This document shows positions 1 through 64,000 of a DNA stretch of 64,000 bases, piece by piece (position 1 is the first letter of the stretch; every line of letters begins with the position of its first letter). Made by a program: the position numbers and the translations under genes. The DNA comes from Rhodoferax aquaticus. GTDB lineage: Bacteria; Pseudomonadota; Gammaproteobacteria; Burkholderiales; Burkholderiaceae_C. The notes beneath the pieces are model-generated. The model had not been told where the DNA came from. It ran no database searches and saw only the letters and a list, made by a program, of their open reading frames with translations. Where the stretch lies: NCBI RefSeq assembly GCF_006974105.1, contig NZ_CP036282.1, positions 1,612,001 to 1,676,000 on the forward strand, written 5' to 3'.

Positions 1-3000
1 TTCCCGGTGTGTGGCCCATGGCTGCAAAGCGGGATAGCCGACGACTTTCTGCTTCGTAGCCGTTTACGGGGAATGTTTCGTAGTTCAATCCACCGGGGTG
101 AGCCACAAAGTACTGGCATCCACCTAGCGATCGCTTCATCCAAGTGTCCACAATGTCAAAGGTGAGCGGCGTGTGCACTCCGATGGTTGGATGCAGACTA
201 CTAGGAGGGTTCCATGCCTTGTAGCGAACTGCTGCAACAAATTCACCTACAGTTCCTGTACTTTGCATGGGCAAGGCCTTGCCATTACAAGTTACCACAT
301 AGCGGCTCTCGTTAAGGCCGGTTACTCGAACCTCCATGCGCTCTAGGCTTGAGTCCACATAGCGGGCGGTGCCGCCTGCGCTGCTTTCTTCGCCCATCAC
401 ATGCCAAGGCTCCAGTGCGCAGCGCAGCGTCATTTCTACGCCCATGCTCTTGACCGAACCCACCATCGGGAAGCGGAACTCGTAGTGCGGGGCGAACCAG
501 CTGGTGTCGAACGCGTAGCCCGCAGCTTGCATGTCGGCGATCACATCATCAAAGTCCATTTTGATGAAGGTGGGCAGCATGTAGCGGTCGTGCAGCTCGG
601 TGCCCCAGCGAGTGACCGGAGCCTTGTAAGGCGCTTTCCAGAATCGGGCGACCAAAGCGCGCAGCAGAAGCTGCTGCACGCTGCTCATGTGGGGGTGCGG
701 CGGCATCTCGAAGGCGCGCAACTCTAGCAAGCCCAAACGGCCCGTGGACGAGTCTGGCGAGTACATCTTGTCGATGGAAAACTCGCTGCGATGGGTGTTG
801 CCCGTCACGTCGATCAGTATGTTGCGCAGCGTGCGGTCCACCAACCACGGCGGCATGCTCTGGCCGTAGAGTTCGCGATTTTTGTAGATCTGCTCAATCG
901 CGATTTCCAGTTCGTAGAGCTGGTCGTTGCGGGCTTCGTCCACGCGCGGTGCCTGACTGGTCGGGCCTACAAACATACCGCTGAACAAGTAACTCAAAGA
1001 CGGGTGGTTGTGCCAGTACAGCAGCAGGCTGGCCAGTAGCTCAGGTTTTCGCAGGAAGGGGCTGTCTGCCGGCGTGGCACCTCCCATCACAAAGTGGTTA
1101 CCGCCACCGGTGCCGGTGTGGCGGCCATCGGTCATGAACTTCTCGGCGCTCAGGCGCGACTCGAAGGCCGCGTTGTACAAAAACTCGGTGTTGTAGACCA
1201 GTTCTTTCCAGTTGGTGACGGGGTGCACGTTGACCTCGATCACGCCGGGGTCCGGGGTGACTTGCAGCAGCTTTAAGCGTGGGTCGCGGGGAGGTGGGTA
1301 GCCTTCTAGCACGAGCTGCATCTTGAGCTCAGTGGCGGTTGCTTCGATGGCGGCCAACAGGTCGAGGTAGTCCTCTAGTCGCTCAAGAGGCGGCATAAAC
1401 ACGTACAAGACCCCTGACTTGGAGCCTTGGGCTTCAGCTTTAGGGCCACTGGCGCGGCGTGGATCGCGTACCTCTACGCACAGTGCGGTGCGGGTGATCC
1501 AGTGGGCGGATTCAAATCGAGTGGGCGATTTGGCGAACAGGGCCGGCTCAGGCTGCGTGGCGTGCTGTGCATGGGTGGATATGCTGGTGTCTCCGCTGCC
1601 AGGCGTGGCTTGCATCTTACGACCGGCTTCTGGCACGGCCAGATTGCCAGCCAGATAGGGCAAGCCACTAGAGCCCACCGATCCACTGGCTATGGAGGCG
1701 CTGCCAGTGCTGCCCGATGCATAGCGTGCAGCAAATGTGGAGTGGAGGGGGAGTTGGCCACGGTCCACCGTGGGATCTCTCTCTACTAGGTAAGGGAAGT
1801 CACCTTGGCTCACCCACGGCAGAGAGTCTAGGGGTAAGCGCAGACCCATCGGAGAGTCACCAGGCATGAGGTACATGCGCTCATCACGGAAAAACCATGG
1901 GCCAGTCGTCCACCTGGGTCCCGCAAGCTTTGGGTTATTGGTTTGGGTTTTTGCGCCGCGGTCATCGGCCACTTTAAGAGGCAGCACATAGCCCACAACC
2001 GAATCCAGCTTTTGTTCAAAGACTCGCCGCAGACGCGCACGTTCCATCTCATCATCAAGCTTGCTGTTGAACGGATCTACATTGACCGGCAAGCGGCGCT
2101 CGCGCCACAGGTAGTACCAAGTGTCTTCATAACCAGCCTGCAGATACTTGTCGGTGAGTCCCAGATTGCAGGCTAAGCGAGATACAAAGCGCTGGGCATC
2201 TGTGGCTGTGTAGTGCGTCGGTTTGCGCTCATCGGTGAATAACTCTGGGTTGTTCCAGACTTTTTGCTTGTCGGCGCGCCAGTAAATATTAAGTGCCCAA
2301 CGCGGCAATTGTTCGCCGGGATACCACTTGCCTTGGCCGAAATGCAGAAATCCACCTTGGCCGTATTCGTCACGCAGTTTGTGCACCAGTTCGGTTGCAA
2401 AGCCGCGTTTCGTGGGGCCCAAGGCGTCAGTGTTCCACTCAGGCGCATCGCGGTCGTTAACCGCCACAAACGTGGGTTCTCCTCCCATTGTTAGGCGCAC
2501 ATCACCCGCTAGGAGCTCGGAGTCCACGTGGTCGCCCAAGTGCATGACCGCAGCCCACTGCTCAGGGGTGTAAGGCTTGGTGACACGAGGAGACTCGTAT
2601 AAACGCGTGACCTGCATGTGGTGTTGGAACTTCACTTCGCTCTCATCCACGCCACCTTCAATTGGCGCTGCTCCCGAGGGCTGCGGCGTGCAGGCCAATG
2701 GGATATGCCCCTCACCTGCCAAGAGACCGCTCGTAGCATCAAGGCCAATCCAGCCTGCGCCGGGCAAGTAAACCTCGCACCAAGCATGCAGGTCTGTGAA
2801 GTCCACTTCCGTGCCGCTAGGACCGTCGAGAGACTTCACATCGGGGGCGAGCTGAATCAAATAGCCCGATACAAAGCGCGCAGCAAGTCCGCAGTGCCTC
2901 AGCAATTGGACCAGCAGCCATGCAGAGTCACGGCATGAACCCGACCCTAGCGTCAGCGTCTCTTCCGGAGTTTGGACGCCCGGCTCCATGCGAATGGTGT

Positions 3001-3472
3001 AGTCCACAGACTGGTGAACCATGGTGTTGAGGTCCACCAAAAAGATCACGCTACGGCGTTTCGTTCGGTCAATCTTGTCCAAATACGCCTGCAGCAGGGG
3101 CGTCATAGGGTCCGCTGCCAAGTACGGCAGAAGCTCTTGTTTGAGCTCAGCCGCGTAGGTAAATGGGAACTCTTCGGCCTCGGGTTCAAGGAAGAAGTCG
3201 AACGGGTTGTACACGGCCATTTCGACGACTAAGTCGACGGTGACCTTGAACTCCTTTGTTTTTTCCGGAAAGACTAGCCGTGCTTGGTAGTTGGCAAATG
3301 GATCTTGTTGCCAATTCACAAAGTGGGTAGCTGGCTCGACTTTGAGGGAGTACGAGATGATTTTGCTGCGGCAATGGGGCGCTGGGCGCAGACGGATCAC
3401 TTGGGGACCGAGATTGACTAAACGGTCGTAGGAGTAATGGGTGACGTGGTTCAGTGCTGCGTGGATGGACAT
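1..3472 (-). CDS. Transglutaminase-like / DUF2126 (putative amidoligase) protein, 3' end missing
   Basis: A single minus-strand frame opens with ATG at 3472 (MSIHAALNHVTHYSYDR) and is still open at base 1, giving 1157 residues. The last residues read (YEAESRRLSRFAAMGHTPG) match what I know as the end of DUF2126 proteins, so only a short tail should be missing. Residues 1-90 look like the bacterial transglutaminase N-terminal region. A transglutaminase core follows with a complete triad: Cys180 in GSCRDSAW, His229 in DLHAWCEV and Asp245 in GLDATSG. The remainder is the long DUF2126 region, predicted in the literature on amidoligases to be a glutamine-synthetase/GCS-type ligase. The gene is divergent from the ATP-grasp/alpha-E pair, its usual companions. 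Proposed role: making or cleaving amide bonds in a peptide or peptide-tagged product; the substrate is unknown. Family call is firm, function is not. Confidence 0.9.
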   Translation of the reverse strand, partial: MSIHAALNHVTHYSYDRLVNLGPQVIRLRPAPHCRSKIISYSLKVEPATHFVNWQQDPFANYQARLVFPEKTKEFKVTVDLVVEMAVYNPFDFFLEPEAEEFPFTYAAELKQELLPYLAADPMTPLLQAYLDKIDRTKRRSVIFLVDLNTMVHQSVDYTIRMEPGVQTPEETLTLGSGSCRDSAWLLVQLLRHCGLAARFVSGYLIQLAPDVKSLDGPSGTEVDFTDLHAWCEVYLPGAGWIGLDATSGLLAGEGHIPLACTPQPSGAAPIEGGVDESEVKFQHHMQVTRLYESPRVTKPYTPEQWAAVMHLGDHVDSELLAGDVRLTMGGEPTFVAVNDRDAPEWNTDALGPTKRGFATELVHKLRDEYGQGGFLHFGQGKWYPGEQLPRWALNIYWRADKQKVWNNPELFTDERKPTHYTATDAQRFVSRLACNLGLTDKYLQAGYEDTWYYLWRERRLPVNVDPFNSKLDDEMERARLRRVFEQKLDSVVGYVLPLKVADDRGAKTQTNNPKLAGPRWTTGPWFFRDERMYLMPGDSPMGLRLPLDSLPWVSQGDFPYLVERDPTVDRGQLPLHSTFAARYASGSTGSASIASGSVGSSGLPYLAGNLAVPEAGRKMQATPGSGDTSISTHAQHATQPEPALFAKSPTRFESAHWITRTALCVEVRDPRRASGPKAEAQGSKSGVLYVFMPPLERLEDYLDLLAAIEATATELKMQLVLEGYPPPRDPRLKLLQVTPDPGVIEVNVHPVTNWKELVYNTEFLYNAAFESRLSAEKFMTDGRHTGTGGGNHFVMGGATPADSPFLRKPELLASLLLYWHNHPSLSYLFSGMFVGPTSQAPRVDEARNDQLYELEIAIEQIYKNRELYGQSMPPWLVDRTLRNILIDVTGNTHRSEFSIDKMYSPDSSTGRLGLLELRAFEMPPHPHMSSVQQLLLRALVARFWKAPYKAPVTRWGTELHDRYMLPTFIKMDFDDVIADMQAAGYAFDTSWFAPHYEFRFPMVGSVKSMGVEMTLRCALEPWHVMGEESSAGGTARYVDSSLERMEVRVTGLNESRYVVTCNGKALPMQSTGTVGEFVAAVRYKAWNPPSSLHPTIGVHTPLTFDIVDTWMKRSLGGCQYFVAHPGGLNYETFPVNGYEAESRRLSRFAAMGHTPG

Positions 3473-3786
3473 GGGGCCGGTCTCGTTAAATCTCACACTG
3501 GAAAGGCGTTACCACAATTGCAGTAACGGCTACATAGTAGCAACAGGGCTTGTGCATGGCTCAAAGCAAGTCCTGCGCCAAACAGGGCTGGGTCTGCTGC
3601 AAGTCAGTATGCATCGTATTGGTGACAATGCGCGGTCATGGTGCCAAGGGTATACGCGGATGTAGCCCCAAAATGTGGCGTATCCCTAGGTAAAACGCTT
3701 AGGTGGCTTCACATTACCAAGCGCCATCGTGGTGCATGATATCGGTGGCCCAAAGCTTGCATAGAACGTGTTGAAAGAGGTCTTTT
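3473..3786. promoter_or_regulatory. Divergent intergenic region of the ATP-grasp/transglutaminase locus
   Basis: These 314 bases separate the starts of the two divergent genes and hold no credible gene. They must contain both promoters, but I could not pick convincing -35/-10 pairs. The only clear signal is the ribosome site GAAAGAGG about 6 bases before the ATG at 3787. Confidence 0.5.
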
Positions 3787-5301
3787 ATGCGGAAATTCGA
3801 TGAGATGTACACCCAGCTTCCCTACGAGTTTTTTACTCATGGCAAGCAAATACGCGAGCACTACAAGATCTATGACGAATGGCTAGCGCGCCAACCCGGC
3901 GACATGATGGCCAAACGTCGAGAAGAAGCGGAAATGATCTTCCGACGTGTGGGCATAACTTTTGCCGTATACGGCGAGAAGGACGAAGACGGAGCAGGCA
4001 CTGAGCGCCTAATTCCGTTTGACCTGATCCCTCGCATCATTCCTGCCCATGAGTGGGGCAGCATGGAGCAAGGTTTGGTGCAGCGCGTCACTGCACTGAA
4101 TCGGTTCATTTACGACATTTACCACGACCAAGAGATTCTCAAAGCGGGCATCGTGCCGCGCGAGCAGATTGAAAACAACGCGCAGTTTCGCCCCGAGATG
4201 ATGGGCGTAGAGGTGCCCAACCGGATCTACTCGCAAATTTCGGGGATCGACATCGTGCGTGCGCCAGATGCCAATGGCAAAGGCGAGTACTACGTGCTAG
4301 AAGACAATTTGCGGGTGCCCAGTGGCGTGAGCTACATGCTGGAAGACCGCAAGATGATGATGCGTTTGTTCCCTGATTTGTTCAGCGCGCACCGTGTGGC
4401 CCCCATCGCCCACTACCCAGATTTGTTGTTAGAAACCCTGCGCGCTAGCAGTCCGGCCACGACCGCTGAGCCCACCGTCGTTGTATTGACGCCAGGCATG
4501 TACAACAGCGCCTATTTTGAGCACGCGTTCTTGGCGCAGCAAATGGGCGTTGAGCTGGTGGAGGGGCAAGACCTGATTGTGAAAGACAACTTTGTCTACA
4601 TGCGCACGACCCGTGGTCCGCGCCGTGTAGACGTGATCTACCGCCGCGTAGATGACGACTTTTTGGACCCCACTGTCTTTAGGCCAACATCCACGCTGGG
4701 CTGCGCGGGGCTGATAAGTGCGTACCGCGCCGGAAACGTCACCATTTGCAATGCAGTCGGTACCGGTATTGCAGATGACAAGTCTATCTATCCCTACGTG
4801 CCGAAAATGATCGAGTTTTACTTGGGTGAAAAGCCCATTTTGAACAATGTGCCGACTTACATGTGCCGCAACAAGGACGACTTGGCGTACACCTTGGCCA
4901 ACTTGAAAGACTTGGTCGTCAAAGAGGTGCATGGAGCAGGCGGCTACGGCATGTTGGTGGGTCCAGCGTCGACCCAGGCAGAGATTGAAGACTTCCGCAA
5001 GGCCTTGTTGGCTAACCCCAGTGGCTATATAGCGCAACCCACGCTCAGTCTGTCCAGTTGTCCCACCTTTGTGGAGAGCGGCATAGCGCCGCGCCACATT
5101 GACCTGCGGCCTTATGTGCTGTCTGGCAAGACAGTGCAAATGGTGCCTGGCGGCCTCACACGCGTTGCGCTGAAGGACGGCTCCTTGGTGGTCAACAGCA
5201 GCCAAGGCGGTGGCACCAAGGACACTTGGATCCTAGAAGAAGATGAGGTCGCGCCCGGCAGTGCCGCAACCTCCACCCAATCCCAAACGCAGTCAGCTTG
5301 A
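3787..5301 (+). CDS. Circularly permuted type 2 ATP-grasp protein
   Basis: A 504-residue cytoplasmic protein of the circularly permuted ATP-grasp family (DUF404/DUF407). These enzymes are predicted to form an amide bond using ATP through an acyl-phosphate. Visible motifs are YVLEDNLRVPSGVSY from residue 169, with Glu172, Asp173 and Asn174 as likely Mg-ATP ligands, and the glycine-rich loop KEVHGAGGYGMLVG from residue 379. The C-terminal 25 residues are a low-complexity Ser/Thr/Gln tail. The start is supported by GAAAGAGG upstream. The alpha-E gene follows after 15 bases, so the two are surely co-transcribed. In contrast to the fused paralogue at 8741-11458, all expected active-site residues are present, so this is the copy most likely to be catalytically active. 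No substrate can be inferred from sequence alone. Confidence 0.92.
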   Translation: MRKFDEMYTQLPYEFFTHGKQIREHYKIYDEWLARQPGDMMAKRREEAEMIFRRVGITFAVYGEKDEDGAGTERLIPFDLIPRIIPAHEWGSMEQGLVQRVTALNRFIYDIYHDQEILKAGIVPREQIENNAQFRPEMMGVEVPNRIYSQISGIDIVRAPDANGKGEYYVLEDNLRVPSGVSYMLEDRKMMMRLFPDLFSAHRVAPIAHYPDLLLETLRASSPATTAEPTVVVLTPGMYNSAYFEHAFLAQQMGVELVEGQDLIVKDNFVYMRTTRGPRRVDVIYRRVDDDFLDPTVFRPTSTLGCAGLISAYRAGNVTICNAVGTGIADDKSIYPYVPKMIEFYLGEKPILNNVPTYMCRNKDDLAYTLANLKDLVVKEVHGAGGYGMLVGPASTQAEIEDFRKALLANPSGYIAQPTLSLSSCPTFVESGIAPRHIDLRPYVLSGKTVQMVPGGLTRVALKDGSLVVNSSQGGGTKDTWILEEDEVAPGSAATSTQSQTQSA

Positions 5302-5316
5302 GAGAGGCTCCCAAAT

Positions 5317-6273
5317 ATGTTGTCAAGAACCGCTGACCATCTGTTCTGGATGTCCCGCTACACAGAGCGCGCGGAAAACACCGCGCGTATGTTGGATGTC
5401 AACTACCAAACTTCGCTGTTGCCGCAATCAGAAGCGGTTGCGCAACTGGGCTGGCAAGGCCTGCTGTCTATCAGTGAGTTGCTCTATAGCTACAAAGAGC
5501 GGCACGGCGAGATCCAAGCCCGTGAAGTCATGGACTTCATGGTCAAAGATGAGAGCAATCCATCGAGCATCATGTCTTGCCTGAGTGCGGCCCGTGAGAA
5601 TGCGCGTGCCGTGCGCGGCGCACTGACCACCGAAGTGTGGGAGACGCAAAACACCACGTGGCTCGAAGTCAAGCGCATGATCAAGTCGGGTCAGTTTGAG
5701 CAAGACCCCGCCCAATTCTTTGAATGGGTGAAGTTCCGCTCCCACCTGTCGCGTGGAGTGACGGTGGGCACCATGCTGATCGACGAAGCTTTGCACTTCA
5801 TGCGCATGGGAACCTTTTTAGAGCGTGCGGACAACACAGCGCGTTTGGTGGATGTGAAGTTTCATGCGGTACAAAGCGACTTCTTTGGCGCGGCGAGCGA
5901 GAAAGACCAAGAGTACGACTTCTACCACTGGAGCGCCATTTTGCGCAGCGTGTCGGGTTTTGAGGTGTACCGCAAGGTCTATCGCGACGTCATCAAACCG
6001 GAGCGCGTGGCTGAATTGTTGATTCTGCGTCCGGACATGCCTCGCTCCTTGCATGCTTGCATGAATGAAGTGCTGGCCAATTTGGAGCTGCTGGGGACCG
6101 ACCCGCGCAGCGAAACCCTGCGCCGTGCTGGCAAGCTGCGCGCTGAGTTGGAGTATGGCCGCATTGACGAAATTTTGGCGACAGGTCTGCATGCCTACCT
6201 GTCTCAGTTTTTGGATCGCGTCAATGACATCGGTGCCCACATCGGCCGTGAGTTTTTGGTGCCGTTGAACTGA
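5317..6273 (+). CDS. Alpha-E domain-containing protein (DUF403)
   Basis: A 318-residue, mostly helical protein of the alpha-E family, which nearly always travels with circularly permuted ATP-grasp and transglutaminase genes. It carries two copies of one motif, ERAENTARMLDV from residue 17 and ERADNTARLVDV from residue 169, which suggests an internal duplication of a helical unit. There is no signal peptide or membrane segment. The ribosome site GAGAGG lies upstream of the ATG, 15 bases after the ATP-grasp stop. The biochemical role of the family is unknown; a partner or scaffold for the ATP-grasp ligase is the simplest inference, supported by the natural fusion of the same two domains at 8741-11458. 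Confidence 0.9.
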   Translation: MLSRTADHLFWMSRYTERAENTARMLDVNYQTSLLPQSEAVAQLGWQGLLSISELLYSYKERHGEIQAREVMDFMVKDESNPSSIMSCLSAARENARAVRGALTTEVWETQNTTWLEVKRMIKSGQFEQDPAQFFEWVKFRSHLSRGVTVGTMLIDEALHFMRMGTFLERADNTARLVDVKFHAVQSDFFGAASEKDQEYDFYHWSAILRSVSGFEVYRKVYRDVIKPERVAELLILRPDMPRSLHACMNEVLANLELLGTDPRSETLRRAGKLRAELEYGRIDEILATGLHAYLSQFLDRVNDIGAHIGREFLVPLN

Positions 6274-6422
6274 TTATTGTTTGCCACGAGCTGCCCCACC
6301 GTGGCGGTGGGCTTGCACGTGTTGGGGAGGGTGGGCGCAGCTTGTCTGCTTGCGCCAAGATATTGACCGGTTGGCGCGTGTCTGCACAGAGCGGTAGCCC
6401 AGCCTGCTGCTAAGCTTTGGCC

Positions 6423-7655
6423 ATGTCGCATGCCCATGAGTCAACCGCAACATCCTTGTTGCACAACAGACCCTTTATCCGTTTTTGGTGCGCCCGGCTC
6501 TTAGGCGTTACAGCGACCCAAATGCTGATGGTTGCCATTGCGTGGCACATGTACGACCTGACGTCCAGCGCATGGGACTTGGGCTTGGTGGGCTTGTTTC
6601 AGTTTGTGCCAGCCCTGTTGTTTACGCTGCCCGCCGGGCATACGGCTGACCGCTACCACCGGGGGCGCATTTTTGCAGCCTGCATGCTGCTGCAGGCCTG
6701 CGTGGGCCTTGTCTTGGTGCTGGCCACCGAACAAAGTTTTGCCACGCGTGGCTTGATTCTCGTGGTCTCTGTCATGCTGGGAATGGCCCGCGCCTTCCAA
6801 ATGCCGGCGCAGCAGGCGCTCACCCCGTTGTTGGTGCCCGTGGCTCAGCTTCAAACCGCCGTGGCATGGAGCTCAAGTGGCATGCAGGTCGCGATCATTT
6901 GCGGCCCCGCATTGGGCGGCGTTCTGTACATCTGGGGCCCCTCTACGGTGTACGCCACCTGTGCTGTCCTGCTGGTGTGTGCGGTGGGGCTGGCTCTTTC
7001 GGTGCGCTACCCCCATCGTCCTGTTTATTTGGCTGCAACTTGGAGCAGTGTGTCGGCCGGGTTTCGCTTTGTATGGCAGCACAAAGTGCTCTTGGGTGCC
7101 ACCTCGCTGGATTTGTTTGCGGTGTTGCTAGGTGGCGCGACTGCATTGCTGCCGATTTACTGTCGCGACATCTTGCACGTGGGCCCTGTGGGTTTGGGCT
7201 TGCTGCGCGGGGCACCGGCGGTTGGCGCGCTAGTCATGTCTTTGGCGCTGATTCGCTGGCCCTTGCGGCGCAGAGTGGGGCACAAGTTACTCACCGCTGT
7301 GGGCGTGTTTGGCTTAGCCACGGTGGTTTTTGGCCTTTCGCAGAGTTTTGCGCTCTCTTTGTTGGCCTTGGTCGTCACCGGGGCTGCCGACAGTGTGAGT
7401 GTGGTCACTCGCTCTACCCTCATGCAGCTGGAAACGCCTGACGACATGCGGGGTCGGGTCTCAGCGGTTAACTCCATTTTTATTGGGGCCTCTAATCAAC
7501 TGGGAGAGTTTGAGTCTGGTGCCACGGCTGCACTGATGGGGGCTGTGGGCTCTACCGTCTTAGGTGGTGTAGGGACCGTGCTGGTTGCTGCCAGTTGGGT
7601 CAAGCTGTTTCCCGCACTTGCACACCGCGACACGATGGAACCTAGTGCGCGGTAG
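6423..7655 (+). CDS. MFS transporter (EntS-like)
   Basis: A 410-residue inner-membrane transporter of the major facilitator superfamily, with about 12 hydrophobic segments. The loop between segments 2 and 3 carries the MFS motif as GHTADRYHRGR, and the middle of the protein has the DDMRGRVSAVNS stretch typical of the EntS/MFS_3 branch of exporters. A TTG six bases upstream is in frame, but ATG at 6423 (MSHAHESTATSLL) is the more natural start. It follows the alpha-E gene by about 150 bases on the same strand and converges with the transglutaminase gene. Its place inside the ATP-grasp locus suggests, but does not show, that it exports the product of that pathway. It could instead be an unrelated drug or siderophore exporter. 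Confidence 0.85.
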   Translation: MSHAHESTATSLLHNRPFIRFWCARLLGVTATQMLMVAIAWHMYDLTSSAWDLGLVGLFQFVPALLFTLPAGHTADRYHRGRIFAACMLLQACVGLVLVLATEQSFATRGLILVVSVMLGMARAFQMPAQQALTPLLVPVAQLQTAVAWSSSGMQVAIICGPALGGVLYIWGPSTVYATCAVLLVCAVGLALSVRYPHRPVYLAATWSSVSAGFRFVWQHKVLLGATSLDLFAVLLGGATALLPIYCRDILHVGPVGLGLLRGAPAVGALVMSLALIRWPLRRRVGHKLLTAVGVFGLATVVFGLSQSFALSLLALVVTGAADSVSVVTRSTLMQLETPDDMRGRVSAVNSIFIGASNQLGEFESGATAALMGAVGSTVLGGVGTVLVAASWVKLFPALAHRDTMEPSAR

Positions 7656-7757
7656 CGTTAAGGCTTACACAGCGTTAGAGTCCGGTTGCGACTCATCAGT
7701 CCAATGTGTCTCCTGCGCCCTCGGAGATTGCGTGGGATGCTATGAAAAATATAGTGC

Positions 7758-8741
7758 CTATTCCCGGCTTTGGCTTTGGCTCTGACTTGTCTTCTGTAGT
7801 GGCTGCATAGGAGCGAATGGCGTCAAGGCTGGGAGTTGGGCAGGCGTTGGCGTGAATTCTTCGACCGTAACGCCAACTTCAAGGGTGTGGCTTGCACCGC
7901 CGTGGATGACGCCGCGCAGCGGTGATACGTCACCGAAGTCGCGTCCGACCGCGAGGGTGACATAGTCCACGCCAGGTGCGTACCAGCCCCAGCGGTTGTT
8001 GGTAGGGTCTAGGTCTACCCAGCGCGCACCCTCGGGCAGGTCGGCTACGTACACACTCACCCATGCATGCGATGCGTCACTGCCGACGAGCTTTACTGTG
8101 CCGGGCGCGGGCCGGGTCAGCAGGTAACCACTGACGTAGCGCGCTGGCAGCCCCATGGTGCGCAAGCAGGCCAGCATGATGTGGGCGAAGTCTTGGCACA
8201 CTCCCTTGCGTTGTTCCAGTGCTTGCAGGGCCGGGGTGTTGATTTGGGTGCTGAGGCTCTCGTAAGTGAAGTCCTTGTAAATGCGTTCCATCACACTCAC
8301 CGCCACCTCTAGGACGCTGGCACCCGGCGTGAAGCTGGGGCGTGCGTAGGCGGCAAACTCTTGGAGACGGGGCACAAAAGGGGATGCAAAAACAAATTCA
8401 GATGCCGGTTCATACGGCGCATGGGCCTGGAAGCGCATGCTGTCGCGCTGTTGTTCCCAAGGTACTTGGCTATTTGGAATGTCGCTGGGGTAGGTGGTCA
8501 CAAGGCTCTTAGCCTGCACTTCCAGCACACTGTGGGGTTCTTGCAGTGAGAAAAAGCAGCGTGTGTTGCGGTACACGTCAGAAGTGCAACGCATTTGCGC
8601 CGGGAAGGGCATCACCTCCATGCTGTGGCTCAGCAAGGCTTGGCCAGCATGGTCTATAGGCCGCACATAGGCCATGTGCTGGGCGGTTTCTACGGCCGGT
8701 TGGTAGTTGTAGCGCGTGGTATGTGTGACTTGCAGTTGCAT
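7758..8741 (-). CDS. Transglutaminase family protein (bacterial transglutaminase-like N-terminal + core)
   Basis: A 327-residue cytoplasmic transglutaminase-like cysteine peptidase homologue. An N-terminal beta region (MQLQVTHTTRYNYQPAV) precedes the core, which has a full triad: Cys182 in KGVCQDFAH, His225 in DASHAWVSV and Asp245 in WVDLDPTN. The last 35 residues are Pro/Gln/Ser-rich and probably disordered. Its ATG shares one base with the TGA of the upstream fused ATP-grasp/alpha-E gene (TGATG at 8743-8739), so translation is coupled and the proteins are probably made in fixed ratio. Known family members are grouped with ATP-grasp and alpha-E proteins and are thought to hydrolyse or transfer an amide bond; the substrate is unknown. 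Confidence 0.92.
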   Translation of the reverse strand: MQLQVTHTTRYNYQPAVETAQHMAYVRPIDHAGQALLSHSMEVMPFPAQMRCTSDVYRNTRCFFSLQEPHSVLEVQAKSLVTTYPSDIPNSQVPWEQQRDSMRFQAHAPYEPASEFVFASPFVPRLQEFAAYARPSFTPGASVLEVAVSVMERIYKDFTYESLSTQINTPALQALEQRKGVCQDFAHIMLACLRTMGLPARYVSGYLLTRPAPGTVKLVGSDASHAWVSVYVADLPEGARWVDLDPTNNRWGWYAPGVDYVTLAVGRDFGDVSPLRGVIHGGASHTLEVGVTVEEFTPTPAQLPALTPFAPMQPLQKTSQSQSQSRE

Positions 8742-11458
8742 CAGGTGCCCACGCTTTGTTTGTTTTTACCTGAGTGCGTGAAGTACGTGGTGCTAATGTC
8801 TTCCGACACCTTATAGGCGCTGGCCCTTAAGGTCTCTAACACGGACCGCAGCGCAGGAGCAGAGGCCGCACCCTCAGGGCTCTCGCACAGTTGGGCTAAA
8901 TCCCAGGTATCCGGGTTAGGAACCCGCAAAGACATGCTGGAGAGTTCGCCAGCCGGGCTTAACGCCAGCTTGGAGAGCCTGCCGCGCAAGGTGTGCGCAA
9001 CCCATGCCAGCGAGCGTGGATTGTCACGGTCAAGCACTAGCAGGTCGGCCAAAGCGGCAATGTCACGGCTTTGTTGGTACTGCGCGTGAAAGGTAATGGT
9101 GCTGTCGAATAGGCTCAAGAGAGCTTCGAATCCACCGTCCGTATGCACTGCACCCGTGTCAAAGCTGCACTCTAGGGCATGCGCCAGGAAGTTCAGTCGC
9201 TCCAAATGCCTGCCAATGCTCAAGAGTCGCCAACCGTCGTCTCGGTTCATTCGGTCGGTTTGAGCCCCGGTAATGGCGGCCAGTTGATCACTCAAGTCTT
9301 TAAGCACTCGCAAGGCCTGCGCAGTGGAGTAATCACTACGTGCACTCAAAAGCTTGCAATGCGCAAACAACTCTTCCTCGGCACGCACGATGGTGCTCCA
9401 GTGCTCTTGAGACAAACGCTCTCTCACCGTTGCCGCTGCCATTTTGAGCGCCCGTACGTTGTAGCCCACACTGGTGGCACCTTCTTGTGAGGCCAAGCTC
9501 GCAATCAAAGTACGCTCAAATACCCGCCTAGCTTGTGTTGCAGAGGGGGTGCCTGGCAGTACCAAGGCATTGGCAACTGCAAGCTGCGACAACCATTGGA
9601 GCAGGGGGCTGGAGCTTTGGTCTTCGCCGCCAAGGCATTCCAAGCTAAGCCTTGCGAGTCGGGCTGTGTTCTCGGAGCGCTCGGTGTATCGCCCTAACCA
9701 GTAGAGGTTTTCTGCCGCGCGACTGGTGACCAAGCGCTTGCGCTGCGCTAGTACAGCGGGGGTGAGGGCACTGGGCAAGAGTGTCGTGGTGTCTACCGCT
9801 CCGTCAGTCAGTGCCCATACATCCGCACTGCTGCCGCCGCGCTGCATGGAAGCTACATCTGCGCTGCTGCCTGCAACGCGGGCCAAGCCCCCAGGCAAAA
9901 CGCGCCAACGCGGATGGCCCGCAGGGTCTTTTCCGTCGGAGACGGCGAACACCCGCAACAGTGCGGAGCGCGCCACCATGGTGCCTGCCCCGTCTTTGCC
10001 GCCGGATTGCCACGTTGGCATCTGGGACAAAGGCATGTAGGCTTGAACCGTATGGTCCTCGTTTTGTCGCACGATGCGGCCTGCCCATTCATCTAAAGCT
10101 GCTTGCTTTAAAGTGGGCCCCAAAACCGACTCAAAGCTGGTGTGGATACTAGAGCCTGGGTAAGTGGGTTTGATGGTGTGCTCTGGCAAACGCTCCAAAG
10201 CCTCTTCCATGGCGCTGCGCTCGCCGCACCACCACGTCGGGAGCGCAGGGAGCACGAGGTCTTCCCCCAAGGCGTGCTGCGCCAATGCAGGTAAAAAGCC
10301 CAAGAGGGCGGGGGACTCCAGAAACGCCGAGCCAGGCGCATTGGCCACCAAGACGTTACCCGCCCGAACCGCCTGCAGCAAGCCCGGAACCCCAAGGGTC
10401 GAGTCGGGTCTGAGCTCTAGGGGATCAAGATACTGGTCGTCCACCCGTTTGAGTAAGCCATGCACAGGCACCAAGCCGCGCAAGGTTTTGAGAAACAGTC
10501 GCTCGTCGCGCACGATGAGGTCGCTGCCCTCTACCAAACTCAAGCCAAGGTAACGCGCCAAGTAAGCATGTTCAAAATAGGTTTCGTTGTAGGGGCCGGG
10601 AGTTAGCAATGCGATGTGCGCGTCCGCACCAGCGGGGCTGCTAGCTTTCAAACTATCCATCAATGCGCGGTACGTGCTGGCCAAGCGCTGCACCCGTAGC
10701 GACTCAAACGCTTGTGGAAACTGGCGCGATACCGCCAGTCGGTTTTCCAGGAGGTAGCCCAAACCGCTGGGCGCTTGACAGCGCTGCCCCAGGACCCACC
10801 AATTGCCATCAGGGCCACGCGCTAGGTCAAATGCCGCCACATGCAAATGCACCCCGCCTACAGGCTTGATGCCAGCCATGGAGCGTAAGTACCCTGGGTG
10901 CCCATGCACCAAAGCGGGAGGCAGTAGCCCTTGTTGCAAAAAGGTTTGTGGGCCATACACATCAGCCATTACGGCCTCTAGTAGCCGCATACGCTGCTGC
11001 ACGCCTTCTTCAATGCGCTGCCAAGCGGGGGCTTCCAGAATCAGCGGAAACAGACCCAGTGACCATGGCCGTTGGGGCCCTTCGGCGTCGGCGTAAACGT
11101 TGTAGGTCACACCGTTGTCGCGTATCTGACGTTGCAAACTGGCGGCACGGCGATCCAGCTCGGTGCTGCTGCGAGTCTCCAAGTTTTCAATAAACTGGGT
11201 CCAAGTCTGGGTCAGGCTTGTACGCTCTACTTCGGAACTGGTCGCTAGATGGGAGCCTTGGTCAGTGCCTAGCGGTCCGTGTGCGACCACACTGCCGCGC
11301 AACTCATCAAAATGGCCCGCTGCTGCTGTGCAGGCACGCGCGCTGGAGACTACATCGGCGTCTGAAAGCGCGGTGGTGTTAGGGCGTTGGTCTGAGAAAG
11401 GAGTCACGAGCACACAGTATGACAGTGCAATGCGCTTGGTACGGGTACGGGAACCCAC
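8741..11458 (-). CDS. Fused circularly permuted ATP-grasp / alpha-E protein
   Basis: A 905-residue fusion of the two domain types that are separate genes at 3787-6273. The ATP-grasp part spans roughly residues 60-550 and the alpha-E part roughly 575-890 (YTERSENTARL near 593). The catalytic motif that reads LEDNLRVPSG in the free-standing copy is LGQRCQAPSGLGY here (about residue 222), and the glycine loop is replaced by KPTYPGSSIHTSF (about 428). Glu-Asp-Asn and the Gly-rich loop are therefore not conserved between the paralogues. The stop codon overlaps the transglutaminase start. The listed start is GTG at 11458; an in-frame GTG at 11407 (MTPFSDQ) would also leave all domains intact, and the first 60 residues look non-conserved. 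Presumed cytoplasmic. Confidence 0.88.
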   Translation of the reverse strand: MGSRTRTKRIALSYCVLVTPFSDQRPNTTALSDADVVSSARACTAAAGHFDELRGSVVAHGPLGTDQGSHLATSSEVERTSLTQTWTQFIENLETRSSTELDRRAASLQRQIRDNGVTYNVYADAEGPQRPWSLGLFPLILEAPAWQRIEEGVQQRMRLLEAVMADVYGPQTFLQQGLLPPALVHGHPGYLRSMAGIKPVGGVHLHVAAFDLARGPDGNWWVLGQRCQAPSGLGYLLENRLAVSRQFPQAFESLRVQRLASTYRALMDSLKASSPAGADAHIALLTPGPYNETYFEHAYLARYLGLSLVEGSDLIVRDERLFLKTLRGLVPVHGLLKRVDDQYLDPLELRPDSTLGVPGLLQAVRAGNVLVANAPGSAFLESPALLGFLPALAQHALGEDLVLPALPTWWCGERSAMEEALERLPEHTIKPTYPGSSIHTSFESVLGPTLKQAALDEWAGRIVRQNEDHTVQAYMPLSQMPTWQSGGKDGAGTMVARSALLRVFAVSDGKDPAGHPRWRVLPGGLARVAGSSADVASMQRGGSSADVWALTDGAVDTTTLLPSALTPAVLAQRKRLVTSRAAENLYWLGRYTERSENTARLARLSLECLGGEDQSSSPLLQWLSQLAVANALVLPGTPSATQARRVFERTLIASLASQEGATSVGYNVRALKMAAATVRERLSQEHWSTIVRAEEELFAHCKLLSARSDYSTAQALRVLKDLSDQLAAITGAQTDRMNRDDGWRLLSIGRHLERLNFLAHALECSFDTGAVHTDGGFEALLSLFDSTITFHAQYQQSRDIAALADLLVLDRDNPRSLAWVAHTLRGRLSKLALSPAGELSSMSLRVPNPDTWDLAQLCESPEGAASAPALRSVLETLRASAYKVSEDISTTYFTHSGKNKQSVGT

Positions 11459-11585
11459 GCAAAGCGCGTGCCAGTCGTTTGGAAAAGGTAAGAATTATCC
11501 ACACCTAGGCCATGTAGTGCCAGATCTAGGCCTGGGGGCGCACAATCCTCCCAAGCGGCAGGTTAAGGCCGTGACAGCTGACTAC

Positions 11586-12293
11586 TTAGCCAAGGGGCAA
11601 AGCATCAAGTGTGGAGTAGCAGTTTTTGAGCCAGGTTTTGACACGTTGACGCTCCAGCATGCCTAAGGTGTCCTCGCCGCCCTTATGGGTGATGGCGGCC
11701 CAAAAGCTCGCATTTTGGCGGTCTATTTTGCGCATACTGGCCTCGTGCAGTTGCGCCAGTTCAATGACGTGCCCTCCTAGGGCAAGGGCTTTTTTGAGTG
11801 CGGCCGACGCGTCCAACTGCGAGAAATCACTGCCACGGCCCATGTTTTTCACCACAATGTAGTTGGGTCCGGCGCCGTAAGTGCCCACTAAACGGTCGAG
11901 TAAATCCACGGAGTCTTTGCCTGCATCGGCAACATGCCACAGGTTAACTGTGACACCCATGCTGGCCATGAGGGATACCAAATCTGAGTCTTTGACCCAG
12001 CGGGCCAATGGAGCTGCCGTTTGGGCTGCAAGGTCCACAATCACATTAGGCAACTTGCCGGTGGCTGGCTCTTCTTCAAAAACTGCTGCGATCAAGTCTA
12101 GGCCTTCGTAGCTGTCTACAACGACTGGAGCCGCAAAGTCCGCGTAAAAGCGGGCAAAGGAGGTGTGAGAGCGATCGGTATCAAAGCCTGTGAAGCCGCG
12201 GCCTTTGTCAATAAAGTACTGCGCGAGTACCCGTGCGACAACCGATTTACCGACTCCCCCTTTTTCACCGCCTATGAAGTTGATGGAAGGCAT
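11586..12293 (-). CDS. ParA/MinD-like P-loop ATPase (orphan)
   Basis: A 235-residue SIMIBI-class ATPase. The N-terminus MPSINFIGGEKGGVGKSVV holds the deviant Walker A motif with the signature lysine (KGGVGKS), FDTDRSH follows as the A' region and VIVDLAAQT as Walker B. ATG at 12293 is chosen because AAGGA lies just upstream and the P-loop then sits at the usual place; an in-frame extension to 12413 has no conserved character. No parB, parS-like repeat or minCDE partner is visible nearby, so it is not an ordinary chromosome partition gene. ParA-like proteins position cell structures or plasmids on a surface, but the cargo here is unknown. The gene is divergent from the acidic protein gene at 12568. 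Confidence 0.8.
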   Translation of the reverse strand: MPSINFIGGEKGGVGKSVVARVLAQYFIDKGRGFTGFDTDRSHTSFARFYADFAAPVVVDSYEGLDLIAAVFEEEPATGKLPNVIVDLAAQTAAPLARWVKDSDLVSLMASMGVTVNLWHVADAGKDSVDLLDRLVGTYGAGPNYIVVKNMGRGSDFSQLDASAALKKALALGGHVIELAQLHEASMRKIDRQNASFWAAITHKGGEDTLGMLERQRVKTWLKNCYSTLDALPLG

Positions 12294-12567
12294 AAATATT
12301 TCCTTAAATGTGGGGAATAAGCAAGTTGCGTGCACGTGAGTGTAGTGCGCGAAGTTTGCAGCCTCGCCTTTGGAAGTGCCACACGGTGGGACTACGTGGC
12401 ACAATCTAATCAAACATTTCTAATGTCCCACTGCCGGGCTTGCTTTGAAAAATGACCGTTCAGCTCAACAGTACTTTTTCTAAGACGCACTTTGATATAG
12501 GGCATCCATAGAGGCTGTTCTTCTCTAAAACCGTCCGTTCATTGGCCATCTCCACTCCACCTTTGCT

Positions 12568-13197
12568 ATGCCCCGCTACAACACCGCTTTCGAAATTCAT
12601 GTGCATGGACAGGTGCCTTTGCGCGCCGACGTGAAGTTTGAGCACATTCAAGACGCGCTCAAACCCATGTGGAAATACGCAGGTGCGAAGTCACTCTCCG
12701 ATGGTGCGGGCAGCCATTATGAGGATGAGCCAGGCATTAAGTTTGATGCGCAAGACCATGTGTTGCAAATGTGCTGGACCGTGGCAGGGGATGAAGATTT
12801 TCGCCAAATATTGGACGAAGTGTGCATGAACATCAATGACATAGCCGATGCCGGTGCTGCCATTGAGGTTACTTTTTACGACGCGGACTTTGATGAGGAA
12901 GAAGGTCCACAAGGCGAAGAATCTCGGGATGACTTTGTGATGCTGTTTGTGGGCCCAAACCCTGCGGCCATCATGCAAGTACAGCGTGACCTATTGGTGC
13001 AAGACGTGATCAACATGATGGAGCGTCACTTTGACGGTTCGGAGTTGGGCGGTGTAGTGGCAGAGGTGGACAAGTTGTTCGCCAAGCGCTTTGATGAGCT
13101 TGTGAGTTCCCTAGAGATTGGCAAACCACCGCGTGGGCCTGGTGGTGGGCACGGGTCTGGGCACAGTGGCGGCAGAAAGCCCAGGCATTTGCATTGA
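12568..13197 (+). CDS. Conserved-looking acidic protein of unknown function
   Basis: A 209-residue soluble protein that I do not recognise. Residues 1-180 are well-ordered in character, with alternating hydrophobic patterns (FEIHVHGQVPLRADVKFEHI near the start) and a strongly acidic stretch DADFDEEEGPQGEESRDD around residue 110. The last 25 residues are a Gly/His/Arg-rich tail (GPGGGHGSGHSGGRKPRHLH), which could bind metal or nucleic acid. There is no signal peptide, membrane segment or catalytic motif. It is divergent from the ParA-like ATPase with about 270 bases between starts, so a shared regulatory region is possible. Codon use looks like that of its neighbours, so it is probably an old resident gene. 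Confidence 0.7.
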   Translation: MPRYNTAFEIHVHGQVPLRADVKFEHIQDALKPMWKYAGAKSLSDGAGSHYEDEPGIKFDAQDHVLQMCWTVAGDEDFRQILDEVCMNINDIADAGAAIEVTFYDADFDEEEGPQGEESRDDFVMLFVGPNPAAIMQVQRDLLVQDVINMMERHFDGSELGGVVAEVDKLFAKRFDELVSSLEIGKPPRGPGGGHGSGHSGGRKPRHLH

Positions 13198-13312
13198 TAT
13201 TTGGGGCTTGTTTTTTTTGCGTTAGCTAGGCAACATACACTGCAGGAAGCCGCCTCTTTTATAGGTGTTTGTATAACGCATGCAGGTGAGTGACCTGTAG
13301 ACTAAGACCACA

Positions 13313-14551
13313 ATGCTTAAGAAAATTCGAGTGGATCAGCTCACCTTGGGCATGCATCTCAAAGAGTTTTGCGGCTCTTGGATGGAGCATCCGTTTTGGC
13401 GAAGCGGCTTTGTGTTGACGGACCCTAAGGACATCCAAGCGGTTCGCTCCAGCAGTATCAAGGAAGTTTGGATCGATTGCTCCAAAGGTTTGGACATTCC
13501 GGATGGTGAAGTCGCCGTTTCTGCTGCTGAGTCTGACGCCCAAGTAGAGGCCGAGTTACAGGTGATGGCTGTGAGTCAGCGCGTGGTGACCCCTGTGTCG
13601 GCCGCCGAGGAGATGGACCGCGCGGCCCAAATTTGCTTCCAGTCCAAACGCGCAGTGACCTCCATGTTTGAGGAAGCGCGGCTAGGCAAGGCCGTAGACA
13701 CTGAGGGTGCCAAAAACCTTGTCAACGAAATTACCGACTCTGTAGCCCGCAACTCAGGCGCACTCATCAGTTTGGCACGCCTCAAGACGGCTGACGACTA
13801 CACCTATATGCACTCTGTGGCGGTCTGCGCCATGATGATTGCGCTTGCCAAGCAACTAGGGTTGGATGATGCGCAGACCCGTTCTGCGGGGCTTGCAGGT
13901 CTCATGCACGACTTGGGCAAGGCCATGATGCCCATGGATGTTTTGAACAAACCAGGTAAGTTGACCGAGGCTGAGTTCAAAATCATCAAGTCCCACCCGG
14001 TTGAAGGCTACAAAATGTTGCGCAAGAGCCCCAACATAGACCCAGCGGTGTTGGACGTATGCCTGTACCACCACGAGAAAACGGATGGCTCTGGTTACCC
14101 CAAGGGCTTGAAAGACCAAGAGATCAGTTTGTTTGCCAAGATGGGTGCTGTGTGTGATGTGTACGACGCCATTACCTCGAACCGGCCGTACAAAGCAGGC
14201 TGGGACCCTGCAGAGTCCATTCGCAAGATGGCGGAGTGGACCCATGGGCACTTTGATCCGAAGATATTCCAAGCCTTCGTCAAGAGCTTGGGTATTTATC
14301 CTGTGGGCTCTTTGGTGCGCCTCAATTCAGGGCGTCTGGGTGTGGTGATTGAGCAAACGGGTAAGTCCCTGACCATGCCAATGGTCAAGGTGTTTTTCTC
14401 TACCAAATCCAACATGCGGGTCGTGCCCGAAGTCATTGACTTGTCCTTGCCCACCACTTCGGACAAGATCGCTGGGCGCGAAGACCCCGCGCAATGGAAG
14501 TTTGCAGACCTCAATGAATTGTGGTCTGGCTTGCCCAAGTCGCCTTGGTGA
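13313..14551 (+). CDS. HD-GYP domain cyclic-di-GMP phosphodiesterase with N-terminal DUF3391
   Basis: A 412-residue cytoplasmic protein. The first ~130 residues (MLKKIRVDQLTLGMHLKEFCGSW) match the DUF3391 region commonly found before HD-GYP domains. The HD-GYP domain spans roughly 150-340, with His199-Asp200 in LMHDLGKAMMP and His253-His254-Glu255 in the HHEKTDGSGYPKGL signature; both metal-binding motifs are complete, so activity is likely. The last ~70 residues form the usual small C-terminal extension. Known family members hydrolyse c-di-GMP to pGpG or GMP and affect motility and biofilm. No sensor domain or transmembrane segment is present, and no cyclase gene is adjacent. It is transcribed alone, with a repeat copy and hairpin after the stop. 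Confidence 0.92.
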   Translation: MLKKIRVDQLTLGMHLKEFCGSWMEHPFWRSGFVLTDPKDIQAVRSSSIKEVWIDCSKGLDIPDGEVAVSAAESDAQVEAELQVMAVSQRVVTPVSAAEEMDRAAQICFQSKRAVTSMFEEARLGKAVDTEGAKNLVNEITDSVARNSGALISLARLKTADDYTYMHSVAVCAMMIALAKQLGLDDAQTRSAGLAGLMHDLGKAMMPMDVLNKPGKLTEAEFKIIKSHPVEGYKMLRKSPNIDPAVLDVCLYHHEKTDGSGYPKGLKDQEISLFAKMGAVCDVYDAITSNRPYKAGWDPAESIRKMAEWTHGHFDPKIFQAFVKSLGIYPVGSLVRLNSGRLGVVIEQTGKSLTMPMVKVFFSTKSNMRVVPEVIDLSLPTTSDKIAGREDPAQWKFADLNELWSGLPKSPW

Positions 14552-14563
14552 AAACACGTTTGT

Positions 14564-14636
14564 CGCCCATGGAATAAGCGGGGGTAGCTACTAAAAACAT
14601 AGCAATGTTGAGCGGCGCTTGGTTCGCACGCTCAAC
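14564..14636 (+). repeat. Dispersed intergenic repeat, copy A, followed by a hairpin
   Basis: The core cgcccatggaataagcg, then GTAGCTACTAAAAACATAGC (to 14603), nearly matches copy B at 56162. An 8-bp inverted repeat follows, GTTGAGCG at 14607-14614 and CGCTCAAC at 14629-14636. It lies between the convergent HD-GYP and acyl-CoA dehydrogenase genes and may act as a terminator for both. Confidence 0.65.
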
Positions 14637-14658
14637 CCTCTATCCGCTTAATACGTAG

Positions 14659-15933
14659 TTAGCAACCCCGCGTGATGGGCATTTCCACGGGTTTGGCGTT
14701 GAGTGCGTACTTGCCAAGTTCTAACTTGGCAATGGCATTGCGGTGTACTTCGTCGGGGCCGTCGGCAAAGCGCAGTGTGCGCGCTGCGGTGTAGCTGTAG
14801 GCTAGGGGGAAATCGTCGCACATGCCGCCGCCGCCGTGCACTTGCATGGCCCAGTCAATCACGTCGCAAGCCATGCTGGGCGCGACTACTTTAATCATGG
14901 CAATCTCATTTTTGGCGAGCTTGTTGCCGCCCAGGTCCATCATCCAAGCCGCTTTGAGGGTGAGCAGCCGCGCCATGTCAATCTTGCAGCGTGCCTCGGC
15001 AATGCGCTCTTGGGTCACCGTTTGTGCAGCAACAGGTTTGCCAAAGGCTATGCGCGATGAGGCCCGTTTGCACATGAGTTCCAAAGCGCGCTCAGCCAAG
15101 CCGATCAAGCGCATGCAGTGGTGAATGCGCCCGGGCCCTAAGCGGCCTTGGGCGATTTCAAAGCCACGGCCTTCGCCTAGAAGCATGTTGTCGACCGGTA
15201 CGCGCACGTTTTCAAACAGCACTTCCATATGGCCATGGGGGGCGTCGTCGTAGCCAAATACGTTCAAAGGTCGCACGACGGTAATGCCGGGGGTGTCTGC
15301 AGGCACCAGCACCATGCTTTGTTGCGAGTGGCGTGGTGCTTCGGGGTCGGTTTTACCCATGGTGATGTAGACCGCGCAGCGTGGGTCACCGGCGCCAGAG
15401 ATCCACCATTTGCGCCCGTTGATCACGTACTCGTCACCCACTCGCTCAATGCGGGTTGCAATATTGGTGGCGTCGCTGGAGGCCACGTCGGGCTCTGTCA
15501 TGGCGAAGGCAGATCGAATCTTGCCTTCCAGCAAGGGCTTGAGCCAGCGCGCTTTGTTGGCCTCGGATCCATAGCGGGCAATGGTTTCCATATTGCCGGT
15601 GTCTGGCGCTGAGCAGTTGAACACCTCGCTGGACCACAGCACTCGGCCCATCATTTCGGCCAGCGGTGCGTACTCTTGGTTGGTAAGCCCCGCGCCTGCA
15701 TAGCCGGAGGCTTGTGCGCTATCGATCGGCAAAAACAAATTCCACAAACCGGCTGCTTGCGCTTTGGGCTTGAGGTCCTCGATGGTTTTTAGGGGCGTCC
15801 AGCGCCGTCCGGCTGCGGTGTTGGCCGCAATCTCCGCATGGTAGGCCGCTTCGGCTGGGTAAATGTGCGCGTCCATAAAGGCTTGCAAGCGGCTCTGCAG
15901 CTCTTTGGTTTTGGGGGAATAGTCGAAATCCAT
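14659..15933 (-). CDS. Acyl-CoA dehydrogenase (ACAD11-like)
   Basis: A 424-residue FAD-dependent acyl-CoA dehydrogenase that introduces the alpha-beta double bond in acyl-CoA. Visible family signatures are [16 protein letters not shown] around residue 142 (FAD/substrate site), [24 protein letters not shown] and [16 protein letters not shown] near the C-terminus. The last motif, together with the phosphotransferase gene immediately upstream, places it in the ACAD10/ACAD11 group. In human ACAD11 the kinase-like and dehydrogenase parts are one protein and act on 4-hydroxyacyl-CoAs; here they are neighbouring genes 58 bases apart. That substrate is an inference from the family. The electron acceptor would be ETF, which is not encoded in this window. 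Confidence 0.92.
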
Positions 15934-15991
15934 AGGGTCTCCGGGAGTGTGTGGGGGTGGGCGTTATGCTTCGGATGAGCCGGGGCTATGC

Positions 15992-17077
15992 CTACACCCG
16001 CTGGGCAAACTGCCAGGCCATACGGGCCAGCGGCAGCGCGCCGGCGGCGGAGCTCACAGCCTGTGCGCTTGACGCAGTGCCTGCTTCCACCCGCTTGGCA
16101 ATGCCTTGCAAAATGGCTGCAATGCGGAACATGTTGTAGGCCATGTAAAAGTTCCAGTCTTGCTTGAGCTGCGCGGGAGTTGCCAACTGCGTGCGTTCGC
16201 AATACAGAGCGATGTAGTCTTCCTCGCTAGGAATACCCAGTGCCGCGAAGTCCAGCCCCGCAATCCCGCGAAAGGCACCCGGCGGAATGTGCCATGCCAT
16301 GCAGTGGTAGCTAAAGTCTGCCAAGGGGTGGCCCAGGGTGGACAGCTCCCAGTCAAGCACGCCAATCACGCGGGGCTGCGCGGCGTCAAACATCAGGTTG
16401 TCCAAGCGGTAGTCACCATGCACGATGCTCACCAAGCGCTCATCTCGGGCGGTGGTGGGGATGTTCAGCGGCAGCCAGGCTATGAGCTTGTCCATCTCGT
16501 CGATGGGCGTGGTGATGGACGCGACGTACTGTTTGCTCCAGCGTGCAATCTGTCGCTCGAAGTAGTTGCCCGGCTTGCCGTAACCGGCCAAACCTTGCTG
16601 GGTAAAGTCCACCGTGTGCAAGGCTGCAATCACGCGGTTCATTTCCTTGTACATGTCACCACGCTGGGCTGGGTTCATGCCCGGCAAGGATTGGTCCCAC
16701 AGCACCCGGCCGTCCAAACACTCCATGACATAAAAAGCGCGGCCGATGATGGACTCGTCCTCGCATAAGCAGTGCATGGTCGGCACCGGCACATCGGTGC
16801 CCTGCAATCCGCGCATGACGGCATATTCACGCTCTATGGCATGGGCGGAGGGCAGCAGCTTGGCCACGGGGCCGGGCTTGGCCCGCATGACGTAGCTTTT
16901 GCTGGGGGTGATGAGCTTGTAGGTGGGGTTGGATTGCCCGCCCTTGAACATCTCCACCTGTAGCGGGCCTACAAACCCAGGCAAATGGACTTGAAGCCAG
17001 TGGGTGAGCGCGGCGACGTCAAACGCATGCTTGTCGCTCACGCCTTGGGTGCCAATGAAATGGTCGAAGTTACTCAT
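15992..17077 (-). CDS. Phosphotransferase family protein (APH-like, ACAD10/11 kinase partner)
   Basis: A 361-residue protein of the aminoglycoside phosphotransferase/choline kinase fold. It has the catalytic loop HGDYRLDNLMFD (about residue 218) and the metal-binding GVLDWELSTLGHPLADF immediately after; the N-lobe shows GGQSNPTYKL and the lysine-containing YVMRAKP. Despite the fold, these chromosomal proteins beside acyl-CoA dehydrogenases are not antibiotic-resistance enzymes. They correspond to the N-terminal part of ACAD10/ACAD11, which phosphorylates 4-hydroxyacyl-CoA so that phosphate can be eliminated. It lies between the Crp-type regulator (32 bases upstream) and the dehydrogenase, consistent with one transcript. 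Confidence 0.9.
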   Translation of the reverse strand: MSNFDHFIGTQGVSDKHAFDVAALTHWLQVHLPGFVGPLQVEMFKGGQSNPTYKLITPSKSYVMRAKPGPVAKLLPSAHAIEREYAVMRGLQGTDVPVPTMHCLCEDESIIGRAFYVMECLDGRVLWDQSLPGMNPAQRGDMYKEMNRVIAALHTVDFTQQGLAGYGKPGNYFERQIARWSKQYVASITTPIDEMDKLIAWLPLNIPTTARDERLVSIVHGDYRLDNLMFDAAQPRVIGVLDWELSTLGHPLADFSYHCMAWHIPPGAFRGIAGLDFAALGIPSEEDYIALYCERTQLATPAQLKQDWNFYMAYNMFRIAAILQGIAKRVEAGTASSAQAVSSAAGALPLARMAWQFAQRV

Positions 17078-17109
17078 GCGGTGCTAGGGGTTAGTGTGGG
17101 CAGTAGGGC

Positions 17110-17829
17110 TTAGGCGTCGGATTCAATGATGCGCATGAGCGCGGTGCGGTTGCGGATGACCAGACCACCGGGCTCTATGCGAATAGCTTCTTCGCGCTCC
17201 ATCGATTTGAGCTCTTGGTTGACCCGCTGGCGTGAGGCACCCAGCAACTGAGCCAACTCTTCTTGTGCCAGTTGCAGTCCGATACGCAGTTCCTTGTCGT
17301 CGCTGAGTGATGGGACGCCATAGCTGCGACCCAAGTGCAGCAACTGCTTGGCTAAGCGTGCGCGCAAGGGCAGGGTGTTGAGGTCTTCCACCAAGCCGTA
17401 CAGCTGGCGAATCCGCCGCGCGTGCAGCCGCAGCAGGGCTTCGTACAGCTCGACGTGCGTGGCCAAGATCTTTTTGAAGTCCGCGATGGCCACACACAGC
17501 ACTGTGCTCGCGCCATGCGCATAGGCGTCGTGGGTGCGCCGCGAGCCGTCGAAAATGGATACGTCGCCAAACCAAATTCCCGGCTCCACATAGGTCAGGG
17601 TGATTTGCTTGCCGGAGATGGAGGTAGAGCTCACGCGCACTGCGCCCTTGGCGCAGGCAATCCATTCTTCGGGCGGTTCGCCGCGTGCGGCAATAAGGTC
17701 GCCGTCTTTGTAGCGTTTGACGTAGGCACATCGCAGAATGTCGTGCTTGAGCGACGGTGAGAGTGAGGAAAACCAGCGACCTGCATTGATCGCTGCGCGT
17801 TCGTCAATAGTAAGAATAGGTTCGTCCAT
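17110..17829 (-). CDS. Crp/Fnr family transcriptional regulator
   Basis: A 239-residue regulator with an N-terminal cyclic-nucleotide-binding-like beta barrel (about 20-135; GDLIAARGEPPEEWIACAKGAVRV) and a C-terminal winged helix-turn-helix (about 160-235; LAQEELAQLLGASRQRVNQELKSME). There are no FNR-type N-terminal cysteines, so oxygen sensing through an Fe-S cluster is unlikely. The effector is unknown: the Arg-Thr contacts typical for cAMP in E. coli Crp were not recognised. Its place between the 3-hydroxyacyl-CoA dehydrogenase gene and the ACAD10/11 pair suggests local control of this fatty-acid block. Confidence 0.88.
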   Translation of the reverse strand: MDEPILTIDERAAINAGRWFSSLSPSLKHDILRCAYVKRYKDGDLIAARGEPPEEWIACAKGAVRVSSTSISGKQITLTYVEPGIWFGDVSIFDGSRRTHDAYAHGASTVLCVAIADFKKILATHVELYEALLRLHARRIRQLYGLVEDLNTLPLRARLAKQLLHLGRSYGVPSLSDDKELRIGLQLAQEELAQLLGASRQRVNQELKSMEREEAIRIEPGGLVIRNRTALMRIIESDA

Positions 17830-17936
17830 GGCCTGTCTTTTGGGTGACTGAGGAGATCAAGGTTGATCCGTCCATTGTCACCCCGGGGACGCCTACTTGC
17901 GCACAAGTCTGTCGCTTGTGCGTCTTTGGTGCGGGC

Positions 17937-19457
17937 TTACTCTTCTTCTTGCAAGAGGCTCAGGCCAATGGCGCCGCGGCGGCGCAGCCAGGGGCTGGGG
18001 CGATAGCGGGTGTCGCCGTACACCGTTTGCATGTTGAACAGGATTTCCAGCATGTTGGTGGGGCCATACGCATTGCCCATAGCCAAAGGCCCCATGGGGT
18101 AGCCAAGCCCAAGCGTGACCGCAGTTTCTAGGTCGGCAGGTCTGCAGATGGACTGTTGGCAAATATCGGCGGCAATGTTGACGATGTGCGCCAACACGCG
18201 TTGCGTGACGAAGCCACCACTGTCGCGGATGACGCTCACCGCCTTGCCATCTCGCGCAAACAAGGCGTGCGCTGCGTTGCGCATATCTAGCCGGGTGGCC
18301 GGGTTGGTCGCCAACACGCGGCGCTTGGTAATGGCATCGTCTAGCAGCATGTCAATGCCCACCGTGCGCGCTGGGTCCAGCCTTTCCACCACTGCCACGG
18401 TGGTGATATCAAAGCCCAGAGGCGCAACTAGCGTGAGTGCATTGGCAGAAGGGGACTGCCCGGTTTCGATTTTGGCGCCCAAGTTTTTAAGCAACTGTAG
18501 CAACTCCAGCCTACGTGTGGCGCGTGGTGACACCCATACAGGAGGTAGCTCATCCACAACGGGTACCGCCGGCTCCGGGCTGGTTTGGGACTGGTTGTCG
18601 ATGTATTTGTAAAAGCCTTCTCCCACCTTGCGGCCTGTGAGCCCGGCTGTCAGGCGCTGGGCAGAGATCACACTGGGGCGGTAGCGCGCTTCTTCAAAGT
18701 ATTGGTGGTAGATGGACTCCATGACGGGCTGGGACACGTCCAGCCCAGTCAGATCCATGAGTTCGAAGGGGCCAAGTTTGAAGCCAGCTTGGTCGCGCAA
18801 GATACGGTCAATCGTGCTGAAATCTGCCACGCCTTCGGACACGATGCGCAGAGCCTCGGTCCCATAGCCCCGCCCCGCGTGGTTCACGATGAAGCCGGGG
18901 GTGTCTTGGGCGATCACTGGGGCGTGCCCCATTTGCTTGGCGTAGGTGCGCAATCCTTCAATCACAGCACCATCTGTCTTGAGGCCGCCAATAACCTCGA
19001 CCACCTTCATCAAGGGCACAGGGTTGAAGAAGTGGTAGCCCGCAAATCGTTGCGGCGTTTTCAATGCGGCGGCGATAGCAGTGATAGACAGGGAGGACGT
19101 ATTGCTAGCCAACACGGCGGTGGGCGCCACGATGGCTTCTAGGTCTTTGAACAACCGGGCTTTGATGTCCAAACGCTCCACCACCGCTTCTACAACCAAA
19201 TCACAGTCGGCGAGGTCTTGCAGCGCTGCAGCGCTTTGCAGGCGGCCTGCATAGGTGTGCGCCAACTCTTGGCTGATGCGTTGCTTGTCGCACAGCTTTT
19301 GCCATTGCCCTTGCAGCTGCTGGATGGCCGCTTGCACGGCAGCCGGGTCTAAATCAAATAGATACACCTGGCTACCGGCTTGCGCCGCAATCTGGGCAAT
19401 GCCACGCCCCATGGCACCTGCACCTACAACCGCGACGTTTTTGTATTGAAGTGACAT
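17937..19457 (-). CDS. 3-hydroxyacyl-CoA dehydrogenase (PaaH-like, duplicated C-terminal domain)
   Basis: A 506-residue NAD-dependent enzyme that oxidises 3-hydroxyacyl-CoA to 3-ketoacyl-CoA. The N-terminus VAVVGAGAMGRGIAQIAAQAG is the Rossmann loop, ASNTSSLSIT and GYHFFNPVPLMKVVEVIGG hold the catalytic His region, and NHAGRGYGTEALRI starts the first C-terminal domain. A second C-terminal-type domain covers about 290-500 (GGFVTQRVLAHIVNIAADI). This length and duplication fit PaaH/PaaC-type enzymes rather than the 300-residue FadB-independent type. ATG at 19457 is chosen because it starts just before the Rossmann strand; the longer in-frame opening is not conserved. The gene is divergent from the FimV-like gene, with 111 bases between starts. 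Confidence 0.9.
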   Translation of the reverse strand: MSLQYKNVAVVGAGAMGRGIAQIAAQAGSQVYLFDLDPAAVQAAIQQLQGQWQKLCDKQRISQELAHTYAGRLQSAAALQDLADCDLVVEAVVERLDIKARLFKDLEAIVAPTAVLASNTSSLSITAIAAALKTPQRFAGYHFFNPVPLMKVVEVIGGLKTDGAVIEGLRTYAKQMGHAPVIAQDTPGFIVNHAGRGYGTEALRIVSEGVADFSTIDRILRDQAGFKLGPFELMDLTGLDVSQPVMESIYHQYFEEARYRPSVISAQRLTAGLTGRKVGEGFYKYIDNQSQTSPEPAVPVVDELPPVWVSPRATRRLELLQLLKNLGAKIETGQSPSANALTLVAPLGFDITTVAVVERLDPARTVGIDMLLDDAITKRRVLATNPATRLDMRNAAHALFARDGKAVSVIRDSGGFVTQRVLAHIVNIAADICQQSICRPADLETAVTLGLGYPMGPLAMGNAYGPTNMLEILFNMQTVYGDTRYRPSPWLRRRGAIGLSLLQEEE

Positions 19458-19568
19458 AGCAAATTGGTGTTGAATAGTGGAATAGTGGGTGGTTTGCGCG
19501 TATTGCCGCCGACTGGGGTGACCTGAACACGGTAGGATCAAGCTAGTTTGTAAAAAAGTGCAGCATAA

Positions 19569-21554
19569 ATGAAGCGAAAACTTAGTTTAAGTTTAAAGCA
19601 TTTTGGTGTGGGTGTGGTGCTACTCTTGACGGTGGCGGGAAGTTCTGCGATTACTTTGGGCCGGGTTCGCGGCCCTGCGTTATTGGGACAAGAGTTGGAA
19701 GTAGCGGTGCCCGTGCAAATTGCTGCAGATGAAGATGCCAGCGCGCTTTGTTTTAACGCCGACGTCTATTACGGAGATAACCGTGTAGATCCCGCTCGCG
19801 TTTCCGTCAGTAGCTCCGCAACCCAACAAGGTTCCGATTCAGTAGTCCGTGTGCTTGTGCGCCAGCGCATTGATGAGCCCGTAGTCACGGTGTATCTGCG
19901 TTCGGGCTGTGGCCTTCAGGCGACACGCAAATACGTTTTGCTGGCGGATATGCCGAGCGAACCTGCTGCACAAAGCCCAGTGGGACGGGGGCCACTAACC
20001 CCAAGCGTGACCGTTGCTACAGGGCAAGCAGGTGACGTGGGCTCTAAAAAACAGTCTGTAGCGGGGGGCGAGAAGGAGTCCGGCCAAGAGCAAAATAAAG
20101 GAGGCGGCTTAGCTGCCCTGCGTGCCAGCCAAAGACCGAGCGGAGTGGGGAAGTCGGGCCAGGCATTGGTCGCCACTGAGAAGACTCCCAGCCCAAGGGT
20201 AGAAGGGCATAAACAAAGCAAGCAGATCCCTTCGCAGAAGGCCAGGCTGAAGCTAGAGTCTTTGGACCTGTCGGTCGAGCTCGATCCCGTATTGAAGTCG
20301 AGTGACGAGTTGCGCTCAGAGCCAAAAGAAGACGCAAAACTGCGTGCCGATGCCACCATTGTTTGGAAAGCGCTTACTGCGTCTCCTGAGGATGTGCTTA
20401 AAGACGCGCAGAATGCTCAAGCCACCGAAACTAAGCTCAAGCAGCTCCAACAGCAGACTACAGATAACCAAAAGTCGATTACTGACTTGGTAGCGCGTTT
20501 GGACAAGGCGGAGTCTGAGCGCTATGCCAATCCGGTCATTTACGGACTTATCGCTCTGTTGAGCTTTGCGACCGTAGGTGGCTTTTGGGTATTGAGGCGC
20601 AAAGCCGCCAGCGCAACCACAGAATCGCCTTGGTGGCGGGGGGAGTTCGCTGACGAGAGCTCCATTCACAACAGCATCTTGGGCTTGGATGAAGCTGCTG
20701 GTGCACCCAAGAGCAAGCCTGCAGAGGCTTCCAGTTCAGCGAAGGCGAAACTGGAGTCTTTGGCAGAAGCGAGAGTTGAAATGCCTGCGCATGTGTCGAA
20801 GGATGCAAGCGATGGCCGTGCTTCCCCTGACTCTTTGCTATCGGCGTTTGCGTTGCCAGCGCAAAGCAGCCAAGGTTTCAGGCAACGAGATTTCGCGCAC
20901 AGCACAGACAGCGGTATGCGGGCGGTCAAAGCGAAAGAGCTGATTGACGTTCGCCATCAAGCAGACTTTTACGTGGCCTTGGGCCAGTACGATGAGGCGC
21001 TAGCAGTCCTGGAAGGCCATATTCGGGACGCAGAAGAAGCCGATCCGCTGGTGTACCTAGACTTGCTGAACGTTTTGCATACCTTGAGCCGTAAACCGGC
21101 GTTTGATACATACCGTGAAAAGTTCAACGCATGCTTTACAGGTTACGTCCCTGAGTTTGAAATTTTCACCGCTGAAAGCGCTGCCTTGGACAGCTATCCT
21201 CAGCTATGCGCGCAGCTGACAGAGCTTTGGCCATCTCCAGACGCTTTGGGCTATATGGAACGCTGTTTGGTGCGAGATCCACAGTTGCCTTTGAGCGCCA
21301 ACGTCACTTTGGACGCATTCAAAGACTTGCTGATGCTTCATGCAGTGCTCAAGAGGGTCATGGCTCCGTCTGAGTCGGTCTTGGTGCCCTTCAGTGTGAG
21401 GCCTGTTCCCCAAGCACCTGCACTCGCGCTGTCTAGTGTTCTAGAGGCACCTTCGCATGCTGTGGCCACGACGTCTGTGGATCTGGCTCTCGATTTAGAT
21501 CTTTCGGAGCAGTCCGATAACTTAATCAACTTCGAGCCGCCCAAGCCTGAATGA
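19569..21554 (+). CDS. FimV-like inner-membrane protein
   Basis: A 661-residue protein resembling FimV/TspA. A signal sequence (about 1-27) leads to ITLGRVRGPALLGQELEVAVPVQI, which resembles the FimV N-terminal periplasmic domain. A Pro/Ser/Lys-rich linker and a coiled-coil-like stretch (about 285-320) precede one membrane segment, PVIYGLIALLSFATVGGFW (about 322-341). The cytoplasmic part is low-complexity and then TPR-like (VALGQYDEALAVLEGHIRDAE), ending in an acidic tail LALDLDLSEQSDNL. FimV homologues organise type IV pili, type II secretion and polar localisation through peptidoglycan binding. No LysM motif was recognised and no pilus genes are adjacent, so the precise role is open. Confidence 0.75.
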   Translation: MKRKLSLSLKHFGVGVVLLLTVAGSSAITLGRVRGPALLGQELEVAVPVQIAADEDASALCFNADVYYGDNRVDPARVSVSSSATQQGSDSVVRVLVRQRIDEPVVTVYLRSGCGLQATRKYVLLADMPSEPAAQSPVGRGPLTPSVTVATGQAGDVGSKKQSVAGGEKESGQEQNKGGGLAALRASQRPSGVGKSGQALVATEKTPSPRVEGHKQSKQIPSQKARLKLESLDLSVELDPVLKSSDELRSEPKEDAKLRADATIVWKALTASPEDVLKDAQNAQATETKLKQLQQQTTDNQKSITDLVARLDKAESERYANPVIYGLIALLSFATVGGFWVLRRKAASATTESPWWRGEFADESSIHNSILGLDEAAGAPKSKPAEASSSAKAKLESLAEARVEMPAHVSKDASDGRASPDSLLSAFALPAQSSQGFRQRDFAHSTDSGMRAVKAKELIDVRHQADFYVALGQYDEALAVLEGHIRDAEEADPLVYLDLLNVLHTLSRKPAFDTYREKFNACFTGYVPEFEIFTAESAALDSYPQLCAQLTELWPSPDALGYMERCLVRDPQLPLSANVTLDAFKDLLMLHAVLKRVMAPSESVLVPFSVRPVPQAPALALSSVLEAPSHAVATTSVDLALDLDLSEQSDNLINFEPPKPE

Positions 21555-21562
21555 CGCTTCGC

Positions 21563-22570
21563 TTATCTGCGCACCTGTAAAGCACCAGGGTTGACGATGT
21601 TCGAAGGTGTCCCCTTTATGAAGTTGGCAACATTGTCAAACGCCACGCTGAACATATGTTCATAGCTCGTTTGTTCTACATACCCAATGTGGGGAGTGCA
21701 AAGGCAATTCTCTAGTCTGAGCAAGGCATGCCCTTGCAAGATTGGCTCGGTTTCAAAGATGTCCACAGCGGCCATACCGGGCCGACCGCGGTTGAGGCCA
21801 CCAATCAAAGCGTCTGTCTCAATCAATTCGGTGTGGCTTGTGTTGACCAGCAGTGATGTAGGCTTCATTAAGGCCAAATCAGCGTGGGTAATGATGTGCC
21901 GGGTTGACGGGTTGCATTTGAGGTGCAAAGACAAAACGTCAGATTGGCTAAAGAATTCTTCGCGGCTTGTAGCCGCCACATGGCCATCGTGCTCGGCGTT
22001 TTTTTGGCTGGTCTCGCTTCCCCATACCAATACCTTCATGCCAAATGCCTTACCGTAGCCAGCAACAAGCTGACCTACGTTGCCGTAGCCCCAAATCCCC
22101 AATGTTTTATCTCGTAGTACGCTGCCCAGACCGAAATTGGCAGGCATTGCCCCTGACTTAAGTCCTGATTGCTGCCAAGCACCGTGTTTGAGGTTGCCAA
22201 TGTACTGAGGTAGCCTGCGCATCGCGGCCATCACCAATGCCCATGTGAGTTCGGCGGTTGCGCCTGATGTTTCAACCCCTTCTGCCACTGCGATGCCTCG
22301 TTCAGTACATGCAGCAACGTCAATGTAGCCCCCCATTCGCCCGGTCAGCGAGATAAGCTTGAGCTTGGGAAGTTTTTCGATCAGTAACTTGCTGATCTGC
22401 GATCGGTCACGGATAAGAACGATGATGTCAGCATCTTTGAGTCGAACTGCGAGTTGACCTTGCCCTTTGACGGTATTGGTGTACACCTTGGCTTGGTACG
22501 CATCCAGCTTGTCAGCGCACGCGAGCTTGCGCACAGCGTCCTGATAATCATCCAGAATCACAATATTCAT
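21563..22570 (-). CDS. D-2-hydroxyacid dehydrogenase family protein
   Basis: A 335-residue NAD(P)-dependent oxidoreductase of the D-isomer specific 2-hydroxyacid dehydrogenase family. The catalytic domain starts MNIVILDDYQDAVRKL. The nucleotide-binding core has KTLGIWGYGNVGQLVAGYGKAFGM (Gly-x-Gly-x-x-Gly), and active-site residues lie in VNTSHTELIE (Arg position replaced by His), DIFETEP (Glu) and CTPHIGYVE (His). The usual arginine of VNTSRGELVD is His here, which may alter activity or substrate. An ATG nine bases upstream (22579) is in frame and sits 4 bases after AAGG, so either start is possible. It converges with the FimV-like gene, leaving only 8 bases between stops. Its substrate cannot be inferred. 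Confidence 0.85.
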   Translation of the reverse strand: MNIVILDDYQDAVRKLACADKLDAYQAKVYTNTVKGQGQLAVRLKDADIIVLIRDRSQISKLLIEKLPKLKLISLTGRMGGYIDVAACTERGIAVAEGVETSGATAELTWALVMAAMRRLPQYIGNLKHGAWQQSGLKSGAMPANFGLGSVLRDKTLGIWGYGNVGQLVAGYGKAFGMKVLVWGSETSQKNAEHDGHVAATSREEFFSQSDVLSLHLKCNPSTRHIITHADLALMKPTSLLVNTSHTELIETDALIGGLNRGRPGMAAVDIFETEPILQGHALLRLENCLCTPHIGYVEQTSYEHMFSVAFDNVANFIKGTPSNIVNPGALQVRR

Positions 22571-22683
22571 AGCACACATTGTGCCTTGTCTTAGGCTGCT
22601 GTTATCGCCAGTTGGGACTCCGTGAAAACGCTAGTATTTAATAGTCTTCCGGCGCGCCTTTGTGCTAGGTTATGGTGGGCTAT

Positions 22684-23010
22684 CTACTGTGCCGTAGCTT
22701 CTAACGCAACCAATCTGTCTAGCTCAGCACACACGTCAGCCATTCTTCCGGACATCACCAAACGGCCGTGACCAAAATGCGCGCTGTCGCGCTCGATAAC
22801 GCGCAACACGCGAACGGGTTTCGCGACTCGCAAACCGTACGTTTTCTGAAGTGACTTGCTTGAGTAGCTTCCAAGTTGCAGAGTTCTGGACGTTGCGAAG
22901 TCTGTAGTGAAGATACTTTGCACCGGCTCGGTTGGCTTGGGAGCTGAGCGGCGACCAAACTGCTTGGTCAATGCCGCCAGCGCGGTATGGGTAATGAAGG
23001 CGAGGTTCAT
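22684..23010 (-). CDS. Small protein of unknown function downstream of lexA
   Basis: A 108-residue protein starting MNLAFITHTALAALTKQFGRR, which I do not recognise. The N-terminal 25 residues are moderately hydrophobic but not a clear signal peptide. The C-terminal part, HFGHGRLVMSGRMADVCAELDRLVALE, looks well structured and is the most conserved-looking portion. The ATG lies 23 bases after the lexA stop on the same strand, with no terminator between; an in-frame GTG at 23022 would bring it within 11 bases. It is therefore probably transcribed from the lexA promoter and induced by DNA damage. In Pseudomonas, sulA follows lexA in the same way, but no SulA similarity is evident here. Confidence 0.65.
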   Translation of the reverse strand: MNLAFITHTALAALTKQFGRRSAPKPTEPVQSIFTTDFATSRTLQLGSYSSKSLQKTYGLRVAKPVRVLRVIERDSAHFGHGRLVMSGRMADVCAELDRLVALEATAQ

Positions 23011-23033
23011 AGCTACAAGCACTTGATCAGCAG

Positions 23034-23705
23034 TTACATGAGCATGGTGTTGCGAATCAGCCCTACAGCGAGCCCTTCAATTTCAAACGACTCACCTGGC
23101 TCTACCACGATGGTTTGGTAGTCTGGGTTCTCCGGGTGTAACTCAATCAGGTGTTTGTTGCGGCGAAAGCGCTTTACAGTGACTTCATCACCTAGGCGGG
23201 CAACGATGATTTGCCCGTTCTTCGCATCTTTGGTCGCCTGTACTGCCAACAAGTCGCCGTCCATAATGCCTGCGTCGCGCATCGACATGCCACGTACTCT
23301 TAGCAAATAGTCAGGGCGATGTTGAAACAAGCTGCTCTCCACGAAGTAGCTTTGGTCTACATGCTCTTGCGCCAATATGGGTGAACCAGCCGCTACACGG
23401 CCCACCAATGGAAGTGAGAGTTGCCCGAAGCCTGGAAGCGACATCGAGTACTTTTCGCGGGAGCCAAACGGCGATTGAGCCGCATTGCTCTTGATGCGAA
23501 TGCCGCGCGACGTGCCACTAACCAATTCAATGACACCTTTGCGGGCCAAGGCTTGTAAATGCTCCTCGGCTGCATTCGCTGACTTAAAACCTAACTCGCT
23601 GGCAATTTCGGCCCGGGTAGGGGGGGCTCCTGTTTGCGCGATGGCGGTTTGGATGAGTTCAAATATCTGTTGCTGCCGGGCCGTGAGTTTGGGACTATCA
23701 AGCAT
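23034..23705 (-). CDS. lexA: LexA SOS repressor
   Basis: A 223-residue repressor with autoprotease. The N-terminal winged helix (about 1-70) contains [20 protein letters not shown] as the recognition region. The self-cleavage site is Ala106-Gly107 in GRVAAGSPI, with catalytic Ser141 (RGMSMRDAG) and Lys178 (DEVTVKRF). Activated RecA triggers cleavage after DNA damage. Two perfect and one near-perfect CTGT-N8-ACAG elements lie upstream at 23736-23786, consistent with autoregulation. A small gene follows on the same strand. Confidence 0.97.
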
Positions 23706-23735
23706 ACTGACTCCTTAGGTCTGCATAGGTGACTA

Positions 23736-23786
23736 CTGTTATCTTTAACAGCTGTTGCAATATACAGTAACTGTATTTTTAATCAG
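23736..23786. promoter_or_regulatory. lexA: Three adjacent LexA-type operators
   Basis: Box 1 is CTGTTATCTTTAACAG (23736-23751), box 2 is CTGTTGCAATATACAG (23752-23767) and box 3 is CTGTATTTTTAATCAG (23771-23786). The first two fit CTGT-N8-ACAG exactly and abut with no gap; the third has one mismatch and follows after 3 bases. They occupy most of the space between lexA (start 23705) and the asparaginase gene (start 23807), so LexA could repress both directions. Confidence 0.85.
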
Positions 23787-23806
23787 TTTTATGAGATTGA
23801 CAAGCT

Positions 23807-24793
23807 ATGAGCGCAAAAAAACAAGGGAAAGTCGTTTTTCTGGGAACCGGGGGAACCATTGCAGGTACGGCCAGTGATGCTTCAGACAATGTGGGGTATA
23901 GCGCCGCACAAGTGGCGGTCGATCAGCTGCTGGCATCTGTTCCTCGCTTGAAAAGCCAACTCGACGGACGCGTGTTGGTGTCTGAGCAGGTGGCCCAAGT
24001 GGACAGCAAGGACATGGGGTTTGTTGAGTGGGCGGCCTTGCATGCCCGAATACAAGATCATTTGGCGGACCGCGATGTCGTAGGCATTGTGGTGACGCAC
24101 GGTACGGACACCCTTGAAGAAACGGCTTTTTTCTTGTCTCGCACCTTGTCTACTGTGGGCCTTTCGGAAAAGCCAGTTGTACTGACGTGTGCCATGCGTC
24201 CCGCATCGTCGATGACGCCAGACGGACCTCAAAACCTCTTGGATGCCGTGGCCCTTGTGCTAACGCCGGGGGCTCACGGCGTAATGGCGGTGTGCGCGGG
24301 CACCGTGCATGATGCGGCCCATGTGCGCAAGGTGCACACGTACAAGTTGGATGCATTTGACTCTGGGGAGGCTGGGCCTTTGGGCTTCGTGGAAGAGGGT
24401 CTGGTGCGTCAATTGCACCCATGGCCGGGCGTCCACCAAGGACTTACTCTGCAGTTTGAGCCGAAGGCGGGGCATGTGTGGCCGCGCGTAGACGTCGTGA
24501 TGAACTATGCGGGTGCATCCGGTGCCATGGTAAGAGCATTGTGTGCTGACGCAAGTACAGAAGCTCACCCATTGCGCGGGATCGTGGTGGCCGGCACTGG
24601 CAATGGCACGATTCAGGCAGATTTGGAAAGCGCCTTGCGTGAGGCACAGGAACTAGGCATACGCGTGGTCCGTTGCTCGCGTTGTGCCAACGGTGCTGTG
24701 ATTGCGGCAAGCGCATCGGATGCCTTGCCACATGCGGGTGCGTTGTCGCCAGTGAAGGCGCGCATTGCCCTCATTTTGGAACTGATGGGTTGA
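23807..24793 (+). CDS. Asparaginase
   Basis: A 328-residue L-asparaginase-fold enzyme hydrolysing asparagine to aspartate and ammonia. Both signature motifs are present: FLGTGGTIAGTASD, with nucleophile Thr17, and VVTHGTDTLEETAFF, with the catalytic Thr-Asp pair. There is no signal peptide, so it should be cytoplasmic. Start ATG at 23807 is only 21 bases from the nearest LexA-type box. A strong bidirectional hairpin follows the stop. Substrate preference between asparagine and glutamine cannot be judged from sequence. Confidence 0.92.
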   Translation: MSAKKQGKVVFLGTGGTIAGTASDASDNVGYSAAQVAVDQLLASVPRLKSQLDGRVLVSEQVAQVDSKDMGFVEWAALHARIQDHLADRDVVGIVVTHGTDTLEETAFFLSRTLSTVGLSEKPVVLTCAMRPASSMTPDGPQNLLDAVALVLTPGAHGVMAVCAGTVHDAAHVRKVHTYKLDAFDSGEAGPLGFVEEGLVRQLHPWPGVHQGLTLQFEPKAGHVWPRVDVVMNYAGASGAMVRALCADASTEAHPLRGIVVAGTGNGTIQADLESALREAQELGIRVVRCSRCANGAVIAASASDALPHAGALSPVKARIALILELMG

Positions 24794-24803
24794 TGCAAAT
24801 GCA

Positions 24804-24826
24804 AAAGGCCGCATAAAGCGGCCTTT
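24804..24826. terminator. Bidirectional rho-independent terminator
   Basis: A perfect 9-bp stem, AAAGGCCGC (24804-24812) and GCGGCCTTT (24818-24826), encloses the loop ATAAA. A T tract is present at either exit, so it can end both the asparaginase and the adk transcripts. Confidence 0.88.
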
Positions 24827-24851
24827 CTGGTGCACGGTTGCCGACTGTGTG

Positions 24852-25526
<675 letters not shown>

Positions 25527-25617
25527 CTAAAACTTGCCTTATTGACCTAGGTACCGAGGGTGCCTAGGTGCTTGTAAATTGACCCGTGAGAATAGCACGG
25601 GCTGCCTACGCGCTAAC

Positions 25618-26394
25618 TTACAGACTAGGGGGGCTTTGCGAGAAAATTGCTCTCACACGTTCCAAATCTTGCTCAGTGTCTACCCCCGGGCCCGGTACAT
25701 GCTGGGACACGTGTACGGCAATGCGGTGACCATGCCATAGCGCACGGAGTTGTTCCAACGCCTCGGTGGTCTCAATGGGGGCTACGGTCAGCGTTGGGAA
25801 CTGCCGCAAAAAGCCAACGCGGTATGCATAAATGCCAATGTGTCTCAGGGGCGCAGGGCTTGGTAAGGCCGTCATTCCGTTTGCAAAACCATCTCGCCAC
25901 CAGGCAATCGGCGCACGGCTGAAATAAAGCGCAACGTTATGGGCATCCAAGACCACCTTAACGACATTGGGGTTGGCCAAGTCCGAGACATTGTCAATCG
26001 CATGTGCCGCAGTACCCATACTCGCCTGTGGGTGGGTACTGAGCAACTGGGCGACCGACTGAACTAACGTGGGGTCAATCAATGGCTCATCACCCTGCAC
26101 ATTGACCACGATGTCGCTGTCAGGCAAAGCCAAAAGTTCACAGGCTTCGGCTAAACGGTCGCTTCCAGAAGGATGGTCTTCGCGGGTCAGTATGGCTTCA
26201 ACCCCATGGAGTGCGCAGGCTTGCGCAATGCTGATGTGGTCACATGCCACCACCACGCGTGTCCCTTCAGGCACACCTGATTGCACCCGTTGGGCTACGC
26301 GCACCACCATAGGCTGGCCCGCGATATCCGCTAAGGGTTTGTTGGGCAGACGTGTGGACGCCAGGCGGGCAGGGATGAGTACAGTGCAGGCCAT
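25618..26394 (-). CDS. kdsB: 3-deoxy-manno-octulosonate cytidylyltransferase
   Basis: A 258-residue enzyme that activates Kdo as CMP-Kdo for lipopolysaccharide inner-core synthesis in the cytoplasm. The N-terminus [20 protein letters not shown] is the nucleotidyltransferase signature, and [13 protein letters not shown] provides the metal-binding Asp. The gene lies 11 bases after the Trm112 gene and downstream of lpxK, the normal order in Burkholderiales. Length is as expected. Confidence 0.97.
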
Positions 26395-26405
26395 AGAAAG
26401 TGTGC

Positions 26406-26588
26406 TTATAGGCCGAGCTCTGCGTCACTCAGTGTGCGGGCCTCGTTTTCGAGCAAGATCGGAATTCCGTCGCGCACGGGGTAGGCCAGCATGGCGCTAC
26501 GTGAAACCAACTCTTGCTTTTCGCGGTTGTATTCAAGGGGCCCCTTGGTGACAGGGCAAACGAGGAGTTGTAGTAGTCTGGTGTCCAT
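26406..26588 (-). CDS. Trm112 family protein (UPF0434)
   Basis: A 60-residue protein, [21 protein letters not shown], with the compact Trm112 zinc-ribbon-like fold. Only one of the usual cysteines (Cys11) is seen, as is common in proteobacterial members. Eukaryotic Trm112 activates methyltransferases; the bacterial role is not established. It sits between lpxK and kdsB, 21 and 11 bases from each, in the order found across Burkholderiales. Confidence 0.92.
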
Positions 26589-26609
26589 GTGGGGATGATA
26601 GCGCCGCCA

Positions 26610-27662
26610 TCAGTCTTTACGCGAGCGCAGCGCGCTATCGATGTGGGAATCTAAGGTGTCAAAAAATGCGGGTTCCGCTGCCTGTTGCAAGGGTACCGCC
26701 AGACTATGGGGTGCATGCTGCCAGAGTTTGAGTGCGTCTTTTTCGGTGCAAATAAGCTGGTAGCCCTCGTAAATATTGGGTGGCCAGCTACTAAAGTCAT
26801 AGTGATCTGGCAGCGCCAGAGTCTTGTCAAGGGGCACACCCTGTGCGCGCAACATGTCAAAAAACCGTTCCGGGCGCGCAATGCCCGCGACCGCCATGAC
26901 GGGTTCGTGCCCTGGCGCATACAAGGCCGCTAAAGGAATGTGCTTTCCGTTGCGGTCTATGGCGTACGGCGCCAAACTGCGCCGCGCAACAAACTGCCCC
27001 GTTTGGGCGACGCCACCGGTGTTTAAAACGAGCAGATTCTCAGTATGTTGTCCCAGCGCCTTGATGGGCCTGCGCGGCCAACGCTCGCGCAGTGGCCCTG
27101 ACGGCAGCAAGAGGCCATTGCCACACCCTCGGTCATCAAAAACGCAGACCTCGATGTCGCGGTACAAAGCATAGTGTTGCAAGCCATCGTCGCAGACGAT
27201 CACCTGGGTGTGGGGATGCTGCGCCAAGAGGGCGCAAGCTGCGGCATGGCGCGAGCGCGCCACAAAAACTGGTACCCCCGTTGACCGCTTGATCAGCAAG
27301 GGCTCATCGCCCGCCAAGTCAACCGAAGTATCTCCAAGTACCTCCACGGATGCTGCGTCACTGTTACGTCCATAGCCGCGCGACACAACGCCAATCGCAA
27401 GGCCGCGGGCGCGCAAGTGTTCAACGATGGAGATGGTGGTGGGAGTTTTGCCTGCGCCACCCACGACGACATTGCCTACGACGAGTACGACGGCATCAAC
27501 GCGCTGCGGCTTCGCTAGACCATAGCGGTAGCAAGCACGACGCAACACATATAGCAAGGCATAGAGGGCGGTGAGGGGCAGCAAGCCCCATGCCAGAGCG
27601 CCGCGCCGTGTCCAAGCGCGCAGCAGCGTTTGCTCGACTGCGCCGACCCACGCGGCTGCCAT
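26610..27662 (-). CDS. lpxK: Tetraacyldisaccharide 4'-kinase
   Basis: A 350-residue inner-membrane-associated kinase that adds the 4'-phosphate to the lipid A disaccharide. A hydrophobic N-terminal helix (LLPLTALYALLYVLRRACYR) precedes VLVVGNVVVGGAGKTPTTIS, the P-loop region, then GVVSRGYGR and the DDGLQHYALYRDIEV motif. ATG at 27662 lies 4 bases after the exbD stop and is preferred; the frame remains open to 27704, which would overlap exbD. Context is the conserved exbB-exbD-lpxK-Trm112-kdsB series. Confidence 0.95.
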   Translation of the reverse strand: MAAAWVGAVEQTLLRAWTRRGALAWGLLPLTALYALLYVLRRACYRYGLAKPQRVDAVVLVVGNVVVGGAGKTPTTISIVEHLRARGLAIGVVSRGYGRNSDAASVEVLGDTSVDLAGDEPLLIKRSTGVPVFVARSRHAAACALLAQHPHTQVIVCDDGLQHYALYRDIEVCVFDDRGCGNGLLLPSGPLRERWPRRPIKALGQHTENLLVLNTGGVAQTGQFVARRSLAPYAIDRNGKHIPLAALYAPGHEPVMAVAGIARPERFFDMLRAQGVPLDKTLALPDHYDFSSWPPNIYEGYQLICTEKDALKLWQHAPHSLAVPLQQAAEPAFFDTLDSHIDSALRSRKD

Positions 27663-27666
27663 TGCA

Positions 27667-28095
27667 CTACTTGTCGCCCGCCAGTGCGGTGGACTGTGTT
27701 GCAAACGTAATTTGATTCAGGCCCGCGCGCCGTGCCGCCTCCATCACGGTAACGACCGATTGGTGCTTGGCGCTGGCGTCGGCACTGATGATGACTACCG
27801 TGTCTTTACCTGCTTTGGCTCCTTCCGCCATGGCCGATGCAATGCTTTCTACCGACCGGCCAACCACCGCGACCTTGTTGACGCTGTAGGCACCGTCAGC
27901 GCCCACTGCCACGATCATTTCTTTGGGGTAGTCACGCTGTGCCTCTGTGTCCGCCACGGGGAGGGTCAGCTGCATTTCGGTGAATTTGCTGTACGTGGTG
28001 GAAAGCATCAAAAAGATCAATATCACCAACAACACGTCAATAAACGGAATGAGATTGATCTCCGGCTCTTCCTGGCGGCGGGGGCGAAAATTCAT
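27667..28095 (-). CDS. exbD: ExbD/TolR family biopolymer transport protein
   Basis: A 142-residue protein with a short cytoplasmic N-terminus, one membrane segment (INLIPFIDVLLVILIFLMLST, about 14-34) and a periplasmic domain. The membrane Asp of PFIDVLL is the proton-carrying residue of the family. With the ExbB-type protein upstream it forms a proton-driven motor energising outer-membrane transport; no tonB or tol genes are adjacent. In Burkholderiales this pair always precedes lpxK, and its client is not established. Confidence 0.92.
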   Translation of the reverse strand: MNFRPRRQEEPEINLIPFIDVLLVILIFLMLSTTYSKFTEMQLTLPVADTEAQRDYPKEMIVAVGADGAYSVNKVAVVGRSVESIASAMAEGAKAGKDTVVIISADASAKHQSVVTVMEAARRAGLNQITFATQSTALAGDK

Positions 28096-28119
28096 GTCAA
28101 CGGTGCTCGCAAAGCGCGC

Positions 28120-28746
28120 TTATTTGCGCAGTGTTTTCAAGTGGCGTGCCAACTGGCTCGCTGCCAATTCAAGCGTCAACAAATAAGCGTCCACTCGGCC
28201 GCGAAAGTAGCGCCAAAAAATCAAGGAGGGAATGGCCACTACCAACCCAAACGCGGTGTTGTACAAGGCAATAGAAATACCGTGTGCCAATTGGGCGGGG
28301 TTGCCACCCGTAGATCCCCCGGGGGCTTGTGAGCCAAAAATCTCAATCATGCCCACCACCGTGCCGAACAAGCCCATCAATGGCGCTGCAGAAGCGATGG
28401 TGCCCAGCGCGCTCAGGTAGTGCTCCAGACGCTGGGCGACGACACGGCCGGCTCCCTCCATGGTGGCGCGTAAATCGTCTTCTGAACATTTCGGGTTGGC
28501 GTTGATGGCACGTAAGCCACTTGCCAGCACTTCGCCTAGCGCGGAGTTGGTTTCAAGTTGGGTTACCACGTCCGGGGCGGGCACGTTGTTGCGAGATACG
28601 GTCAGTACCTCTTGTAGCAGGTGGGCTGGCGCCACCTTGCTGGTTTTTAAGCTGATAAAGCGCTCCATAACGATGGCCAATGCCACGACAGACATTGCAA
28701 TCAGGGGCCATATCGGCCAGCCAGCGGCTTGTATGATGGAAAACAA
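28120..28746 (-). CDS. exbB: MotA/TolQ/ExbB proton channel family protein
   Basis: A 208-residue inner-membrane protein with three membrane segments (about 12-30, 110-135, 155-178) and the conserved GTVVGMIEIF and ALYNTAFGLVVAIPSLIFW stretches lining the proton path. The start is TTG at 28746, since MFSIIQAAGWPIWPLI is the family N-terminus, no in-frame ATG exists upstream, and GGAGAG lies 6 bases before it. It is followed after 24 bases by exbD and is divergent from xseA. Confidence 0.92.
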   Translation of the reverse strand: MFSIIQAAGWPIWPLIAMSVVALAIVMERFISLKTSKVAPAHLLQEVLTVSRNNVPAPDVVTQLETNSALGEVLASGLRAINANPKCSEDDLRATMEGAGRVVAQRLEHYLSALGTIASAAPLMGLFGTVVGMIEIFGSQAPGGSTGGNPAQLAHGISIALYNTAFGLVVAIPSLIFWRYFRGRVDAYLLTLELAASQLARHLKTLRK

Positions 28747-28884
28747 ATGATCTCTCCGCGCAAAAAATAGTCTCCACGATTATGGCGCACGTGCAGACCT
28801 CAACCTTGGGCTGGCAACACAACGTCGATGCATCATGGGCGGGCACTGGCGGAAGAGTCTTATCGGTTGATCGAAGGGGGTTTG

Positions 28885-30207
28885 ATGGGTGATCTTGATT
28901 CGTTTTCCGCTGCGCCTCGTGTGTGGCAAGTGGGAGCTTTATGCCGCGCTATAGCGGACGCACTTGACGCGCGGTTTAACCCTGTGGCAGTCGCTGGTGA
29001 AATTAGTGGGTTCTCCAAAGCCACCAGCGGGCACTGTTACTTCACTCTCAAAGACGACAGTGGGCAAATCCGCTGCGCCATGTTCCGCCGTGCTGCAAGT
29101 GCCTTGGACTTTGTCCCGCGTGATGGAGATCGGGTTGAGCTGCGCGGTCGCCTGGGCGTCTACGAACCTCGGGGTGAGCTGCAGCTGGTGGTGGAGTCCA
29201 TGCGCAAGGCGGGGCAGGGCACTTTGTTTGAGCAGTTTCTTAAGCTAAAGGCTGCTCTACAGGCGCAGGGGCTCTTTGATGCTGAGCGCAAGCGCAAACT
29301 GCCCGCAACACCACGTGGCATAGGGCTGGTCACGTCTTTAGGGGCGGCAGCATTGCATGACGTAGTAACCACGCTCCAGCGGCGCGTACCGCATATCCCA
29401 GTAGTCATAGCGCCCGCTTCGGTGCAAGGTGCTTCGGCGGCGTCTGAAATGGTGGCTGCGCTTGAGCGTTTGTATGGTCTGGCAGGGGCGCGGGCCGCGC
29501 CAGCGCAAGAGGCGTCGCATGTCTGTATTGACGTCATTCTTCTGGTACGCGGCGGTGGCGCGATGGAAGACCTGTGGGCGTTTAACGATGAAACACTGGC
29601 GCGCACCATCGCAGCCAGTCCTGTCCCTGTCATATCCGGCGTCGGCCATGAGACAGACTTCACCATTGCAGACTTTGTGGCGGACCTGCGCGCCCCCACG
29701 CCCACTGCTGCCGCTGAACTGGTCGCGCTGCCAGCCCAAAGTTTGTTGCTTGCTGTAGATGCGCTGCAAACAAAGCTGCAAGCTGCCGTGGAGCGCAAGT
29801 TGGACCAATGCGAACAACGGCTAGACCGCCTGAGTAGCAGCCTAGGCCGACCGTCTGAGCTAGCCAGTCGGCAACGTCTGCGTTTAGCCGCACTTGAGCA
29901 CGGCTTGAGCAGCGCCTTAACCGCTGGGCTGCACTCTAAGCGCAGCCAGTTGGACCGCCTGCAGCAGGTTTACCCCCAAGCGCAGCAGCGTGCGCTGCTT
30001 TGCGAGCAAGAGCGCGTGGCCAAAGCCGCATTGCGCCTCAAGCTGTTAGATCCTTCCTTGGTCTTGCAGCGTGGCTACGCATGGCTGAGTGACGATGTCG
30101 GTGGGCCACTGGGCAGCGTGACGCAGTTTCAGCCAGGACAACACGTAAAGGCTACCCTCGCCGACGGTGTGGTTGACCTGGGTGTGCGTGCCGTCCTTCA
30201 CAATTAG
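28885..30207 (+). CDS. xseA: Exodeoxyribonuclease VII large subunit
   Basis: A 440-residue nuclease subunit that degrades single-stranded DNA and works in mismatch and damage repair. An OB-fold (about 10-110; VAGEISGFSKATSGHCYFTLKD) is followed by the catalytic domain (GIGLVTSLGAAALHDVVTTLQRR, then GGGAMEDLWAFNDE and GVGHETDFTIADFVADLRAPTP) and a coiled-coil region (about 300-390). ATG at 28885 is chosen because of AAGGGGG just upstream; the frame is open to 28828. The small subunit gene xseB is not in the window. sodB follows after 42 bases, as usual in Burkholderiales. Confidence 0.96.
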   Translation: MGDLDSFSAAPRVWQVGALCRAIADALDARFNPVAVAGEISGFSKATSGHCYFTLKDDSGQIRCAMFRRAASALDFVPRDGDRVELRGRLGVYEPRGELQLVVESMRKAGQGTLFEQFLKLKAALQAQGLFDAERKRKLPATPRGIGLVTSLGAAALHDVVTTLQRRVPHIPVVIAPASVQGASAASEMVAALERLYGLAGARAAPAQEASHVCIDVILLVRGGGAMEDLWAFNDETLARTIAASPVPVISGVGHETDFTIADFVADLRAPTPTAAAELVALPAQSLLLAVDALQTKLQAAVERKLDQCEQRLDRLSSSLGRPSELASRQRLRLAALEHGLSSALTAGLHSKRSQLDRLQQVYPQAQQRALLCEQERVAKAALRLKLLDPSLVLQRGYAWLSDDVGGPLGSVTQFQPGQHVKATLADGVVDLGVRAVLHN

Positions 30208-30249
30208 TTTCTACAATCCAGCTTTCTGTAAACCACCAACGAGGACTCC

Positions 30250-30831
30250 ATGGAACACACCCTTCCCGCATTGCCCTACGCCATTGACGCATTGGCCCCT
30301 GCCTATTCCAAAGAAACCCTGGAGTTTCACCATGGAAAGCACCACAACGCGTACGTGGTCAACCTCAACAACCTGCAAAAGGGCACTGAGTTTGAAGCTT
30401 TGTCTTTGGAAGAGATCATCAAAAAGTCCAGCGGCGGCATCTACAACAATGCGGCACAAATCTGGAACCACACCTTCTTCTGGAACTGCATGAAGCCTAA
30501 CGGCGGCGGCGAACCTACAGGCGCATTGGCCACAGCCATCACCGCAAAATGGGGCAGCTACGCGGCATTCAAAGAAGCGTTCGTGAAGTCTGCCGTCGGC
30601 AACTTTGGCTCTGGCTGGACCTGGTTGGTCAAAAAGGCCGATGGTTCTGTGGACATCGTCAACACCGGCGCAGCGGGCACCCCTTTGACCACCGCTGACA
30701 CAGCCTTGTTGACAGTGGACGTCTGGGAACACGCCTACTACATCGACTACCGCAACATGCGTCCTAAGTTTGTGGAAACCTTCCTGGACAAGCTGGTGAA
30801 CTGGGAATTCGCGCAAGCTAACTTTGCGTAA
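30250..30831 (+). CDS. sodB: Superoxide dismutase, Fe type
   Basis: A 193-residue cytoplasmic enzyme converting superoxide to hydrogen peroxide and oxygen. The metal ligands sit in [13 protein letters not shown] (His27), NHTFFWNCM (His), and [11 protein letters not shown] (Asp and His). The length and motifs such as [12 protein letters not shown] favour the iron form. GAGGA precedes the ATG. A strong terminator follows at 30859-30886. Confidence 0.96.
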
Positions 30832-30858
30832 ACCCACCGTCGCCGCAAGGCGATAAGC

Positions 30859-30886
30859 AAAAAGGCCACTATTCAGTGGCCTTTTT
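30859..30886 (+). terminator. Rho-independent terminator of sodB
   Basis: A 12-bp stem, AAAAAGGCCACT (30859-30870) and AGTGGCCTTTTT (30875-30886), closes the 4-base loop ATTC and ends in a T run on the plus strand. Confidence 0.9.
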
Positions 30887-30911
30887 GCTTTGAGACTAAA
30901 AATGGGTGTTT

Positions 30912-30952
30912 GCGCCCATAGATATTGGGTAAGTGGCTATAAAAATAATAGC
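30912..30952 (+). repeat. Dispersed intergenic repeat, copy C (diverged)
   Basis: This stretch starts gcgcccatagatat and runs on through aagtggctataaaaataatagc. It aligns with copies A and B (cgcccatggaataagcg, then gctactaaaaa-atagc) with several changes. It lies between sodB and the DUF192 gene. Confidence 0.45.
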
Positions 30953-30976
30953 GAAGCCTGTGCAGCGGCTGAACGC

Positions 30977-31429
30977 CTAATTGGCCGCAAACGGCTGGCC
31001 GCCGAGCTTGAAGCCTTCTTTAATGCCTTTCTTTGCAAACCAGCCGAGGTTCATTTCTAGGACGTAGCGCACAGGCTTTTTAGAGCAGTGCGAATCGGTG
31101 GTTTGGGGCTTCATGTCCGCCAATGTGACGATGGTGCCGTCATCCGCCACAAATGCTGCTGTCAATGGCAAGTCCGTGTTCTTCATCCAAAAGCACTTCA
31201 CCGCGGACTCGCTGAATACAAAAAGCATCCCTTCGTGCACCGGCATTTCCTTGCGGAACATCAGGCCGATTTCTTGCTGTTTGGGGGTGCTTGCCACCTG
31301 CGCGTCAATCAAATGCATGCCTGCCGCGATCTTGGTGCGCGGCAAGTCCATTTGGGCTTGGTTCTGGGCCTGCGCAGTGGTGGCCCACAAAGAAGTCAAG
31401 GCCAACACAGCAATTGCAATATTTTTCAT
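30977..31429 (-). CDS. DUF192 domain-containing exported protein
   Basis: A 150-residue protein. MKNIAIAVLALTSLWATTAQAQ is a signal peptide with cleavage after AQA, so it should be periplasmic. The remainder is the DUF192 domain, with IGLMFRKEMPVHEGMLFVF and KCFWMKNTDLPLTAAFVADDGTI as its signatures. The domain's function is unknown. ATG at 31429 is chosen over an upstream in-frame codon because it starts the signal peptide. It is transcribed towards sodB, divergent from icd. Confidence 0.88.
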   Translation of the reverse strand: MKNIAIAVLALTSLWATTAQAQNQAQMDLPRTKIAAGMHLIDAQVASTPKQQEIGLMFRKEMPVHEGMLFVFSESAVKCFWMKNTDLPLTAAFVADDGTIVTLADMKPQTTDSHCSKKPVRYVLEMNLGWFAKKGIKEGFKLGGQPFAAN

Positions 31430-31623
31430 GATGAGGGTAGGGCGCAAATGGCGCAAGGATAACCAAATAAAACTCCGCACTCGCACAACGCGCGCTTACT
31501 GATCCTTGCCGACAGTGTGGCGTAATTTTTGGGACTAAAATTGTCTTCGCTTCTGGCTAGGGTGCTGAACGCAGCGTTAGCCAGACCAAACCGATTCCCT
31601 CTATCTACGGAGATCTTTTTTCC

Positions 31624-32877
31624 ATGTACCAGCACATCAAAGTCCCAGCCCAAGGCCAAAAAATCACCGTCAATGCGGATATGTCCTTGAACGTGCCCGA
31701 CCAACCCATCATCCCGTTTATTGAAGGCGACGGCACCGGCTTGGACATCACCCCTGTGATGATCAAGGTGGTGGATGCAGCTGTGGCCAAGGCCTACGGT
31801 GGCAAGAAGCAAATCCAGTGGATGGAAGTCTACGCGGGTGAAAAGTCCACCAATGTGTACGGCCCCGATGTGTGGTTGCCTGAAGAAACCTTGCACGCTA
31901 TTCGCGACTACGTGGTGTCCATCAAAGGCCCATTGACCACCCCCGTGGGCGGTGGCATTCGTTCTTTGAACGTGGCTTTGCGCCAAGAGTTGGACCTGTA
32001 TGTCTGCCTGCGCCCCATCCAATACTTTGACGGCGTGCCCAGCCCTGTGAAAGAGCCGCACAAGACCAACATGGTCATCTTCCGCGAAAACTCGGAAGAC
32101 ATCTACGCCGGTATCGAATTTGAAGCCGAGTCTGACAAAGCCAAGAAGCTGATCAAGTTCTTGCAAGACGAAATGGGCGTCAAGAAAATTCGCTTCCCCA
32201 ACACCTCCGGCATCGGCATCAAGCCCGTGTCCAAAGAAGGTACCGAGCGTCTGGTGCGCAAAGCCATTCAATACGCTATCGACAATGACAAGCCAAGCGT
32301 GACCATCGTGCACAAGGGCAACATCATGAAGTACACCGAAGGTGGCTTCCGTGACTGGGCTTACGCATTGGCACAAACCGAGTTTGGCGCAGAGTTGATC
32401 GACGGCGGCCCATGGTGCAAATTCAAGAACCCCAAGACTGGCAAAGACATCATCGTCAAAGACAGCATTGCGGACGCGTTCTTGCAACAAATCTTGTTGC
32501 GCCCCGCTGAATACAGCGTCATCGCCACATTGAACCTGAACGGCGACTATGTGTCCGACGCCTTGGCTGCCCAAGTGGGTGGTATTGGTATCGCCCCCGG
32601 TGCTAACTTAAGCGACACCATCGCCATGTTTGAAGCGACCCACGGTACTGCACCTAAGTACGCAGGCAAAGACTACGTGAACCCCGGTTCCGAAATCTTG
32701 TCCGCTGAAATGATGCTGCGCCACATGGGCTGGACCGAAGCCGCTGACCTCATCATCAGCTCCATGAAGAAATCTATCAACAGCAAGAAAGTCACGTACG
32801 ACTTCGCACGCTTGATGGACGGCGCAACCCAAGTGAGCTGCTCCGGTTTTGGCCAGGTCATGATCGACAACATGTAA
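31624..32877 (+). CDS. icd: Isocitrate dehydrogenase, NADP-dependent
   Basis: A 417-residue TCA-cycle enzyme converting isocitrate to 2-oxoglutarate and CO2 with [25 protein letters not shown] contains the substrate-binding and phosphorylatable serine of the E. coli type, and [25 protein letters not shown] is the family signature with Asp metal ligands. Length matches the homodimeric E. coli form, not the 740-residue monomer. An isolated gene with its own terminator at 32922-32956. Confidence 0.97.
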
Positions 32878-32921
32878 TTGACCTTTGGCGCAGCACTAGC
32901 TGCGTTGAATGCCAGCCAACA

Positions 32922-32956
32922 AAAAACTCCAAGTGGCTCACGCCCTTGGGGTTTTT
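32922..32956 (+). terminator. Rho-independent terminator of icd
   Basis: AAAAACTCCAAG (32922-32933) pairs with CTTGGGGTTTTT (32945-32956) with one G-U pair, followed by a T run. Confidence 0.85.
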
Positions 32957-33040
32957 TGCTTTTGGGGTTTTGTATGGGCGCTGGTCAGCGGGTCTACGCT
33001 GGCTAGCGTGGCTTCCTTGGGGCTGAAAGCCACGTTTGTT

Positions 33041-33254
33041 CTATATAGCCGCGCCGGCTTGCAGCTGCTGGCGGTAGGCCTCATGCGCAGCTAGGGGGGC
33101 GAAAGCGCTCAAACCCCAACGCCTCGCAGTTGCTGCCCTCGTGCGGCACAAAGTAGCCCAGCAAATGCCCACCCAGGCGGGCTGAGTTTTCAGCAAAGGC
33201 TGTGAACGGGTTTTTCCTGAGCAGGTCGATTTCGTAGCGGATGAAACTGGCGAC
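33041..33254 (-). pseudogene. Decayed NIPSNAP-family gene
   Basis: The minus strand encodes SFIRYEIDL, NSARLGGHLLGYFVPHEGSN and EALGFERF, then runs out of frame at a run of six C (plus-strand G6, around 33091-33096). Skipping one C continues as PLAAHEAYRQQLQAGAAI and meets TAG at 33043-33041. From memory this matches the N-terminal two-thirds of small NIPSNAP proteins (FIRYEID, GGHLLGYFLPHEG, SLAAYEAYRARL). No start codon is in frame. The reading without repair ends at the TGA at 33083-33081. It marks one edge of an accessory pocket. Confidence 0.55.
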
Positions 33255-33423
33255 GCTTATTGCGGCTCATCTGGCGATTGATGAGAGGGGTTTCTGTGAC
33301 GACGGTGAGGAATGCTCGTGTGACGAATGATGGGTCAAGCTGTTGGTTGAACTGCGCTGGAGTCGCTGCACGATTCGCGGCCGCTACTGCACCAGAATCA
33401 CTGATGAATTGCGTAGTAGTCGC

Positions 33424-33472
33424 TATAAAAAAGCAGCTGCTTGCGCACGCTCTGTGGATACTAGACGCCATT
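33424..33472 (-). repeat. Dispersed repeat, copy D
   Basis: The stretch reads tataaaaaagcagctgcttgcgcac, then ctctgtggatactagacgcc. It shares AGCTGCTTGCGCAC with the copy at 45791 and lies between the NIPSNAP remnant and the 497-aa gene. The rest of 33255-33559 shows no credible gene. Confidence 0.5.
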
Positions 33473-33559
33473 AGCATTTAGTAACCGTAGCGACGCTACA
33501 TCCTGCTCAAAGCGCATTTTCTGACCGATTGAATGCCTCACTAAACGACAGGCTTTGCT

Positions 33560-35053
33560 TCAATCTTTCTTTGGAATGACGTCTTTTAACTTGCCCAAGA
33601 GTGACATAAGCCCCTTATCCCCATTCAGTGTTGCCAATGCATGCTCTAGGGGCATCTTTTCCGTCGGGGCTTCACTGAGAGTTGTCGACACATTGAACGC
33701 AATCGCCTCGATAGCCTTCGAAATCAGTTCCTTCTTCAATGAATCAATATCCGGGACTTGCAACTGAGCAATTTGGGTTTTGTAGCTCTCGTACGAAGCC
33801 GCGAGCGCTTCTTTATGAGCGTATTCCTGTTGAAGGCGCTCATATTGGCTGCGTCGCCTCATCGCGAATATGGCGAGCCAAATCAACGGCAGTATGAACG
33901 GGGCTTTTGCAAGCATATGCCGCAGGATTGCTTCATAAGTGGGGACTTCAATAAACTGCAGTTCTAGCGGCGAAAGCGTAAATGATTGGATACATGCAAG
34001 AACGGCGAGCACCGGCATTAGCCCAACAGCGATAAAGAAGACTTTTGTGTTGACTGCAATCGGGTTGTCGAAAGAGAGCCTAAGCTTGTTGTAAGCAGTT
34101 GATAGACCAGCACTAGTTGCTCCCGGCAGCAATGTTTCTATCTGATCGAACATTGCTTTGTGCTTGACAATCTGGTCATTCTCTAGCTGCACTAATTGGC
34201 GCGTGCGCTCATCTAACTCTAATTTGAGTCCACCACCCCGCGTGCCGTCCGTGTTCGTAGGACCAAAGATCTTGTCGTAGAACGCATCGAGCTCACCTAG
34301 TGTGTGCTCTTCAAGTTTCAAATCCCTTTCGACCTTTTCGCGCCCAGCTAGGATAGCTTTTGCAGCAGCGTCGATTTCCGACTTGATCGCAGGGACTGAG
34401 CCATCAATTAGCAACTTGTCATGGTAAACCTGTACACCGTCTGCTTGAGTTTTGACGGTCAAGGTGAGTTCGTCAATTTGCAATTTAGTTGCCGGTTTAT
34501 CGCTGCTACCAACGAAAAGCGAAACCCTAAGGTCCTCGATCTGACTGTGACTACTAAGGGCACTTCTTTGCAATTCACTTATTGCATCTAAGTCAGATTG
34601 AACTGTTTTAACGGTGCTTTTCGACGTTTCAACAATCTTGGCTGCTGCATGTTCGACCTGAAGGCGATATTCTGTGGCGGCTGCAGAAACCGCCTCAAGT
34701 ACCTTCACTGGAAGCACCATGAACGGGCGCACATAGCTCAGCAAATTGTCTGCGTGAGCATTTGCACCTTGGATGTGCCCGATATTCCGATTGCTGACAA
34801 ACGACCTTACTTGAGCTAAGCATGGTTCCGCTTGGGCCTGAAAATTATCCCAAATTGACTTAGGAGTCAGTTCTGCATCAACGTTCGCGATTAGGGGTGT
34901 CAAATAGGCAATCACCCGCTTGAGCCTATCGATTTCATCGACGCTAGTCTGGATTGTCAGGTCATCTGCTTGCAGTAAAGGAGCTTCAGTTTGCAAGTCC
35001 TTCCAAAATGATTGGAATGGGTGCTGTTCAAATTCCGTGTGCCATCGTGACAT
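33560..35053 (-). CDS. Coiled-coil membrane protein of unknown function (accessory)
   Basis: A 497-residue protein without a catalytic motif that I recognise; it may resemble the DUF6161 group, but that is recollection only. Residues 1-330 are mostly helical, with long heptad-like regions around 140-175 and 215-300 (ERDLKLEEHTLGELDAFYDKIFG). Two membrane segments follow: VFFIAVGLMPVLAVLACIQSF (about 338-358) and FILPLIWLAIFAM (about 390-402). A cytoplasmic C-terminal region contains another coiled coil (RRRSQYERLQQEYAHKEALAASYESY) and a helical end. Base composition is visibly more A/T-rich than the neighbours, and the gene is alone between icd and the GntR gene next to a decayed gene. This suggests acquired DNA. 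About 250 bases upstream (35054-35302) show no gene. Confidence 0.7.
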   Translation of the reverse strand: MSRWHTEFEQHPFQSFWKDLQTEAPLLQADDLTIQTSVDEIDRLKRVIAYLTPLIANVDAELTPKSIWDNFQAQAEPCLAQVRSFVSNRNIGHIQGANAHADNLLSYVRPFMVLPVKVLEAVSAAATEYRLQVEHAAAKIVETSKSTVKTVQSDLDAISELQRSALSSHSQIEDLRVSLFVGSSDKPATKLQIDELTLTVKTQADGVQVYHDKLLIDGSVPAIKSEIDAAAKAILAGREKVERDLKLEEHTLGELDAFYDKIFGPTNTDGTRGGGLKLELDERTRQLVQLENDQIVKHKAMFDQIETLLPGATSAGLSTAYNKLRLSFDNPIAVNTKVFFIAVGLMPVLAVLACIQSFTLSPLELQFIEVPTYEAILRHMLAKAPFILPLIWLAIFAMRRRSQYERLQQEYAHKEALAASYESYKTQIAQLQVPDIDSLKKELISKAIEAIAFNVSTTLSEAPTEKMPLEHALATLNGDKGLMSLLGKLKDVIPKKD

Positions 35054-35302
35054 GTGTGTTCCCTAATTGCGATTCATTCTATTTATGCAAAATTTGGGTG
35101 CACTTTACCGGACAAAATTTCGCGGTCAACACACTATTTCCCCACTCCATATGGGAATGGGATTAAAGGGCATATCTCCGCTGCTATGGCAAGAGGACGC
35201 ATTTGGCCTTGTGTCGGAGCAACCTGATCTTGGTGGGCTGTATTCGTTTTACTATGTAATCGATTGATTTATCTGCTGACTCAGCGGTTGCCCCTGTCTA
35301 AC

Positions 35303-35974
35303 CTACTCCGCAGCCTCCAACCCATTCGCAAAATGCTCCCGCATGCGCTCCTGCGTGCGCTGCGCATCCCGCGCTAGCAGCGCGGCCATGATGGCCTGGT
35401 GTTCTGTCAGTGACTCGGCGATGCGGCCGGTTTTGAGTAGGGAGTTGTGGCGGTTGAGTTTCATGACCTTGCGCAGGTCGGCCACCATTTGGTCGCGCCA
35501 GCGGTTGTTGGCAATGGCCAGCAAGCGCATATGGAAGCGCTCGTTGACCGCGAAAAATTGGTCTGTGTTGTCCGTGCCTTGCAGGGCTGCGGCTTCTAAC
35601 TCTGCGTGTAGGGCGCTGAGTTCTGCCAGTTCGGCATCGCTGGCTTGGGTGGCCACCACGGCGGCGGCATCACTCTCTAGCAGGCTGAGTAGGTGGTACA
35701 CGTCTGCCAAATCTTTGTGCGATACCTCCGTCACATAGGCGCCACGGCGCACCTTCATAGTAACTAGGCCTTCAGTGGCCAATACCTTGAGGGCTTCGCG
35801 CAAGGGCGTGCGGCTGATGCCATAGGCCTCGGCAATGCGTAGCTCGTCAATCCAGCTGCCGGGCTCCAATTCGCGCTTGAAGATGCGCTGGCGCAAAAGC
35901 TCGGCCACGTCTTCATACAAAGCACGCGGCGAAAGCGATTGGCCATCGCGGGCGAGGTTGGAGAGTGCGTTCAT
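35303..35974 (-). CDS. GntR family transcriptional regulator (FadR C-terminal type)
   Basis: A 223-residue repressor-type regulator. The N-terminal winged helix covers about 15-80 (ELRIAEAYGISRTPLREALKVLATEGLV) and the helical FCD effector domain about 90-215, whose metal/ligand histidines are in NERFHMRLL and LTEHQAIM. ATG at 35974 is preferred to an in-frame TTG at 36013. It is divergent from the methylmalonyl-CoA mutase gene with 142 bases between starts, so control of the propionyl-CoA operon, perhaps through an acyl-CoA or organic-acid ligand, is the likeliest role. Confidence 0.9.
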   Translation of the reverse strand: MNALSNLARDGQSLSPRALYEDVAELLRQRIFKRELEPGSWIDELRIAEAYGISRTPLREALKVLATEGLVTMKVRRGAYVTEVSHKDLADVYHLLSLLESDAAAVVATQASDAELAELSALHAELEAAALQGTDNTDQFFAVNERFHMRLLAIANNRWRDQMVADLRKVMKLNRHNSLLKTGRIAESLTEHQAIMAALLARDAQRTQERMREHFANGLEAAE

Positions 35975-36015
35975 GGCGGGGAATTGTAAGCTGGAAGGAA
36001 ACTTCCTAATCAATA

Positions 36016-36043
36016 ATTATAAATAATGTAAACTTGCTTCCAA
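36016..36043 (-). promoter_or_regulatory. Putative sigma-70 promoter of the GntR gene
   Basis: Read on the minus strand, TTGGAA (36043-36038), a 16-base spacer and a perfect TATAAT (36021-36016) precede the ATG by about 41 bases. The A/T-rich region (35996-36045) also holds GGAAACTTCC and could carry the GntR operator. Confidence 0.6.
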
Positions 36044-36116
36044 GATTGCGCCACCCAGAGTACGCTGCGCGCAATTATCTCAACAAGGTAGTTCAACACC
36101 GCTTTGCGGCTCTAGC

Positions 36117-38287
<2,171 letters not shown>

Positions 38288-38288
<1 letters not shown>

Positions 38289-38728
38289 TGGCCTTGCACT
38301 TTGAACCCGCGCTGGCAGAGGACCTCGATACCTTGTTTGCGCTGCGCATGGAGGTGATGCGTGAACACTTGGTTCGCCTAGGGCTGACGGACACGCAAGT
38401 GAGCCGTGCGCGTTACGACCAACAGTGCAAAGATGGCGCCATACAGCACATCTTGCACGAGGGGGAGCGCGTAGGCTTTGTTCAGCTGGTTCCCTCGGGC
38501 GACCACCTGCATCTGGTGCAGCTATTCCTGCGACGCGAGGCACAGGGGGCAGGCCTAGGGGCAATGGTCGTGGGTTGGGCCAAGTCGCATGGCCAAGACT
38601 TAACCTTGACCACCCTCAAACTGAGCCCGGCGAATCGCTTTTACCTGCGCCATGGCTTTGTGCAAACTGGCGAGGGTGAGTTTGATAACGAGTACCGCTG
38701 GTCGCCACCCAGAAACGCACAAGCATGA
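38288..38728 (+). CDS. GNAT family N-acetyltransferase
   Basis: A 146-residue acetyltransferase. The acetyl-CoA-binding loop is QLFLRREAQGAGLGAMVVGWA (about 78-98), followed by LTLKLSPANRFYLRHGFVQTGE, the usual beta-bulge ending. Start and stop codons overlap both neighbours (TGATG with the mutase, ATGA with meaB), so it is translated as part of the operon. The substrate is unknown; an amine, amino acid or protein lysine are all possible. Confidence 0.9.
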
Positions 38729-39723
38729 GCGCTGTAGACGCCATTGTTGTTAGTCAGGGAACGGTCCAGCGCCGTGCTATCGCCAAAGCCATTACGCTGC
38801 TGGAGTCCACGCGCGCCGACCACCGCGCGCAGGCTGATGAGCTGCTCACTGCCTTGCTGCCACACACTGGAAAGTCTTTGCGCCTAGGCATCAGCGGGGT
38901 GCCGGGCGTGGGCAAAAGCACCTTCATCGAGGCCCTTGGCCTGCACCTGATCGAACAGGGCCACCGTGTGGCGGTGTTGACCATTGACCCCTCCAGCTCG
39001 GTTTCCGGGGGCTCGATCTTGGGCGACAAGACGCGTATGGAAAAGCTTTCCATGCACGAGAAGGCCTACATCCGCCCCAGCCCGAGTAGTGGCACGCTGG
39101 GTGGCGTGGCCGAGAAAACGCGCGAGGCCATGCTGGTCTGCGAAGCGGCGGGCTACGACATCGTGATTGTGGAGACCGTGGGCGTGGGCCAGAGCGAGAC
39201 AGCGGTGCAGGGCATGACCGACATGTTTGTGCTGATGCAACTGCCCAACGCGGGCGATGACTTGCAAGCCATCAAAAAAGGCGTGATGGAGCTGGCCGAC
39301 CTGGTGGTCATCAACAAAGCGGATATCGACGCCGATGCCGCCACTCGCGCGCAGGCCATGATTACGTCTAGCCTGCGGCTGCTGGGTATGCATGGCAATC
39401 CGAATGATCCGCACAGCGACAAGCACTGGCAGCCACAAGTCATCAGCCTGAGCGCGCTATTAGGCCAAGGTGTAGATACGTTTTGGAAAGCTGTGAGCGA
39501 ATTCCAGACGCTGCAAACTGCCAACGGCCTTTTCAATCAACGCCGCCAGAACCAGTCGCTGTCATGGATGTGGGAGCGCATTGACGCAGGACTGAAGCAG
39601 GCATTCAAGCAAAACTCGGCGGTGCGCGAGCAGCTGCCCCAGCTCACAGCGTCGGTGCAGGCAGGCCAGCTGGCCGCCAGCACGGCAGCGCGAGAGCTAT
39701 TGCGCACATGGAATCAAAGATGA
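38725..39723 (+). CDS. meaB: Methylmalonyl-CoA mutase-associated GTPase MeaB
   Basis: A 332-residue G3E-type P-loop GTPase that protects the mutase and gates delivery of adenosylcobalamin. The P-loop is GISGVPGVGKSTF (about 55-67); DIVIVETVGVGQSE is the switch region with Walker B, and VINKADID gives guanine specificity. The start overlaps the acetyltransferase stop by 4 bases and the stop overlaps the next ATG, confirming co-expression with the mutase. Confidence 0.96.
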   Translation: MSAVDAIVVSQGTVQRRAIAKAITLLESTRADHRAQADELLTALLPHTGKSLRLGISGVPGVGKSTFIEALGLHLIEQGHRVAVLTIDPSSSVSGGSILGDKTRMEKLSMHEKAYIRPSPSSGTLGGVAEKTREAMLVCEAAGYDIVIVETVGVGQSETAVQGMTDMFVLMQLPNAGDDLQAIKKGVMELADLVVINKADIDADAATRAQAMITSSLRLLGMHGNPNDPHSDKHWQPQVISLSALLGQGVDTFWKAVSEFQTLQTANGLFNQRRQNQSLSWMWERIDAGLKQAFKQNSAVREQLPQLTASVQAGQLAASTAARELLRTWNQR

Positions 39724-40610
39724 GCATCAAGGCATTCTTTTATTCAGTCGCGGTATTGGTCGCAGGTCTGTTCAGTGGCGGCGTACAGGCCCAAGAGGCC
39801 TTGGTGGCCGGGCAGGAGGCGGTGTTTACCTTCACACCCAGCGGATACTTTTCCAACAAGCCGGTGCCCGTGTATTACTACAAGGCGCCGCAAGCCGGTA
39901 AGGATGCCAAGGTGCTGATTGCGATTCATGGGGCAGAGCGGGATGCGACCATCCAGCGCAGCAACTGGCAAAGCTGGGCCCAGAAAAACAATGCGGTGGT
40001 GCTGGCCCCGCAATTCGACAAGGGGCCGTATCCGGACCGCTTGTTTCAATGGGGGGGCATGGAAGATACCGACCCGCAACACTGGACCTTTCAGATCGTG
40101 GAGCAGCTCTTCCAGAAAGTGCGTCGCGATGAGCATTTGAACGCTGAGCGCTATTTCCTGTTCGGTCATTCTGCCGGTGGGCAGTTCGTCCACCGCTTCA
40201 CTTTGATGATGAACGAGTCCCATGTAGCGGTGGCGGTTGCTGCCAACGCAGGCTCGTACACCATGCCCACCTACCAGGACTCTTTTTTCAGCCGGGGCTT
40301 TCCGTGGTTTGCCAGCGAGAAACGTTTGCCACCCGCCCAGCTCGCGCAGGCGTTCTCCCACAAGATGGTGGTAATGCTGGGCGAGGAAGACACCAAGTCT
40401 GACGCGTTGTTACCCAAAGAGCCTGAGGCCATGGCGCAGGGCGAGCACCGCTTTGCGCGAGGACAAAACTTTTACAAGACTGCCCTGGAGCAGGCCCAGC
40501 GCCTGCACGTAGATCTGGCTTGGACGCTGCAGACAGTTCCCGGCGTGGGCCACAGCCCCAAAGGCACGACCAAGCAGGCCGAAAAAATCTTCACCAATTT
40601 CGATAACTGA
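39720..40610 (+). CDS. Exported alpha/beta hydrolase
   Basis: A 296-residue protein. [26 protein letters not shown] is a signal peptide cut after AQA. The nucleophile elbow GHSAGG (about residue 149) and the oxyanion-loop stretch [10 protein letters not shown] mark an alpha/beta hydrolase, with a late histidine in [10 protein letters not shown]. It resembles secreted esterase or PHB-depolymerase-like proteins, but the substrate is unknown. ATG at 39720 overlaps the meaB stop as ATGA; an ATG 12 bases upstream is also in frame. It is unusual for such a gene to sit inside the mutase/carboxylase operon. Confidence 0.8.
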
Positions 40611-40621
40611 AGGACGACAAC

Positions 40622-42154
<1,533 letters not shown>

Positions 42155-42193
42155 TTGTTATGCGTGCTGCAAGTCTTGTTGTTCGCGCGGGAT

Positions 42194-42408
42194 CGGGCTG
42201 CCAGGGCGTTTTGCTCCGTGTCCCCCGCGCTGCGCGCTCCTCCTTGACCTGCGCAAAACGCCCAGGCAGCCCGACCCCGAGTGTTTGGTTTGCCATGGCT
42301 TGCAAACTTCTTTCCTTCGCAGCAGCGGGCATGGTGTGTCTGCCGCAGCGTGGACTTGGGGTTTTGCCAAGTCAAGGAGGAGCCCGCAGGGCGGGGGACA
42401 TGAGCGGA
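42194..42408. repeat. Paired inverted REP-like elements between pccB and pccA
   Basis: Two nested symmetries are present. CGGGCTGCC-A-GGGCGTTTTGC (42194-42214) pairs with 42253-42273 with one mismatch, giving a 21-bp stem. In addition 42236-42259 (GCTCCTCCTTGAC, then GCAAAAC) is inverted at 42361-42383, and TGTCCCCCGC near 42219 is inverted near 42391. The layout is two similar elements in opposite orientation, like a BIME. The remaining part of 42155-42505 shows no gene. Confidence 0.7.
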
Positions 42409-42505
42409 GGCGGATACGCCGTGGCCGTTGCGAGCTCAGACACGACGCAACTCCAGAAAAACACATGCCCAAGTCGGCACACCCCACACCGTTAGGAGAC
42501 TAGAA

Positions 42506-44554
42506 ATGTTCACCAAAATCCTGATCGCCAACCGTGGCGAAATCGCCTGCCGCGTCATTGCTACCGCCAAGAAAATGGGCATTAAAACCGTAGCGGTTTA
42601 CTCGGATGCTGACAAAGAAGCTCGCCACGTGGCGCTGGCGGACGAGGCCGTCAATATTGGCCCCGCGCCCAGCCGCGAGAGCTATTTGCAGGCTGAAAAA
42701 ATCATTGCCGCCTGCAAACAAACCGGCGCACAAGCCGTGCACCCCGGCTACGGCTTCTTGAGCGAGAACGAAGCCTTTGCCAAGCGCTGCGAGGACGAGG
42801 GCATTGCCTTCATCGGCCCCAAGGCGCACTCCATTGCGGCCATGGGTGACAAGATTGCCTCCAAGAAGCTGGCCAACGAGGCGAAGGTAAACACCATCCC
42901 CGGCTACAACGACGCCATTGCAGGCCCAGAGCAAGCGGTGGAGATCGCCAAGGGCATTGGCTACCCCGTGATGATCAAGGCGTCTGCCGGCGGCGGCGGC
43001 AAGGGCTTGCGCGTGGCGTTCAATGACAAAGAGGCCTTCGAAGGTTTCTCCAGCTGCCAGAACGAAGCCCGCAACAGCTTTGGCGACGACCGTATCTTCA
43101 TCGAGAAGTTTGTGCAGGAGCCGCGCCACATCGAGATCCAAGTGCTGGGCGACAGCCATGGCAACGTGATTTATTTGAACGAGCGCGAGTGCTCCATCCA
43201 GCGCCGCCACCAGAAGGTGATTGAAGAGGCGCCCAGCCCCTTTATCAGCGATGCCACCCGCAAAGCCATGGGCGAGCAGGCGGTGCAACTGGCCAAGGCC
43301 GTGAAGTACCAGAGCGCAGGCACCGTGGAGTTTGTGGTCGGCAAAGACCAGGACTTCTACTTCCTGGAAATGAACACCCGCCTGCAGGTGGAGCACCCGG
43401 TGACCGAATGCATCACCGGCCTGGATTTGGTGGAGCTGATGATCCGCGTGGCCGCTGGCGAAAAGCTGCCGCTCACGCAAGCGGATGTGAAGCGCGACGG
43501 CTGGGCCATTGAGTGCCGCATCAACGCCGAAGACCCGTTCCGCAACTTCCTGCCATCCACGGGCCGTCTGGTGCGTTTTGCGCCGCCAGAGCAGAACATG
43601 TGGCAGAGCGACACCGAGCACCTGCAAGGAGTGCGCGTGGACACCGGCGTGCAGGACGGCGGCGAGATCCCCATGTTCTACGACTCGATGATTGCCAAGC
43701 TCATCGTGCACGGCAAAGACCGCAATGACGCGATTGCCAAGATGCGCGAAGCGCTCAACGGTTTTGTGATTCGCGGTGTGTCGAGCAACATCCCGTTCCA
43801 AGCCGCGCTGCTGGCCCACCCCAAGTTTGTGAGTGGGGACTTCAACACAGGCTTTATCGCCGAGCACTATGGCAAGGGTTTCGCGGCGGAAGATGTGCCG
43901 CATGACGACCCGTCCATGCTCGTTGCCTTGGCTGCCTTTGTGCGCCGCAAGTCACGCGAGCGTGCGGCGGGCATCTCGGGGCAGTTGCCCGGTTACGCCG
44001 TGGAGGCTGGCAAAGACTATGTGGTGGTGAGCTTGGACGCCAAGGGCAACAACAGCTACACCGCAGTCCATGTGGATGAGTTTGAGGGTGAAACAGGCTC
44101 CGCCCGCGTACTGGTGGGCGCAAGCAGCTATGTAATTCGTAGCAAGTCGCGCCTAAACGACATTGCCATCACCGGCACTGCCAACGGTAAGGCCTTTACC
44201 GCCCAGGTGGAGCGCGGCACGCCCAAAAACCCACTGGCGCTGCGCGTACAGCACAACGGCACGCGCATTGACGCCTTGGTGATGTCGCCCCGTATGGCCG
44301 AGCTGCACAAGCTCATGCCGCACAAAGCACCGCCGGATATGAGCCGCTTTGTGCTCTCGCCCATGCCCGGCTTGCTGGTGGAAGTGGCCGTGGTGCCCGG
44401 CCAGAAGGTGCAGGCCGGGGAGCGTGTGGCGGTGATTGAAGCCATGAAGATGGAAAACGTGTTGTTTGCCGCCGCCGATGGTGTGGTGGGCAAGGTCATG
44501 GCTGCCAAAGGTGAGAGCCTGAGCGTGGACCAGGCCATCGTGGAATTCGTTTAA
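42506..44554 (+). CDS. pccA: Propionyl-CoA carboxylase alpha subunit (biotin carboxylase + biotin carrier)
   Basis: A 682-residue subunit that carboxylates its own biotin with ATP and bicarbonate. The N-terminal biotin carboxylase (about 1-450) begins MFTKILIANRGEIACRV and contains KASAGGGGKGLRV (ATP loop) and FLEMNTRLQVEHPVTE. A middle BT-type domain links it to the C-terminal biotinyl domain, where EAMKMENV carries the biotin on Lys648. TTAGGAGA precedes the ATG at 42506. With pccB this forms the complete enzyme; the methylmalonyl-CoA epimerase-like gene follows after 9 bases. Confidence 0.96.
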   Translation: MFTKILIANRGEIACRVIATAKKMGIKTVAVYSDADKEARHVALADEAVNIGPAPSRESYLQAEKIIAACKQTGAQAVHPGYGFLSENEAFAKRCEDEGIAFIGPKAHSIAAMGDKIASKKLANEAKVNTIPGYNDAIAGPEQAVEIAKGIGYPVMIKASAGGGGKGLRVAFNDKEAFEGFSSCQNEARNSFGDDRIFIEKFVQEPRHIEIQVLGDSHGNVIYLNERECSIQRRHQKVIEEAPSPFISDATRKAMGEQAVQLAKAVKYQSAGTVEFVVGKDQDFYFLEMNTRLQVEHPVTECITGLDLVELMIRVAAGEKLPLTQADVKRDGWAIECRINAEDPFRNFLPSTGRLVRFAPPEQNMWQSDTEHLQGVRVDTGVQDGGEIPMFYDSMIAKLIVHGKDRNDAIAKMREALNGFVIRGVSSNIPFQAALLAHPKFVSGDFNTGFIAEHYGKGFAAEDVPHDDPSMLVALAAFVRRKSRERAAGISGQLPGYAVEAGKDYVVVSLDAKGNNSYTAVHVDEFEGETGSARVLVGASSYVIRSKSRLNDIAITGTANGKAFTAQVERGTPKNPLALRVQHNGTRIDALVMSPRMAELHKLMPHKAPPDMSRFVLSPMPGLLVEVAVVPGQKVQAGERVAVIEAMKMENVLFAAADGVVGKVMAAKGESLSVDQAIVEFV

Positions 44555-44563
44555 GGAATGGCT

Positions 44564-45040
44564 ATGACACAGCGTCCATTTAAGGTCTTAGGCATCCAGC
44601 AAATCGCCATCGGTGGCCCTGACAAAAAGCGCTTGCAAACCCTGTGGGTGGACATGCTGGGGCTGGAGGTCACCGCCACCTTCCAAAGCGAGAAGGAAAA
44701 TGTGGATGAAGACATCTGCGCCATAGGCTCAGGCCCCTTCAAGGTGGAGGTCGACCTGATGCAACCGCTGGACCCTGACAAGAAGCCGGCAGTGCACATC
44801 ACGCCGCTGAACCATGTGGGGCTGTGGATCGACAACCTGCCGGTCGCTGTGGAGTGGCTTACCGCCAAGGGCGTGCGCTTTGCCCCGGGTGGCATACGCA
44901 AGGGCGCAGCGGGCTATGACATTACCTTTTTGCACCCCAAAAGCAACGACGAATTCCCGATTGCCGGGGAGGGCGTGTTGATTGAGTTGGTGCAAGCCCC
45001 GCAAGAGGTGGTGCAGGCGTTTGCTGCGTTGGCGGGCTAG
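44564..45040 (+). CDS. VOC family protein, probable methylmalonyl-CoA epimerase
   Basis: A 158-residue glyoxalase-fold protein with two paired beta-alpha-beta modules, starting [21 protein letters not shown] and with [17 protein letters not shown] in the second half. His, Glu and metal-ligand positions (QQIAI, EVDLM, NHVGLW, LIELV) are consistent with the epimerase of this pathway, which would connect the PccAB product to the mutase. ATG at 44564 has AAGGA at a normal distance, whereas the ATG at 44558 would touch it. It is the last gene of the operon. Another VOC activity cannot be excluded. Confidence 0.78.
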
Positions 45041-45068
45041 GGCCTGCTGACAGCACCCCAGCGGTGGC

Positions 45069-45740
45069 TTAGTTGCCTTCGCGCTTGGCGCGGGCGCGGG
45101 CCAAGGCCGCTTCAATCACGGCGCGCTTTTTGTCCAAAACCACAGGGTCGGTGTGTTGTGAGTGTTGGGGCAAGTCCGCCAGTTTGGTGACGGCTTTTTG
45201 CTCTAGCCGAGCGTCGTGTTCGCGGGCCTCGCGTGCACGGCGGGTTGTGCCGGCCTCAAAGCGCTGACGCGCCGTGTCGGCCAGGGCTTGCGGCCAAGCG
45301 GCCCAGCCTGTGGCCTCACCCGTGACGTTTTCCAACAAAATGCAATCGACGGGGCACACAGGAATGCACAGCTCGCAGCCCGTGCAGTGCGGCTCGATGA
45401 CGGTGTGCATCATTTTGTTGGAACCAAAAATCGCATCGGTCGGGCAGGCTTTGATGCACAGTGTGCAGCCTATGCACCAGTCTTCGTCGATGAAGGCCAC
45501 TTTGCGTGGGCCTTCTTGTCCAAAGTCTGGGTTCAGCGGCTTGGGTACGCGGCCCGTGATGCTGGCCAAGCGCACCACGCCCTCGTAGCCGCCGGGTGGG
45601 CACTGGTTGATGTCTGCCTCACCGGACGCGAGCGCATCAGCGTAGCCCGCACAGTCGGGATAGCCACAGCGGGTGCACTGGGTTTGGGGCAGGGCGCCGA
45701 GTAGGCGGGCGGCTAAACCCGCATCACGAAGCTCCCCCAT
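45069..45740 (-). CDS. rsxB: RnfB/RsxB-type ferredoxin
   Basis: A 223-residue iron-sulfur protein. An N-terminal Fe-S domain holds CTRCGYPDCAGYADAL with a further Cys-Pro. Two [4Fe-4S] ferredoxin motifs follow, CIGCTLCIKACPTDAI and CTGCELCIPVCPVDCI. The C-terminal third is Arg/Ala-rich and charged. The hydrophobic N-terminal anchor of true RnfB is missing, so it should be soluble. None of rnfA, C, D, G or E is present, as with many lone RnfB-like genes in betaproteobacteria. Only 2 bases separate it from the PHB depolymerase stop upstream, so they share a transcript. Confidence 0.85.
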   Translation of the reverse strand: MGELRDAGLAARLLGALPQTQCTRCGYPDCAGYADALASGEADINQCPPGGYEGVVRLASITGRVPKPLNPDFGQEGPRKVAFIDEDWCIGCTLCIKACPTDAIFGSNKMMHTVIEPHCTGCELCIPVCPVDCILLENVTGEATGWAAWPQALADTARQRFEAGTTRRAREAREHDARLEQKAVTKLADLPQHSQHTDPVVLDKKRAVIEAALARARAKREGN

Positions 45741-45742
45741 GC

Positions 45743-47389
45743 TTACGCTGCGCTGCTAGGGGCCGCGGTGTTGGTTTCTTCTGCTACAGAAGTAGTAGCT
45801 GCTTGCGCACTATTGGTGGGCGCTGTAGCCACTTTTTGCTGCTTTTTGGCGGCTACCTGGCCCACCACGCGACCTACGTTTTGCGCGGCAGGGCGGGGGG
45901 CGCTTTTCACTGCAGTTTTGACGGCTGCTTTTGCAGCAGGTTTCGCGCTAGCTTTGGTCGCTGGTTTTGCAAGCGCTGTTTTTGCGACTTTGGCTGCAGG
46001 TTTGGCAAGAGGTTTTGCGGCTACTGCTGTGCTGGCAAGCGCTGGTTTGGACGCTGACTTGGCCTCGGTCGTGGGCGCTGCTGCTTTGGGCTTGGAGGGC
46101 TTTGGCGCAGCTGCAGCTGCCTGCTTGTTGTGGTTGGCGAGGATAAAGGCTTTGACTTGCGGGTACACCAGCTCGCGCCAGCGACGGCCTGAAAAAATGC
46201 CATAGTGCCCTGCACCTTTGGCTTCAAAGTGCTTTTGTTTTGACTTGGGTACGCCTGTGCAGATCTCGTGCACGGCTTGGGTTTGGCCTGAGCCGGAGAT
46301 GTCGTCCAGCTCACCCTCTACCGACATCAGCGCGGTGGTGGTGATGTCGGCGGGCCGCACACGTTCGGTTTTGCCATTGACGCCCTTGACGTCCCAGGTG
46401 CCATTGACCAAGGCAAACTCTTGGAACACCACGCGAATGGTCTCCAAGTAGTAGTCAGCGTCCATGTCCAGCACGGCGTTGTACTCGTCGTAGAACTTGC
46501 GGTGGGCTTCGGCGCTGGTGTCGTCGCCCTTGATCAGGTCTTTAAAGTAGTCGTAATGGCTCTTGGCGTGGTGGTCGGGGTTCATGGCCACAAAGCCAGT
46601 GTGCTGCAAAAAGCCGGGGTAGACGCGACGGCCCGCACCCGGGAAGTTACTGGGCACGCGGTAAATCACATTGTTCTCAAACCAGCTGTGGCTCTTGTTC
46701 ATGGCCAAGTTGTTCACCGCCGTGGGGGATTTGCGGGCGTCGATAGGGCCGCCCATCATGGTCATGGTCAATGGGGTGGTCTCGCCACGGCTGGCCATGA
46801 GCGACACGGCCGCCAGCACCGGAACTGTGGGCTGGCACACGCTCATGACGTGGCAGTGCCCATATTTGCCTTGGATGTGCCGGATGAACTCTTGCACATA
46901 GTTCACATAGTCGTCGAGGTGGAACTCACCCTCGGACAAAGGCACGAGGCGGGCATTTTTCCAGTCCGTGATGTAGACCTTGTGGTCCTTGAGCATGGCT
47001 TTGACGGTGTCGCGCAGCAAGGTGGCGTAGTGGCCAGACAAGGGGGCCACGATGAGCACGACCGGCTCATCTTTGATGGCGGCAAAGGTGGCGTTGTCGT
47101 CCGTCAGCCTTTTGAAGCGCCGCAGCTCGCAAAAAGGCTTGTCCATTTCAATGCGTTCCAAAATGGCAACTTCTACCCCCTCGATGTCAATCGAGCGCAG
47201 ACCAAACTCGGGTTTGACATAGTCTTTGCCCAAGCGGTGCAAGAGGTCATAGCCTGCGGAAATGCGTTGGGACAACGGGCTTTGGCCTGCCAAAGAGTTG
47301 GGGTTGCCAAAGAGCTTGGCCGCCGTTTGTGCCAAGTCAGAAAACGGCTCCATGAGCGAGCGTTGGGTTTCGTAGATTTGGTAAAGCAT
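45743..47389 (-). CDS. phaZ: Intracellular polyhydroxyalkanoate depolymerase with Ala/Lys-rich tail
   Basis: A 548-residue protein. Residues 1-418 match intracellular PHB depolymerases of the Ralstonia PhaZ1 type, which release 3-hydroxybutyrate from native granules; the nucleophile is Cys185 in VMSVCQPTVPV, with acid and His in EGELDDISG and GAGHYGIFSGRRW. Residues 419-548 are a tail made almost wholly of Ala, Lys, Pro, Thr and Ser (KPAAKVAKTALAKPATKAS), like histone H1 or PhaM-type tails. This tail is not a normal part of the enzyme as I know it. Part of it is encoded by a dispersed repeat at 45791-45839. The lone rsxB-like gene follows. Confidence 0.9.
   Translation of the reverse strand: MLYQIYETQRSLMEPFSDLAQTAAKLFGNPNSLAGQSPLSQRISAGYDLLHRLGKDYVKPEFGLRSIDIEGVEVAILERIEMDKPFCELRRFKRLTDDNATFAAIKDEPVVLIVAPLSGHYATLLRDTVKAMLKDHKVYITDWKNARLVPLSEGEFHLDDYVNYVQEFIRHIQGKYGHCHVMSVCQPTVPVLAAVSLMASRGETTPLTMTMMGGPIDARKSPTAVNNLAMNKSHSWFENNVIYRVPSNFPGAGRRVYPGFLQHTGFVAMNPDHHAKSHYDYFKDLIKGDDTSAEAHRKFYDEYNAVLDMDADYYLETIRVVFQEFALVNGTWDVKGVNGKTERVRPADITTTALMSVEGELDDISGSGQTQAVHEICTGVPKSKQKHFEAKGAGHYGIFSGRRWRELVYPQVKAFILANHNKQAAAAAPKPSKPKAAAPTTEAKSASKPALASTAVAAKPLAKPAAKVAKTALAKPATKASAKPAAKAAVKTAVKSAPRPAAQNVGRVVGQVAAKKQQKVATAPTNSAQAATTSVAEETNTAAPSSAA
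45791..45839 (+). repeat. Dispersed repeat inside the phaZ tail, copy G
   Basis: The sequence AGTAGTAGCTGCTTGCGCAC, then a variable centre and gggcgctgtagccactttttgc. It belongs to the family of copies A-E. On the coding strand it supplies KVATAPTNSAQAATTSV in frame. Confidence 0.6.
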
Positions 47390-47510
47390 GGGGACTCACT
47401 TTCGGAAAATGTTGCAGTGCAATATAACAGGTCAGCGCGTTCTTGTTGTTGTTTGCTGTGCTTTGCGCAACACCGTTGCCGACTACCGGACTATCTCCCC
47501 GTGTTTTGAG

Positions 47511-48857
47511 CTATTGATTGCCACTGGCTTTCAAAATGCCGCGTACGGCATTGCGGCTGTGGGCTCCAAAATGACCCAAAAGGTCTGCAATCGCGGCGTC
47601 CAGCTTGGCGCGGTCGGCGGGTTCACGCTTGGCTAGTTCATTGACCAAGTTGATGCCGCTTTCTTTCACCCCAAAGTCAAAGTCTGGGTCGCTCACATAG
47701 CCGGGCGGCATGGCAGCGACCAGCAAGTCAGCCAACTGCGCACCAAAGGCCGCTGACTGGGCTGCCACTGTGTCGCGCACATAGGTGTCGTTCCATGCGG
47801 GGTACTTGCTATCCTGGTCGCTGTTGCGCAAGGATTTTTCAATCGGGGTGTCTTGCTTGGCCTTGGCCGCGTTTTGGAGCAATTCGGTCTGGTACTTTTC
47901 CAGCGCCAAATGGCGGTTAGACAGCAAGATGACCATGCCGTCTTTCATGCCAGACATACCCGCCATCGCCAGAATATTGGCTCCCAGCAACTTGGCCGTG
48001 GAGTTGCCTGGTGCTAGGCGCGCGTGGTAAGGCTGGGTGAGGTCTTGCAGGTAGTGCAAGGAGAGGCCCGCAAAACGCCAGCCCCAGTAAGGGTGCCCGG
48101 TGCGAAAGGCCAAGGCTGACAAGGTGGCGTACTGGTAGTTGCGCAGCAGTGGAAAGGTGCGTTTGATAAACGGTGCTGCGGTGTAAAGAATGGAGCTCTC
48201 ATGCATGAAACCCATGTGAAAGGGCGCTTGCGTGGCGTAAGGCAGAGCGGGGTTGCCAAACGGTTGGGCACCAAAGCCATAGACCTTGCCCCAGTCGCTC
48301 GGGCTGTCGTCAAAAAGATTGATGTCTAGGCCGTAGTCAGGTTCGTCGCTGGCAGAAGCAATCACAGCCAAGGGTGCCACCATCTCGCCGGGCTTCAAGG
48401 CCACGTAGCGGTAAGTGGAGTTGGGTGTCTCTGGCAGCGTATTCACCGCTGCGTGGGGCAGCATGGTTGGGTTGGCCGGTGGGCGTAGGGGGTCTGGCTG
48501 GTAGTACAGCGCAAACTTGGAATTGGGTGCCACCCGCAGCGCGCTCAAAAACGCCAGGCGGCGCGCATCGTCTGAGCGATTGGGCTCCGCCTTGAAGGCC
48601 AGCACCGACGGGCGGGCTGGGTACTTGTCGATGTTGGAGGCTGCCCAGGCTTCTTGGCTGGCAAGCAGCGCTTCCAATGGCTTTTCTTCTGCCTTCAAGA
48701 AAGCTTCTAGAGTTTCGACCTGCACAGGTGCCGCTTCAGCAACTTCGGGCATTTTTTCAAATGCGCGGTAGGCCGGGAAACTGTGGTTGCCCCACGCAAA
48801 GACTTGTGGGCTGGCAATCAGGCAGCTAATGGCTACTGCATGGTAAAAACGTCGCAT
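47511..48857 (-). CDS. Exported zinc-dependent phospholipase C / P1 nuclease-fold protein
   Basis: A 448-residue exported protein. The signal peptide MRRFYHAVAISCLIASPQVFA is cut directly before Trp22 (WGNHSFPAYRAF); in this fold the free N-terminal Trp is itself a zinc ligand. The helix LHYLQDLTQPYHARL carries the His-x3-Asp-x5-His metal site typical of bacterial phospholipase C and S1/P1 nucleases, and FGAHSRNAV near the end may be another. The substrate (phospholipid or nucleic acid) is not determined. It is divergent from another exported protein at 49019, with about 160 bases between starts. Confidence 0.72.
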   Translation of the reverse strand: MRRFYHAVAISCLIASPQVFAWGNHSFPAYRAFEKMPEVAEAAPVQVETLEAFLKAEEKPLEALLASQEAWAASNIDKYPARPSVLAFKAEPNRSDDARRLAFLSALRVAPNSKFALYYQPDPLRPPANPTMLPHAAVNTLPETPNSTYRYVALKPGEMVAPLAVIASASDEPDYGLDINLFDDSPSDWGKVYGFGAQPFGNPALPYATQAPFHMGFMHESSILYTAAPFIKRTFPLLRNYQYATLSALAFRTGHPYWGWRFAGLSLHYLQDLTQPYHARLAPGNSTAKLLGANILAMAGMSGMKDGMVILLSNRHLALEKYQTELLQNAAKAKQDTPIEKSLRNSDQDSKYPAWNDTYVRDTVAAQSAAFGAQLADLLVAAMPPGYVSDPDFDFGVKESGINLVNELAKREPADRAKLDAAIADLLGHFGAHSRNAVRGILKASGNQ

Positions 48858-49018
48858 CTAAAGGTCTCCAATAGCGGTTTGAATCAGTGGTGGCAAAGTC
48901 GGCGAGGCGGGTGGCTTTTTCTGCTTGCTTTTGTGGCTCAGATTATGCGACTTGCAAGCACTTGTTTTTGCCAACCGCATGGCCTATCTTCAAAACTAAC
49001 AGACTTCTAAACACTCCA

Positions 49019-50182
49019 ATGAAGAACCACCTGACGAAATGGTTGCGCGCAATGCTGTTCTGCTTGGCCGTGATGCTGGCGTCCAATGTGCAAGCCTGCG
49101 CCATTTGCGCGCCCAGCGATGGCCAAACCACGCTGTTGCAGCGCTTGTATGCAGCCGATGCAGTCGTTATGGCAGAAGGCCAAGTGGGGCAAAACAGTAG
49201 CACTTGGATGCCGTTGGCGCTCATCAAAGGGCCGCTGCCAGCGGGTGTTGCACTGCGTAACCCAATGCCGCTATCGCCGCCGGACGCCGCAGCTTTGGCG
49301 CAGTCGCTCAGCCCCGGGAGCGATGCTGCTAAAGCTGCGGTGCATGTGCTGTTGTACACCGCTTCCAATGCCTCGTGGCGTAGTGCCGGCCCTCTGGGCC
49401 TAGAGCGCGAGGCTTGGCTGCGCAGCATGGCTGCCCTGCCGCGTGCGATGCAGGCGGGCGTGCTGGATCCGAAAATCCAGTGGCCGGCGCGCTTGGCCGC
49501 CTTGGCCCCAGATTTGGAAAATTCCCAGAGCCTGGTCGCGCAAACCAGCTACGAAGAAATCTCACAGGCCCCATTTCCCGCCATGCGCAGCCTCAAACCC
49601 GTGCTCAAAGTTAAACAGTTGAGCCATTGGCTGGACCAGCCCGGGCTGGAGGCGAGGCGACCCTTGTATGGGCTGCTTTTTGGTGTCGCGGGGACTGCCG
49701 CTGACGCGCAAATTTTAGAGCCGCGCATGCTGCGTAGCCTGCGTGCCAAAGCGGTGACGCCCACCGACCTTGCGGCTTTTTCGGCCTATGTCGCCGCCTA
49801 TTTGGAGCTGCGTGGGGATGCGGGGCTGGCGTGGGTGGAACAGCATGTGTTGCAAGACATGCAAGTGCGGGATGAGTGGGTGCAAGCAGCTTTGCAGGCG
49901 CTGCGCATCCATGCCGAAGACGGCCTGCGTGTGAGCAAGGCGCGGGTGGTGCAAGCCTACGCTCTGTACATCCAAAGCAACCCGGCGCGTGCAGGGTTTG
50001 TCGCCTCTGATTTGAGCAAATGGGAGCGCTGGGAGTTCACCGAAACCTTTGTGGACATTCTCAAGTCACGCTCGGCACAGGTGTTCTCCTCGCGCTACGC
50101 CATGGTGTTTTACCTCATGCGCAGCCCTACGCCACAAGCGGAAGCAGGGCTAGATGCCTTGCGCGCGCAAGGCATCTTGTAA
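49019..50182 (+). CDS. Exported protein of unknown function
   Basis: A 387-residue protein that I do not recognise. MKNHLTKWLRAMLFCLAVMLASNVQACAICAPSDGQ is a signal sequence; the following CAIC could form a disulphide, and the Cys after QA might be a weak lipidation site. The rest is mainly helical and repeat-like (residues 180-380), without catalytic motifs. ATG at 49019 is chosen because it begins the signal peptide; the frame is open from 48887. It is divergent from the zinc-phospholipase-like gene, and both products are exported, so a joint envelope role is possible. It converges with the FGGY kinase gene, leaving 4 bases between stops. Confidence 0.65.
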   Translation: MKNHLTKWLRAMLFCLAVMLASNVQACAICAPSDGQTTLLQRLYAADAVVMAEGQVGQNSSTWMPLALIKGPLPAGVALRNPMPLSPPDAAALAQSLSPGSDAAKAAVHVLLYTASNASWRSAGPLGLEREAWLRSMAALPRAMQAGVLDPKIQWPARLAALAPDLENSQSLVAQTSYEEISQAPFPAMRSLKPVLKVKQLSHWLDQPGLEARRPLYGLLFGVAGTAADAQILEPRMLRSLRAKAVTPTDLAAFSAYVAAYLELRGDAGLAWVEQHVLQDMQVRDEWVQAALQALRIHAEDGLRVSKARVVQAYALYIQSNPARAGFVASDLSKWERWEFTETFVDILKSRSAQVFSSRYAMVFYLMRSPTPQAEAGLDALRAQGIL

Positions 50183-50186
50183 AGCC

Positions 50187-51752
50187 TCATTCCACCTTGT
50201 TGGGGTAGCCGGTGATTCTTTGAATGTCCCGGTACAGCGGTTGCAGCCTTTTGTAGAGCTTGCAATAGACCTTGCGGTACAGCTGCTCGTAGGTGTGGGC
50301 GTGCTCAGGCTGGGGCATGAACACCTGGCCCATGCGCGTCATGGCGGCAATGGCCGTGGCAAAGTCCGGGTGCAGTTTGAGCCCCACCGCTGCCAGCACC
50401 GCCGCGCCCAAACCACTGGTTTCGTACAAGTGGGGGCGCTCACACGGCAGGTTGAAGATGTTGGCTGTGATTTGCATGGCCGCGTCACTTTGTGAGCCGC
50501 CACCCGAGACCCGAACGCGGGTAATACGCGTGCCACCGCGGCGCTCAATACGCTCTTTGCCCTCACGCAGCGCGTAGGCCAAGCCCTCCAAAATAGCGCG
50601 GTACAAGTGGGCGCGGTTGTGCACGTCGCCAAATCCGATCACAGCGCCTTTGGCCTCAGGCCCCGGCACTTTGATGCCCGGGTTCCAATAGGGTTGCAGC
50701 ATCAAGCCTTGGGCACCCGGGGGCACTGCGTTGACCAGGGCATCAAACAGGCTTTCCGGCGGCACGCCACGTTCTTTGGCAATTTGCTGCTCGTGCAAGC
50801 CAAACTGCTCTTTGAACCAGCTCACCATCCAAAAACCGCGCGTGATTTGAATCTCGGTATTGAAGTGTTTGGGCACCGCCGCTTGGTAGGGCGGAATAAA
50901 CGGCGTGGCTTCCAGATAGCGTGGCGTGGTGGTGTTGATGGTGGCGGCCGTGCCGTAGGACAAGCACGCAATCTCCGGCGTCAGGCAGCCCGCGCCTATG
51001 ACCTCGCAGGCTTTGTCCGCCGCGCCGGCAATGATCGGCAGCCCTTCGGGAATGCCGGTGTCGCGTGCGGCGCTGGCACTCACCTGGCCCAGCACCTCGC
51101 CCGCTGGAACCAAGTCCGGCAGCATGCTGCGGGTGATAGGCATGGCCTGCCACTTCCAGTCGAACCCAGCAGCCCAGTGGCCTTTCTTGTAGTCAAACGG
51201 CACGTAGCCCACTTGGCAGGCCACCGAGTCCACATAGCGCCCTGTAAAGCGATAGTTCAGATAGCCAGAGAGCAATAAAAACTTGGAGGTCTTGGCCCAC
51301 AACTCGGGTTGGTGCTGGGCGATCCAATTGGCCTCGGCTTCTTTTTGAAAGTGCGTCACCGTTTCGCGCATGCCAATAGCTTTGAACGCCAGCTCCCACC
51401 ACCACTTGAGCCTGGGCGCAGTCTCGGTGCGGCGCTGGTCCAACCAAATCATGGCGGGGCGCAAGGGCTCACCCTTGGCGTCCAAGGCCATGGTGGTGCC
51501 ACGCTGCGTAGTGATGACCATGCCCGCAATGGCCGACTTGGGGATGGTGGTGTTGGCCCACAGGCGCTGGCAGGCCAAGCACAGGGCCTCCCAAAACGCG
51601 TGGGGGTCGTTCTCCATCCAGCCCGCTTGGGGGGACTGGTAGCTTTCAATCGGCACTTGGGACTTGTCGACCAGGTTGCCGTGCAAATCAAAAATCAGCG
51701 CACGTACGCTTTGGGTGCCGTTGTCGATGGCCAGCACATAGTTCTTGCTCAT
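50187..51752 (-). CDS. FGGY-family carbohydrate kinase
   Basis: A 521-residue sugar or polyol kinase. The ATP-binding N-terminus is YVLAIDNGTQSVRALIFDLHG, the catalytic base region is MIWLDQRRTETAP, and AGAADKACEVIGAGCL and RVRVSGGGSQSDAAMQI are the FGGY signatures. Overall motifs are close to glycerol kinase but not identical to GlpK, and the length is slightly longer. The ATG overlaps the stop of the glycerol-3-phosphate dehydrogenase gene (ATGA, 51752-51749). Given the operon, glycerol or a related C3 substrate is plausible; erythritol or xylulose cannot be excluded. Confidence 0.88.
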   Translation of the reverse strand: MSKNYVLAIDNGTQSVRALIFDLHGNLVDKSQVPIESYQSPQAGWMENDPHAFWEALCLACQRLWANTTIPKSAIAGMVITTQRGTTMALDAKGEPLRPAMIWLDQRRTETAPRLKWWWELAFKAIGMRETVTHFQKEAEANWIAQHQPELWAKTSKFLLLSGYLNYRFTGRYVDSVACQVGYVPFDYKKGHWAAGFDWKWQAMPITRSMLPDLVPAGEVLGQVSASAARDTGIPEGLPIIAGAADKACEVIGAGCLTPEIACLSYGTAATINTTTPRYLEATPFIPPYQAAVPKHFNTEIQITRGFWMVSWFKEQFGLHEQQIAKERGVPPESLFDALVNAVPPGAQGLMLQPYWNPGIKVPGPEAKGAVIGFGDVHNRAHLYRAILEGLAYALREGKERIERRGGTRITRVRVSGGGSQSDAAMQITANIFNLPCERPHLYETSGLGAAVLAAVGLKLHPDFATAIAAMTRMGQVFMPQPEHAHTYEQLYRKVYCKLYKRLQPLYRDIQRITGYPNKVE

Positions 51753-53362
51753 GGTGCGCTTGGTGTGGGTGAAGTAAGCGCTGCAGTGTGCGGCAACTGG
51801 TAGTGCCTGGCTATTAGGGTTTGGTAGCGGTCGAGCTCGGCGGCCCAGGTCGCTGCGCCCCACTGCAAATGGGGTTCGCACAGCGCTTGAATGCGGGCCA
51901 GATGGTCCAAGCCACCCCGCGGGAGCAATATGCCCAGCCGTGTGCGGCGCAACAGCAGGTCGTCCAAATGCAGTACTGCTTCATGCTGCGCGGCAACGGC
52001 CAGTTCCACCCACAGGGTATCGGTGCCGGGGATGCGCTCTAGGTCGCGGGCTGTCGCGCTTTTGCACCAGGCTGCTGCGCGGTCGCCATAGCGCCCCACC
52101 AGCCGGTAGCGCACTGCTGCGGGCCAATGGCTGGGCGGAGTGTGGGCCCGCGTGAACACCGCGTCGTTGTTGCGCACAAAGGCTTGGCCCGCCCAGCTGG
52201 CGGCTTGCGCCAAGGCGTCTTGTGCCATCAGGCGAAAGGTGGTGAGCTTGCCGCCGGTCACGGTGATCAGCCCATGGTCATTGCAGACCACATGGTCGCG
52301 TGCGGCTTGGGATGCGCTGGCCTTGCCATCGTCCACCACTGGGCGCACACCGGCGTAGCAGGCGCTGATGTCTTGGGGCGAAATTTGCGCACCGGGGAAC
52401 TGTTCGTTCACGGCTTCCAGCAGGTAATTCACTTCGTCCGTGGTGATGCTGGCTTCGGTCTGCAGGTCGCCCGTGTAGTCCAAGTCGGTGGTTCCGACCA
52501 GCGTGGCACCTTCCCACGGGTAGAAGAACACGGGGCGGCCGTCGCGGGGGTGCATGAGGCTGATGCTTTGGGCCACTGGCAGCCGCCAAAACGGCAGCAC
52601 CACATGGCTGCCCCGCAGCGGGCGCAACATGGGTTGGGCACCTAAGCCGGTGCGCAGCTGGTCTGCCCATACGCCCGTGGCGTTGACCACTACCTTGGCT
52701 TGCACGGTGTGGCGCAGGTCGCTCGCCAGGTCATGCACCGTAAGACCGCTCACGCGCCCTTGGGTTTGGTGCAAGGCTTCCACCTTGGCGTAGTTCAACA
52801 CGGTGGCGCCGTCGTGCTGTGCTTCGGCCAGCACGCGCATGACCAAGCGTGCGTCGTCCGTTTTGGCGTCACCGTACACCAGTGCGCTGTGCATGTGCTT
52901 GGGGGCCAAACCCGGTGCCAGCGCTTGGGCTTGCGCCAAAGTGGCCCCAAAGTGGTTTTTGAAACCGGCCATGGCGTCATAAATGCGCAGGCCCAGTTGA
53001 AACATGCGCCGGCCCGGCGCGCGCCCCGTGCACAGGGCAAACAAAAAGCTTTGCGCCTCCACCAACTCGGGCGCTTGGGCCATGAGGCGCTGGCGTTCGC
53101 GCACGGAGTGCAGGGTGGTTTTGAAGTCGCCTTCTTTCAGATAGCGCAAGCCGCCATGCACGAGCTTGGACGAGCGGCTGGAGGTACCCCAGGCAAAGTC
53201 ACGCTGCTCTAGCAGCAAGACCCGCCAGCCTTGGCGCGCGGCTTGTTGCGCCACGCCTGCACCGCTAATGCCACCCCCAATGACCACCACATCCCATGTG
53301 TGGCGGCCCAATGCGTCCAGCGCTTGGCTACGTGCCCATTGGGCGGGCTTGAGCGTGCTCAT
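51749..53362 (-). CDS. glpD: Glycerol-3-phosphate dehydrogenase/oxidase family protein
   Basis: A 537-residue FAD enzyme. DVVVIGGGISGAGVAQQAA is the FAD loop and LLEQRDFAWGTSSRSSKLVHGGLRYL is the GlpD signature; a DAO-type C-terminal domain follows from about 400. GlpD oxidises glycerol 3-phosphate to dihydroxyacetone phosphate at the membrane, passing electrons to quinone. The ATG (53362) overlaps the preceding oxidase stop by 4 bases and its own stop overlaps the kinase start, so the three are a tightly coupled operon. Confidence 0.9.
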   Translation of the reverse strand: MSTLKPAQWARSQALDALGRHTWDVVVIGGGISGAGVAQQAARQGWRVLLLEQRDFAWGTSSRSSKLVHGGLRYLKEGDFKTTLHSVRERQRLMAQAPELVEAQSFLFALCTGRAPGRRMFQLGLRIYDAMAGFKNHFGATLAQAQALAPGLAPKHMHSALVYGDAKTDDARLVMRVLAEAQHDGATVLNYAKVEALHQTQGRVSGLTVHDLASDLRHTVQAKVVVNATGVWADQLRTGLGAQPMLRPLRGSHVVLPFWRLPVAQSISLMHPRDGRPVFFYPWEGATLVGTTDLDYTGDLQTEASITTDEVNYLLEAVNEQFPGAQISPQDISACYAGVRPVVDDGKASASQAARDHVVCNDHGLITVTGGKLTTFRLMAQDALAQAASWAGQAFVRNNDAVFTRAHTPPSHWPAAVRYRLVGRYGDRAAAWCKSATARDLERIPGTDTLWVELAVAAQHEAVLHLDDLLLRRTRLGILLPRGGLDHLARIQALCEPHLQWGAATWAAELDRYQTLIARHYQLPHTAALTSPTPSAP

Positions 53363-54978
53363 GTGCTTGCCCAAGGGCCGCCGTCTTGCAAGAGCTTGCC
53401 CGGATTCATGGTGCCCTGCGGGTCAAAGTGCTTGCACAGCTGCGCCAGGGTGGCCATGCCCAAGGGGCCTTTTTCCACATGCAGCTGGGTGGCATGGTCG
53501 CGGCCCACGCCATGCTGGTGGCTCACAGTGCCGCCATGGTCGGCAATGGCCTGCGCCACGGCAGCTTTGAGCTTTTGCCAGCGTTCAAAGTTGGGTGCAA
53601 AGCCGCCGGCGGCGGTGGGCCACACGTACTGCGAGTAAATGCTGCTGCCTTGGGGGTACATATGCGACAAGTGGGTGAACGCGTGCACCCGTTCGCCATA
53701 GGCTGCAAACACATCGCGGGCGGCTTGCTCCATGGCCAGCATCAGCGGCTTGACCTGTGGCCAGTCGACTGCGGTTTCAATGGTGTCCGCGCAGTAGCCT
53801 TCGTCCCACAAGGTGTTGCGCAAGTAAGGGCCTTTGAAGCGGTTGGCCGCCCACTTGCTGCCCATGGCGGGGCCGATATAGACCGCGCCAAAGCTGCGCA
53901 GGGTGCGCCGGGCTTCATTCAGCGCATGGCGTGCGGTGCGCGCGTCTGCCGTGATGCCCAGCATCAGCATGCATTTGTCGGTGCCACAGCCCCGCAGGGC
54001 CAGGTAGCGCTCCATCCAGCCAATCAGGGTGGCGTGGCCGGCCAGCGTGAGGTTGGTCTCGGTCTCAATGCCATTGCTCAGGCGCATCATGCTCAAGGGC
54101 AATTTCCGTTGCACTAGGGTGCGCACGGCGGCTTCGGCGGCGTCCCAGTTTGGCAAAAAGATGGCGTGAAAACTCTCGTGCTCCGGTAACGGTGTGACGC
54201 GCACCGTGGCCTCGGTGAGCACGCCAAAGCGCCCCTCCGAGCCCATGACCAGTTCGCGCAAGTCCGGCCCCGCGCTAGAGGCGGGCAGCGTGGGAATGTG
54301 CAGTGGGCCCACCGGTGTTTCCAGGTGCCCCCCTGCAAACAAGGCTTCTATGCGCCCATAGCGCAGCGACTGCTGGCCGCTGGAGCGTGTGACCACCCAG
54401 CCACCCACCGTGGAGTACTCAAACGACTGGGGAAAATGCCCCAAGGTGTAGCCGTGCGCCCGTAGCTGGGCTTCCACCAAGGGGCCCGGTGTGCCCGCGC
54501 CAAAGGTGGCGAGCTGGCTGGTAGTGTCCAAATGCAGCAAGCGGTTCATGCGGCTCACGCTCAAAGACAAAATGGGTCGCCCGCTCACCGGGCAATCCAA
54601 ATGCCCGGCCACGCTGGTGCCACCGGCAATCGGGATCACGATCCAACCGTGCTGCTGCGCCAGGTCTAGCAACTCGCGCACTTGCTCGCTGGATTCGGGG
54701 TAGGCCACGCCGTCCGGTACCGGGGGGAGAGCGCCAAAGCGCTTGCGAATCCAGTCGGCAAAGCTTTCGCCCAGCGCCATGCTCAATCGGCTGGATGCGT
54801 CTGTGGCGATCAAAGGGTGGGCGCTGATGCGCGAGGCCGGGATGCGCGCCAAGAGCGACTCGCGCGTGGCGTCTTGCCCCGGGCGGCCCGGGCCTAAGCG
54901 CGCATGCATCATGGCGCGTGCATTGTCGTTAAGGGCCATTGAGGTGGCGTCGTCGCCCCAGCCGTTCCATCGTCGCAT
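53359..54978 (-). CDS. FAD-binding oxidase, alkyldihydroxyacetonephosphate-synthase-like
   Basis: A 539-residue flavoprotein of the VAO/PCMH family. The N-terminal FAD domain carries PESSEQVRELLDLAQQHGW and IPIAGGTSVAGHLD, then HFPQSFEYSTVGGWVVTRSSGQQSLRYG and VMGSEGRFGVLTEATVRV. The C-terminal substrate domain has GGTVSHQHGVGRDH, with His487 and His489; the equivalent in eukaryotic AGPS is SHHHGVGKLR. AGPS makes the ether bond of ether lipids from acyl-DHAP and a fatty alcohol. With a GlpD (DHAP source) next to it, an ether-lipid-like product is possible, but a D-lactate or glycolate oxidase relative is the alternative. GAGGAGACAACG precedes the ATG. Confidence 0.82.
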   Translation of the reverse strand: MRRWNGWGDDATSMALNDNARAMMHARLGPGRPGQDATRESLLARIPASRISAHPLIATDASSRLSMALGESFADWIRKRFGALPPVPDGVAYPESSEQVRELLDLAQQHGWIVIPIAGGTSVAGHLDCPVSGRPILSLSVSRMNRLLHLDTTSQLATFGAGTPGPLVEAQLRAHGYTLGHFPQSFEYSTVGGWVVTRSSGQQSLRYGRIEALFAGGHLETPVGPLHIPTLPASSAGPDLRELVMGSEGRFGVLTEATVRVTPLPEHESFHAIFLPNWDAAEAAVRTLVQRKLPLSMMRLSNGIETETNLTLAGHATLIGWMERYLALRGCGTDKCMLMLGITADARTARHALNEARRTLRSFGAVYIGPAMGSKWAANRFKGPYLRNTLWDEGYCADTIETAVDWPQVKPLMLAMEQAARDVFAAYGERVHAFTHLSHMYPQGSSIYSQYVWPTAAGGFAPNFERWQKLKAAVAQAIADHGGTVSHQHGVGRDHATQLHVEKGPLGMATLAQLCKHFDPQGTMNPGKLLQDGGPWAST

Positions 54979-55052
54979 CGTTGTCTCCTCTAGCGCAGGC
55001 TAAACATCTATCGCTGCACTGTAGGGGGTGGCGCTGCATTTATCATTCCGCG

Positions 55053-56120
55053 ATGCCGCCAATCGATTGTGCAATCGCGCCAAACGCCGCCTGCGCCCCG
55101 CAAGCCCGGGTAGTCGCGCCCTATGCCCACACGCTATGGGATGCCGCTTTGGGCGAAGGCGTGGCGCTGGGCGCCCTGCAGATGGCGCTGGGCGCCCTGC
55201 AGATGGCGCTGGGTCAAAGTGCCATTGGCGAGGCTGACGTGCCGCTGCCCGCTTACTTGCGCATGCTGCACACGGCCTGCCAGGCGGTCGGCCCTGACTT
55301 TGGCTGGCGCATGGGCCGCTACGTCAAACCCACTACCTACGGGGTGAACGGCATTTTGTTACTGGCCTGCTCGACCTTGGGCGAGGCCTTGCAGCAAGTG
55401 CTGCGTTTTGAATCGCTGGTGCATGACTTAGGCCGCTCTAGCTTGGTGCTGGATGGCGACCACGCGACCTACACCTGGCGCAATGATTGCGCGGACCATG
55501 CGGCAGCAGGCCCGCTGGCCGAGTCGGTGTTCTCTGGAATATTGACCTGTGCCACCTGGTTGGTAGGGCGGCCCTTGGGCGCCCACGCAGTGAACTTTGC
55601 CCATGCTGCGGACCCTGGCAGTGCGCGCGCCGTTGAGGCCATGGGCCAAGCCCAGGTGCGTTGGGGTGCCGCATGCAACAGCGTGGTGTTTCCTGCGCCA
55701 TTTTTGGCTTTGCCCATACCCCAGGCCAACACGGCTTTGCTGCCCTTGCTGCAGCAGCACGCCGACAGCCTGTTGCAAGCTCGCCATCCGCGTGAAGTGC
55801 CTGTCGTGGCCCAGGTGCGCCAAAGCATTTCTGGGCGCTTGGGCCAAGGGCCTGTCAAGCTGGCCGATGTGGCAGCTGATTTGTTGTTGTCCACCCGCAC
55901 CCTGCAGCGCCGCTTGACGGAGGCAGGTGTGGCATTTCAGCAGCTGTTGGATACCACACGCTTAGAACTAGCCCGCCACTACTTGGCCAACACCGCCATG
56001 CCCGTGGCCCAGGTGGGGTACTTGCTGGGCTTTCAAGACGCGCCGGCGTTTCACCACGCGTTCAAGACTTGGCAGGGCCAAGGGCCGGGGCAGTACCGCA
56101 CCGGTGTGCGTGGCCGGTAG
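55053..56120 (+). CDS. AraC family regulator (arabinose-binding domain type)
   Basis: A 355-residue regulator. The N-terminal ~220 residues form the helical ligand-binding domain of the OruR/ArgR-like AraC branch (GRYVKPTTYGVNGILLLACSTLGEAL). The C-terminal two helix-turn-helix motifs cover about 255-350 (LADVAADLLLSTRTLQRRLTEAG and MPVAQVGYLLGFQDAPAFHHAFKTW). It is divergent from the AGPS-like operon with only 74 bases between starts, and most likely regulates it. Residues 38-52 contain a tandem ALGALQM duplication (see 55164). ATG at 55053 is chosen although the frame is open further upstream. Confidence 0.88.
   Translation: MPPIDCAIAPNAACAPQARVVAPYAHTLWDAALGEGVALGALQMALGALQMALGQSAIGEADVPLPAYLRMLHTACQAVGPDFGWRMGRYVKPTTYGVNGILLLACSTLGEALQQVLRFESLVHDLGRSSLVLDGDHATYTWRNDCADHAAAGPLAESVFSGILTCATWLVGRPLGAHAVNFAHAADPGSARAVEAMGQAQVRWGAACNSVVFPAPFLALPIPQANTALLPLLQQHADSLLQARHPREVPVVAQVRQSISGRLGQGPVKLADVAADLLLSTRTLQRRLTEAGVAFQQLLDTTRLELARHYLANTAMPVAQVGYLLGFQDAPAFHHAFKTWQGQGPGQYRTGVRGR
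55164..55213 (+). repeat. 21-bp tandem duplication inside the AraC gene
   Basis: The unit GCGCTGGGCGCCCTGCAGATG occurs at 55164-55184 and again at 55185-55205, followed by a partial third copy (GCGCTGGG). It adds exactly 7 residues (ALGALQM) in frame. Confidence 0.9.
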
Positions 56121-56161
56121 GGCGGAATCTGCGTGAGATTTTGGGAAAAAAGTGCCGATTG

Positions 56162-56201
56162 CGCCCATGGAATAAGCGCTGGCAGCTACTAAAAAAATAG
56201 C
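56162..56201 (+). repeat. Dispersed intergenic repeat, copy B
   Basis: The core cgcccatggaataagcg, then ctggcagctactaaaaaaatagc, is nearly identical to copy A at 14564. It lies between the convergent AraC and aminotransferase genes. Confidence 0.7.
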
Positions 56202-56237
56202 GTATGGTGCTGGGCCTTAAGGGCCTGCCCCATACGC
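56200..56237. terminator. Hairpin after copy B, probable terminator
   Basis: GCGTATGG (56200-56207) pairs with CCATACGC (56230-56237), with an inner GGGCC-TTAA-GGGCC symmetry. There is no long T run, so factor-independent termination is only probable. It could serve both convergent genes. Confidence 0.5.
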
Positions 56238-56258
56238 TAACCATGGCTTAAAGCGTGC

Positions 56259-57467
56259 TTAGATGACCTTGGCGATCGAGGCGCAGACGTAGTCGATGTT
56301 CTTCTCGTTCAAAGCAGCCACGCACATGCGGCCGGTGTCGGTGCCGTACACACCAAACTCATTGCGCAGACGCACCATTTGGTCCTTGGACAGGCCGGAG
56401 TAGCTGAACATGCCGATTTGCGTGGTGATGAAGCTCATGTCTTGCTGCACGCCTGCCGCCTTGAGTCCGTCCACCAGCTTTTGGCGCATGGCTTTGATGC
56501 GCACACGCATCTCGCCTAGCTCTTGCTCCCACTGCGCACGCAGCGTGGGGTTGCTCAGCACCGCAGCGACCACTGCGCCACCATGGGTGGGTGGGTTGCT
56601 GTAGTTGGTGCGGATCACAATTTTCAATTGCGACAACACGCGGTCTGCCTCTTCTTTGCTTTCGCACAGCACGCTCAAGGCACCCACGCGCTCGCCGTAC
56701 AGGCTGAAGCTCTTGCTGAACGAGGTGGACACAAAGAAGGTCAGGCCAGCGGCCACGAACTGAGCGATCACGGCGCCGTCTTCCTTCAAGCCGTAGCCAA
56801 AGCCTTGGTAGGCCATGTCCAAGAAAGGCACCAAGCCCTTGGCTTTGACCACTGCCACCACTTGGTCCCATTGCGCAGGGCTGATGTCGTAGCCGGTGGG
56901 GTTGTGGCAGCAGGCGTGCAACACGGCCACGGTGCCAGGGGCTGCCGCTTTCAGGTCGGCCAACATGCCGTCAAAGTCCACACCACCTTTGCCGCCATTG
57001 GCTGCTTGGTTGAAGTAGCGGTAGCTTTCGACGGTGAAACCTGCGTTGGTGAAGAGCGCGCGGTGGTTTTCCCAGCTGGGGTCAGAAATCAGCACTTTGG
57101 CGCTGGGGTTGAGCTTTTTCAAAAAGTCAGCACCCAACTTCAAACCGCCGGTGCCGCCAATGGCTTGCACGGTGGCCACACGGCCGGAGGTAATGGGTTC
57201 GCTGCCTTCGCCAAACACCAAAGCTTTGACACCCGCGTCATAGGCGGCGATGCCGTCGATCGGCAAGTAGCCACGCGCTTTGGGGTCTTGGCTCATGGTC
57301 TTTTCTGCGGCTTGCACGCATTGCAGAAGGGGCAGTTTGCCGTTGGCGTCGAAGTACACGCCCACGCCCAGATTCACTTTGGCTGGGTTGGTGTCAGCGT
57401 TGAATTGTTCGTTCAAACCCAAAATTGGGTCGCGGGGGGCCATTTCGACGGCAGAGAAGAAAGACAT
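56259..57467 (-). CDS. Aspartate/aromatic amino acid aminotransferase (class I)
   Basis: A 402-residue PLP enzyme of the AspC/TyrB group. The N-terminus MSFFSAVEMAPRDPILGLNEQF is that of the group; AVLHACCHNPTGYD contains the cofactor-contacting Asn189, and STSFSKSFSLYGERVG contains the PLP lysine Lys252. The C-terminal Arg is in the RMCVAALNE region. It transfers the amino group of aspartate, tyrosine or phenylalanine to 2-oxoglutarate; the precise preference cannot be read off. ATG at 57467 follows the weak ribosome site AGGACC; the frame is open to 57503. Confidence 0.93.
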   Translation of the reverse strand: MSFFSAVEMAPRDPILGLNEQFNADTNPAKVNLGVGVYFDANGKLPLLQCVQAAEKTMSQDPKARGYLPIDGIAAYDAGVKALVFGEGSEPITSGRVATVQAIGGTGGLKLGADFLKKLNPSAKVLISDPSWENHRALFTNAGFTVESYRYFNQAANGGKGGVDFDGMLADLKAAAPGTVAVLHACCHNPTGYDISPAQWDQVVAVVKAKGLVPFLDMAYQGFGYGLKEDGAVIAQFVAAGLTFFVSTSFSKSFSLYGERVGALSVLCESKEEADRVLSQLKIVIRTNYSNPPTHGGAVVAAVLSNPTLRAQWEQELGEMRVRIKAMRQKLVDGLKAAGVQQDMSFITTQIGMFSYSGLSKDQMVRLRNEFGVYGTDTGRMCVAALNEKNIDYVCASIAKVI

Positions 57468-57610
57468 GGAGGAGGTCCTGTGGTGGTGAAAAGGGGAATC
57501 CAAAAAGCCGGGGCGCTGCTTGCGCGGCGCTTCGCTATTTTACCGAGGGTGGGTTTTTACTCACGCGCTTGCGAATCTGAGGGGCTTGCGCTCGGGATGC
57601 GATGGGCACA

Positions 57611-57636
57611 AAAAAGGCTTCCGAAGAAGCCTTTTT
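57611..57636 (-). terminator. Rho-independent terminator of efp
   Basis: AAAAAGGCTTC (57611-57621) and GAAGCCTTTTT (57626-57636) form a perfect 11-bp stem around CGAA. It stands 15 bases after the efp stop and has T tracts in both directions. Confidence 0.9.
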
Positions 57637-57650
57637 GAAACGGGGAAACC

Positions 57651-58205
57651 TTAGACGCGCTTGCGGTATTCGCCAGTGCGTGTGTCGATTTCGACCTTGT
57701 CGCCTTGCGCCACGAAAATTGGCACACCGATTTCGAAACCGGTAGCGATCTTGGCAGGCTTGAGAACCTTGCCAGACGTGTCGCCCTTGACAGCAGGTTC
57801 TGTCCAAGTGATTTCACGCACCACGCTGGTGGGCAGTTCCACGGAGATGGCTTTGCCGTCGTAGAACACCACTTCAACAGCCATGCCGTCTTCGAGGTAG
57901 TTGAGCGCGTCGCCCATGTTTTCGGCTTCCACTTCGTACTGGTTGTACTCTTCGTCCATGCACACGTACATAGGGTCAGCGAAGTAGGAGTAAGTGCAAT
58001 CCTTTTTGTCCAAGATGACTTGGTCCAACTTGTCGTCCGCTTTGAAAACCACTTCGGTACCGAAATTAGCAATCAGGCTCTTGAGCTTCATGCGAACGGT
58101 TGCAGAGTTACGGCCGCCGCGGCTGTATTCGGTTTTCAGGACGACCATGGGGTCTTTACCGTGCATGATGACGTTGCCGGCACGGATTTCTTGAGCGATT
58201 TTCAT
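57651..58205 (-). CDS. efp: Elongation factor P
   Basis: A 184-residue translation factor that relieves ribosome stalling at polyproline. Three beta-barrel domains are evident ([65 protein letters not shown]). The loop residue that enters the ribosome is Arg32 in [10 protein letters not shown], not Lys. This is the form modified by EarP with rhamnose, and earP lies about 100 bases upstream on the same strand. The chain is close to the usual length. Confidence 0.97.
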
Positions 58206-58308
58206 GGGTTAGTAGCGGTTGTCGCTGTTGGCGTATGTAGGCCGCAGTCTGCGGCGGGGCATGATTTACCCGTGTGATGCCACGGCAAATTCAGCAAAGC
58301 CTTGGATT

Positions 58309-59481
58309 TTAACGGTTTTTCTGCACAAAACCTATAAGCTGGCTTGCCAAGTCGTCTTGAGCGCAAAGGCGCTGGCGCGCGGCCTCGGCTTGCAGTGCCC
58401 ACTGCGGCCAGTCTTTGAGCAGGGTGATCAGCGGGTTTGCCGCGTGCGGCATGGCATTCCACGCTGAGTGAAATTGACGCCATGAGGGGCTGGCGTCCAG
58501 CATATCCAAAAAGGCGTTGAGCTTGTCGTGGTGGGCGTTGTCGTCCTGCGGGTAGATGTTCCACACAAAGGGCTTGCCCGCCCACAGCGCGCGAACAATG
58601 GAGTCTTCGCCGCGCACGCAGTTGAAGTCGCAGGCCCAGAGCAAATGGTCGTAATCGTTTTGGGTGAGTGGCGGCAAGTATGAAATTGATAGCTGCCCGC
58701 GCTTAACCAGTGAGCGCTGCAGCCATTTTTCTTCCAAATGTCGAACGGCTTGCGTCGCGCGTCCATGGGTGACCAGCAGTTGGGTGGGCGTGTCGGCGTG
58801 GGCCAGCGTGTCCAAAAATGCTTCGAGCAAAGGCGGCTCGTAGCAAAACAAAGAGACCAAGCGTTCGCCTGTCCACTGGATGCCGTGACGGCCCAACCAC
58901 GTGCTGCGGTCGAAGCCAGATTGACGTCGGTCTAGATCGGGCTCCCGCAACAGTCCGCCAGTGCGGTCAGTGAATCCGGGGTAGAAGAAATGCTTGGTCC
59001 AAGCTTTGGCTGGGCCGTGCATGACAGGGGAGGGTAGGCCGTGGCAGCGCTCGGCGTAGGGCTCGGCACTCAGGTACTCCAAATTGATCCAGACTGGAGG
59101 TTTATGAGGTGAATTCTGGCCATTCGCGCCCATGGAGGCTGCGTAGGTCGCTACAAATTCGGGAGCAATTTCACAGCCGAACGCTTCAATCCACACATCG
59201 GCAGGTGTCAAGGTGGCCAGGGTTGGGGCATCAGCAGACAAGGCCCAGTCCAGCACAGAGACGCCGACAACATGGCCCTCCAGCGCGCCCGGTGCCATCC
59301 AGCGCAGCGCGCTTGCATCGTCCACCCAGAGTCGAACGCTATGACCCGCTGCAGCCATTTGCTGGCTCAAGCGCCAGCAAATGCCAATGTCCCCAAAGTT
59401 GTCGACCACGCGGCAAAAGATGTCCCATTGCATCGGTTGCTTGTAGGGGCTTGGTGTGTGAGCAGCGCTTGGCATAGACAT
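58309..59481 (-). CDS. earP: EF-P arginine rhamnosyltransferase EarP
   Basis: A 390-residue GT-B fold enzyme that transfers rhamnose from dTDP-beta-L-rhamnose to Arg32 of EF-P. The N-terminus MQWDIFCRVVDNFGDIGICWRLSQQ holds the catalytic aspartates (VDNFGDIG), and NCVRGEDSIVRALWAGKPFVWNIYPQDDNAHHDKLNAFLD is the nucleotide-sugar site. The start is uncertain: ATG at 59481 or 59475 gives a 16- or 14-residue leader, ATG at 59433 begins directly at MQWDIF. A dispersed repeat at 58685-58731 is in frame and encodes KWLQRSLVKRGQLSISY; motifs on both sides stay intact. Confidence 0.93.
   Translation of the reverse strand: MSMPSAAHTPSPYKQPMQWDIFCRVVDNFGDIGICWRLSQQMAAAGHSVRLWVDDASALRWMAPGALEGHVVGVSVLDWALSADAPTLATLTPADVWIEAFGCEIAPEFVATYAASMGANGQNSPHKPPVWINLEYLSAEPYAERCHGLPSPVMHGPAKAWTKHFFYPGFTDRTGGLLREPDLDRRQSGFDRSTWLGRHGIQWTGERLVSLFCYEPPLLEAFLDTLAHADTPTQLLVTHGRATQAVRHLEEKWLQRSLVKRGQLSISYLPPLTQNDYDHLLWACDFNCVRGEDSIVRALWAGKPFVWNIYPQDDNAHHDKLNAFLDMLDASPSWRQFHSAWNAMPHAANPLITLLKDWPQWALQAEAARQRLCAQDDLASQLIGFVQKNR
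58685..58731 (+). repeat. Dispersed repeat inside earP, copy E
   Basis: The sequence attgatagctgcccgcgctta, then gcgctgcagccatttttc, belongs to the family of copies A-G (shared AGCTGCCCGCGCTTA / GCGCT-GCC-TTTTT). It is in frame within earP. Confidence 0.55.
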
Positions 59482-59594
59482 ATGGGTATTGTCAGCCACA
59501 AGGTCAATGGAGCGAGGACTGGCCAAGACCTCAGCGTCGTGCGTCAGAATGTGCCATCGCTCTTTGTCGTTGATTGCTGTTAGGCAGGTACTTT

Positions 59595-60641
59595 ATGGAT
59601 TTGCGGTCGCTTCTCACTATTGATGTTCCGCTGGTACAGGCGCCACTTGCTGGCGTGCAGGGCAGTGCCATGACCATTGCGGTGTCTAACGCTGGGGCCT
59701 TGGGGTCTTTGCCTTGCGCGATGCTGAGTACGCAGGCACTGCATGAGGAGTTGCTGGCTTTGCAGGCGCAGACCACGCGCAGCTACAACCTCAACTTTTT
59801 TTGCCACCAAGAGCCAGCGCCAGACGCTGGGCAACAAGCACGATGGATGCAAGCCTTGGCACCGTATTACCAAGAGTTGGAGGTAGACCCGGCCAATGTA
59901 GACACTGGCCCTGGGCGTAAGCCTTTCAATGCTGAAACTGCGGAGCTGATTGCGCAGTTCAAACCCCCGGTGATCAGCTTTCACTTCGGCCTGCCAGACC
60001 CCTGTTTGCTGGAGCGCGTGCGCTGCTGGGGTGCCAAGGTGTTGGCCAGCGCGACCACTGTAGAAGAGGCCATTTGGCTGCAGGCTCACGGTGTGGATGC
60101 AGTGATTGCGCAGGGTTTGGAGGCAGGCGGCCACCGCGGCATGTTTTTGACGGACGCGTTGAGCACCCAAATGGGTACCTTTGCCTTGCTGCCGCAAGTG
60201 GTGCGTGCAGTCAACGTGCCCGTGATTGCCGCCGGTGGCATTGCAGACGCCACGGGTATACGCGCTGCCATGGCCTTGGGCGCTGCGGGCGTACAAGTTG
60301 GAACGGCCTATATGTTGTGTGATGAGGCTACAACCTCGCCCATGCACCGCGCTGCGCTGCAAAGCAAAGCTGCGAGCCACACGGCGCTCACCACCTTATT
60401 CACGGGGCGTCCCGCCCGCGGCATCATGAATCGCCTAATGCGAGAGTTGGGGCCACTTAATTCTGCCGCGCCTGCGTTCCCAATGGCCACAGGGGCGGTG
60501 GCCCCCCTGCGCGCCAAAGCCCAGAGCCTGGGTTCAGGTGATTTCTCGCCGCTGTGGGCTGGCCAAAACGTCTCCGGCTGTAAGCCAGTTTCTGCGGCGG
60601 TGTTGACACAGGAGTTGGCGCTAGGGTTTGATGCGTCCTAA
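59595..60641 (+). CDS. NAD(P)H-dependent flavin oxidoreductase (nitronate monooxygenase family)
   Basis: A 348-residue FMN-dependent TIM-barrel enzyme of the YrpB/NMO family. MDLRSLLTIDVPLVQAPLAG is the family start; DAVIAQGLEAGGHRGMF is the phosphate/FMN-binding signature and PVIAAGGIADATGIRAAMALGAAGVQVGTAY the second. Members oxidise nitronates or reduce enones or quinones; the substrate here is unknown. ATG at 59595 is favoured over upstream in-frame alternatives. It is divergent from earP, with about 110 bases between the starts. Confidence 0.88.
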   Translation: MDLRSLLTIDVPLVQAPLAGVQGSAMTIAVSNAGALGSLPCAMLSTQALHEELLALQAQTTRSYNLNFFCHQEPAPDAGQQARWMQALAPYYQELEVDPANVDTGPGRKPFNAETAELIAQFKPPVISFHFGLPDPCLLERVRCWGAKVLASATTVEEAIWLQAHGVDAVIAQGLEAGGHRGMFLTDALSTQMGTFALLPQVVRAVNVPVIAAGGIADATGIRAAMALGAAGVQVGTAYMLCDEATTSPMHRAALQSKAASHTALTTLFTGRPARGIMNRLMRELGPLNSAAPAFPMATGAVAPLRAKAQSLGSGDFSPLWAGQNVSGCKPVSAAVLTQELALGFDAS

Positions 60642-60689
60642 TGGCCTGATGCCCTTATGGGCCGCCGGCGAAACTGCACAATATGCGCC

Positions 60690-62726
60690 ATGACAGCCCC
60701 ATTGCCCGAGCCCCCCATTCCAACCCATACAGAGCCAATGTCCCCCGAGGGCGAAAAGGCATGTTTGCACCCAGAGCAATTGCTTAATGACGTAGCGTCC
60801 CTGCCGCCCTTGCCGGGCGTGTACCGCTACTTCGATGCGCAAGGCCAGGTGTTGTATGTGGGCAAAGCCATCAACCTGAAGAAGCGGGTATCGAGCTACT
60901 TTCAGAAGAACCACGGTGGCACGCGCATCGGCCATATGGTGAGCAAAATTGTGCGCCTAGAGACCACCGTGGTGCGCTCAGAGGCAGAGGCGCTGCTGTT
61001 GGAAAACAACCTCATCAAGACGCTGAATCCTAAGTACAACATTTTGTTTAGGGATGACAAGAGTTACCCCTATTTGAAAATGACGGGCACGCCACCAGCG
61101 CCCAAAAACATGGCGCCTAGCGAGGCACTTGTTACTGCGAAGACACCGTTGCCCGTAGAGTTTGCCCGGGTCTCCTATTACCGTGGCGCCGTGGAGAAAA
61201 AGCACCGCTACTTTGGCCCGTATCCCAGCGCGTGGGCGGTGAAAGAAGCTATTTTGCTGATGCAAAAAGTGTTTCGCCTGCGCACCTGTGAAGACCCGGT
61301 GTTTAGCAACCGCACACGGCCTTGTTTGCTGTACCAAATCAAACGTTGCTCCGCACCCTGTGTGGGTCATATCAGCCCCGCCGATTACGCCCAAGATGTG
61401 GCCAATGCAGAGCGATTCTTGCGTGGTGAAGCGCAAGACGTGATGCGAGGCCTAGAGGCGCGCATGATGGCGCATTCAGACCGTTTGGAGTTTGAGCAAG
61501 CGGCGGAGTTGCGCAACCAAGTGGCGGCGCTCTCCAACGTGTTGCACCAGCAGTCGGTAGACAACGTGTCTGACCGCGACGTAGACATCTTGGCGGTGAA
61601 AGTGCAGGGTGGCAAAGCTTGCGTGAACTTGGCCATGGTGCGGGGTGGTCGCCATTTAGGAGATAGGCCGTATTTTCCTGCCCATGTGGAAGACGCGTCT
61701 GCCTTGGCGGATAGCGACGATATGCAGCCCAAGACCAGTGTCGAAGTCCAAGTGCTGGAGGCGTTCTTGGCGCAACACTATATTGACGTTGCCATGCCTT
61801 CCGTCTTGGTGGTCAGTGAGCCAGTGAGCAAAGACTTGTTGCAGGCACTATCTGATCGCATTGGCGTCAAAGTGAGTGCAGTCCATCAGCCACGTGAGCA
61901 ACGCCGCGCATGGCTGGATATGGCGCAAACCAATGCTGCTTTGCAATTGGCCCGTTTGCTCGCCGAAGAAGGCTCACAGCAGGCGCGCACCCGTGCCTTG
62001 GCGGATGCACTGGATTTGGCTATGGATAACTTGGAAGAGTTGCGCATCGAATGCTTTGACATTTCGCACACGTCGGGGGAGGCAACCCAAGCATCATGTG
62101 TGGTGTTTCATCATCACAAAATGCAGAACGCAGAGTACCGCCGCTTCAATATCGATGGCATCACGGGTGGTGATGACTACGCTGCCATGCGCCAAGTGTT
62201 GACGCGCCGCTACGGCAAACTGGCCGAGGCCCTAGCAACTGCCAAGCACACGGGGCAGCCACAAATTGGCACCGGGCGTTTGCCCGACTTGGTGCTGGTG
62301 GACGGCGGCAAGGGGCAGGTGTCTATGGCACGTGAAGTCTTTGAAACACTAGGCCTCGACTTGTCGCTCATCGTGGGTGTGGAAAAAGGCGAGGGCCGCA
62401 AAGTGGGCCTCGAAGAATTGGTGTTTGCTGATGGACGGGACAAGGTCTACTTGGGGGCTGATTCAGCCGCACTGATGTTGGTGGCGCAGATTCGCGATGA
62501 GGCCCATCGTTTTGCCATCACTGGCATGCGTGCTCAGCGCGCAAAAGTGCGAGTAGGTGGCAGCAAGTTAGAAGAAATTCCAGGCATAGGCCCCAAGCGT
62601 CGTGCCAAACTTCTGCAGCGTTTTGGCGGGGTGCGTGGCGTGGCGCTGGCCAGCGCTGCGGACATTGCAACAGTGGATGGCATCTCACACGATTTGGCGG
62701 AAGAAATTTACCGGGCGCTGCATTAG
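60690..62726 (+). CDS. uvrC: UvrABC system protein C
   Basis: A 678-residue excinuclease subunit that makes both incisions in nucleotide excision repair. The N-terminal GIY-YIG domain shows [31 protein letters not shown]; a UVR domain ([19 protein letters not shown]) binds UvrB; the RNase-H-like domain has [14 protein letters not shown] and [10 protein letters not shown]; a helix-hairpin-helix pair ends the protein ([21 protein letters not shown]). There is a longer variable loop around residue 150. The start could also be ATG at 60657 or 60738. pgsA follows after 18 bases, the normal betaproteobacterial order. Confidence 0.96.
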
Positions 62727-62744
62727 GCGTGCCACAATCCAGCC

Positions 62745-63320
62745 ATGTTTATGACGATACCTACCATCATGACGTGGACGCGCATCTTCGCGATCCCGTT
62801 GATAGTTGGCGTTTTCTATTTGCCAGATTCGATGGCATCTGGCGCTGAAAAAAATCTGATTGCAACACTCATGTTTGTGGTGTTCGCAGCCACTGATTGG
62901 CTGGACGGATACTTGGCTCGCAAGCTCAATCAGACATCGTCATTTGGTGCGTTCCTTGACCCAGTGGCGGATAAATTTTTGGTATGCGCATGCGTGCTAG
63001 TTTTAGTGCATTTGCAGCGGGCCGACGCCTTTGTCGCCTTGATCATCATTGGGCGCGAAATTGCAATTTCTGCATTGCGAGAGTGGATGGCGCAAATCGG
63101 TGCATCCAAAAGCGTTGCCGTGCACATGATTGGCAAGTTAAAAACGGTGTCGCAAATGGTGGCGATTCCCTTTTTGCTGTACGACGGAATGCTGTTCGGT
63201 TTGATTGACACGCATCTTTGGGGCTTCTGGTTGATTTGGGGTGCCGCCGTGCTCACGGTGTGGTCCATGGTGTACTACTTGCAAAAGGCATTGCCAGAGA
63301 TTCGAGCGCGAGCACGGTAG
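62745..63320 (+). CDS. pgsA: CDP-diacylglycerol--glycerol-3-phosphate 3-phosphatidyltransferase
   Basis: A 191-residue inner-membrane enzyme making phosphatidylglycerol phosphate, the first committed step to PG and cardiolipin. The CDP-alcohol phosphotransferase motif D-G-x2-A-R-x8-G-x3-D-x3-D is complete as DWLDGYLARKLNQTSSFGAF followed by LDPVADKF. About five hydrophobic segments are present. It follows uvrC and precedes the HU gene after 300 bases. Confidence 0.95.
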   Translation: MFMTIPTIMTWTRIFAIPLIVGVFYLPDSMASGAEKNLIATLMFVVFAATDWLDGYLARKLNQTSSFGAFLDPVADKFLVCACVLVLVHLQRADAFVALIIIGREIAISALREWMAQIGASKSVAVHMIGKLKTVSQMVAIPFLLYDGMLFGLIDTHLWGFWLIWGAAVLTVWSMVYYLQKALPEIRARAR

Positions 63321-63620
63321 GGCAACTCTGCAATGGCGGTTGTTGCAAGCCGTTGGTGCTGTAACAAACTTGTTTCAAAAAAATCTTCAGACCTTCCCAA
63401 AAATCAATGCAAAAAAGCGACTAGAATTCCGGTCCGCGCTGCAGTAACAGTGGTTCTGTTTTAGATAAGATTGTTTCTACTTCTAAATCGTTCATTGATT
63501 GCATGAGCCAAGAATTGAAGTTTGCTTCGCCAGTCACAGAGGTGCCCAGAGCGCTAAATGATTTGAGCAAAACAACGGTTTGAGACATTTAGAGTATTTG
63601 ATTGCAAACAAGGGGCCTTT
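63321..63620. promoter_or_regulatory. Intergenic region upstream of the HU gene
   Basis: I see no gene in these 300 A/T-rich bases. The HU promoter must lie here, but I cannot assign a clear -35/-10. Short poly-A runs near 63385 suggest intrinsic bending. The ribosome site AAGGGGCC precedes the GTG. Confidence 0.4.
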
Positions 63621-63893
63621 GTGAATAAAACAGAACTTATTGAGCACATCGCGAAGCACGCTGATATTTCCAAAGCAGCCGCCACACGTGCACTTGAGTC
63701 CACGATTGGTGCAGTCAAGACAACCTTGAAAAAGGGCGGTACGGTATCATTGGTAGGTTTTGGTACATTTGCTGTTGGTAAGCGGGCTGCGCGTACTGGT
63801 CGTAATCCACGCACAGGCGATGCGATTAAGATCAAGGCAGCAAAGGTTCCAAAATTCCGCCCAGGAAAAGCATTGAAAGATGCATTGAACTAG
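63621..63893 (+). CDS. hupB: HU family DNA-binding protein
   Basis: A 90-residue nucleoid protein, [25 protein letters not shown], with the beta-arm signature [26 protein letters not shown] and the C-terminal [13 protein letters not shown]. The length is as expected for HU. The start codon is GTG. HU bends and compacts DNA as a dimer. A tRNA gene follows after 17 bases on the same strand. Confidence 0.95.
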
Positions 63894-63910
63894 TATTAGG
63901 ATTTCAGGCG

Positions 63911-63986
63911 GGGTGATTAGCTCAGTTGGTAGAGCGGCGCCTTTACACGGCGTAGGTCGGCGGTTCGAGCCCGTCATCACCCACCA
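63911..63986 (+). tRNA. tRNA-Val (anticodon TAC)
   Basis: A 76-base cloverleaf beginning GGGTGATTAGCTCAGTTGG and ending with an encoded CCA. The acceptor stem GGGTGAT pairs with ATCACCC, the anticodon stem is GCGCC/GGCGT with loop TTTACAC, and the TTCGAGC T loop is present. The anticodon TAC at 63944-63946 decodes valine GTA-type codons. Confidence 0.97.
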
Positions 63987-64000
63987 CCCCCTCAATAAAA

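Follow-up and report, generated by a model that had tools for sequence, protein, structure and literature searches.

The window, a stretch of 64,000 nucleotides from the Rhodoferax aquaticus genome (a single contig of 4.74 Mb), begins with a locus that encodes ATP-grasp, alpha-E, and transglutaminase proteins. All domains named for five genes of this locus were found by Pfam with E-values from 3e-17 to 0, which excludes chance domain matches. The genes, domains, and layout described in the earlier note are thus real, with an MFS transporter gene to be added to them. The DUF2126-transglutaminase gene (Bact_transglu_N, Transglut_core, and DUF2126 domains, the last with a Pfam score of 1299 bits) occupies positions 1 to 3496 on the minus strand. 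The full-length protein has 1192 aa, the gene ends 80 bases to the left of the window (L003:9921), and its probable start is at 3472, as judged from homologues that begin with MSIH. On the plus strand are a separate circularly permuted ATP-grasp gene (3787 to 5301; CP_ATPgrasp_2, 548 bits) and, directly 3' of it after a gap of 15 bases, a separate alpha-E gene (5317 to 6273; Alpha-E, 337 bits). The far half of the locus, on the minus strand, consists of a second, small transglutaminase gene (7758 to 8741), hereafter B-type, whose product was matched by Pfam and has a Cys-His-Asp triad, and a gene for a fused circularly permuted ATP-grasp/alpha-E protein (8741 to 11458; CP_ATPgrasp_2, 462 bits; Alpha-E, 201 bits). 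These two genes overlap by one base. The fused gene has a probable start at 11407, and its product is 83% identical to Rhodoferax proteins, the closest among the named matches.

The MFS gene (6417 to 7655, plus strand; Pfam MFS_3/MFS_1) separates the near half of the locus from the far one, and its product is MFS_3/EntS-like, with scores under the NCBIfam cut-offs. No MFS homologue is shown in the mapped loci of relatives, and the transporter is probably outside the ATP-grasp/alpha-E/transglutaminase system. PADLOC models for anti-phage defence matched none of the five locus proteins at an E-value of 0.01.

The separate ATP-grasp protein is a relative of PDB entry 3n6x (E-value 3e-211), and by alignment it has an intact signature consisting of E172, N174, R176, K379, and the GGYG loop. 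E-x-N-x-R is the metal/phosphate motif of ATP-grasp enzymes, for example E288/N290/R292 of biotin carboxylase, and by this motif we take E172, N174, and R176 to be catalytic. Among 134 separate ATP-grasp proteins, counted after one further sequence was removed as partial, the E, N, R, and K residues were present in all 134 and GGYG in 132. Actinomycetota, Bacteroidota, and Deinococcota each contribute a single member to this set. The separate ATP-grasp is therefore predicted, on sequence grounds, to be an active ligase. The related protein of Y. bercovieri is reported to hydrolyse ATP in the available excerpts of PMC6376114. A divergent separate ATP-grasp in genome G127 (L099:1724-3172) keeps E-x-N-x-R and has an altered GGYG loop (a GSGPRNML stretch); the same genome also carries a normal separate copy.

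The fused protein has lost this signature. An initial alignment of 31 separate and 12 fused proteins showed that the invariant E172-D-N174-x-R176 motif and the K379/GGYG region were replaced in the fused form. Extended to 68 fused proteins, including that of the window, the comparison found E172 in 0/68, N174 in 0/68, R176 in 2/68, GGYG in 0/68, and K379 in 34/68. In the window, G-Q-R-C-Q takes the place of the E-x-N-x-R motif and K379 is kept. The fused and separate classes in this set of 68 and 134 sequences were assigned by profile score before the alpha-E domain was checked, and that domain was found in 68/68 fused and 0/135 separate sequences. All fused proteins come from Pseudomonadota, and a FastTree tree, read unrooted, split all separate sequences from all fused sequences. 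The fused protein thus appears to be a pseudo-ligase, which probably only assists the active ligase.

The residues found in place of the signature are conserved. R stands at position 174 in 56/68 fused proteins and Q at position 176 in 60/68, and E at 241 (12/12) and E at 330 (11/12) are conserved specifically in the fused form. The alpha-E part of the fused proteins keeps both E-R motifs in at least 40/44. It mostly lacks R93, N95, R97, N112, R176, and W205, which are present in at least 53/58 separate alpha-E proteins and, where listed, in at most 9/44 fused ones. Since the replacement residues are conserved, the fused protein is not simply decaying and would have another job, and another chemistry is possible for it. 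It could accordingly be imagined as a second, non-canonical enzyme that uses another nucleotide, needs no metal, or carries out hydrolysis instead of ligation, so that the locus would hold two enzymatic sets with different chemistry. The conserved R and Q replacements, the fused-specific glutamates, and the retained E-R motifs all favor such an enzyme. However, the absence of E172, N174, and GGYG from every fused protein and of K379 from half of them makes known ATP-grasp chemistry unlikely, and some fused proteins have also lost part of the loop region. We regard a second enzyme as unlikely and favor the pseudo-ligase. A very divergent fused protein (280 bits) is encoded directly after ATP-grasp/alpha-E in genome G182 (L094:3853-6276), which has an estimated completeness of 100% and no DUF2126 gene; this protein might represent an intermediate form or else a third subtype.

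Structure models and homologue alignments were obtained for the other proteins of the locus. The separate alpha-E protein models as all-helical (pLDDT 89.8), and its N-terminal and C-terminal halves match each other with an hhalign probability of 99.1; it is a tandem duplication. The DUF2126 part models as a glutamine-synthetase fold, in a moderate-confidence model (pLDDT 68). Its identity to glutamine synthetase and the YbdK carboxylate-amine ligases is only about 10%, and the DUF2126 protein differs from both by large insertions, an Ig-like C-terminal domain, and the fused transglutaminase. In that transglutaminase, the C, H, and D of the triad are each present in 79/79 homologues. The B-type triad is nearly as constant (C in 44/44, H in 44/44, and D in 42/44 homologues), and in A-type transglutaminases, for which C and H were counted, they occur in 41/43 and 42/43, respectively.

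The genome encodes two Bact_transglu_N proteins, both from the locus, and three Transglut_core proteins outside it, one of them at 2.23 Mb. Two of these three remote proteins were compared and neither was a clear A-type transglutaminase, the better match scoring 37 bits. The separate ATP-grasp/alpha-E pair is thus without a recognisable A-type transglutaminase of its own. For this reason, and because E and N are missing from 68/68 fused ATP-grasp proteins, the locus does not contain the two complete sets that the earlier note had described.

Distribution of the genes was analyzed in 60 genomes of the order and 160 genomes of the phylum, with fused genes called by reading-frame length. The order sample contained the separate ATP-grasp in 30 genomes, DUF2126 in 22, and the fused gene in 12, and the three were strictly nested: every genome with the fused gene had DUF2126, and every genome with DUF2126 had the separate ATP-grasp. 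Of the 30 genomes with the separate core, 18 had no fused gene, and 8 of these had no DUF2126 either. In the phylum sample, 88 genomes had the separate ATP-grasp, 50 had DUF2126, and 47 had the fused gene, to which two contig-edge fragments taken as fused were added. DUF2126 never occurred without the separate ATP-grasp (0/50), and the fused gene did so in 1/49 genomes (G205, which is 74% complete). DUF2126 was absent from 4/49 genomes with the fused gene (G082, G170, G182, and G205), and the fused gene was absent from 5/50 genomes with DUF2126, one of these five cases being a fragment. In the phylum sample the same genus can be represented by more than one genome, and Fisher values for these co-occurrences therefore exaggerate significance.

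The dependence is one-way: the core (hereafter module A, the separate ATP-grasp and alpha-E) can live alone, and the add-on module with the fused gene (module B) almost never does. By the criterion of the earlier note, that the two sets should not occur independently, obligate co-occurrence in both directions is refuted by the 18/30 order genomes with the core and no fused gene, and a one-sided dependence is not. With the fused gene accompanied by the separate ATP-grasp in 12/12 order and 48/49 phylum genomes, and DUF2126 found beside either module, the suggestion of one amide-forming pathway is very likely correct.

Gene order was then compared among relatives. Outside the window, 63 mapped loci had both DUF2126 and the fused gene. 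In 54 of them, DUF2126 immediately preceded the fused gene on the same strand; in 6, the two genes lay on opposite strands, and the remaining 3 had a different order. Ten of the 11 other order genomes with the fused gene had DUF2126, fused gene, and transglutaminase in this order on one strand. The eleventh, G028, had adjacent fused and transglutaminase genes, with DUF2126 nearby on the opposite strand. Where the fused gene was lacking, DUF2126 followed ATP-grasp/alpha-E in 8/10 order genomes, with an Anbu gene between them in six of the 8; in the other two genomes (G047 and G051), DUF2126 and the separate pair were on different contigs. Assignment of DUF2126 to the separate pair, as in the earlier note, therefore matches the usual arrangement in genomes without the fused gene and not that in genomes with it. 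Clustered now with one module and now with the other, DUF2126 is better seen as a hub common to the two modules than as a mark of one set. The gene order of the window, with DUF2126 divergent from ATP-grasp/alpha-E and the transglutaminase and fused genes facing them, recurs in an uncultured Burkholderiales assembly (L130).

These data also bear on whether the two modules could be independent pathways, each under nitrogen control, that are merely co-located. The order genomes with module A and no fused gene would fit such independence, as would the 19/46 phylum genomes with both A- and B-core ATP-grasp genes in which these are not within 12 kb of each other. In the other 27 they are, which speaks for a single system. 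Against it stand the near-absence of the fused gene without module A, the single exception being an incomplete assembly, the clustering of DUF2126 with either module, and the single cluster with all genes in one direction in G005, G012, and a B. cenocepacia record. Two unconnected pathways are, on balance, quite improbable. The further proposal that the sets are equivalent, one complete set ligating a tag and the other removing it, would suit the ligase-like and hydrolase-like folds in both halves and the processing role implied by the one-way dependence of B on A, but it is very improbable, because set B has no intact ATP-grasp and instead carries the DUF2126 ligase in most loci, no A-type transglutaminase could be recognised for set A here, and the dependence runs one way. 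We therefore retain a single system composed of two modules.

The intergenic region shared by the two divergent transcripts contains sequences that resemble nitrogen-control sites. A sigma54-like -24/-12 site with 10/11 consensus bases precedes the separate ATP-grasp gene (3746 to 3761, plus strand), and another, also with 10/11, precedes the DUF2126-transglutaminase gene (3565 to 3580, minus strand). An NtrC-like dyad (12/14) lies at 3720 to 3736. A near-identical sigma54-like site is found before DUF2126 in a genome of the same family (G049, L052). Across the whole window, 8 sigma54-like sites were found and 6.35 were expected, which is not above chance, so the case for sigma54 rests on position and on relatives.

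Promoter scans covered 58 separate ATP-grasp, 43 fused, and 49 DUF2126 genes in the loci of relatives up to L115, leaving out genes with fewer than 150 or fewer than 200 bases upstream. Sites of at least 10/11 within 350 bases of the start were found before 25/58 separate ATP-grasp genes (0.26 expected), 0/43 fused genes (0.16 expected), and 5/49 DUF2126 genes (0.14 expected), and upstream dyads of at least 11/14 were found for 17/58 (2.28 expected), 1/43 (1.67 expected), and 6/49 (1.99 expected), respectively, all expectations being derived from shuffles that preserve base composition only. In the window, only about 10 bases separate the dyad from the -24 element of the putative ATP-grasp promoter, too short a distance for a classical enhancer of that promoter; the distance to the DUF2126 site is about 140 bases. 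The genome contains rpoN and a full ntrC.

Putative nitrogen-linked promoter features are shared by the locus and PP_2685-2688 of P. putida, in which PP_2687 and PP_2688 are presumably the alpha-E and ATP-grasp genes. Both are called hypothetical in PMC7801951. According to excerpts of that paper, PP_2686-2688 are induced 11 to 15-fold under nitrogen limitation in the wild type and 14 to 20-fold in an rpoN mutant, in which induction thus persists, and they are termed likely NtrB/NtrC targets (PMC7801951). As they stand, these data would speak against sigma54 in P. putida; the urt genes in the same table behave like PP_2686-2688 (PMC7801951), and given this the rpoN mutant or the condition may be odd. 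Expression of the Anbu gene PP_2685 barely changes in the wild type (1.12; PMC7801951 Table 2), so that Anbu may be controlled separately from the ligase genes there.

In B. cenocepacia H111, I35_5080-5083 (DUF404/407, DUF403, transglutaminase, and large transglutaminase) belong to the same gene families as the locus. They are described in the available part of PMC5491218 as controlled by both NtrC and sigma54 when nitrogen is limiting, with expression 6 to 9.4-fold down in an ntrC mutant. In a record of another B. cenocepacia strain (L111), the genes for ATP-grasp, alpha-E, transglutaminase, DUF2126, the fused protein, and transglutaminase all point the same way. Unlike the B. cenocepacia genes, those of the locus in the window are split over both strands, with DUF2126 divergent from ATP-grasp and an MFS gene inserted. 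Marine metagenomes are reported to link these domains with urea metabolism (excerpts of PMC3597751). The system is probably used when nitrogen is scarce.

The locus belongs to a known, unsolved kind of system. The components listed in the abstract of Iyer et al. (2009) reportedly include alpha-E and an NTN-hydrolase, together with an ATP-grasp and a GS-like ligase that are both permuted. In the available excerpts of PMC5666114, PMC6376114, and PMC3597751, Iyer 2009 is credited with predicting an ATP-grasp/alpha-E/transglutaminase/Anbu system for peptide synthesis or tagging, so that calling the pathway undescribed went too far; those same excerpts name no product for the Anbu-type system. Discussion of the Anbu-type operon goes back to 2008-2009, and a 2017 paper still had no confirmation of the hypotheses about it; in that work, a pull-down with Y. 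bercovieri Anbu recovered none of the operon partners specifically (excerpts of PMC6376114). A literature search found neither the signature loss of the fused form nor the one-way nesting stated, and Iyer 2009 may contain the former.

The locus shares with the Iyer 2009/Anbu-operon system the separate ATP-grasp, alpha-E, transglutaminase, and DUF2126 families, and also the succession of an intact-signature permuted ATP-grasp gene and, directly after it, an alpha-E gene. Unlike in the Anbu operon, the transglutaminase genes are on the strand opposite to the separate ATP-grasp and alpha-E genes, with none in their operon, and the locus is interspersed with genes of a second module, one of which encodes a fused pseudo-ATP-grasp. 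The Anbu-like gene of the genome also differs in lying outside the locus, at 2.84 Mb and thus 1.2 Mb away. It directly follows mutS (L051:3885-7472), as does an Anbu-like gene in L130 (L130:1185-4689), and in both cases the NCBIfam MutS score is over the cut-off. L130, the uncultured Burkholderiales assembly mentioned above, thus has both the gene order of the window and an Anbu-like gene after mutS.

Taken together, the best explanation, to which we assign a probability of about 0.47, is a single amide-forming and amide-remodelling system linked to nitrogen limitation, with two modules and a fused pseudo-ligase partner. Under nitrogen limitation, NtrC and sigma54 would switch on both divergent transcripts in Rhodoferax aquaticus. 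Module A, the separate ATP-grasp and alpha-E with the Anbu-like peptidase encoded elsewhere in the genome, would make the amide: the ATP-grasp would convert a carboxylate of the putative substrate to an acyl phosphate, which would then be joined to an amine, while the duplicated helical alpha-E would hold the substrate. Module B would act on the product of module A. In it, the DUF2126 protein, as a transglutaminase-fold cysteine enzyme joined to a GS-fold ligase, may cleave or transfer and re-ligate amides, and the small transglutaminase would be a second cysteine activity that cleaves, transfers, or extends the amide. The fused pseudo-ligase would bind this same substrate or partner but carry out no ATP chemistry, serving as a scaffold or regulator that presents the substrate or restrains the active ligase. 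Anbu would possibly hydrolyse the amide product. What the analysis shows directly is the domain content, the loss of the signature residues, the nested occurrence, the promoter enrichment in relatives, and the GS-like fold of a moderate-confidence model; the substrate, the product, the roles of the pseudo-ligase and Anbu, and the regulation in Rhodoferax aquaticus are inferred.

A bolder version is rather doubtful. The ligase and pseudo-ligase would be a nitrogen-controlled pair in which the pseudo-ligase carries or meters the amide for the transglutaminase-GS enzyme, and the product would be a nitrogen-stress conjugate or a protein mark that can be reversed, Anbu being the eraser.

The preferred single system replaces the idea of two sets by a division of labour that can be tested, between an active ligase core and an add-on module that occurs almost only in genomes with that core, and it points to nitrogen limitation as the growth condition in which the product should be sought. 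Separate ATP-grasp proteins of this kind are widespread (30/60 order and 88/160 phylum genomes). If the reading is true, a pseudo-ligase maintained by selection throughout a phylum would give the ATP-grasp fold an unusual function, as a carrier or a regulator.

Several neighboring genes were recorded on both sides of the locus. A ParA/TraL-like ATPase gene at 11586 to 12413 adjoins it, beside a gene for a DUF6806 protein; the ATPase scores 22.9 bits with CbiA, under the cut-off, and 45 bits with the TraL model, far under the cut-off. Just left of the locus (L003:2142-6715 and 7481-9921), clpP, clpX, and lon were recognized by eye, and an antirepressor-like ORF and a small lipoprotein-like ORF lie between these genes and DUF2126.
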